A stretch of 32,867 nucleotides of DNA from positions 1-32,867 of the forward strand of contig JAGCFC010000065.1 in the NCBI GenBank assembly GCA_017650325.1, read 5' to 3'. Made by a program: the position numbers and the translations under genes. Shown here one piece after another: positions 1-32,867 of the stretch. Under the pieces are notes generated by a model. That model was not told the DNA's origin, searched no databases, and saw nothing but the letters and a program-made list of their open reading frames with translations. The stretch is from Salinivirgaceae bacterium (GTDB lineage Bacteria > Bacteroidota > Bacteroidia > Bacteroidales > SZUA-534). The first letter of the stretch is position 1. Each line of letters starts with the position of its first letter.

Positions 1-3000
1 ATGACCATAAACTCCGACAGCACACGCTTCTATATTAACGGCGGCAGCGGTGCCAAAGGAAACTTCGGTGTTGACGGCCTTGAGGGCGACTCAAAAGATG
101 GTACTGGCAACGGCGGCTTTGCCGTTAGCGGCCGTGGCGGCACAAAAGGTAATGGCAACGGCAATCTATTTAATATCGACCTTGCAACTGATGCACAAAC
201 ACTCAACGGAGTAAACCGCATCTACTGGTATCCCGAGAGTAACGCCTTTATGGCTGGTAATCTGCTAGTTGAGCGTCCAGACGATGTGGGTGAAAACTCA
301 TTTAACGCTGGATACCAGAACAAAGCAAAAGGCAAGTGGTCGCAGGCGTTTGGTTTCAGATCGATAGCCACTGGTGAGACTTCAATAGCCATAGGTTACC
401 AAGCAATAGCCAGGGGCAAAAGTTCGTTCTCTTTCGGTAGAAATACAGATGCTGAAGGCGAAAATTCCGTGGCAATTGGATCGGGTGCTGTTACTGAACA
501 AGTAGCGAAAAACTCTGTGGCATTTGGTAATTCAGCATTTGCCAGAAATGAAGGTAGCTTTGCTTTTGGAAAAGAAGCGTATTCATCAGGCAAGCATAGT
601 TTCGCTTTTGGTGGAGGTGGTGATGGCACTATTAACGTTTTTTTTGAGTCCATCCCTGGACCGAGTGCATCGGGCGACTATTCATACGCCTTTGGCCCGG
701 GTGCCCAAGCCACACAAAAAGGAGCAATAGCTATAGGTTTTAAGGCAGAAGCCACAGGGGAATTCTCCACTGCAATTGGTAATGCCAAAGCCAAAGGATA
801 TTATTCTATGGCAGTTGGTATTGGAACCATAGCAAATGCAGGTGAGTTTGCCATTGGTAGCTATAATACGGATTATAATCCATCTCCTGGACCAGATACC
901 AAGTACAGGCAGTTTGTTATTGGTAGTGGTTCTGGTGATGACCATAGAGCCGATGCGCTTGTTGTTTATACGAACGGTGACACAGAAATAAATGGCGATT
1001 TAAAAGCCGAAGTGACAACACTAGACCGTTTGATAGTTAAAGATGATGGAGGAGAAAACTATGGAAATGGATATGGAGTAGGTTCATCATTAATTCCATG
1101 TACCGTTTTTTCCGAAAGTTATGATTTGGGACGTGATCATGCTCGATGGGGAAATGTTTATGCGTACAATATTAACGCCAATGGTACTGTAACCATAAGC
1201 GGTAATCTTACTGTTTCGGGCAAAGTGGCTTCCGCATTAAAGCCTAATGCAACAGGTCTTAATTTGGGCGACTCTGACAATCGTTGGGGTAGCATTTATG
1301 CGAATACTATCAATACTACTGGACAGGCAACCGTGGGCATCCTTTCAACAACCGGCGCAGCAACCGTTGGAAGCCTTTCAACAACTGGTACAATATCGGG
1401 TGGTGCTATATCTGGAACAAGCCTTTCAACAAGCGGTAATCTTACTGTTTCGGGCAAAGTGGCTTCCACATTATTGCCCAATACATCCACCCTTAATTTG
1501 GGTAACTCCAACAATCGTTGGAATGGAGTGTATTCTACCTCACTCAACACCAACACAATCTCTGCATCAACCAATACCATTGCAGGCGAGTTTAGTTCAA
1601 CGGGTAAAGATTATGGAACTTCAGGTTTTTATTTTGGAGGGACAAAATATACCAACACTATAGCAAACGCCATATATGCAGATGCAAGTAGTGCTGGCAC
1701 ATCAAGTGCCGGTGCCACTAATTTCGGCATATTTGCATACGCTTCGGGCAATGGCGCTTCATCGAGTTATAAGAATAACAATTACGCGATATATGCAAAA
1801 GCCAGTGGAAGTAATGCCAACAACTATGCCGGATATTTCGACGGTGCAGTAACCATTACCGGTGCCACAACACTATCTGGCGCCATAACAGTAGGCGGTA
1901 GTATTACACCAACCTCTAGTTATAATTTAGGTGGAACCGACAACCGCTGGTATTGTGTCTATTCGTCAACTATCAACACCAGTGGAAAAGCAACCGTTGG
2001 AAGTCTTTCAACATCTGGCACAGCAAGCGTGGGTAGCCTCTCAACAAGCGGCACAATATCGGGCGGTGCTATATCTGGTACAAGCCTTCTTACAACAGGC
2101 ACAGCAAGCGTTGGTAGCCTTTCAGCATCAGGCGAAATATCAGGCGGCGCAATATCAGGTTCAAGCCTCTCAACAACCGGAAATCTGTCGGTTTCGGGCA
2201 AGGTGACAACATCATTGAAGCCGAATTCAAGCCTTAATTTGGGTGGTACAGGTACAAACGAACGTTGGAATTATGTTTATACTTCATATATCAATGCCAG
2301 CAATTCAGCAACCGTAGGCAGCCTCTCAACAAGCGGCACAATATCGGGCGGTGCTATATCTGGTACAAGCCTTTCTACAAGCGGTAATCTTTCTGTTTCT
2401 GGCAAAGTGGCATCAACTCTGAAACCATCTGCTGCAAGCTATAATTTGGGTGGTACAGGTACAAACGAACGTTGGAAATATGTTTATGCACAAATTGGTA
2501 ATTATAGTACAAGTGCTGAAACCACATCCTTAACTGTGACTAATACTAGTTCCAGCAATTATACTAATGGCATATCTGCCTCAGCTTCCTATGGCTATAG
2601 AGTTTCTACAGGAGTATCAGGTATCGCTAACTCAGCAACAGGAACTAACATTGGTGTATATGGAGAAGCTGACGAACAAAGAAGTGACGGAACCCATTAC
2701 GGAGTGAAAGGATACGCTAATGGGGCTTCGGAAAATTATGCGATATATGGTGAGGTAGAAGAAAGCAATTATTATACAAATTATGCCGTTTGGGCCGAGG
2801 GGCCTGCAGGTGGTACAACGTCTTGGTGGAATAGCAGCGATGCACGTTTGAAAAAAGATGTTCAGACACTCAACGGAGCGCTGGACAAGGTGCTTAAACT
2901 GCGCGGCGTAACCTACTACTGGAAGAGTAACGAGGAACGTGGCGATAGCATCTACCTCCATTTGGATAACAAAAAGCACATTGGTGTTATTGCCCAAGAA

Positions 3001-3210
3001 TTGGAACAAGAATTCCCCGAATTAGTAAACACCGGCAGAGGCGGCTACAAAACAGTTGAGTATGCAACACTTGCACCAGTCCTCATCGAGGCCATCAAAG
3101 AGCTGAAAGCCGAAAAAGACGAGCTGAAAGCCGAGAAGGATGCCCTCGAGGCGAAGGTTGAGAAACTGGAGGCACAAATGCAGGAGATATTGGAGAAATT
3201 AGGAAAATAA
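1..3210 (+). CDS. YadA-head-like / tail-fibre-like surface protein with C-terminal Peptidase_S74 chaperone (5' partial)
   Basis: The reading frame is open from base 1 and shows no signal peptide, so the gene very likely begins upstream and the first Met is not trusted. Residues 15-55 are Gly-rich. Residues about 95-290 carry AIGxxAxAxGxxSxAxG-type repeats like the heads of YadA trimeric adhesins. Six [LY][ND]LGx(n)RWxxVY units start near residues 375, 420, 498, 641, 745 and 814, separated by Ser/Thr/Gly-rich ISGGAISG and GNLTVSGKVAS segments, a pattern seen in phage tail fibres and bacterial S74 proteins. The C-terminus is a Peptidase_S74 (intramolecular chaperone of endosialidase type) domain with SSDARLKKDV, whose S946 and K951 have the spacing of the self-cleaving Ser-Lys dyad. 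It ends in a heptad-like Glu/Lys coiled coil (about 1030-1069). The family trimerises and cleaves itself. No membrane anchor is visible, so its export and attachment are unknown. Confidence 0.85.
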   Translation: MTINSDSTRFYINGGSGAKGNFGVDGLEGDSKDGTGNGGFAVSGRGGTKGNGNGNLFNIDLATDAQTLNGVNRIYWYPESNAFMAGNLLVERPDDVGENSFNAGYQNKAKGKWSQAFGFRSIATGETSIAIGYQAIARGKSSFSFGRNTDAEGENSVAIGSGAVTEQVAKNSVAFGNSAFARNEGSFAFGKEAYSSGKHSFAFGGGGDGTINVFFESIPGPSASGDYSYAFGPGAQATQKGAIAIGFKAEATGEFSTAIGNAKAKGYYSMAVGIGTIANAGEFAIGSYNTDYNPSPGPDTKYRQFVIGSGSGDDHRADALVVYTNGDTEINGDLKAEVTTLDRLIVKDDGGENYGNGYGVGSSLIPCTVFSESYDLGRDHARWGNVYAYNINANGTVTISGNLTVSGKVASALKPNATGLNLGDSDNRWGSIYANTINTTGQATVGILSTTGAATVGSLSTTGTISGGAISGTSLSTSGNLTVSGKVASTLLPNTSTLNLGNSNNRWNGVYSTSLNTNTISASTNTIAGEFSSTGKDYGTSGFYFGGTKYTNTIANAIYADASSAGTSSAGATNFGIFAYASGNGASSSYKNNNYAIYAKASGSNANNYAGYFDGAVTITGATTLSGAITVGGSITPTSSYNLGGTDNRWYCVYSSTINTSGKATVGSLSTSGTASVGSLSTSGTISGGAISGTSLLTTGTASVGSLSASGEISGGAISGSSLSTTGNLSVSGKVTTSLKPNSSLNLGGTGTNERWNYVYTSYINASNSATVGSLSTSGTISGGAISGTSLSTSGNLSVSGKVASTLKPSAASYNLGGTGTNERWKYVYAQIGNYSTSAETTSLTVTNTSSSNYTNGISASASYGYRVSTGVSGIANSATGTNIGVYGEADEQRSDGTHYGVKGYANGASENYAIYGEVEESNYYTNYAVWAEGPAGGTTSWWNSSDARLKKDVQTLNGALDKVLKLRGVTYYWKSNEERGDSIYLHLDNKKHIGVIAQELEQEFPELVNTGRGGYKTVEYATLAPVLIEAIKELKAEKDELKAEKDALEAKVEKLEAQMQEILEKLGK

Positions 3211-3308
3211 CACCGTAGGGACGCAAACATTGCGTCAGCATAACGCACCGCGTGTGCATTCAAAGGCCGGGAATCCCGTTGGGGTTTCCGGTTTTTTGTG
3301 GGGGGGAG
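3139..3308 (+). repeat. Direct repeat copy 1: 3' end of S74 gene plus terminator
   Basis: This segment holds the last 23 codons of the S74 gene, its stop, a small GACGCAA-ACA-TTGCGTC hairpin (3220-3236) and the terminator. It recurs at 3963-4131, 824 bases downstream. The two copies flank the reverse-strand four-helix-bundle gene. See copy 2 for the coding differences. Confidence 0.95.
3267..3297 (+). terminator. Rho-independent terminator of the S74 gene
   Basis: An 11-bp stem (CCGGGAATCCC with GGGGTTTCCGG, two G-U pairs, loop GTT) is followed by six T residues, 57 bases after the S74 stop codon. Confidence 0.85.
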
Positions 3309-3310
3309 AG

Positions 3311-3865
3311 TTAGTAACCGCGTTTGTTTTTGCGAGCTTGCGTCATGCGCTCGCGGAGTCCACCCTGGTCGAGAAAATCTTGTTCTAACCGGCGAATCTG
3401 CTGGTCGAGCAGATAGTTGCACTGGTGAATCTGGCATATAATTATGTTGGCACAGGTAATTCCAGGACGAGTTTCCAAGAATTCACGATAGGTTTCAAAG
3501 GATTCGTCTTTGCTGTAGGCTAATTTCCTGACATACAGAGCTTGTTTGCTGTCTTTATCCCAAAGGATTCCTTTGTTGTTTCGGATAAAGTCTTTGTAAT
3601 CTTCCAAGAGTTCTTCATTGCTTGCGCGGGCCACGTTGGTGAGTTTAATCTCGGTTTCTTTAGAGGCCCCGGAGGCCATTGAGCCTTCGATGATGTTTTG
3701 TTTGCCAGAGCGTGCGGCTTGTATCATTTGGTCGACAGTGCGGTCGCGCGAATCCATAAACCGCCTGCAGAACAACACTGTGGAGGAATACACTATCAGA
3801 GCTTTTTTGTAGGACAAAAGTTCTTGATAGTTGCCGTGTGGTGGAATGAAACCTTGTTCTGCCAT
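3311..3865 (-). CDS. Four-helix-bundle protein, suffix-domain type
   Basis: The 184-residue product begins MAEQGFIPPHGNYQELLSYK. It has the pattern of the 23S rRNA intervening-sequence / four-helix-bundle family (S23/Avd-like), including SRDRTVDQMIQAARSGKQNI and ASNEELLEDYKDF. A C-terminal extension ends LRERMTQARKNKRGY, like the proteins called four helix bundle suffix domain proteins. The molecular role of this family is unknown; relatives include Avd of diversity-generating retroelements, but no reverse transcriptase is in this window. I chose the Met at 3865 because the longer open frame upstream is only the antisense of the second S74 tail repeat. The gene sits head-on against the S74 gene and between two copies of the S74 3' end. 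Confidence 0.8.
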   Translation of the reverse strand: MAEQGFIPPHGNYQELLSYKKALIVYSSTVLFCRRFMDSRDRTVDQMIQAARSGKQNIIEGSMASGASKETEIKLTNVARASNEELLEDYKDFIRNNKGILWDKDSKQALYVRKLAYSKDESFETYREFLETRPGITCANIIICQIHQCNYLLDQQIRRLEQDFLDQGGLRERMTQARKNKRGY

Positions 3866-3962
3866 AGGTGCGCTTTTTGCAAATGTGGGGATTTTATTTG
3901 TTTGAGGCAAGTGTAAATATGTCGGATTTGTCGTATAGGACTGATAAACAGGGTGGAGAAAT

Positions 3963-4034
3963 GATGCGCTCGAGGCCAATGTGGAAAAACTGGAGGCGCA
4001 AATGCAGGAGATATTGGAGAAATTAGGAAAATAA
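3963..4034 (+). pseudogene. Remnant 3' end of a second S74-type gene
   Basis: These 24 codons, including the stop, match the end of the S74 gene (3139-3210). Six bases differ and all six fall at third codon positions; five are silent and one changes Lys to Asn. That bias suggests the copy diverged while part of a translated gene. No open frame continues upstream, where in-frame stops lie at 3942-3947, so only the tail is left. The repeat continues through the 3' UTR to about 4131. Confidence 0.7.
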
Positions 4035-4090
4035 CACCGTAGGGACACAATGCTTGCGTCAGCATAACGCACCGCGTGTGCATTCAAAGG

Positions 4091-4122
4091 CCGGGAATCC
4101 CGTTGGGGTTTCCGGTTTTTTT
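4091..4122 (+). terminator. Second copy of the S74-type terminator
   Basis: The stem is the same as at 3267-3291, followed here by seven T residues. It has no intact gene in front of it and marks the end of the duplicated S74 tail. Confidence 0.75.
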
Positions 4123-4131
4123 GTGGGGGGG

Positions 4132-4412
4132 CGTGTTGTGGGTTGCGCCCTACAGGGCGGAAATTATTAGAAAATCGATTCAAAAATTATACAAAATTCT
4201 GAAAACCAATTTTTTATAAATTTAATTCCAAATTTTGTTCAAATTTCTCGCGCAAGCGACAACAAAAACCAAAAAAACGCCTGCGTTTTAAAAATTCCGT
4301 GTTTTCCGTGCCTTCCGTGGCAAAAAAACGGCCTTGCGCATAATCAAAAACCCCTCCCGCCCCCACAAAACTGCGCATTTCCAACAAAAATCATTAAAAA
4401 TCGAAAAAGATT
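4132..4412. other. Non-coding AT-rich region upstream of ilvC
   Basis: There is no convincing open frame or structured RNA here. A short run of CCGTG units (about 4302-4318) is the only pattern seen. Confidence 0.5.
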
Positions 4413-4443
4413 GTTGAAAATTGCTGAAAGTCTTTTACTTTCG
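4413..4443 (+). promoter_or_regulatory. Candidate Bacteroidetes promoter of ilvC
   Basis: GTTG at 4413-4416, then 19 bases, then TACTTTCG at 4436-4443, which has one mismatch to TAnnTTTG. The spacing suits the Bacteroidetes -33/-7 pattern. The untranslated leader would be about 50 bases. Confidence 0.55.
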
Positions 4444-4501
4444 CCGTTCGAAAAATTCTATTCGTTAAAAGCGGTAAAAGTTTAATTAAAAACAAAATAA
4501 A

Positions 4502-5545
4502 ATGGCACAAATGAATTTTGGCGGTGTTATTGAGAATGTGATGACCCGCGAAGAGTTTCCATTGGAAAAAGCACGTGAAATATTAAAGAACGAGACCATC
4601 GCCGTTATCGGTTATGGTGTTCAAGGCCCCGGCCAGTCGCTCAACCTGCGCGACAACGGCTTCAACGTAATTGTTGGCCAGCGCGAGGGCAAAACTTACG
4701 ATAAGGCTGTTGCCGACGGTTGGATTCCGGGCAAGACTCTCTTCTCGATTGAAGAGGCTGCCGAAAAAGGTACAATTGTAATGTGCCTTCTGTCGGATGC
4801 CGCTGTAATGTCGGTTTGGCCGTCATTGAAGAAGCACCTGAAACCGGGCAACGCCCTCTACTTCTCACACGGTTTCGCCATCACCTGGAACGACCGCACA
4901 GGCGTTGTTCCTGCAAAAGACATCGACGTTATCATGGTTGCACCGAAGGGTTCGGGTACATCACTCCGTACAATGTTCCTCGAGGGCCGCGGCCTCAACT
5001 CGTCATACGCTGTTTACCAGGACGCCACCGGCCGTGCAATGGACCGCACCTTGGCTCTTGGCATTGGCATTGGCTCGGGCTATCTGTTCGAGACCACATT
5101 CCAACGCGAGGCTACTTCTGACCTTACCGGCGAGCGCGGCTCACTGATGGGCGCCATCCAGGGCTTGCTGCTGGCTCAATACGAAGTTCTGCGCGAGCAC
5201 GGACACACCCCGTCAGAAGCATTCAACGAGACTGTTGAGGAGCTGACACAATCGCTCATGCCGCTGTTCGCAAAGAACGGCATGGACTGGATGTACGCAA
5301 ACTGCTCGACAACCGCACAGCGCGGCGCACTCGACTGGTTCCCGCGTTTCCACGATGCTGTTAAACCTGTTCTCGAGTGGCTTTACTTGTCAGTTAAGAC
5401 CGGCAACGAGGCTCAGATCTCAATCGACAGCAACTCGAAACCCGACTACCGCGTTGGTCTTGAGAAAGAGCTTAAAGCACTGCGCGAGAGCGAGATGTGG
5501 CAGACAGCCGTTACCGTTCGCAAACTGCGTCCGGAGAACAATTAA
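4502..5545 (+). CDS. ilvC: Ketol-acid reductoisomerase (347 aa)
   Basis: This enzyme carries out the second step of valine/isoleucine synthesis, isomerising and reducing 2-acetolactate or 2-aceto-2-hydroxybutyrate with NAD(P)H and Mg2+. The Rossmann motif is IAVIGYGVQGPGQSLNLRDNG (from about residue 33). The loop after the second strand is VGQREGKTYDK, and Mg-binding acids sit in SDLTGERGSLMG (D207, E211). The length is right for a short, class I-like enzyme of Bacteroidetes. The gene stands alone: a promoter candidate lies upstream and a strong terminator downstream, and no other ilv gene is in the window. The coding sequence is much richer in G+C than the flanking DNA, which suggests strong codon selection. 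Confidence 0.96.
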   Translation: MAQMNFGGVIENVMTREEFPLEKAREILKNETIAVIGYGVQGPGQSLNLRDNGFNVIVGQREGKTYDKAVADGWIPGKTLFSIEEAAEKGTIVMCLLSDAAVMSVWPSLKKHLKPGNALYFSHGFAITWNDRTGVVPAKDIDVIMVAPKGSGTSLRTMFLEGRGLNSSYAVYQDATGRAMDRTLALGIGIGSGYLFETTFQREATSDLTGERGSLMGAIQGLLLAQYEVLREHGHTPSEAFNETVEELTQSLMPLFAKNGMDWMYANCSTTAQRGALDWFPRFHDAVKPVLEWLYLSVKTGNEAQISIDSNSKPDYRVGLEKELKALRESEMWQTAVTVRKLRPENN

Positions 5546-5585
5546 GAATAGAATGTTATCATAGGAATAAGTTTGGGTTTGTTTG

Positions 5586-5619
5586 AAAAGCCGTCTTCCA
5601 AAAGGAGACGGCTTTTCTT
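5586..5619 (+). terminator. ilvC terminator
   Basis: An 11-bp perfect stem (AAAAGCCGTCT with AGACGGCTTTT, 9-base loop) ends in a T-rich run, 41 bases after the ilvC stop. Confidence 0.92.
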
Positions 5620-5960
5620 TTACGCCAAAAATGACTTTTTGCATGTTCAGGTGCTATCCGTTTCTGACACAAAAACAACAAAGGTTGTACTGCAACATAC
5701 TTTTTTATGATGTCGTTGGAAAATAAAGAAACCAGCCGTCGGTGAATTAATTATCAGCCGTAATAATCGAAAAAAAGTACGCACACGTTTTCGTAAAATT
5801 CTGCTAATCAACGGGTGAACCATATTCTTGCTGATTACCACCATATTTGAACCGAAAGCCGCCGAATTTTAAATGCCGCTTTTTGTGCTGTTTTTTCTTT
5901 TCACATTTGCGCTGTTGAAAAAATAGTTGTTAAAGAATATTACTGAGTTTTATAGCGGCT
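5620..5960. other. Intergenic region without a recognisable gene
   Basis: It is AT-rich. A 65-codon reverse frame (5647-5844) has no family features and is not supported as a gene. Confidence 0.5.
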
Positions 5961-5968
5961 TAATTTTG
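5961..5968 (+). promoter_or_regulatory. -7 element before the MBG-like gene
   Basis: TAATTTTG is a perfect TAnnTTTG match, 26 bases before the start codon. No clear -33 TTG is found at the usual distance. Confidence 0.5.
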
Positions 5969-5994
5969 CATCGTGGATTTAAAATTATAGGCTT

Positions 5995-6375
5995 ATGAGA
6001 AAGAAACGGATTATCAGCATTGTAGCAATTGCAGTTGTAATGTTTACAGTTGTTGTGTCGGCAACATCAATCTTGAAAAGCAGCGACAACAAAGTTGTTG
6101 TTACCATCAGGGGAAATGTCAAAAACGTAACCTACAACGGACATTTACAATCATCAATAGGCTACACTGTCGAGACGAATTCGAAAGACTACACAACTGA
6201 GGATTTCGTTTGCTATGCAACCGACTCGGTGAGCGCCACCAATGTCGGAACGTACGCCATGGGCATTAGCAGCAGAGATTTCTGCAATGTCAATCCCGAA
6301 TTCAAAGAGGTTGTTTTCGTAGTCGTTGACGGAAGCCTGTCGATTAGCGACGCCCCGTCGGATGATGAAAAATAA
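5995..6375 (+). CDS. Small exported single-domain MBG/Ig-like protein
   Basis: The 126-residue product has a basic start (MRKKR) and a hydrophobic segment at residues 6-24, either a signal peptide or an N-terminal anchor. Residues about 33-118 fit one repeat of the MBG-type beta domain of large surface proteins: VTYNGHLQSSIGYTV, then VSATNVGTYAMGISS, then FVVVDGSLSI. These domains normally occur as many tandem repeats, so a free single unit is unusual. The Asp/Glu-rich tail (APSDDEK) is short. The gene is monocistronic, with its own -7 element and a terminator. Function is unknown; it may be a surface or periplasmic structural protein, or a gene reduced from a longer adhesin. Confidence 0.75.
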   Translation: MRKKRIISIVAIAVVMFTVVVSATSILKSSDNKVVVTIRGNVKNVTYNGHLQSSIGYTVETNSKDYTTEDFVCYATDSVSATNVGTYAMGISSRDFCNVNPEFKEVVFVVVDGSLSISDAPSDDEK

Positions 6376-6431
6376 GATGGCGCAACCGAAACCCAATACC
6401 GCTAACATACACAACTAATTATAGACAAAGG

Positions 6432-6460
6432 CCGGCGCAACAATCTGCACCGGTTTTTTT
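6432..6460 (+). terminator. Terminator after the MBG-like gene
   Basis: CCGGCGCA pairs with TGCACCGG with one mismatch around a 6-base loop and is followed by seven T residues. Confidence 0.75.
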
Positions 6461-6488
6461 ATGCCCAAATGCGAAGGGGGATTTTATT

Positions 6489-6624
6489 GGGGGGTGGGGG
6501 TTGGGTGTTGGGGGTTGGGTGTTGGGGATTGGGTGTTGGTTTTTACCATAGATGGTTGCGTTATTCGGACGTGGCAGTGCCGCGGTTTTGTTTTTGGTGT
6601 TGGGTATTGGGGGTTGGGTGTTGG
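6489..6624. repeat. G-rich low-complexity tracts (GGGTGTTGGG-type)
   Basis: Runs of three to six G separated by TT, T, ATT or TGTT occupy 6489-6540 and again 6598-6624. The + strand meets the G3+N1-7 pattern for a G-quadruplex. A weaker relative lies after metX (10704-10735). Confidence 0.7.
6560..6584. repeat. Imperfect palindromic element, copy A
   Basis: GGACGTGGCA-G-TGCCGCG forms a near-perfect hairpin. The same 25 bases, starting GTTATTCGGACG, recur at 6654-6678. Confidence 0.7.
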
Positions 6625-6653
6625 TGCAATTTGTTTTGATGACGGACAATTAT

Positions 6654-6685
6654 GTTATTCGGACGTGGCAGTGCCGCGTCCCTAC
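6654..6685. repeat. Imperfect palindromic element, copy B
   Basis: This is the same sequence as 6560-6584 with a longer right arm, GGACGTGGCA-G-TGCCGCGTCC (10-bp stem with one wobble), followed by CTAC. Confidence 0.75.
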
Positions 6686-6764
6686 TAATCACTAACCATT
6701 AATCATTCCCCCTTTTGCCTTATGCCTTGTAACTAATCATTAACCATTCCCCCTCCCCCTTACG

Positions 6765-6799
6765 CCTAATGCCTAGTGCCTAGTGCCTAGTGCCTAATG
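6765..6799. repeat. Heptamer tandem repeat CCTARTG x5
   Basis: Five head-to-tail units: CCTAATG, three CCTAGTG, CCTAATG. It is non-coding and lies just upstream of the metK promoter. Slippage could vary the copy number. Confidence 0.85.
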
Positions 6800-6835
6800 C
6801 CCCCATTTTTCTATTTTTCATTTACGTTTTTATTT

Positions 6836-6843
6836 TACCTTTG
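6836..6843 (+). promoter_or_regulatory. -7 element of the metK operon
   Basis: TACCTTTG is a perfect TAnnTTTG match, followed by CGCCCGTT. The upstream -33 region is only T-rich. Transcription from here would begin just before the riboswitch stem. Confidence 0.65.
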
Positions 6844-6849
6844 CGCCCG

Positions 6850-6898
6850 TTGTGGAAAGATTTGAGTTGATTGCAACCACAGAAAAAAATGCTAAAGC
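6850..6898 (+). promoter_or_regulatory. SAM-II riboswitch aptamer
   Basis: A short stem TGTGG (6851-6855) pairs with CCACA (6877-6881). The loop contains GATTTGAGTTGATTGCA (6859-6875), matching the SAM-II consensus GAUUU-A-(7)-UUGCA with the same 17-base length. An A-rich stretch and GCTAAAGC (6891-6898) follow, the conserved pseudoknot partner region. Established knowledge: SAM-II binds S-adenosylmethionine and represses methionine genes, chiefly in alphaproteobacteria, with some Bacteroidetes cases. Here it precedes metK and metX, which fits. The pseudoknot was judged by motif order and spacing, not folded by program. Confidence 0.88.
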
Positions 6899-6966
6899 AC
6901 GCTTTTCCCCTGCATTCATATTCAATTATTACCATAACGAGGATTGTTGCAATCCGCACAATATGA
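6889..6966 (+). CDS. Possible 25-residue leader ORF overlapping the riboswitch core
   Basis: An ATG inside the SAM-II core (AAATGCTAAAG) opens a 25-codon frame whose product starts MLKHAFPLHSYS and ends ITITRIVAIRTI, rich in Ile and Thr. It stops 28 bases before metK. A hairpin, GGATTG-TTG-CAATCC (6941-6955), lies in its last third. If SAM binding hides the core, it would also hide this start codon. There is no homology evidence; it could be a chance frame. Confidence 0.35.
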   Translation: MLKHAFPLHSYSIITITRIVAIRTI

Positions 6967-6994
6967 CGTTTAAAACATTAAATATTATTTAGTT

Positions 6995-8248
6995 ATGGGT
7001 TACTTATTTACTTCAGAGTCGGTTTCAGAGGGACATCCCGACAAGGTTGCCGACCAAATTTCCGACGCCATTGTCGACCGTTTTCTGGCTTTCGATCCCA
7101 AATCGAAAGTGGCTTGCGAGACTCTTGTAACAACCGGACAGGTGGTTCTGGCAGGCGAGGTTCGCAGCGATGCTTACATTGATGTTCAAGAAGTTGCGCG
7201 CCGCGTCATCAACCGTATTGGCTACACCAAAGGCGAATACCGCTTCGAGGGCGACTCGTGCGGCGTTCTGTCGGCTATTCACGAGCAGTCGGCCGACATT
7301 AACCGTGGTGTTGAGCGCGCCAACCATATGGATCAGGGTGCCGGCGACCAGGGAATGATGTTCGGTTACGCTTGCTCGGAGACCGACAACTATATGCCGC
7401 TGCCGCTCGAACTGGCTCACAGCCTGCTTATTGAGCTGGCCGCCATCCGTCGCGAGGGCAAGGTGATGACCTATCTGCGCCCCGACGCAAAAAGCCAGGT
7501 CACCATTGAATATGACGACAACAACCAGCCTAAACGCATCGACACCATTGTGGTATCGACACAGCACGATGAGTTCGACGCCGATGAGCCAATGCTGGCA
7601 AAAATCAAACAGGATGTGAAGGAGATACTGATTCCGCGCACCGTGGCTAAACTGCCCGAGCGTGTGCAGAAACTGTTCGACGGCACATTCACCCTTCATG
7701 TAAACCCAACCGGCAAGTTTGTCATTGGCGGACCTCACGGCGACACCGGCTTGACCGGCCGCAAGATTATTGTGGACACCTACGGAGGCCGCGGCGCACA
7801 CGGCGGTGGCGCTTTCTCGGGCAAAGACCCATCGAAGGTTGACCGTTCGGCAGCTTACGCAGCACGCCATATTGCCAAGAACATGGTTGCCGCAGGTGTG
7901 GCATCCGAAATGCTGGTGCAGGTGGCCTACGCCATTGGCGTGGCAAAACCGGTGGGTGTGTTTGTCAATACCTATGGCACATCGAAAGTCAAACTGTCGG
8001 ATGGCGAGATTGCCAAAAAGGTAGCCGAGATTTTCGACCTCCGTCCGGCCGCCATCGAAGACCGCCTGAAACTGCGCAACCCAATCTACGAGGAGACAGC
8101 ATCGTACGGTCACATGGGACGCGAGCCCAAAACCGTGAAGAAAGTGTTCGAATCGCCGTACATGGGTCGCCGCGAACTGACTGTGGAGCTCTTCACATGG
8201 GAGAAGCTCGACTATGTTGATGAAATTAAAAACGCTTTTAATTTGTAA
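6995..8248 (+). CDS. metK: S-adenosylmethionine synthetase (417 aa)
   Basis: This cytosolic enzyme makes SAM from methionine and ATP, releasing phosphate and pyrophosphate; it needs Mg2+ and K+. The family signatures are complete: GHPDK (13-17), the ATP signature GAGDQG (115-120), the P-loop-like GGGAFSGKD (270-278) followed by [17 protein letters not shown], and the C-terminal domain to residue 417. The enzyme is longer than E. coli MetK (384 aa), as seen in Bacteroidetes. The start is clear because the N-terminus [17 protein letters not shown] aligns with the family. It is first in an operon with the esterase-like lipoprotein gene (3 bases downstream) and metX. The SAM-II riboswitch in the 150-base leader implies repression by its own product. 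Confidence 0.97.
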
Positions 8249-8251
8249 AAA

Positions 8252-9613
8252 ATGAAACGTGTAATCACAGCGTTATCGGCAGTTATATTGCTGATTTCAA
8301 CAATATTAACATCTTGTCATAACGGTTCGAGAGACTCTTTCACGGCCAATGTCGAAAAACGTGTCTGCGTGGCCGACACCACAATCCATTATTCGGTTTA
8401 CGCACCGCAGTCCGACGGTCAGAAAATGCCAACCATCATCTTCTTCGACCCTCATGCACAAGGACAAATACCGGTTGAGGCCTACGCCAAGCTGGCTGCC
8501 GATTACAAATACATTCTCATCGGAAGCAACGACCTCCAAAACGGACAGTCGGCATCCGAAACCGAGAAAATTGTGCTCGCTCTTATCAACGAGGTTGAAA
8601 CCCAATACCCGTCCGACGCCAGCCGGATCTATCTTTCGGGCTTTTCGGGCGGCGCAAAGGTGGCTATGATGTATGGTATCAACATTCCCGAGATAAAAGG
8701 CGTTGTTGCCTGCGGAGGCAGCATTATTCCTAATATCAAACCCGACTCAACGTTCTGCTTTGTGGGCATGGTCGGAAACAAGGATTTCAACTACCTCGAC
8801 ATGCAGCAGACCCTGGCCATGTTCAACAAAATGGGCATTCCGTTCACATCGCTCACCTTCGACGGAAAACATGAGTGGCCGTCGGCTGTTGAGTATGAAA
8901 ACGCCTTTAAAGCGTTGGAGGTCAACGCTATGCGCACAGGTTTCGCTCCGTCAAACGTCGATTGGCTCCGCTCGGTTTACAAATCGCTTAGCGACTCGGC
9001 CAACAACAGCATGGCTCTGGGCGAGTATGTTAAAGGCGCCGAACTGATTGGTCGCATCCAAGGCTGGTTCGGTTCGGTCGACAACGATATGCGCTTGTCG
9101 GCTTTCCTCAACAACTTGAGCAACAACCCAATGTATCACAGCCAGTTGGAGAAGATTAAAGAGCTGGCCGAGAAGGAAGTGTCGCTTAGAGGACAGTTCA
9201 TCGGTTCGATTGAGAATCGCGATATCGAATGGTGGAAAACCGAGATTGAGAACTTTGAAAAGAGCATTGCCAGCCGCGACGAGTACGTGAGCCTGACCAG
9301 CCAGCGCCTTATGGCTTACCTGAGCATGGTGTCGTTCACACTGATTAACAGCGACATTATGGGCAACCGTCAGGAGAATGCGTTCAAAAAACTGCAGATA
9401 TACAAAATGGTGGACCCCGACAATGTCGATGTCTATCTGATGTACGCCCGCTACTACCTAATGACCGGCGACAAGCAGAAAATGGTTGAGAGCTACCGCG
9501 AGGCTGTTGCCAAAGGGTTCAAAAATGCCGACCAGTACGCATCGGACCCGACTTGGAAACTGCTCCTGTCGCAACCTGAAATCAAAGCTGAACTGGCGGG
9601 AAATCCGCAATAG
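8252..9613 (+). CDS. Esterase-like (alpha/beta hydrolase) lipoprotein with helical C-terminal region
   Basis: The 453-residue product has an SPII signal ending LTSC (lipidated C22), so it is expected on the outer or inner membrane. Residues about 40-210 look like an alpha/beta hydrolase: nucleophile elbow GFSGG (S132), a likely acid in VGNKDFNY (D178), and a histidine in DGKHEWPS (H207). These are the order and spacing of the dienelactone hydrolase/feruloyl-esterase-like fold. Residues 211-453 are helical and near the end resemble TPR units (VDVYLMYARYYLMTGDKQKMVESYREAV). The substrate is unknown. It starts 3 bases after the metK stop and 21 bases before metX, so it shares the SAM-controlled transcript, although nothing in the sequence ties it to methionine chemistry. 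Confidence 0.85.
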   Translation: MKRVITALSAVILLISTILTSCHNGSRDSFTANVEKRVCVADTTIHYSVYAPQSDGQKMPTIIFFDPHAQGQIPVEAYAKLAADYKYILIGSNDLQNGQSASETEKIVLALINEVETQYPSDASRIYLSGFSGGAKVAMMYGINIPEIKGVVACGGSIIPNIKPDSTFCFVGMVGNKDFNYLDMQQTLAMFNKMGIPFTSLTFDGKHEWPSAVEYENAFKALEVNAMRTGFAPSNVDWLRSVYKSLSDSANNSMALGEYVKGAELIGRIQGWFGSVDNDMRLSAFLNNLSNNPMYHSQLEKIKELAEKEVSLRGQFIGSIENRDIEWWKTEIENFEKSIASRDEYVSLTSQRLMAYLSMVSFTLINSDIMGNRQENAFKKLQIYKMVDPDNVDVYLMYARYYLMTGDKQKMVESYREAVAKGFKNADQYASDPTWKLLLSQPEIKAELAGNPQ

Positions 9614-9634
9614 AGAATTTTAATCTGTCACGAA

Positions 9635-10702
9635 ATGCAAATTCAAGATAAATACCTGTCGCACGACGGCGGCAAAAGCGTGAAATATTACCATTACAGC
9701 GAGGGGCTCGACCTTGAATGCGGCCAGCACCTTGCCGAGCTCGACATTGCCTATGTAACCTACGGCACCATAAACGCCGACCAGAGCAATGTGGTGTGGA
9801 TGTGCCACGCCTACACTGCCAACGCCGACCCCATCGACTGGTGGCCGGGAATGGTGGGCGAGGGCAAGTTCTTCGACCCGGCGAAATATTTTATCGTCTG
9901 CGCCAACATTCTGGGTTCGTGCTACGGCACAACAGGCCCGCTGAGCATCAATCCGGCAACCGGCAAGCCCTATTACCGCGATTTCCCGCTCATCACTGTC
10001 CGCGACCAGGTGAAATGCCATGAGATTCTGCGCAAGCACCTCGGTATCAATTCCATTGAGATAATCCTCGGCTGTTCGATTGGCGGACATCAGGCCATTG
10101 AGTGGGCCATCAGCAACCCGCCGCTCATCAAAAACGCCTTTTTTGTGGCCACCACAGCGGTCAACACTCCATGGGTGTCGGCGTTCAACGAGGCGCAGCG
10201 TATGGCTATCGAGGCCGACCAGACCTTCTACGACGACAATCCGAACGGCGGCGAGCTGGGACTGAAATCGGCACGCGCAATGGCTCTCATCAGCTACCGC
10301 AACCGCGAAACGTTTAACCGCACACAGGCCGAAGACCCTAACGATTTGGACAAGCTCGACCACTTCCGTGTAAGCTCGTATCAAGTACATCAAGGCAACA
10401 AGCTGGCCGACCGCTTCAACGCATACTCTTACTACACGCTGTCGAAGGCGCTCGACTCACACAATGTCGGACGCGGCCGCGACGGTTTCCTTGCCGCTTT
10501 GGGGCGCATCACGGCGCACACGCTTGTCATCGGCATCGACACCGACATTCTGTTCCCTGTTGAGGACCAGCTGATTATCCACAAGGGCATCAAGGGCAGC
10601 GTGCTGCGTATTCTGGCCTCGGTTTACGGCCACGACGGCTTCCTGCTTGAGTTCGAGAAACAGAGCAAGATTTACACGCAGTTCCTGAACGGAGAGTTGT
10701 AA
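9635..10702 (+). CDS. metX: Homoserine O-acetyltransferase (355 aa)
   Basis: It acetylates L-homoserine with acetyl-CoA, the committed step to methionine by the MetX route. It is an alpha/beta hydrolase-fold enzyme. The catalytic triad is visible: S148 in GCSIGGHQAIEW, D304 in IGIDTDILFPVEDQ and H333 in SVYGHDGFLLE. N-terminal landmarks include AYVTYGTINADQSNVVW and NILGSCYGTTGPLSINPATG, the typical MetX region that contacts substrate. The nucleophile elbow reads GCSIGG rather than the more common GGSMGG. It is last in the metK operon and probably under the SAM-II riboswitch. Residues that separate acetyl- from succinyl-CoA use were not scored one by one; acetyl is inferred from overall MetX similarity. 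Confidence 0.92.
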   Translation: MQIQDKYLSHDGGKSVKYYHYSEGLDLECGQHLAELDIAYVTYGTINADQSNVVWMCHAYTANADPIDWWPGMVGEGKFFDPAKYFIVCANILGSCYGTTGPLSINPATGKPYYRDFPLITVRDQVKCHEILRKHLGINSIEIILGCSIGGHQAIEWAISNPPLIKNAFFVATTAVNTPWVSAFNEAQRMAIEADQTFYDDNPNGGELGLKSARAMALISYRNRETFNRTQAEDPNDLDKLDHFRVSSYQVHQGNKLADRFNAYSYYTLSKALDSHNVGRGRDGFLAALGRITAHTLVIGIDTDILFPVEDQLIIHKGIKGSVLRILASVYGHDGFLLEFEKQSKIYTQFLNGEL

Positions 10703-10838
10703 ACGGGTGTTAGGTGTTGGTTGTCGGGTGTCTGGTTATTACACAAAAAAATATTACCAAATATGAAACAAACCTAACCGAATTTGAATTCATTGCCGCC
10801 AAATTTGTATTTCTAAAACTAACGGCAATTTTGATTTT

Positions 10839-10846
10839 TACTTTTG
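10839..10846 (+). promoter_or_regulatory. Orphan -7 element downstream of metX
   Basis: TACTTTTG matches TAnnTTTG perfectly and lies 50 bases before a strong terminator with no gene between. It could start a small RNA or be a chance match in AT-rich DNA. Confidence 0.3.
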
Positions 10847-10895
10847 TTGCGTTCAATCGATTAGTCACTGAATATTTGGTTATTATTGTAGTTGA

Positions 10896-10932
10896 AACAG
10901 TTTTCAGATCCCCAACTGAAGACTGTTTTTTT
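10896..10932 (+). terminator. Terminator of the metK-metX operon
   Basis: A 12-bp stem (AACAGTTTTCAG with CTGAAGACTGTT, one wobble, loop ATCCCCAA) runs into eight T residues. Confidence 0.9.
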
Positions 10933-11025
10933 ATGTCCTGCCCAACAATATGATTACTGCACAATCGTCAGCTGCTGTCTGGCGCATTATGCCCCCAACA
11001 AGGTTTCTATACGACAAGAAAACTA

Positions 11026-12381
11026 TCAGATTACCAGCGTGTTGTCGCCACGGATGAGTTTGTAGAGGTCCATGGCGTAAAGGTCGGTCATGCCTGAAAC
11101 AAAATCGAGTATCGATCGGCATTTCCCATAAACAGTGGTGTTGTCGACATTGTACTGCTCAGGAATGAGCTGCAGAAGTTTGCGCGAATAGTTGGTGTCT
11201 GGCTTCATGGCGGCCTGTAAAAACTCCTCAACCAGCGTTTTAAGCACGTTGTAGCCCGTTATCTCAACCTTGACCACCGAGCGGTTGTTGTATATTTTGC
11301 GAACCGACATGTCGCTGCTCTCCTCGTACTCTGTCTCAATTTTTTCAGGCAGGTTCTTCACCAGCGAGCCTTTGAAGGTGCCTTCCATTATCTCGTTGCG
11401 ATGGTTCAGGAACACCTCCGATGTACGTGTTGTCAGATGGTTAATCGACATGGCGCGCAGAAATGCCACCAGCTCATTGCTGTCGGTAACAACATCCTTG
11501 ACATCATCGAGCTTCTTTTTGAAAATCGAAAGGTTTTCTCCGTCGAAGAAACTCGAGAGTCGCTCGCGTGTCTCGTCGAACGAGAGGATTCCCAACCGGT
11601 GGGCATCCTCAATGTCCATAATCATGTAGGCTATGTCGTCGGCGGCCTCCATCAGATAAGCAAGCGGGCTACGGGCATAGATGCCGCGCTGCGCGTCGGT
11701 GCAGATGAGACCTGTCTCCTCGACAATTGAGAGGAACGCCTCACGCTCGCTCTGGAAAAATCCGTATTTGCCTTTCTTGAGGCGCTCTGTCGAAGCAAAC
11801 GGATATTTGATCATGGCCGCCAGGCAGGCGTATGTGAGCGACATTCCGCCAGGACGTCTCCCTTTGAACTGATGGGTGAGCAACCGCAAAAGATTGGCAT
11901 TGCCCTCAAAATTAGTCAGATCGGCCCACTCGGCCTCTGTCATCTCCTTTTGCAAAGTGCGGCCATCGCCGTTCTCGAAAAAGTTCGATATGGCGCTCTC
12001 GCCCGAATGACCGAATGGCGGGTTGCCCAGATCGTGAGCAAGTCCGGCCACCGACACAATGGTGCCCAACTCTCCGATTAGAGGTTTCAGCTCCGGCTCC
12101 ACCTCCGACTCTATCCGCCTTGCCACAATGTTTCCCAACGAACGCCCAATGCTGGCCACTTCAAGGCTGTGTGTCAGACGGTTATGAACAAAAACGCTTC
12201 CTGGCAGCGGAAAAACCTGAGTCTTGTTCTGCAAGCGGCGGAAGGCCGAACTGAAAATCAGACGGTCATAATCGCGCTGGAAGTTTGTACGAATAATCTC
12301 AAGGTCAACCTCCTTTGTGTCGGGCTTGCCGTAGCGGCGTGTCGACAGCAGTTGTTTCCAGTTCATCGTTTTCGTAACCAT
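11026..12381 (-). CDS. dgt: Deoxyguanosinetriphosphate triphosphohydrolase (451 aa)
   Basis: It hydrolyses dGTP (and in some members other dNTPs) to the nucleoside plus triphosphate, acting on nucleotide pools. The HD-domain metal site is complete: H71 in NRLTHSLEVA, H116-D117 in AGLAHDLGNPPFGHSGE and D248 in LMEAADDIAYMIMD. The N-terminus LLSTRRYGKP...RTNFQRDYDRLIFSSAFRRLQNKTQVFP is the usual Dgt opening. I start at 12381 (MVTKTMNWKQ), 8 bases after the lspA stop; a frame reaching 12438 would overlap lspA and has unrelated residues. A purine-rich GGAGAG directly abuts this ATG, so MNWKQ at 12366 (446 aa) is a real alternative. It is cotranscribed with lspA. Confidence 0.93.
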   Translation of the reverse strand: MVTKTMNWKQLLSTRRYGKPDTKEVDLEIIRTNFQRDYDRLIFSSAFRRLQNKTQVFPLPGSVFVHNRLTHSLEVASIGRSLGNIVARRIESEVEPELKPLIGELGTIVSVAGLAHDLGNPPFGHSGESAISNFFENGDGRTLQKEMTEAEWADLTNFEGNANLLRLLTHQFKGRRPGGMSLTYACLAAMIKYPFASTERLKKGKYGFFQSEREAFLSIVEETGLICTDAQRGIYARSPLAYLMEAADDIAYMIMDIEDAHRLGILSFDETRERLSSFFDGENLSIFKKKLDDVKDVVTDSNELVAFLRAMSINHLTTRTSEVFLNHRNEIMEGTFKGSLVKNLPEKIETEYEESSDMSVRKIYNNRSVVKVEITGYNVLKTLVEEFLQAAMKPDTNYSRKLLQLIPEQYNVDNTTVYGKCRSILDFVSGMTDLYAMDLYKLIRGDNTLVI

Positions 12382-12388
12382 CTCTCCG

Positions 12389-13015
12389 TCATTTTTTTGA
12401 ACTGATCTCAAGTTCAGCTTGCAGATTTTTCCGTTCAAAGAGCAGCATCCAAATCATTCCGCAGGTGATGGCCGAATCGGCAATGTTGAAAACCGGCCTG
12501 AAGAAGATGAACTCCTCAGTGGAGTTGATTGGCGACCACGCTGGCCAATGACCTTGTATTATGGGGAAGTACAGCATGTCAACAACTCGACCCTGCAGAA
12601 AACTTGAATAGCCCGAGCCAAACGGCACAAACGAGGCTATGTTGTTCCAACTTTGATCGAAAATGAGGCCATAGAGCGCACAATCTATAATATTGCCGGC
12701 GGCTCCAGCCATTATGAGAGCCACACATATAAAGTAACCGACTGATATTTCACGCTTTGTGAGCTTGAACAGATAATATCCGATGAACCCTACGGCGGCT
12801 ATGCGAATAGTGCTGAGCAAATATTTCCCTATACGGCCAAAAAACTCAAGGCCGAATGCCATGCCGTTGTTCTCCGTAAAATGGATAATGAACCAATTGC
12901 CGGCAATGTGTATCTCTTCTCCTATTGCCATATGGGTTTTAACCCATATTTTCAGCGCTTGATCGGCTATAAGCACTGCAGCGATGATGACAATGGCAAG
13001 TTTTCCTCTGCTCAT
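12389..13015 (-). CDS. lspA: Lipoprotein signal peptidase (208 aa)
   Basis: This inner-membrane aspartyl protease removes signal peptides of prolipoproteins after lipidation; several of its likely substrates are encoded in this window. It shows the expected four membrane segments, the N-terminal DQ (D18-Q19), TENNGMAFG, GAAGNIIDC, and the catalytic aspartates D146 (GRVVDM) and D180 (FNIADSAI). Two inserts, about residues 116-143 and 151-174, are longer than in E. coli (164 aa) and are usual for Bacteroidetes. The start MSRGKLAIVI at 13015 matches the typical N-terminus; the Met at 13042 adds nine residues and is less likely. It lies upstream of dgt and downstream of the dksA-like gene. Confidence 0.94.
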   Translation of the reverse strand: MSRGKLAIVIIAAVLIADQALKIWVKTHMAIGEEIHIAGNWFIIHFTENNGMAFGLEFFGRIGKYLLSTIRIAAVGFIGYYLFKLTKREISVGYFICVALIMAGAAGNIIDCALYGLIFDQSWNNIASFVPFGSGYSSFLQGRVVDMLYFPIIQGHWPAWSPINSTEEFIFFRPVFNIADSAITCGMIWMLLFERKNLQAELEISSKK

Positions 13016-13155
13016 ATTCGAATTAATGTATATAATTAGCAAACAATATGTTAGCTGTCATGTTTTTATTAAAAACACATTCCGCTTTTCATTAGAAACG
13101 GAAATAAACAAATCCGTCTGACAGCGAATACTTGTGTTTTTAAGACAAGCCGATA

Positions 13156-13183
13156 CAAAACAGCCACAATTGTTTTGTGGCTG
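13156..13183 (-). terminator. Terminator of the dksA-like gene
   Basis: A perfect 9-bp stem CAGCCACAA/TTGTGGCTG with a 5-base loop is followed on the reverse strand by TTTTGT. It lies 11 bases after the dksA-like stop and may partly separate it from lspA. Confidence 0.75.
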
Positions 13184-13193
13184 CTATGTCTGG

Positions 13194-13583
13194 CTATTTC
13201 TTGCTGCTGTTTTTCGCCTCAACGCTCAAAGTAGCATGCGGAACGGCGCGCAGACGCTCCTTTGGTATCAGCTGGCCTGTCTCGCGGCAGATGCCGTATG
13301 TCTTGTTCTCGATGCGTACAAGAGCAGCCTTAAGGTGCTGTATGAACTTCTCCTGGTGCTGTGCCAAACGGCCTGTCTCCTCGCGCGAAAGCACGCTTGC
13401 TCCTTCCTCCAGAACCTTGAAGGTGGGCGATGTGTCGAGAGTGTCGTTTCCATCGGAGTGTGCAAGTGTCTGGCAAAGCAGGTCATACTCTTCCTGCGCC
13501 TTTGTCAACTTCTCAAGTATCAGTTGCTTGAATTCAGCCAATTCCTCGTCGGAATATCTGACTTTAGGTTGTTCTTCGCTCAT
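13194..13583 (-). CDS. DksA/TraR-family protein with degenerate zinc finger (129 aa)
   Basis: It belongs to the family that binds the RNA polymerase secondary channel and, in proteobacteria, works with ppGpp. The coiled-coil part spans residues 11-93. The C-terminal YGICRETGQLIPKERLRAVPHATLSVEAK lines up with the zinc finger YGxCxxCGxxIxxxRLxAxP. Only C99 of the four cysteines remains (CRET replaces CxxC, and the second pair is gone). This zinc-free variant is common in Bacteroidetes annotations. No DxxDxA-type tip motif is evident, so ppGpp synergy cannot be assumed. Its own promoter candidate lies at 13608-13639 and a terminator follows. Confidence 0.88.
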   Translation of the reverse strand: MSEEQPKVRYSDEELAEFKQLILEKLTKAQEEYDLLCQTLAHSDGNDTLDTSPTFKVLEEGASVLSREETGRLAQHQEKFIQHLKAALVRIENKTYGICRETGQLIPKERLRAVPHATLSVEAKNSSKK

Positions 13584-13607
13584 AGTGGTATGGTTTTTAT
13601 TGGGTGC

Positions 13608-13639
13608 TAAAGGTAGCCTTTTGCATTTTTTACCGCCAA
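13608..13639 (-). promoter_or_regulatory. Candidate promoter of the dksA-like gene
   Basis: On the reverse strand GTTG (13639-13636), 20 bases, then TACCTTTA (13615-13608), one mismatch from TAnnTTTG. The leader would be about 20 bases. Confidence 0.55.
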
Positions 13640-13818
13640 CAGGTCGATGTTTTTTAACAACTAATTATTAACAAAGGCCATCTTGCGTTTTTTACGCTGG
13701 GAATAAAAGCGACATATCACTAATCGGCTCTCACATGAATTGTTCGTAACTATTGAGTATCAACAACTTGATAATTACAATAGGAGTTTACCCATAAGCG
13801 ATCAAATGCCTGACAGAC

Positions 13819-13852
13819 TTTGTTTATTTGGAAAGTTATTTTACTACCTTTG
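13819..13852 (+). promoter_or_regulatory. Candidate promoter of the panD operon
   Basis: TTTG at 13819-13822, 22 bases, then a perfect TACCTTTG at 13845-13852 followed by CACCCGTT. The spacing is one base longer than the usual range. The leader is about 20 bases. Confidence 0.6.
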
Positions 13853-13877
13853 CACCCGTTTAAACAATCGCAATGAA

Positions 13878-14231
13878 ATGACAATTGAAGTTGTTAAATC
13901 GAAGATTCACAAGGTTACAGTGACCGAAGCAAACCTGCAATATGTGGGCAGCATAACCATCGATGAGGACCTGCTCGACGCTGCAAACATGATTGAGAAC
14001 GAAAAAGTTCAAGTTGTCAATATGAACAATGGCGAACGGCTTGAAACCTACATCATCAAAGGAAAACGCGGCTCCGGTTGTGTGTGCCTTAACGGACCTG
14101 CGGCACGCAAGGCCATTGTGGGCGATGTGGTGGTGATCATTTCGTATGCCCAAATGGATTTCGAAGAGGCCAAAACGTTCAAACCAACATTCATCTTCCC
14201 CGACACAGCAACAAACATGCTTGTCAAATGA
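13878..14231 (+). CDS. panD: Aspartate 1-decarboxylase proenzyme (117 aa)
   Basis: It decarboxylates L-aspartate to beta-alanine for pantothenate and CoA. The proenzyme cuts itself between G24 and S25 (YVGSITID), turning Ser25 into the pyruvoyl cofactor at the start of the alpha chain. Other landmarks are [21 protein letters not shown] and [21 protein letters not shown] chose the Met of [15 protein letters not shown] because it gives the standard length; the open frame reaching 13740 runs through the promoter. The next gene overlaps its stop by 4 bases (ATGA), suggesting translational coupling with an unrelated LPS function. Confidence 0.96.
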
Positions 14232-14716
14232 ACCATTTCAGCGCACTATCGTCGAAACTGCTGAATGGCGAGGCGCTGACCGACACCATCGGCCAGTGGC
14301 GGGCCGCAGGCGAAACCATTGTGTTCACCAACGGCTGCTTCGACATTATTCACCGCGGACATGTGGAGTATCTGGCCAAAGCCGCCGATCTTGGCAGCAA
14401 ACTCATTATCGGCCTCAATTCCGACGATTCGGTGAGACGGCTCAAAGGCCCGACAAGACCTGTCAACGATGAACTGGCGCGGGCAATGGTGCTGTCGGCC
14501 TTCTCGTTTGTAAGCGCGGTGGCTCTCTTTTCCGACGACACCCCTTACAATCTTATAAAAACAGTCCAACCCGACATTCTAGTCAAAGGCGGCGACTACC
14601 GCATCGAGGACATTGTCGGCTGCGACATTGTTACAAACAGGGGTGGCAAGGTGCTTACAATACCATTTGTTGAGGGTTATTCAACCACTTCGACAATAAA
14701 AAAAAGCCATCTGTAA
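14228..14716 (+). CDS. rfaE2: D-glycero-beta-D-manno-heptose 1-phosphate adenylyltransferase (162 aa)
   Basis: It adenylylates heptose 1-phosphate to ADP-heptose precursor for LPS inner core. Nucleotidyltransferase motifs are clear: [16 protein letters not shown] (HxGH at residues 42-45), [27 protein letters not shown] and the ending [11 protein letters not shown]. It is a single-domain protein, equal to the C-terminal half of E. coli HldE; the kinase half is not in the window. The family member count makes a glycerol-3-phosphate cytidylyltransferase-like role unlikely. Overlaps panD by 4 bases. Confidence 0.93.
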
Positions 14717-14776
14717 AAAAATTTTTTACCAAAATCAATTATTTGATACTTTTAGCCGCTTGCAAAAACACTTAGT

Positions 14777-15340
14777 ATGAAAAGGATAAGCATAATTCTA
14801 TCATTTCTGGCCATTGCCTTGTGCTTTGCCACTTGCAAAATAAACCGTCAGGACAAACTGATCGGTTACTGGAAAGTTGTGCCTTTCACCGACCCCGATT
14901 CGGTCAAAGCCGTTTCTTACTGGATTTTCTATGCTGGCGACAGGCTCGAAGTATATAACATTTCGACTGTTGACTCGCTCGGCAACCACACCGACATATC
15001 GGAATTGACAGCCATTCAAGCCCAGGCCAATAACAAAGAGGCCAAAAGCGACTCGGCCATTTTCGCCTCTCTGTCTGCTCGCAAACGCGACATTATAGCC
15101 GGCGATACGATCAAATTCCAAGTGTACTCATACAACACCGACGGAAAAATCATCAACATTCAGATGGCCGACGAAACAGCTGCCTCGCGCTACGTGAGCG
15201 GCAGCCACGACATTTGCGGCATGTACTGGATGGACGAGATAAAGAAGAACAAGCGCCTGAAAATTGTCCGTCGCAAAGACCCACAGGGCGGAAAAGGCGG
15301 TGCCTACTTGCGTTTCGAACTGGTCAAGGTCAAACGTTAG
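14777..15340 (+). CDS. Lipocalin-like lipoprotein, hypothetical (187 aa)
   Basis: It has an SPII signal with FATC (lipidated C20). The mature part begins LIGYWKVVPF, resembling the first strand of lipocalin-like domains of Bacteroidetes (LxGxWxx). The rest alternates beta-strand-like segments with the end AYLRFELVKVKR. Its function is unknown. A near-match -7 element TACTTTTA (14747-14754) lies 23 bases before the start, so it may have its own promoter. radA starts 4 bases after the stop, implying cotranscription. Cell-envelope location is inferred from the lipobox. Confidence 0.8.
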   Translation: MKRISIILSFLAIALCFATCKINRQDKLIGYWKVVPFTDPDSVKAVSYWIFYAGDRLEVYNISTVDSLGNHTDISELTAIQAQANNKEAKSDSAIFASLSARKRDIIAGDTIKFQVYSYNTDGKIINIQMADETAASRYVSGSHDICGMYWMDEIKKNKRLKIVRRKDPQGGKGGAYLRFELVKVKR

Positions 15341-15343
15341 GCA

Positions 15344-16705
15344 ATGCCAAAACTCAAAACCACTTACGTATGTAGCAACTGCGGGGCTTCATCGGCCAAA
15401 TGGATAGGCCGCTGCCCATCGTGCGGCGAATGGAACACCTACAACGAGGAGGTTTTGCAACCCGAACCAACAAGAAGCGCGTCGGCTGTCGGACGGTCAG
15501 CCATGGGTTCGGCCCCAATCCTGATTAAAGACATTGTTGAAAACCGCCAGCAGCGGAGTTCGACTCAGAGTTCGGAATTCGACCGCGTTCTGGGCGGCGG
15601 ATTAGTGCCCGGCGTGGTGGTGCTGTTTGGCGGCGAGCCTGGCATCGGCAAATCGACATTGCTGCTGCAAGTGGCCGGAAAATTCAAAGGCACAGTTCTT
15701 TACGCTTCGGGCGAAGAGAGCGCCGAGCAGATTAAAATGCGCGCCACACGGCTGAAGGTTAACGACGAAAAAATATATTTTCTTGCCGAAATCTCGTGCG
15801 AGAATATAATCGCGCAAGCCCGCAACCTTAAACCCGACCTGCTTATTGTCGACTCGATTCAAACTCTGCGCACCGAATATATCGATTCATCGTCGGGTAC
15901 AGTTTCACAGATTCGCGAAAGCGCCTCGCTGCTTCAGCAGTACGCCAAAGAGACTGCCACACCGGTGATAATTGTGGGCCACATTACCAAAGACGGGTCG
16001 CTGGCCGGACCAAAAGTGCTTGAGCATGTTGTCGATACAGTTTTGCAGTTCGAAGGCGATAATCACTTCTTTTACAGAATTTTAAGAGCACACAAAAACC
16101 GCTTTGGCTCGACATCGGAAATCGGCATTTTCGAAATGGGCGAAGAGGGGCTGGCCGAAGTTCCCAATCCTTCGGAATTCCTGCTAAGCAACCACCGCGA
16201 CCAATACAGCGGCATTTCGACAGCCGCCACGCTCGAAGGCGTCCGCCCGTTTATGGTCGAAGTGCAAGCACTGGTTAGTTCGGCTGTGTACGGAACGCCG
16301 CAGCGCTCCTCAACCGGATTCGATACCCGACGGCTCAATATGCTGTTGGCCGTTCTCGAGAAAAAAGTGGGCTTCAAGTTGGCCACCAAAGACGTGTTTC
16401 TGAATCTTGCCGGAGGCTTGAAGGTTGTCGACCCCGCTCTCGACCTTGCCGTAATCAGCGCCATTCTCTCTTCCGACATCGACCGTCCGCTACGCCAGGG
16501 CGACTGCTTTGCCGGCGAAGTTGGACTATCAGGCGAAATCAGGCCTACAGCACGTATCGAACAACGGATTGCCGAAGCAGCCAAACTCGGCTACAAGCGC
16601 ATTTTTGTCCCCAATCAGCCAAAAGGCTTACAACCCGACAAATACAAAATCGAAATTCTGTTTGTCGACAGGCTTGAGCAAGTCATATCGCAGACTTTCA
16701 AGTAG
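15344..16705 (+). CDS. radA: DNA repair protein RadA (453 aa)
   Basis: RadA/Sms helps process recombination intermediates as a RecA-like, DnaB-type branch-migration motor. Domains in order: C4 zinc finger (C10, C13, C24, C27; CSNCGASSAKWIGRCPSCG), ATPase with Walker A GEPGIGKST (97-105) and Walker B-like LLIVDSIQT, the RadA-specific KNRFG (251-255), and a C-terminal Lon-protease-like domain (about 285-453; LAGGLKVVDPALDLAV, GEVGLSGEIRP). The length is standard. It starts 4 bases after the lipoprotein stop. No key residue is missing. Confidence 0.96.
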   Translation: MPKLKTTYVCSNCGASSAKWIGRCPSCGEWNTYNEEVLQPEPTRSASAVGRSAMGSAPILIKDIVENRQQRSSTQSSEFDRVLGGGLVPGVVVLFGGEPGIGKSTLLLQVAGKFKGTVLYASGEESAEQIKMRATRLKVNDEKIYFLAEISCENIIAQARNLKPDLLIVDSIQTLRTEYIDSSSGTVSQIRESASLLQQYAKETATPVIIVGHITKDGSLAGPKVLEHVVDTVLQFEGDNHFFYRILRAHKNRFGSTSEIGIFEMGEEGLAEVPNPSEFLLSNHRDQYSGISTAATLEGVRPFMVEVQALVSSAVYGTPQRSSTGFDTRRLNMLLAVLEKKVGFKLATKDVFLNLAGGLKVVDPALDLAVISAILSSDIDRPLRQGDCFAGEVGLSGEIRPTARIEQRIAEAAKLGYKRIFVPNQPKGLQPDKYKIEILFVDRLEQVISQTFK

Positions 16706-16752
16706 CCGTTTCAGATTTTTTTCTATCTTCGTCATAACTAAAAATATGAGTT

Positions 16753-18096
16753 ATGAACGCTTTTCACGCCTACGACATTCGCGGTATCTATCCCGACCAA
16801 TTCAACAAAGACGATGTTTACAAAATCGGCTTTTTTATTCCTGAACTGTTCAAAACCAACAAGATACTTGTGGGTCGCGACATGCGCACATCGTCGCCGG
16901 AGATTTTCGAATCGCTGTGCCGCGGCATAACCGACGCCGGAGCCGATGTTTACGCCGCCGGCCTCACCACTACGCCAATGGTTTACTATGCCACCGCAAA
17001 ATTCAATTTCGATGCCTCGGTGCAGATTACGGCCTCGCATAACTCAAAGGAATACAATGGTTTGAAGATTTCGCGGGCGCAAGCACTGCCTGTTGGCCTT
17101 GACTCGGGTTTGGGCGAACTGAAGCTGATGGTTGAAACTCGCAAAGTAGAACCAATGGCAAAAAAAGGCAAAATTGTCGATTTCGATTTCAAAGCCGAAT
17201 ACATCGATTTTCAACGGCAATACCTGAAAGACCTGTCGAATCTGAAAATCGCCATCGACTGCTCAAACGGCATGGCATCGATGTTGATTCACGATATTTT
17301 GGGCAATGCGCCAACCTATATCTACGACACTCTCGACGGCACCTTCCCTCACCATGAGCCGAATCCGCTTATCGAGGCCAACTGCGCTGACCTTGAAGAT
17401 CTTGTGAAACGCGAAAAGGCCGATGTTGGCGTCATCTACGATGGTGATGCCGACCGCGTGATGTTCATCGACGAGCAGGGCCGCTTCATCAGCCCCGACC
17501 TGATTATCGGTCTGCTGGCACACTATTTCCTTGAGGAGAAAGGTCTGAAAGGCAATGTGTTGCAAGATATCCGCACATCGAAAGCAGTGGGCGAGTACAT
17601 TGAGAAATTTGGCTCAAAAATGAACATGTGGCGCGTGGGCCGTGCCTATGCTGCGCTCAAACTGCGCGAGATTGACGGCATCTACGGCGGCGAGCTGGCC
17701 GGACACTACTACTTCCGCGACTTCTACTACTCTGATTCGGGCATAATGGCCTCGCTCATAGTGCTTGGCATTGTGGCCAATCTGAAAAAGCAGGGAAAAA
17801 CGCTGTCGCAAGCCATTGCGGCAATATCGCGCTACGCCAATTCGGGCGAAATAAACTTCAAAATCGAGCAAAAGCAACAAGCCATGGATGCCGTGCGCGA
17901 CTATTTCACTGGCACCGAAAAGCCAACCGCCATGTTCGATTTCGACGGCTACCGCGTTGAGTTCCCCGACTGGTGGTTCAACATCCGCCCATCGAACACC
18001 GAACCTTATCTGCGCCTTCTGGCCGAAGCCAAAACTCAGCAGATGCTCGATGAGAAACTGGGGAAAATCAAGGAGATAATTGGCAAGTTTGAATAA
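16753..18096 (+). CDS. manB: Phosphomannomutase/phosphoglucomutase (447 aa)
   Basis: This alpha-D-phosphohexomutase shifts phosphate between C1 and C6 of mannose or glucose, feeding nucleotide-sugar synthesis. Four signature loops are visible: catalytic phosphoserine S95 in TASHNSKEYNGLK, Mg2+ loop DGDADR (230-235), sugar loop GGELAGHYYF and phosphate loop RPSNTEP (412-418). The sugar loop GEXSGH-type sequence is GELAGH, which does not settle mannose against glucose. It follows radA by 47 bases, with a possible independent start. Gene symbol is by family; substrate unproven. Confidence 0.92.
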   Translation: MNAFHAYDIRGIYPDQFNKDDVYKIGFFIPELFKTNKILVGRDMRTSSPEIFESLCRGITDAGADVYAAGLTTTPMVYYATAKFNFDASVQITASHNSKEYNGLKISRAQALPVGLDSGLGELKLMVETRKVEPMAKKGKIVDFDFKAEYIDFQRQYLKDLSNLKIAIDCSNGMASMLIHDILGNAPTYIYDTLDGTFPHHEPNPLIEANCADLEDLVKREKADVGVIYDGDADRVMFIDEQGRFISPDLIIGLLAHYFLEEKGLKGNVLQDIRTSKAVGEYIEKFGSKMNMWRVGRAYAALKLREIDGIYGGELAGHYYFRDFYYSDSGIMASLIVLGIVANLKKQGKTLSQAIAAISRYANSGEINFKIEQKQQAMDAVRDYFTGTEKPTAMFDFDGYRVEFPDWWFNIRPSNTEPYLRLLAEAKTQQMLDEKLGKIKEIIGKFE

Positions 18097-18354
18097 TTTG
18101 ATTTAGGATATCTCCACTAAAACATCATTAATGATTTTGACCGTAAGGCGATTTTTGAAAAAATATTGATTATCACATACAACAACCGATTGCCAAACAC
18201 CCAATTTCTGAAAAATCCCCGTTTTGTCGAAATATCCGGCTATTTTGCCGAAAAAGTATACCTCAAAAACAAAATGTATGTTTATAATTGCGGTTGAATC
18301 GGCAACCCTCAATGGGCGCACGATTCACGAACATTAAAAACAATGCATTTTAAA

Positions 18355-18762
18355 ATGAAAAATCCACTAAAGACAGGATTGGCAATGCTTGCAACTGCCA
18401 CAATCCTCTTTGCATCTTGCCAAAAAGAGGAAGGCCCGGGCGGCTCATCAACAATCGTTGGCCGTGTTTGGGTTGAAGACTGGAACTCGAACTTCTCGAA
18501 ACTGAACGACCAATACTGGGCACAGGAGGAGCGCGTTTATCTGCTCTATGGCAATGACACCATCTACAGCAAAGATTTCCGTACCGACGACGCCGGCTGC
18601 TACAAGTTCGACTATCTGACCAAAGGAAACTACACCATCTACGCGCTGTCGAAAGACAAAGACAACCCGACATCGCCGATGAAGGTGCGCTCCGCTGTCA
18701 CCGTGAAAATCAGCAAGAACAACCAGACTGTCACCGCTCCGCAAATCACAATCTTTGACTGA
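18355..18762 (+). CDS. Lipoprotein with carboxypeptidase-regulatory-like beta domain (135 aa)
   Basis: The SPII signal ends FASC (C22 counted from MKNPLK). The next residues, QKEE, resemble the Bacteroidetes lipoprotein export signal (acidic residues right after the Cys), so surface exposure is plausible. The mature domain STIVGRVWVEDWN...DDAGCYKFDYLTKGNYTIYALSKDKD has the CarboxypepD_reg/SdrD-like Greek-key pattern. I chose the Met at 18355 over one four codons earlier because it begins the basic signal-peptide region. Its stop overlaps the start of the VTC gene by one base, making it the first gene of the polyphosphate-polymerase cassette. Function unknown. Confidence 0.82.
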   Translation: MKNPLKTGLAMLATATILFASCQKEEGPGGSSTIVGRVWVEDWNSNFSKLNDQYWAQEERVYLLYGNDTIYSKDFRTDDAGCYKFDYLTKGNYTIYALSKDKDNPTSPMKVRSAVTVKISKNNQTVTAPQITIFD

Positions 18763-19532
18763 TGACTGAAGACGAGATAAAGGACAGCCTCCAATGTTTC
18801 AGGCCAATCTCGCTCTCCGAGATGGACGACCTGAAGTTGATGAACCGGCTCGACAATAAGTTCGTGTTCTCCATCAACGAGTTGGGCAACGTGCTCCGTC
18901 AGGCGGCCGAACACTACCGCGTGCTCGAAATCAACGGGCAGCGCGAGTTCTTCTACCTCACCAAATACATGGACACGCCCGATTGGTTCTTCTTCTCGGA
19001 GCACCAAAAGGGCCACGCCGACCGCTACAAAATCCGCATGCGCACCTACGAGGTCAACCAGCAGTCGTATCTTGAAATCAAGCACAAGACCAACAAGGGG
19101 CAGACCAAAAAGTCGCGCATAAAAATCAGCAACACCGATGGATTGGACGATGAGTGCCGCCGGTTTATTGAGGAGAAGACTCACCGCCAGGCCGACAATC
19201 TGGATTTTGTGTCGATAAACGGATTCAACCGCATCACTCTGGCCTCGTTTGAGACTCACGAGCGCATCACCATCGACCATAACCTGTCGTTCTCACACGA
19301 CGGCAACACCATAAAACTCAACCGTTTGTGCATTGCCGAAGTGAAGAAGGAGCGCTCATCGATGCGCACACCAATCATCGACATAATGAAGAACGTGCAC
19401 GGCCTCAACACGGGCCTGAGCAAATACTGCATCGGAATCTCGTATCTGCACGAGGATTTGAAGCAGAACGCATTTAAACCTAAGAAATTATTAATCAATA
19501 AAATAGAACGAAATGAATATTTTGCAAACTGA
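18762..19532 (+). CDS. VTC-domain polyphosphate polymerase (256 aa)
   Basis: The VTC domain makes inorganic polyphosphate from ATP inside a basic tunnel; bacterial VTC proteins are soluble homologues of the yeast vacuolar transporter chaperone core. Expected basic and acidic tunnel residues are seen: MNRLDNKF (R29, K33), RYKIRMRTY (R88, K90, R92, R94), YLEIKHKTNKGQTKKSR (E105, K107, K109, K116, K117, R119) and a late IAEVKKE. Length fits a single domain. It is flanked by the lipoprotein gene (1-base overlap) and DUF4956 (20-base overlap), a pairing known in bacteria. Polyphosphate synthesis here is inferred from family, not shown. Confidence 0.88.
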   Translation: MTEDEIKDSLQCFRPISLSEMDDLKLMNRLDNKFVFSINELGNVLRQAAEHYRVLEINGQREFFYLTKYMDTPDWFFFSEHQKGHADRYKIRMRTYEVNQQSYLEIKHKTNKGQTKKSRIKISNTDGLDDECRRFIEEKTHRQADNLDFVSINGFNRITLASFETHERITIDHNLSFSHDGNTIKLNRLCIAEVKKERSSMRTPIIDIMKNVHGLNTGLSKYCIGISYLHEDLKQNAFKPKKLLINKIERNEYFAN

Positions 19533-20190
19533 TTTGTTTTTCGGAATGCCGCTCTTTTCGGCCGAAGGAATCGGCTCACTGGTTTTCCGTTTCTTTTTTA
19601 ACCTTATTATTTCGGTAATCGTCATCCGCGGAATCTACTATCCGAAGACTCAGCGCCGCGATTTCCTCTTCACTTTCCTGCTCATCGGCCAGGTTATCTT
19701 CTTGATGTGCTTTGTTTTGGAGAGCGTCAAACTGCAGGTGGGATTCGCGTTGGGCTTGTTTGCCGTGTTCGGAATCATCCGCTACCGCACCATGTCCATT
19801 CCAATCAAGGAGATGACCTATCTGTTCATCATCATTGGTGTTTCGGTCATCAACTCGTTGGCTAACAAGAAGGTAAGCTACACTGAGCTGCTCTTTGCCA
19901 ACGGCATGATTGTGGCCATTGCTTATATTGTTGAGAAACTGAAAATCGAGAACGCCGGCACGGCCATCGTCATTTTTGAGAAGATTGAGCTGGTTTGCCC
20001 CGAAAAAGAGGCTGAACTGATTGCCGAACTCGAGAAACGCATGGGCGTGTCAATTGAGAAGGTTGAAGTCATCAAACTCGACTATCAGAAGGACATTGCA
20101 CGCCTTCAGGTGTTCTTCAGCAAAGACCAGCAGGCCGTTATCGAGCACAGCAAAATCGAATACAAGAACTACTCGAACGAGAGTAACTAA
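19513..20190 (+). CDS. DUF4956 membrane protein (225 aa)
   Basis: Residues 20-150 hold about four hydrophobic segments, including LVFRFFFNLIISVIVIRGIYY and GFALGLFAVFGIIRYRTMSIPIKEMTYLF, a conserved DUF4956 signature. Residues 150-225 form a soluble alpha/beta tail (VEKLKIENAG...KVEVIKLDYQKDIARLQVFF). The start lies inside the VTC frame, giving a 20-base overlap and likely coupled translation. DUF4956 is repeatedly found beside VTC polymerases, so it may anchor the enzyme to the membrane or move the polymer; this is inference from context. Confidence 0.88.
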   Translation: MNILQTDLFFGMPLFSAEGIGSLVFRFFFNLIISVIVIRGIYYPKTQRRDFLFTFLLIGQVIFLMCFVLESVKLQVGFALGLFAVFGIIRYRTMSIPIKEMTYLFIIIGVSVINSLANKKVSYTELLFANGMIVAIAYIVEKLKIENAGTAIVIFEKIELVCPEKEAELIAELEKRMGVSIEKVEVIKLDYQKDIARLQVFFSKDQQAVIEHSKIEYKNYSNESN

Positions 20191-20230
20191 TGCGGCGGGC
20201 ACAGTCCCGTTCAAACAAACAAACGGAATA

Positions 20231-20908
20231 ATGAGACTTGCACAATTAACACTGACGCTATTGGCGGGCGCGCTGCTTACAGCGGCCGCCCCTGCCACAG
20301 CGCAGAACACTGATTTTCAGACATGGAGCTCTATCGGGGTGAAAAAGAAAATCTCGAAGAAGCTGTCGGTTACTGTGGAGGAAGAGTTGCGACTCTACAA
20401 CAACTCAACGGCCTTTGGTAAAGACAATGTGTCGGCATCGGCCACCTACAACCTTCACAAGAAACTGCGCGTGGGCGGCGGCTACCGCTATTCGCGCGTC
20501 AACAATTTCGACGACGGCTATTCGAACGCACACCGACTCATGCTCAACGTGACTCTGCGCCACAAGAGCGAAAGCGATATTGTGTTCAGCCTCAGAGAGC
20601 GATTCCAAACCGACTGGTCGTCGGCACCGCACGAATATGCAACAATGTATTTGCGCCACAAACTGCAGGCCGCCTACAGCAGCAAGGAGCATCCGTGGGG
20701 ACCGTACGTTAACGTGGAGTTCAGCCAGTCGCTCAACAACCCAGCTCAAAACGGAATTGACCGCATCCGCGCCATGGCCGGCTGCGAATACTCATTGTTG
20801 AAGCATTTTGATGTGGACTTCGCATGGGGTTACCAATATACCAACCGCCCTCTGAAGAAAGCAAAAAAGGCTAGCATACTTGCAATCGGCATCACCTACG
20901 GGTTCTAA
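20231..20908 (+). CDS. DUF2490 outer-membrane beta-barrel protein (225 aa)
   Basis: An SPI signal peptide ends near APATAQ (residue 25). The mature part has alternating strands typical of a small outer-membrane barrel: LSVTVEEELRLYNN, KLRVGGGYRYSRVNNFDD, RLMLNVTLRHKSESDIVFSLRERFQTDW, and the terminal Phe of AIGITYGF as a barrel-assembly signal. This is the DUF2490 pattern. The upstream extension of the open frame overlaps DUF4956 and is not used. It is last in the VTC cassette, 40 bases after DUF4956. Export of, or response to, polyphosphate is only a guess. Confidence 0.85.
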   Translation: MRLAQLTLTLLAGALLTAAAPATAQNTDFQTWSSIGVKKKISKKLSVTVEEELRLYNNSTAFGKDNVSASATYNLHKKLRVGGGYRYSRVNNFDDGYSNAHRLMLNVTLRHKSESDIVFSLRERFQTDWSSAPHEYATMYLRHKLQAAYSSKEHPWGPYVNVEFSQSLNNPAQNGIDRIRAMAGCEYSLLKHFDVDFAWGYQYTNRPLKKAKKASILAIGITYGF

Positions 20909-20960
20909 TTGACCACTGACTGACCGGCAAAAAATAACCCCCTTTTTTAGATGCATGAGT

Positions 20961-21006
20961 GTGTCTGAATGTTTTACATCCTGACTTTTTAACATATTTC
21001 AGACAC
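20961..21006. repeat. Inverted repeat 1 upstream of the 21163 lipoprotein
   Basis: GTGTCTGAA (20961-20969) and TTCAGACAC (20998-21006) are perfect 9-bp inverted arms around a 28-base spacer. Confidence 0.75.
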
Positions 21007-21017
21007 CTGTATAAATC

Positions 21018-21048
21018 TTGTTTTAGCCTTCTTTTCATCCTAAAACAA
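21018..21048. repeat. Inverted repeat 2 upstream of the 21163 lipoprotein
   Basis: TTGTTTTAG (21018-21026) and CTAAAACAA (21040-21048), perfect 9-bp arms around 13 bases. Confidence 0.75.
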
Positions 21049-21052
21049 AAAA

Positions 21053-21079
21053 ATGCAGTAAATAATAACAATACTGCAT
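21053..21079 (+). promoter_or_regulatory. Candidate operator: 8-bp inverted repeat over the -33 region
   Basis: ATGCAGTA (21053-21060) and TACTGCAT (21072-21079), separated by 11 bases, end 8 bases before the -7 element. The position suits a dimeric repressor or activator site. Confidence 0.5.
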
Positions 21080-21087
21080 AATTTGAT

Positions 21088-21095
21088 TAACTTTG
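21088..21095 (+). promoter_or_regulatory. -7 element of the 21163 lipoprotein gene
   Basis: TAACTTTG matches TAnnTTTG perfectly, 67 bases before the start. There is no -33 TTG at the right distance; instead the inverted repeat lies there, which would fit an activator-dependent promoter. Confidence 0.55.
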
Positions 21096-21162
21096 GCTCG
21101 TGTGCGAAAAGTCGGCATTCACAGTTCGCCGGTTTTTGCCATAAACCTTAATATCTATTTAT

Positions 21163-22056
21163 ATGAAACTGACATACAAAGTGTTGCCTCTTTTCATCGC
21201 ATGTCTTGCTGTGGCTTGTACAAGCGAGAGTAAACGAGTGAAAGAACAGCAACTTAAAAGCGCTTTAACCATCGATAGTAACGAATGTGAGGCAACAGTG
21301 AAGAAAATCTTCTTCAATTTGCCGTCGCCGGTTGAAATTACGCAAACCCTTCTTAAAACCGAAGAGCCTTTCAACAGCGACATGCTCAACTCTGCCGAAA
21401 ACCTTGAGAAATACAATACCTCAAGCAGCCTTGCGCTCAACTTTGGTGTGTATGGAGCTGATCTCTGCTACTGCCGCGTTTACGACCAATTGCAAGAGGC
21501 AATCAACTATCTGTCAGTAATCAAGAAGGTTACCGAAAAACTCCAGATACCTGAAGACGAGGGTTCTGAAACCATCAACCGCATTGAACAGAGCCTCGAA
21601 AACCGCGACTCGATCTTCTATATCATTTCAGACACATACGCTCGCGCCGACAGTTATCTGAAAGAAAACGAACGGGATATGACCGCGTCGCTCATTTTGG
21701 TAGGAGCATGGGTTGAGGGTATGCATTTTGCAACAACGTTGGCTATCCAACCAAATGCAAAAGAAGAAATCGTGAATAATATTGTCGATCAAAAATACAC
21801 GGTGGCCAACCTGATCAATCTTATGAACACCTATAATGAAACACCTGAGGTTGCCGCGCTGACCGATGAGTTCAACAAAATCCAGGAGGTTTATAATTCG
21901 ATTGAGGTTGCCTATGACAAATCGGTGGTTGTGAACACTGACAAGGAAGATCATATTACCAGCATTGATGCTCCTGTAACTGTGAAAATCACCCCGGAAC
22001 AACTGAAAGAGCTTGCCCGACTGATGGGTGCAATTAGAAATAAGATAATTGGATAA
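21163..22056 (+). CDS. Lipoprotein of unknown function (297 aa)
   Basis: The SPII signal ends AVAC (C19). The mature protein is mostly helical and acidic, with segments such as GADLCYCRVYDQLQEAINYLSVIKK, RDSIFYIISDTYARADSYLKE and LILVGAWVEGMHFATTLA that suggest a helical bundle. I recognise no named domain or catalytic motif. The leader carries three inverted repeats and a -7 element. The downstream secreted gene (22093) is 36 bases away in the same direction, so the two are probably cotranscribed and act together in the envelope. Confidence 0.8.
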   Translation: MKLTYKVLPLFIACLAVACTSESKRVKEQQLKSALTIDSNECEATVKKIFFNLPSPVEITQTLLKTEEPFNSDMLNSAENLEKYNTSSSLALNFGVYGADLCYCRVYDQLQEAINYLSVIKKVTEKLQIPEDEGSETINRIEQSLENRDSIFYIISDTYARADSYLKENERDMTASLILVGAWVEGMHFATTLAIQPNAKEEIVNNIVDQKYTVANLINLMNTYNETPEVAALTDEFNKIQEVYNSIEVAYDKSVVVNTDKEDHITSIDAPVTVKITPEQLKELARLMGAIRNKIIG

Positions 22057-22092
22057 ACTGTAATTCCCGAAACGGAACAAAATAATATCGAG

Positions 22093-22527
22093 ATGAAAAA
22101 GATAATCAGCATTTTATCGGTAGCCGCCCTTTGCCTCGCAATCAGTGCCGGAGCACAGGCGCAATGCAAAACATTCATCAAAAACGAATGCAAACCGAAA
22201 CTCGCCCCCTATATCTATAATGGACAGATGAACAGCGCCGTCCTCAACCAAGGCGACATGGCCGAACTGATGCTCACCTTCTACAGCAATCAGGACTATC
22301 GCATTGTGGTTTGCTCCGATGGTTTGGGCGATGTTACATTCCGCCTTCTCGACCTTCAAGGCAAAGAGTTGTTCACCAATGCCGATCATAACTATACCGA
22401 CTATTGGGACTTCTCGACCAACTCTACCCAACTGCTTACAGTTGAAGTGAGCGTGCCGGAAAACACAACCGAAGAAGAACCAAAAAGCGGCTGTGTATCA
22501 ATATTGGTAGGCTTCAAAGAGAAATAA
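22093..22527 (+). CDS. Secreted beta-rich protein of unknown function (144 aa)
   Basis: A signal peptide ends AGAQAQ (about residue 24). The mature domain is short and strand-rich: GDMAELMLTFYSNQDYRIVVCSDGLGDVTFRLLDLQGKELFTN then LLTVEVSVPEN. Four cysteines (CKTF, ECKP, VVCSD, SGCV) could form two disulfides. It looks like a beta-sandwich, related in outline to pre-peptidase C-type domains (fRLLDLQGKEL), but that link is weak. It follows the unknown lipoprotein and precedes the greA promoter. Confidence 0.78.
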   Translation: MKKIISILSVAALCLAISAGAQAQCKTFIKNECKPKLAPYIYNGQMNSAVLNQGDMAELMLTFYSNQDYRIVVCSDGLGDVTFRLLDLQGKELFTNADHNYTDYWDFSTNSTQLLTVEVSVPENTTEEEPKSGCVSILVGFKEK

Positions 22528-22573
22528 AAAACGTTAAAATTCGGCGTATAGTCGGATTTTTACAAAAAATTGG

Positions 22574-22581
22574 TATATTTG
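22574..22581 (+). promoter_or_regulatory. -7 element of greA
   Basis: TATATTTG, a perfect match, 69 bases before greA. A terminator-like hairpin begins 10 bases downstream. Confidence 0.6.
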
Positions 22582-22591
22582 CTAACCGAAA

Positions 22592-22619
22592 GAGTTCCGC
22601 ACACAGCGGGATTCTTTTT
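22592..22619 (+). terminator. Terminator-like hairpin in the greA leader
   Basis: GAGTTCCGC (22592-22600) pairs along its length with GCGGGATTC (22606-22614) through two wobbles, with loop ACACA, followed by TTTTT. It may end transcription from the upstream genes, or act as an attenuator for the greA promoter just ahead of it. Confidence 0.7.
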
Positions 22620-22649
22620 GTTTTATGTAATTTTTAAAACATTTTTGAT

Positions 22650-23129
22650 ATGGACAAAGTTTCCTACATTACAAGCGAAGGGCTGAAAAAGCTCGTAGCC
22701 GAAGTGGAATACCTTAAATCGGTAGAACGCCCCCGCATCTCACAGGCCATTGCTGAAGCAAGGGATAAAGGTGATTTGTCGGAAAATGCAGAGTATGACG
22801 CAGCAAAGGAGGCTCAAGGCCTGCTGGAAATGAAAATATCGCAACTCGAAGCTAAAATCATAAACTCACGTGTTATTGACGAGTCTAAACTCGATTTCAG
22901 CAAGGTGCAAATCCTTTCGAAAGTGAAAATCAAGAACGTGGCCAACGGCGCAACAATGACCTACAGCATTGTTTCGGAAACCGAAGCAAACCTGAAGGAG
23001 TTCAAGATTTCGGTTAACACCCCGATTGCGCAAGGCCTGATGGGTCACAAGGTTGGCGATGTGGCCGAAGTGAAGGTTCCGAACGGAATTATGAAGTTTG
23101 AGATTGTTGAAATCGGACCAATATCCTGA
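22650..23129 (+). CDS. greA: Transcription elongation factor GreA (159 aa)
   Basis: GreA enters the RNA polymerase secondary channel and stimulates cleavage of backtracked transcripts. The N-terminal coiled coil covers residues 8-75, with the tip EARDKGDLSENAEYDAAKEAQ carrying the Mg-coordinating D42 and E45. The C-terminal FKBP-like domain ends GHKVGDVAEVKVPNGIMKFEIVEI. The length is standard. The HIT gene follows after 3 bases. The leader carries a -7 element and a terminator-like hairpin. Confidence 0.96.
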   Translation: MDKVSYITSEGLKKLVAEVEYLKSVERPRISQAIAEARDKGDLSENAEYDAAKEAQGLLEMKISQLEAKIINSRVIDESKLDFSKVQILSKVKIKNVANGATMTYSIVSETEANLKEFKISVNTPIAQGLMGHKVGDVAEVKVPNGIMKFEIVEIGPIS

Positions 23130-23132
23130 GTT

Positions 23133-23525
23133 ATGGCATCGATATTCACTAAGATTGTAAACGGCGAAATCCCCTGCTACAAGATTGCGGAGGACAAGGA
23201 CTATTTCGCATTTCTCGACATCAGTCCCGTGCAGAAGGGCCACGTGCTGGTAATTCCCAAACAAGAGGTTGACTACATTTTTGACCTTGAGCCAGCCGTT
23301 TTGGGAGGTCTGCATCAGTTTGCGCAACGTGTGGCTAAAGCCATTAAAAAGGCCATTCCGTGCAAGAAAGTTGCCGTGGTGGTTCTTGGTCTTGAGGTTC
23401 CTCACGCCCACATTCATCTGATCCCGATGAACAGCGAAGCAGATGTGCGTTTCGATAAGAAACAGCAGCTCACCAAAGAGGAATTTGAAGCTATTGCTGC
23501 CAAAATCAGCAAAGAATTCGTGTAA
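23133..23525 (+). CDS. HIT-family nucleotide hydrolase (130 aa)
   Basis: Small histidine-triad protein of the Hint/YcfF type that hydrolyses nucleoside phosphoramidates or related nucleotides. IFTKIVNGEIPCYKI is the usual opening; the triad is HAHIHLIP (H91, H93, H95) with GHVLVIPK upstream. It forms a two-gene unit with greA, a pair often seen in Bacteroidetes. Physiological substrate unknown. Confidence 0.94.
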   Translation: MASIFTKIVNGEIPCYKIAEDKDYFAFLDISPVQKGHVLVIPKQEVDYIFDLEPAVLGGLHQFAQRVAKAIKKAIPCKKVAVVVLGLEVPHAHIHLIPMNSEADVRFDKKQQLTKEEFEAIAAKISKEFV

Positions 23526-23548
23526 TTCCTATTTGATAATAAATATTT

Positions 23549-23577
23549 AACGCGGCTCGGAAAAGGGTTGCGTTTTT
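23549..23577 (+). terminator. Terminator of greA-HIT
   Basis: AACGCGGCTC pairs with GGGTTGCGTT (three wobbles, loop GGAAAA), ending in a T run. Confidence 0.75.
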
Positions 23578-23590
23578 ATTTCGAAAACGC

Positions 23591-24538
23591 ATGAAAAACA
23601 GAATTTTAACGTTGGTTGCTGTAGTTGTTTTTGCTGGAGGAGCAAGAGCACAGACTGAATTTGCCCCATTGGGTGCCACTTGGTATTACACAAGTATGGA
23701 ATCGATGCGAGGCGATATGGGTTTTATGAAGGTAACATCGACCGACACCGCCGTTATCAATGGAAGGAAAGTGAAAATTCTGGCAAAGGAATATACCTCA
23801 AGTTCAGGTGTTGTTACCCCGCAAGATACCATTTTTGCTTACCAAACCGGCGATAGCGTGATGTTCTACCTCGATGGAGAGTTCCATCTTGTTTATAATT
23901 TCGGACTGAACGCGGGTGACACAATGGAAATTTACAATCCAAACAACAAATATTGCGGCGAAAACCGGATGCATGGTCATATAGTGATAACAGCTATTGA
24001 TACATTCGAAATCAATGGCGTGAAACTGAAATGTTTACACAACGAAAAAGCCGCAGATTCTAAAACAGGAGAATATTACGGTCGGTTTGCCGAAAAATTT
24101 GGTGCATTAGATGGCTTGTTCGGATGCGAATGCTTGGCAGATGCTTTTGGCGATGGTTTATTGCCAGGATGGTTGCGGTGTTACGAGGATTCAATAATTG
24201 GTCATTATCAGTTTGGAGACGTGGCTTGTGACAGCTTGTTTGTATTTGATTGGGAGGCCTATTATCGTTGGGAAGATTCGATGCATCGGGTTGATATAAT
24301 TGATAATGTGGCATTTGATGTTGTTTCTTCCTACAACCAAACGGAGCAGACAATAACAGTTTATATTGAAGATTTCTGCGATTTAACGGTTACGATTTTC
24401 GATGTGAATGGCATAGTGGTATGCAGTAAGGAGATGGAAAGCAATGTTGAGAATTTCCGTATGCCACGCAAAGGATTATATGTCTTGCGTATCAAAACAA
24501 AAAATGGAGAATACAGCCGGAAAATTGTTGCTTATTAG
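23591..24538 (+). CDS. Secreted protein with type IX secretion C-terminal sorting domain (315 aa)
   Basis: A signal peptide ends GGARAQ (residue 21). The body begins FAPLGATWYYTS, a common opening in Bacteroidetes extracellular proteins of unknown role, and is strand-rich with several Cys (CECL, ACDS). The last 70 residues show the type A sorting pattern of T9SS cargo: ITVYIEDFCDLTVTIFDVNGIVVCSKE, FRMPRKGLYVLRIKTKNGEYSRKIVAY (written here in parts; GLYVLRI and RKIV are the key pieces). Exported across the outer membrane by T9SS is inferred. It is a single gene between a terminator and the convergent folK. Confidence 0.85.
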   Translation: MKNRILTLVAVVVFAGGARAQTEFAPLGATWYYTSMESMRGDMGFMKVTSTDTAVINGRKVKILAKEYTSSSGVVTPQDTIFAYQTGDSVMFYLDGEFHLVYNFGLNAGDTMEIYNPNNKYCGENRMHGHIVITAIDTFEINGVKLKCLHNEKAADSKTGEYYGRFAEKFGALDGLFGCECLADAFGDGLLPGWLRCYEDSIIGHYQFGDVACDSLFVFDWEAYYRWEDSMHRVDIIDNVAFDVVSSYNQTEQTITVYIEDFCDLTVTIFDVNGIVVCSKEMESNVENFRMPRKGLYVLRIKTKNGEYSRKIVAY

Positions 24539-24554
24539 CCCGGACAAACTTTTA

Positions 24555-25040
24555 CTAACCTACAGCCTCAACCACCAACTTGTCACCACACAACTCGGCA
24601 AGTTGCTGAATAGTACTGCCGATGACTGGATGAACAAAGTTTGGCGCAATGTCGCACAACGGCCGCAGCACAAAATTGCGCTGATGCATAAGCGAATGCG
24701 GAACTTTTAAATCTGGTGTGTCAATCACCTGTTTTCCGAAGAAAATAATGTCGATATCAATAGTACGGGGTTCGTAGCCATTGCCGCTGCGCGTGCGGCC
24801 CAATTCCTCCTCGATTTGCAAGCAGTGTTCGAGAACGCTCTCCGGCTCAAACGCAGTTTCAACCATAATAACTTGATTCAGAAACCATTGAGCACAGTCG
24901 AGCCCCCATGGTTCGGAACGGTAAATGCCCGATTCAAGCACAACTGCTCCTATTCGGCTGTTAACCAATTCGATGGCACGCTTCAAATAATGGCGAGTGT
25001 CGCCCACATTTCCTCCCAAACACAAATAAACCTGCTCCAT
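24555..25040 (-). CDS. folK: 2-amino-4-hydroxy-6-hydroxymethyldihydropteridine pyrophosphokinase (161 aa)
   Basis: It transfers pyrophosphate from ATP to 6-hydroxymethyl-7,8-dihydropterin in folate synthesis. Signatures: VYLCLGGNVGDTRHYLKRAIE at the start, YRSEPWG, FLNQV, ELGRTRSGNGYEPRTIDIDI with the two metal-binding Asp residues of DID, and PHSLMHQRNFVLRPL. I start at the Met of MEQVYLCLGG, 2 bases after the stop of the preceding Rieske-like lipoprotein gene, giving the usual size. It is convergent with the T9SS gene (16 bases apart). Confidence 0.95.
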   Translation of the reverse strand: MEQVYLCLGGNVGDTRHYLKRAIELVNSRIGAVVLESGIYRSEPWGLDCAQWFLNQVIMVETAFEPESVLEHCLQIEEELGRTRSGNGYEPRTIDIDIIFFGKQVIDTPDLKVPHSLMHQRNFVLRPLCDIAPNFVHPVIGSTIQQLAELCGDKLVVEAVG

Positions 25041-25042
25041 AA

Positions 25043-25492
25043 TCAGTTGAAAATGCGCAAAATAGGTTCGTTGTAACTCACACGGTAACTTTTGAGTGAG
25101 TGCTTGGCTTTCCCCGATGTGGGCATTCCGCAGTTTACAAGTTCGAATTTTGAACCACAAACCGGGCACACTGCTCCAGCAATGTTGCCCTCATCTGGAA
25201 TGACAGCACAGGTGTCGCTCTGCTCGTAGGTGCAGGTACAATCGAAAGCGTTGAAAATGGCCTCCGAAGAGCGATACACTATAATTCCATTGCCGCCGTA
25301 GCCCTGGTTTTTAATCACGACCCGGCTGTTAATATTTTGTAAATCAATGTATTTTGCATCGAGCGTGTTTATTCTAACTCTCACTTCGGTCCAAGGCACA
25401 ACATCGTCGTTGGGGTTGCTGCAAGAAACATACAATGCCGCAGTTGCTAAAATGCAAAAAATGAGTAACTTTGAAAAAGATTTGCAAAACAT
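25043..25492 (-). CDS. Rieske-fold-like lipoprotein with four Cys in place of Cys2His2 (149 aa)
   Basis: The SPII signal ends YVSC (C24). The C-terminal half reads FDCTCTYE (C85, C87) and VCPVCGSKFEL (C109, C112), followed by GMPTSGKAKHSLKSY. This copies the layout of Rieske domains (CxH ... CPxHGSxF ... G-PA--PL), but both cluster-binding histidines are cysteines. Such a site could hold a mononuclear iron or zinc, or a plain ferredoxin-type 2Fe-2S. I know similar Bacteroidetes lipoproteins but no proven function. The frame extends upstream to 25885, but the lipoprotein signal sets the start. It is cotranscribed with folK. Confidence 0.82.
   Translation of the reverse strand: MFCKSFSKLLIFCILATAALYVSCSNPNDDVVPWTEVRVRINTLDAKYIDLQNINSRVVIKNQGYGGNGIIVYRSSEAIFNAFDCTCTYEQSDTCAVIPDEGNIAGAVCPVCGSKFELVNCGMPTSGKAKHSLKSYRVSYNEPILRIFN
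25443..25473 (+). promoter_or_regulatory. Promoter of the 25500 gene, inside the Rieske-like gene
   Basis: GTTG at 25443-25446, 19 bases, then TAACTTTG at 25466-25473: an excellent match to the lineage pattern. It lies within the first codons of the opposite-strand gene. Confidence 0.7.
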
Positions 25493-25499
25493 TGCGCAG

Positions 25500-25904
25500 A
25501 TGAAATTATTTGTTGCAAATATATTGTTTTTATTGCTGATGGCAGCCCCGTTTGCATCGTCGGCACAATACCAATATCTGCTCGACACCAAATCGGACAA
25601 ACATAAACACAGCATCAAAAGCGACATTGAAATGATGAAACTCAACGTGGATGAGTACAAAAAAATGAAGCAGGAAGCGAAGGAGGACCGCAAAGCATCG
25701 CGACAGACAATAAGCCATACGTATAAAATACAAACTCGCAAAACGCGGCGGCGGATGATGGCGTCGCGATGTGAGGCCGCAAAATTCAACGGTGACCACC
25801 ATTTTTGGTGCGAGCCACTGCATATGCTATGGCGGCACGGCGATTTCATGCCATACATATTCGCCCATAACAGAAGTAAATGCAAAATGAGCGTGAAAAA
25901 ATAG
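25500..25904 (+). CDS. Small basic secreted protein, unknown (134 aa)
   Basis: A signal peptide (MKLFVANILFLLLMAAPFASSAQ) ends near residue 22. The rest is hydrophilic and strongly basic, with a Lys/Glu/Arg-rich helix (DEYKKMKQEAKEDRKASRQ) and a Trp/His/Cys-containing tail (HHFWCEPLHMLWRHGDFMPY). I recognise no family. Met at 25500 is chosen because it begins the signal peptide and follows the promoter by 26 bases. The start codon is 7 bases from that of the divergent lipoprotein gene. Confidence 0.65.
   Translation: MKLFVANILFLLLMAAPFASSAQYQYLLDTKSDKHKHSIKSDIEMMKLNVDEYKKMKQEAKEDRKASRQTISHTYKIQTRKTRRRMMASRCEAAKFNGDHHFWCEPLHMLWRHGDFMPYIFAHNRSKCKMSVKK
25516..25523 (-). promoter_or_regulatory. 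-7 element of the Rieske-like lipoprotein/folK unit
   Basis: TATATTTG on the reverse strand, a perfect match, 24 bases before the start codon and inside the signal-peptide codons of the divergent gene. No clear -33 element. Confidence 0.5.
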
Positions 25905-25912
25905 TTTTTGAG

Positions 25913-26272
25913 ATGGATGATTTTGCTGATTTACTGAAGTTTATTCTTCCGCTGGTTTTCTTTGTCGGTGCTGCCATATTCGGAAAATCGAATAAGCAGA
26001 AAACGCAGCCAAACCAATCAGGTCAGTCCGATTTCAGCTCGATTCTGGATATGATTGGCGATGAAACAGAGTTGGACACGATTCCACACACCGTCCGCTA
26101 CCCGGAACCAGAGCCTCAACCATACAATGCACCAAAACCTCAACAACCCGAAGAGGGCGAGCGTGCCATTGTTGTTGAAACTCACGAAAACGCCGAACCA
26201 GAACCTGAAAAAATCCATTTCGATGCCCGTGAGGCTGTAATTTATTCAACGATTTTGGAGAGAAAATACTGA
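25913..26272 (+). CDS. Single-pass membrane protein, unknown (119 aa)
   Basis: The N-terminus MDDFADLLKFILPLVFFVGAA holds one membrane segment. A Pro/Glu-rich linker follows (YPEPEPQPYNAPKPQQPEE), and the protein ends in a conserved-looking tail, REAVIYSTILERKY, that I associate with small Bacteroidetes proteins of unknown role. Start at 25913 lies 8 bases after the preceding stop; an in-frame Met at 25880 would overlap it. It is probably cotranscribed with the 25500 gene. Confidence 0.72.
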   Translation: MDDFADLLKFILPLVFFVGAAIFGKSNKQKTQPNQSGQSDFSSILDMIGDETELDTIPHTVRYPEPEPQPYNAPKPQQPEEGERAIVVETHENAEPEPEKIHFDAREAVIYSTILERKY

Positions 26273-26348
26273 TAACGTGGCATTTCGCTCCATATTAAAA
26301 AGCATTTGGCATTAATTGACGCTCACTTGAAACAGAACAATCACAAAA

Positions 26349-26379
26349 GTTGACAAAACCGCGATTTTAAATACCTTTG
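26349..26379 (+). promoter_or_regulatory. Promoter of pheS
   Basis: GTTG at 26349-26352, 19 bases, TACCTTTG at 26372-26379, then CACTCGTT. All features of the lineage promoter are met; leader about 20 bases. Confidence 0.75.
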
Positions 26380-26406
26380 CACTCGTTTTTAAAAACAAGC
26401 ACATAT

Positions 26407-27444
26407 ATGTTAGACAAGATTAAGGAACTGGTTGACAAAGTTCAACAATATCACGCCGACTCGGCGGAGAGTCTTGAACAGTTCCGTTTGAAATTCTTAA
26501 GCAAAAAAGGCGAAATCGGGCAGTTGTTCGATGAGTTCCGCACCGTTCCTGCCGAAATGAAAAAGCAGCTGGGCGCCGAAATCAACAAACTGAAACAACT
26601 TGCACAAGAAAAATATGACGAGGCCTCAAGCACACTCGAAAACGCCGTGTCGGACGACAGCAAGCACGACCTCACTCGTCCGGGCGAGCCATTTGAAATC
26701 GGTACTCGCCACCCAATATCAATCGTGAAAAACGAGATTGTGGACATCTTCAGCCGCATTGGTTTCACCGTGGCCGAAGGTCCCGAAGTTGAAGACGACT
26801 GGCATGTGTTCTCGGCTATGAACTTCCCTGCCGAGCATCCGGCCCGCGACATGCAGGACACTTTCTTTGTCGAGAAGAAATCGATGGAGCCTGACCCGCA
26901 CGACATTCTGCTGCGCACCCACACATCGAGCGTGCAGTCGCGTATTATGGAAAAGGCTCAACCGCCTATCCGAATGATTTTCCCGGGCCGTGTGTTCCGT
27001 AACGAGGCTATTTCGGCTCGCGCCCACTGCATATTCCATCAGGTTGAAGGCTTGTATGTGGCTGAAAACGTATCGTTTGCCGATCTGAAACAAACACTTT
27101 TATATTTTGCCAAGGAAATGTTCGGCAATGACACAAAAATCCGTCTGCGCCCGTCGTACTTCCCGTTCACCGAACCATCGGCCGAGATGGACGTTTCGTG
27201 CTCAATCTGCGGAGGCAAAGGCTGCAACATTTGCAAAGGCACCGGCTGGCTCGAGATTCTAGGCTGCGGCATGGTTGACCCCAACGTTCTTAAAAACTGC
27301 GGCATCGACAGCGAGAAATACACCGGATTCGCCTTCGGCATGGGTGTTGAGCGCATTGCCATGCTTAAATATCAAGTGCGCGACTTGCGACTCTATTTCG
27401 AGAACGACATTCGGTTCCTGAAACAGTTCAAATCGGCCTACTAA
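26407..27444 (+). CDS. pheS: Phenylalanyl-tRNA synthetase alpha subunit (345 aa)
   Basis: The alpha chain forms the catalytic half of the alpha2beta2 enzyme that charges tRNA-Phe. Features: N-terminal coiled coil for tRNA contact (about 1-90), class II motif 2 RVFRNEAISARAHCIFHQVEG, YFPFTEPSAEMDV, and motif 3 FGMGVER (310-316). A four-Cys insert, CSICGGKGCNICKGTGW (C265, C268, C273, C276), could bind zinc and is seen in Bacteroidetes and some other PheS. The ATG at 26407 is used; a TTG frame from 26377 begins inside the promoter. The beta subunit (pheT) is not in this window, so the two are unlinked here. Confidence 0.97.
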   Translation: MLDKIKELVDKVQQYHADSAESLEQFRLKFLSKKGEIGQLFDEFRTVPAEMKKQLGAEINKLKQLAQEKYDEASSTLENAVSDDSKHDLTRPGEPFEIGTRHPISIVKNEIVDIFSRIGFTVAEGPEVEDDWHVFSAMNFPAEHPARDMQDTFFVEKKSMEPDPHDILLRTHTSSVQSRIMEKAQPPIRMIFPGRVFRNEAISARAHCIFHQVEGLYVAENVSFADLKQTLLYFAKEMFGNDTKIRLRPSYFPFTEPSAEMDVSCSICGGKGCNICKGTGWLEILGCGMVDPNVLKNCGIDSEKYTGFAFGMGVERIAMLKYQVRDLRLYFENDIRFLKQFKSAY

Positions 27445-27514
27445 TCTGAATATCAAATTTTTATAATAACTAATTGAGAGGCAAAGATTTATTTCGATAA
27501 ATGATAAAAACGAT

Positions 27515-27522
27515 TATTTTTG
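27515..27522 (+). promoter_or_regulatory. -7 element of the TPR-ribH unit
   Basis: TATTTTTG, perfect match, 28 bases before the start; the -33 side is only TTTC-like. Confidence 0.5.
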
Positions 27523-27549
27523 CCACGTTTATTGAAAATTCATTGAATT

Positions 27550-28242
27550 ATGTCAAAAAATACTAAAGAACAGCAACCTGACGGATTAGAGAATGTTCAG
27601 GAAACTCTAAACAAAGCCGAATTGTTCATCGATAACAACAAATCGGTAATATCATACACCGTTATCGGCATCTTGGCTGTCGTAGCCATTTTCTTTGCTT
27701 TCCAGCGCTTCTATCTTGTGCCGAAAAACAACGAAGCCAGCGCAGCAATGTTTGGCGCCGAGCAATATTTCCAACGCGACTCTTTCGATGTCGCACTCAA
27801 CGGTGACGGCAACTATGCCGGTTTCCTTGACGTAATTGACGATTACAGCATTACCCAGACTGCAAAGCTGGCTCACTACTATGCAGGTTTGTGCTATATG
27901 TATACTGGCGATTATGAAAGCGCCATCAGCCATTTGAAGAAATTCAAATCAAAAGACATCACATTGAGTGTTGTGGCTTTAGGCGTTATTGGTGACGCAT
28001 ATGTTGAATTGGGTGACGAGGCTAAGGGTGCTTCGTACTACGAGAAAGCCGCCACAAATGTCAACAATGAGTTCACTTCGCCGCTTTACTTGAACAAAGC
28101 CGCACAAGTGTATGAGAAACTTGGCAACTACAAGAAAGCGCTTGCTCTCTACACAGCCATCAAAGACAAATACGCAATGTCGCAAGAGGCTATGCAGGCT
28201 GACAAGAACATTGAGAAAATGAACGCTGAGATTGCAAAATAA
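27550..28242 (+). CDS. Membrane-anchored tetratricopeptide-repeat protein (230 aa)
   Basis: One membrane segment (about residues 33-52, SVISYTVIGILAVVAIFFAF) is followed by helix pairs of the TPR type: AKLAHYYAGLCYMYTGDYESAISHLKKF, LGVIGDAYVELGDEAKGASYYEKA, LNKAAQVYEKLGNYKKALALYTAIKDKY (key consensus pieces G-Y-A, A-Y-L-G). Topology resembles YfgM-type ancillary proteins, with the TPR part outside the cytosol. Its stop is directly followed by the ribH start with no gap. Role unknown; family link to YfgM is moderate. Confidence 0.85.
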   Translation: MSKNTKEQQPDGLENVQETLNKAELFIDNNKSVISYTVIGILAVVAIFFAFQRFYLVPKNNEASAAMFGAEQYFQRDSFDVALNGDGNYAGFLDVIDDYSITQTAKLAHYYAGLCYMYTGDYESAISHLKKFKSKDITLSVVALGVIGDAYVELGDEAKGASYYEKAATNVNNEFTSPLYLNKAAQVYEKLGNYKKALALYTAIKDKYAMSQEAMQADKNIEKMNAEIAK

Positions 28243-28752
28243 ATGGCAACAGCACTTAAGAACTTATCAGAATACAATGCGGCGACCATACCTTCGGGTA
28301 AAGGTCGCTGTTTTGTTGTTGTGGTGGCCGAATGGAACGACCAGGTGACAAACGCCATGGCCGAAGGCGCCATCAAGACGCTGAAAGATAACGGCGTTAA
28401 AGACGAAGACATTGAGATTTGCCACGTTCCTGGCACTTTTGAACTGACCTACGCCGCCGCCAGCTACGCCCACAACCGTATGTTTCTTGACGGAACTCGC
28501 GCCGTGGATGCCGTAATCTGTCTGGGCTGTGTTATTCAAGGCGAGACCCGCCACTTTGACTTCATATGCGAAGGTGTTGCAAATGGTCTGTCGGCCATTA
28601 ACGCCGAAGGTAAAATTCCTGTCATTTTCGGGGTTCTAACCACCGACAATCTTCAACAAGCACTTGACCGCTCAGGAGGCAAACACGGAAACAAAGGTGT
28701 TGAAGCGGCCGTAACTGCTTTGAAAATGCTGCAATTTGTGCCCAAACGCTAA
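28243..28752 (+). CDS. ribH: 6,7-dimethyl-8-ribityllumazine synthase (169 aa)
   Basis: It condenses 5-amino-6-ribitylaminouracil with 3,4-dihydroxy-2-butanone 4-phosphate, the penultimate step to riboflavin. Motifs: VVAEWND (W31 ring stack), HVPGTFEL, GCVIQGETRHFDFIC with the catalytic H104, IPVIFGVLTTDNLQQALDRSG. The start follows the TPR stop with no spacer. Other rib genes are absent from the window. Confidence 0.96.
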   Translation: MATALKNLSEYNAATIPSGKGRCFVVVVAEWNDQVTNAMAEGAIKTLKDNGVKDEDIEICHVPGTFELTYAAASYAHNRMFLDGTRAVDAVICLGCVIQGETRHFDFICEGVANGLSAINAEGKIPVIFGVLTTDNLQQALDRSGGKHGNKGVEAAVTALKMLQFVPKR

Positions 28753-28807
28753 CCACCGGTAATTAAACGGAAAGGCCAACATTGGGGGGCACTTTACAAC
28801 CATATTT

Positions 28808-28849
28808 AAAAAAAGAGTGTGAACACACTATGTGTTCACACTCTTTTTT
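28808..28849. terminator. Bidirectional terminator between ribH and the stress-protein gene
   Basis: GAGTGTGAACAC pairs perfectly with GTGTTCACACTC (5-base loop), flanked by A and T runs on both sides, so it can serve both convergent genes. Confidence 0.93.
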
Positions 28850-28869
28850 ACTAGTTGACCTTTTTTCAA

Positions 28870-29700
28870 TTAATAGAGCGAGCCCAAAGCAAAGTTTGAA
28901 TTCTTGCGCGGATTAACACACATTACAGGAATGCGTGCTGTGTTGGCAATAATATACTGCTCGCTTGCTCCCAAAACATAGTCGAGTGTTCCGATGTTTT
29001 TGGTAGTCATAATCATCATAAGATCGGCCTCGATACGTTTTGCATACTCGATAGTTTGATCTTCGAACTTGCCGCTTGTGGCGGTTTCTATCTCATACTC
29101 AACTTCATATTTGGTAAGGTATTTTTTGGCGAATGTCAAATTGGTATTAACTTTCTTAACCAGATTAGAATCGCTAACCTCCTGTTTTATGAAGCATATT
29201 TTAGCATTGAAAATCTTGCCGAAATAGATAGCCCAGACTAATTTCTCACGGTTCTCATTTTTGAAATCGACAGGGAATACTATTTTGCTGTAAGTGGTGT
29301 TCTCAAGCGGCGGATCTTGAACAACAATAAAAGGCGCATACGAACTTACAATCACCTTCAGAGCCCAGCTGCCTGTCAGTTTCTGCATGCCTTTCATGCC
29401 GTGAGTACCCATAATTACAAGGTTAATGTCATCGTGGTCTTTGGTGTATTCGCCAATTGTTGTGAATATGGTACCCACCAAAACGATGGCTTCTACTTTT
29501 AATCCGTTCGATTTTTCGGCGTCGGATGCCACTTGTTGGAGTTTTGGCAAAGCCTCATCAACGTCCTTATCGGTTTTTGCGATATGGAGCAAAGTGATGC
29601 TGTTTTCGAGCACTTTGGCTATCTTAACTGCGTGAGCCAATGCGTTTTGTGCCACTTCAGTAAAATCCCATGGCACTATTATACGTTTACCAGATTCCAT
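28870..29700 (-). CDS. Tandem universal stress protein (276 aa)
   Basis: Two UspA-like domains in one chain. Domain 1 (about 5-128) starts RIIVPWDFTEVAQNALAHA and has the ATP-binding G-x2-G-x9-G-S pattern GTHGMKGMQKLTGSWA. Domain 2 (about 136-265) starts SKIVFPVDFKNENREKLVWA; its nucleotide loop is degraded (TTKNIGTLDYVLGASEQY), so it may not bind ATP. Cytosolic, and likely tied to stress or redox state as in other Usp proteins, without a specific partner here. It stands alone, with a terminator shared with ribH and a -7 element at 29729-29736. Confidence 0.92.
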   Translation of the reverse strand: MESGKRIIVPWDFTEVAQNALAHAVKIAKVLENSITLLHIAKTDKDVDEALPKLQQVASDAEKSNGLKVEAIVLVGTIFTTIGEYTKDHDDINLVIMGTHGMKGMQKLTGSWALKVIVSSYAPFIVVQDPPLENTTYSKIVFPVDFKNENREKLVWAIYFGKIFNAKICFIKQEVSDSNLVKKVNTNLTFAKKYLTKYEVEYEIETATSGKFEDQTIEYAKRIEADLMMIMTTKNIGTLDYVLGASEQYIIANTARIPVMCVNPRKNSNFALGSLY

Positions 29701-29728
29701 TTTAAGAAGTCTTAAAGTAGTTAGTTTT

Positions 29729-29736
29729 CAAAAATA
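29729..29736 (-). promoter_or_regulatory. -7 element of the universal stress protein gene
   Basis: TATTTTTG on the reverse strand, 28 bases before the start; TTTG at 29755-29752 is only 15 bases away, shorter than usual. Confidence 0.45.
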
Positions 29737-29918
29737 ATCTTTATTTTTTAACAAATGCGCAATTTGTAAGCATTTTTTTGGTCGAATTTTTTGTTTGGGC
29801 TATAAACAAATACCAGAAACAATCTTTAACTGTCTTCGAACATCTGACAGCTAAACTCTATGCTAAATGATTGCCGTGAACAATTCCCGATTCAATTAAT
29901 GGCACCTCCGACTCAGAA

Positions 29919-30704
29919 TTATTTCCGGCTTATGCAGCTCGGAACAATGCCACGCGGGCTTCCTTTGATAAATTCTACAATGTAGTCGCGCTCAGGACTT
30001 TGCGGAAGCGTTTCCATCACAGTGTCAAGAGCCTGCGAGGTGTTCATACCTCCCTGATATATAATGCGATAAACATCGTGAATAGCGTTTATTGTCTCGT
30101 TTGAAAAACCACGACGGCGCAGTCCAACAAGGTTGAGTCCGAAGTACGATGCGGGCTCGCCTCCAACTATAACGTAAGGAGGAAGATCCTTGCTGACACG
30201 AGTACCGCCTTGCAGCATCATGTACGAGCCGATGTGGGTGAACTGATGCAAGAGCGAGCCGCCACCAATCACTGCAAAATCATCAACATGAACCTCGCCA
30301 GCAAACTGTGTGGCGTTCGATATAATCAGATTGTTGCCCAGAACGCAGTCGTGGCCAACGTGTGTGTAGGCCATCAGCAAGTTGTTGCTGCCGATGACTG
30401 TGCGGCCTGTTGAATTAGTGCCACGGTTGATGGTCACAAATTCGCGGATGGTATTGTTGTCGCCAATCTCACAAGTGGTGTACTCTCCCACAAATTTCAA
30501 ATCTTGCGGAACGGCACCCAAAACGGCGTGCGGGAAAATGCGGCAATTGCTGCCAATGCGAGTGCCTTCGAGAATGACGGCTCCGCTCATAATCTTTGTT
30601 CCGTCGCCAATAACAACATCCTTGTCGATGGTTACAAAGGGACCTATTTCAACGTTCTGCCCGATTTTGGCATCCGGATGGATGCATGAAAATTTATTTG
30701 TCAT
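29919..30704 (-). CDS. lpxA: Acyl-ACP--UDP-N-acetylglucosamine O-acyltransferase (261 aa)
   Basis: First step of lipid A synthesis: puts a 3-hydroxyacyl chain on UDP-GlcNAc O3. The left-handed beta-helix repeats ([IV]G-x4 units) run from residue 8 to about 185, with the catalytic His in YTHVGHDC (H118) and EFVTINRGT for substrate contact. The C-terminal helices end SCISRK. The start overlaps the lpxC-fabZ stop by one base (TAATG), indicating coupled translation. Acyl-chain length cannot be read with confidence from sequence alone. Confidence 0.95.
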   Translation of the reverse strand: MTNKFSCIHPDAKIGQNVEIGPFVTIDKDVVIGDGTKIMSGAVILEGTRIGSNCRIFPHAVLGAVPQDLKFVGEYTTCEIGDNNTIREFVTINRGTNSTGRTVIGSNNLLMAYTHVGHDCVLGNNLIISNATQFAGEVHVDDFAVIGGGSLLHQFTHIGSYMMLQGGTRVSKDLPPYVIVGGEPASYFGLNLVGLRRRGFSNETINAIHDVYRIIYQGGMNTSQALDTVMETLPQSPERDYIVEFIKGSPRGIVPSCISRK

Positions 30705-32128
30705 TATTCTTCAGTGTTCGTTTCGTTATTTTCTCCTTCAATTTTGTTATGCACAAGCTGAGCCATCATTTCGGCTTCCATTGCTAATGCCGACCCGACA
30801 AACATTTGTCCGCGCATATGGCATATTCCACGGCGCACAGGTGCTAAAAATTCGAGCTTGAAAATAAGAGTGTCGCCTGGCACCACTTTGCGCTTAAACT
30901 TCACGTTGTCGATTTTCAGGAAATATGTCGACCATTCCTGCGGTTTCTCAAGGTCTTTCAGCACCAGAATGCCGCCCACCTGCGCCATTGCCTCAACCTG
31001 AAGCACTCCTGGCATTACAGGCTCTTGCGGGAAATGGCCTACAAAGAACGGCTCGTTCATTGTGACGCACTTGATGCCCACAACCGAATTGTCGGTCATT
31101 TCGATAATCTTGTCGACAAGCAAGAACGGCGGCCGGTGTGGCAGCAGTTTCATTATGTCGTTGATATCGTAGATGGGTTTCTGGTCAGGGTGGTAGATGG
31201 GGGCGACGCCGTTTTTCTGTTGGAACTTGATGCACTGGCGAATCTGTTTTGCAAATTCGGTGTTTGCGAAGTGTCCCGGCTTTTTGGCAATGAACTTGCC
31301 CTTAATCATTTTGCCGGTTAGCGCAAGGTCGCCGATAATATCGAGCAGTTTGTGGCGCGCCGGCTCGTTATCGTATTTCAGATCCTCGTTGAGGATTCCC
31401 TCGCGGGCTTTAACACGCGGCTTGTTGCAGAAGTCGGCAATGCGGTCGAACTCCTCCTGCGAAATCTTGTTCTCGACAATCACAATGGCGTTGTCGAGCT
31501 GGCCGCCGCGGATAAGGTTCATGTTGAACAACGGAACAAGCTCGTGTGCGAAAACGAATGTGCGGCAGTTGGAAATGTTTTTCTCGAACTCGCTGATGTC
31601 GTCGATGCTGGCGAACTGCTGGCCCAAAACCTTCGAGTTGAAGTCGATCAGCACGTCGATGCTGAATTTGTTATCAGGGTAGGCGATTATCTCGATGCCG
31701 CGCTCCTCGTTGACGTAGCGAATATTCTCTTTTACCTCAAAATATTGACGTTCAGCCTCTTGCTCCTCGATTCCGGCTTTTTTCAAAGCCTCGAGAAATT
31801 CGATTGAACTACCGCTCATTATTGGTGTTTCGGGTCCGTCTATCTCGATAAGAATATTGTCGATTCCGCAGCTGTAAACCGCCGCCATTACGTGCTCGAT
31901 GGTCGAAACGCGGGCCTCGCCGCGTCCGATTGTTGTTCCGCGCGAGGTATCAATCACATATTCGGCCAAAGCCGGAATAATTGGTTTACCCTCTAAGTCT
32001 ATGCGTTGAAATTTGTATCCAAAATCGATGGGCGCGGGTTTAAAGGTCATTTTAACGTGAGCCCCGGTGTGAAGTCCAGTTCCTTCAACCGAAACCTCGT
32101 TCTTGATAGTCTGTTGCTTATCAGTCAT
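30704..32128 (-). CDS. lpxC-fabZ: Bifunctional LpxC-FabZ: UDP-3-O-acyl-GlcNAc deacetylase / 3-hydroxyacyl-ACP dehydratase (474 aa)
   Basis: A natural fusion known from Bacteroidetes. LpxC part (1-about 305): Zn ligands H79 (TIEHVMAA), H259 and D263 (RHKLLDIIGD), general acid H286, plus TGLHTG and PIMDGSS-like PIMSGSS. FabZ part (about 320-474): LLPHRPPFLLVDK, catalytic H365 (FVGHFPQEPVMPG) and E379 (QVEAMAQ). One half commits precursors to lipid A, the other supports fatty-acid elongation, so joining them can balance the two. I start at MTDKQQTIKNEVS; the longer frame runs through the promoter. Directly upstream of lpxA. Confidence 0.97.
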   Translation of the reverse strand: MTDKQQTIKNEVSVEGTGLHTGAHVKMTFKPAPIDFGYKFQRIDLEGKPIIPALAEYVIDTSRGTTIGRGEARVSTIEHVMAAVYSCGIDNILIEIDGPETPIMSGSSIEFLEALKKAGIEEQEAERQYFEVKENIRYVNEERGIEIIAYPDNKFSIDVLIDFNSKVLGQQFASIDDISEFEKNISNCRTFVFAHELVPLFNMNLIRGGQLDNAIVIVENKISQEEFDRIADFCNKPRVKAREGILNEDLKYDNEPARHKLLDIIGDLALTGKMIKGKFIAKKPGHFANTEFAKQIRQCIKFQQKNGVAPIYHPDQKPIYDINDIMKLLPHRPPFLLVDKIIEMTDNSVVGIKCVTMNEPFFVGHFPQEPVMPGVLQVEAMAQVGGILVLKDLEKPQEWSTYFLKIDNVKFKRKVVPGDTLIFKLEFLAPVRRGICHMRGQMFVGSALAMEAEMMAQLVHNKIEGENNETNTEE

Positions 32129-32164
32129 TTTCAGCAATTTAATCGCGTGCTTTAAAAAGTGGTG

Positions 32165-32196
32165 CAAAAATAAATGTTTTGACAGAAAAACACAAA
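32165..32196 (-). promoter_or_regulatory. Promoter of lpxC-fabZ-lpxA
   Basis: On the reverse strand TTTG (32196-32193), 20 bases, TATTTTTG (32172-32165), a full match to the lineage pattern, 36 bases before the start. Confidence 0.75.
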
Positions 32197-32220
32197 CGCT
32201 CAATTAATTGCTATGCAACA

Positions 32221-32245
32221 AAAAAACCGGGACAAAATGTCCCGG
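32221..32245 (-). terminator. Terminator of the Ig-like/T9SS gene
   Basis: A perfect 8-bp stem CCGGGACA/TGTCCCGG with a 3-base loop runs into T residues on the reverse strand, about 90 bases after the gene's stop. Confidence 0.88.
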
Positions 32246-32302
32246 CCCCATCATGAGAAAAATCACGCTAACTCTTTCTGCATCAGCGTTTGTCTTTATA
32301 AT

Positions 32303-32326
32303 AGAGACGGCGCTAGCGCCGTCTCT
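32303..32326. repeat. 24-bp perfect palindrome
   Basis: AGAGACGGCGCT followed by its exact reverse complement AGCGCCGTCTCT. It lies between the Ig-like gene's stop and its terminator, and resembles dispersed intergenic palindromes. Confidence 0.9.
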
Positions 32327-32333
32327 GGAATAT

Positions 32334-32867
32334 CTATTTAATAACTACTCGTTTTGCTTGATTGCCAACACGGACAATATACAAGCCCTCGCGCTGCATC
32401 TGAATCTCGGTGCGGCTGCCTGCTGCAAGTGTCTTAACCACCATGCGGCCGTTCACGTCGAACACTGCTATCTCGCCTTCAATAGCGTCGGCGGCCTCAA
32501 CAACAATGGTGCTGTTGTAGGCGTAGATGCTTATTTCGGCAGCTGTCTCGTCAATAGCGGTGTTGTCGTCCTCCTTGCTGACGGTTACGTTGAAGGTTGT
32601 GGTGAGCGTGCTGCTGACACTCTCGAACGTTACAGTAAGCTTCTGCTCGCCAACCTTCTGGCTATCGAAGCCGCTAACCCAGCCTGCCAGTATTTCGAAC
32701 TCCTCAGTCGATTTGTCGCTGTAGCCGATGGCTATTTTGCCACCCTTGACATCGAGTGCCTCGCCCTGCTTGTAATCGACCTTGTTGGGTTTCGATGTCA
32801 GTTTGATGGTCTCGGCCAATATCTGCGGCACCTCAACTGTGGTGCGGGTCAACTCAACGTGGCATAC
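32334..32867 (-). CDS. C-terminal part of a secreted Ig-like protein with T9SS sorting domain (5' partial)
   Basis: The frame is open to the window edge, so only the last 177 residues are present. They contain one bacterial Ig-like (group 3-like) domain, with KPNKVDYKQGEALDVKGGKI and later VGEQKLTVTFESVSSTLTTTFNVTV (key pieces: Y-x-GE-LD, G-x-V/I, YSDKSTEE). A type A sorting tail follows: IYAYNSTIVVEAADAIEGEI, VFDVNGRMVVK, GLYIVRV and RVVIK at the end. Extracellular or surface location by T9SS is inferred. A terminator and a perfect palindrome follow. Confidence 0.85.
   Translation of the reverse strand, partial: VCHVELTRTTVEVPQILAETIKLTSKPNKVDYKQGEALDVKGGKIAIGYSDKSTEEFEILAGWVSGFDSQKVGEQKLTVTFESVSSTLTTTFNVTVSKEDDNTAIDETAAEISIYAYNSTIVVEAADAIEGEIAVFDVNGRMVVKTLAAGSRTEIQMQREGLYIVRVGNQAKRVVIK

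Follow-up and report, generated by a model that had tools for sequence, protein, structure and literature searches.

The metK gene of a Salinivirgaceae bacterium is preceded by a SAM-II aptamer and by a leader in which one short strand can pair either with the aptamer or with the start codon. We consider it probable, from sequence comparison and modelled folds, that this riboswitch works as a translational OFF switch, in which strand exchange covers the metK start codon when SAM is plentiful. This expression platform is the addition of the present study; the earlier note on this DNA proposed none. Coordinates refer to the window, i.e., the whole stretch of 32,867 nucleotides that was analysed, and the leader elements and genes of the metK region lie on its forward (+) strand.

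The SAM-II aptamer ahead of metK

In a cmscan search of the whole window, SAM-II (RF01726) was the only match above any Rfam gathering score. The match, at 6846-6905, scores 63.7 bits where the gathering score is 44 (E 3.2e-10) and covers model positions 1-60 of 60. A score below threshold, which the earlier note had named as refuting, is thus not what was obtained, and by homology the SAM-II riboswitch that it had placed in the metK leader is borne out. The same note had described a 17-base loop in which GATTT is followed by A; a loop of that length is present (GATTTGAGTTGATTGCA), but the base that follows GATTT is G. In the aptamer stem P1, UGUGG (6851-6855) pairs with CCACA (6877-6881), and the cmscan alignment marks no non-standard pair. 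The pseudoknot, between the loop and the strand after GCUAA, was assessed over 129 of 132 related leaders that could be parsed, where its best column pair was paired in 65% against 47% expected (z 6.2). In the genus of the window, only 2 of the 4 variable pairs form in register by our reading of the alignment rows (3 if a U is bulged), which is a weak point. From its sequence we infer that the window's aptamer binds SAM. Searching the genome (an assembly 92% complete), no second SAM-II match was found. Most of the class-level loci L086-L096 carry, by eye, an extra hairpin-like stretch between P1 and GCTAAA that brings the aptamer to about 105 nt.

Just ahead of the aptamer there is a Bacteroidota -7 promoter element (TACCTTTG, 6836-6843), in agreement with the earlier reading of the sequence. 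The box is reported at -12 to -5 relative to the transcription start (PMC9723704), which places the expected start near 6848, at the aptamer's edge. The motif TAnnTTTG was found upstream of P1 in 110 of the 132 related leaders, compared to 5.0 ± 1.9 in mononucleotide shuffles. The DNA immediately 5' of this promoter (6471-6754) contains G-rich 14-nt repeats (GTTGGGTGTTGGG...), a 49-nt unit with GTTATTCGGACGTGGCAGTGCCGCG in two copies 94 nt apart, and ACTAANCATTAANCATTCCCCCT twice. Farther upstream, positions 1-3210 code for a protein of 1069 amino acids whose head repeats are of the YadA type and whose C terminus carries a Peptidase_S74 (endosialidase chaperone) domain.

The occurrence of SAM-II in this phylum is not news, and the window's aptamer is a further member of a known family. 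SAM-II was reported in the Bacteroides group in 2005, together with the class itself and with Bacteroides thetaiotaomicron in the alignment (PMC1273637), it reappears for this group in a survey of 2007 (PMC2258182), and RF01726 was tabulated as 'Bacteroidetes, marine' by Weinberg in 2010 (PMC2864571). These reports rule out novelty on this point, and the surprise implied by the earlier note does not hold. The 'SAM-II long loops' of the last of these papers are the same aptamer family, all 60 positions of which the window fits, and we found no expression platform described for them there. In a dRNA-seq study of B. thetaiotaomicron the only riboswitches that we found named are those for TPP (PMC7366714). 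In the open-access literature, covered mostly at abstract level and without supplements, we found no description of how SAM-II represses in Bacteroidota or of strand exchange at a start codon.

Predicted alternative pairing at the metK start

The metK AUG (6995-6997) lies 89 nt beyond the end of the aptamer. Between them we located a candidate switching strand, CCAUAAC (6932-6938), with two potential partners. One is GUUGUGG (6849-6855), the 5' strand of the aptamer including that of P1, and the other, GUUAUGG (6992-6998), contains the metK AUG and is perfectly complementary to the strand over 7 bases; the two partners differ by a single base. When the whole leader is folded, the minimum-energy structure pairs GUUGUGG with CCAUAAC and leaves the AUG free, with an AUG pairing probability of 0.46 over the ensemble. 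To mimic the SAM-bound state the aptamer was deleted, the folding model being one without pseudoknots, and in that case CCAUAAC is predicted to pair with GUUAUGG and the pairing probability of the AUG reaches 0.99. The predicted cost of opening positions -12 to +13 goes from 4.21 to 8.14 kcal/mol when the aptamer is removed (8.28 with a slightly different cut); none of 25 leaders with shuffled middles and none of 25 with shuffled aptamers rose as much. In fold energy, the leader without aptamer does not stand out (z -0.25), and the whole leader is just a little low (z -1.83). Besides, the sequence and the folds contain a small hairpin, GGAUUG-UUG-CAAUCC (6941-6955), in which sits GTTGCAATC (6946-6954), a perfect 9-base complement of aptamer positions 6869-6877. 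Judging by the letters it is possible that this is a second anti-aptamer strand; by eye, the leaders of genus mates showed no such 9-base complement.

We have examined related leaders for the same behaviour, using throughout as statistic the rise, i.e., the opening cost without the aptamer less the opening cost of the whole leader. The first set comprised 51 of 67 leaders, after removal of 13 repeats from the same genus and of 3 leaders exceeding 140 nt. A second set started from 129 loci, of which 28 failed the aptamer pattern and 3 more showed no metK (those set aside were examined separately). Of the remaining 98, 81 were used as a held-out set, excluding 6 repeats more than 80% alike, 6 with a distance below 30 or above 160, two mis-cut leaders (L152 and L169) and L073, L082 and L095. 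Together they make 132 leaders of the order. Another 15 came from the 29 loci outside the order, minus 11 repeats, L073, L082 and L090, giving 147 in all. The mean rise was 1.51 kcal/mol in the first set (0.46 ± 0.19 with the middle shuffled, 0.26 ± 0.17 with the aptamer shuffled), 1.59 in the held-out set (0.37 ± 0.10 and 0.38 ± 0.12) and 2.28 outside the order (0.34 ± 0.25 and 0.55 ± 0.35). In the modelled folds, aptamer and start region are statistically coupled over the 147 leaders.

Over the 132 leaders, cognate middles gave a rise of 1.56 kcal/mol versus 0.69 ± 0.07 when middles were swapped between species (16 swaps each, Wilcoxon p 2e-7). Taking the two costs singly, the bound-state cost differed from the swaps with p 0.002, and the free-state cost was barely apart from them (p 0.047). 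In 15-nt windows the rise peaks at 1.2-1.3 when these are centred between -5 and +5 and is nearly nothing at -25 and +15, with a smaller rise of 0.35-0.56 at +30 to +40. The AUG pairing probability without the aptamer goes up by more than 0.1 in 58 of the 132 leaders and down by more than 0.1 in 13. The opposite sign (a rise below -0.3) was found in 6 of the 67 leaders of the first set and in 9 of the held-out 81. Among genus mates, 8 of 10 leaders rise by 2.9-3.3 kcal/mol, and two (L033 and L037) show no rise. In another genus mate, L027, the AUG is already covered in the minimum-energy fold when the aptamer is present, and the ensemble cost is still up by 2.9.

One strand serving both partners over at least 4 bases was predicted in just 40 of the 132 leaders, and exact complements of the start (5-7 bases) were barely above chance, 7-mers being present in 14 of the 132 against 8.2 ± 2.5. 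A short word, UCCC, which can pair with the GGA of the aptamer and with AUGGGA, was found in the middles of 74 of the 132 leaders compared to 43.7 ± 4.4 in shuffles. It is present in 46 of the 61 leaders of genes starting with AUGGG versus 28 of the 71 others (p 4.5e-5, with descent ignored because the tree is poorly resolved). The MetK tree shows 27 changes of start class. For AUGGG against UCCC it gives only 3 independent pairs with branch support, a number too small for a decision either way.

Gene context and distribution

The gene behind the leader, metK (6995-8248), is a methionine adenosyltransferase (TIGR01034, 516.7 bits, cut-off 309.4) with the three Pfam S-AdoMet synthetase domains. 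A nine-codon frame (MTFKTLNII*, 6963-6992) stops two bases ahead of its AUG, in a different frame. Downstream, 3 nt past metK, begins an alpha/beta-hydrolase-like gene of lipoprotein type (8252-9613), with weak Pfam and NCBIfam matches that are all below curated cut-offs, and 21 nt past this one a metX-like gene (9635-10702). By sequence, the product of the latter is a clear homologue of MetX, though under the curated equivalog cut-offs (TIGR01392, 340.7 bits, cut-off 500; a second curated profile, 316.7 bits, cut-off 331). The earlier note had metK and metX in one transcript closed by a terminator. The spacing of 3 and 21 nt permits the former, and the hydrolase-like and metX-like genes are possibly co-transcribed with metK, but metX did not follow metK in any of the 13 relatives' loci. 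As for the terminator, a pattern scan does find a hairpin with a T tail after the metX-like gene (10894-10929), but such patterns are there about as frequent as in shuffles (7 vs 5.6).

The 13 loci of relatives were 9 of the genus and 4 of the family, and in the 3.5 kb or so past metK that were searched neither the hydrolase nor MetX was found in any of them. A conserved metK-metX operon is ruled out by this comparison, and the metK-hydrolase-metX row was seen in this genome alone. We found metX in each of the other 10 genomes of the genus, in 9 of them on a different contig from the SAM-II metK locus, and the tenth (G005) gave no SAM-II match. In three such metX loci that were examined neither metK nor the hydrolase adjoined metX. 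Were metK translation the step under control, metX would be touched only via coupling or polarity.

Matches to RF01726 were found in at least 67 of 99 genomes of relatives, at least 156 of 218 of the order and at least 45 of 296 of the phylum; these are lower bounds because searches of more than 40 genomes use stricter filters. The first set gave 69 matches in 67 genomes, from which 67 loci were examined, leaving out one at a contig edge (G094) and a second match in G021 (32.7 bits). The order-level loci were 100 (20 + 80) among the matches listed, where 3 new matches were left out. The only match outside the class in the phylum search (G254, 31.9 bits) was below the cut-off and was left out. 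Among the distinct SAM-II loci examined, 194 of 195 precede metK: the 67 of the first set, 99 of the 100 at order level (L097-L196), all 27 at class level, and L073. The lone exception, L128 in genome G396, has SAM-II ahead of a metH-like frame, its likeness to metH judged from the word LDGAMGTMIQ. The same genome has a second SAM-II copy, ahead of metK. Genome G001 has two SAM-II metK loci (L026 and L037) in one assembly, and the leader of L037 is almost identical to that of G006; this may be contamination or it may be a genuine second copy. In the 67 leaders of the first set the AUG is located 44-332 nt beyond the aptamer.

Mechanism and alternatives

Bacteroidetes are described as lacking Shine-Dalgarno sites, with structure at the start as one factor in the tuning of initiation (PMC6847099), which would make covering of the AUG a natural lever. 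With no SAM, the 5' strand and the loop of the aptamer would pair with a downstream segment of the leader, here GUUGUGG (6849-6855) with CCAUAAC (6932-6938). The segment, held by the aptamer, would be kept off the metK start and metK would be translated. Upon SAM binding, P1 and the pseudoknot would lock the strands of the aptamer and release the segment, so that CCAUAAC could pair with GUUAUGG (6992-6998), cover the AUG and bring metK translation down. We infer from the modelled folds that the strand exchange is brought about by SAM and that control is exerted on translation.

Known switches resemble this scheme in part. The proteobacterial metX-type SAM-II (PMC10907184) shares the aptamer class and the expected OFF logic toward SAM, but its ribosome site lies within the P2 helix, whereas in the window the start is 89 nt off and the AUG would be covered by a strand outside the aptamer. 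In Sinorhizobium meliloti (PMC9373788) SAM-II acts on metA translation, 'at a distance' according to the title, and on metZ by termination. The metA switch, however, works via a Shine-Dalgarno site, and the genes are metA and metZ, not metK. The add switch of Vibrio vulnificus (PMC10907184) also opens or hides the start by alternative pairing with a sequester hairpin, but its ligand is adenine, its logic is ON and the ribosome site is covered too.

Other explanations for these leaders have to be weighed. SAM might instead free a C-rich, G-poor segment of the leader as a loading site for Rho, with transcription stopping before or within metK (and metX). The composition of the leader middles (on average 22.7% C and 9.6% G) would fit, and termination of this kind would extend to metX as well, but it leaves unexplained that the rise peaks around the AUG, that cognate middles exceed swapped ones and that UCCC tracks the second codon, and we regard it as unlikely. 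Intrinsic termination, in which SAM binding would permit a terminator to form between aptamer and metK, commonly accompanies SAM-II in alpha- and beta-Proteobacteria (PMC2258182, section 9). Terminator-like hairpins appear in 7 of the 132 leaders against 1.5 ± 1.2 in shuffles (maximum 4 in 20), and it is possible that a few lineages terminate in this way. By the same pattern they are absent from 125 of the 132, and the scan of the window's own leader, which found none between aptamer and metK, rules out an intrinsic terminator there; this explanation is very improbable.

Direct occlusion, in which the 3' strand of the aptamer itself covers the ribosome site, is the textbook mechanism of the class (PMC10907184). 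It would require the ribosome site in the aptamer's 3' helix and the start close behind, and neither is found in the window. The distances given above, for the window and for the first set, argue against it, as does the lack of Shine-Dalgarno sites in the phylum (PMC6847099), and we give it hardly any weight. An AUG directly behind the aptamer was found in L168 (genome G444), and direct occlusion is possible in that lineage. It could also be argued that in this genus the aptamer has lost its function as a SAM switch and that the pairing of the leader is incidental. The few variable pseudoknot pairs in the genus point that way, but the aptamer core is kept ahead of metK in 194 of the 195 loci and neither shuffled nor swapped controls reproduced the signal, which makes such a loss highly improbable.

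Strand exchange onto the metK start, which we prefer, may extend beyond this genus. As a tentative proposal, a little short of an even chance in our estimate, it would be a phylum-wide platform for mRNAs without Shine-Dalgarno sites, built on a strand shared by the P1/loop strand of SAM-II and the start codon. The metK start (AUGGG, GUUAUGG) would mimic that strand of the aptamer (GUGGAAA, GUUGUGG), with co-evolution of the leader and the second codon. The model predicts leader bases that change along with the second codon of metK. If true, it would provide a concrete answer to how SAM-II of Bacteroidota represses without Shine-Dalgarno sites.
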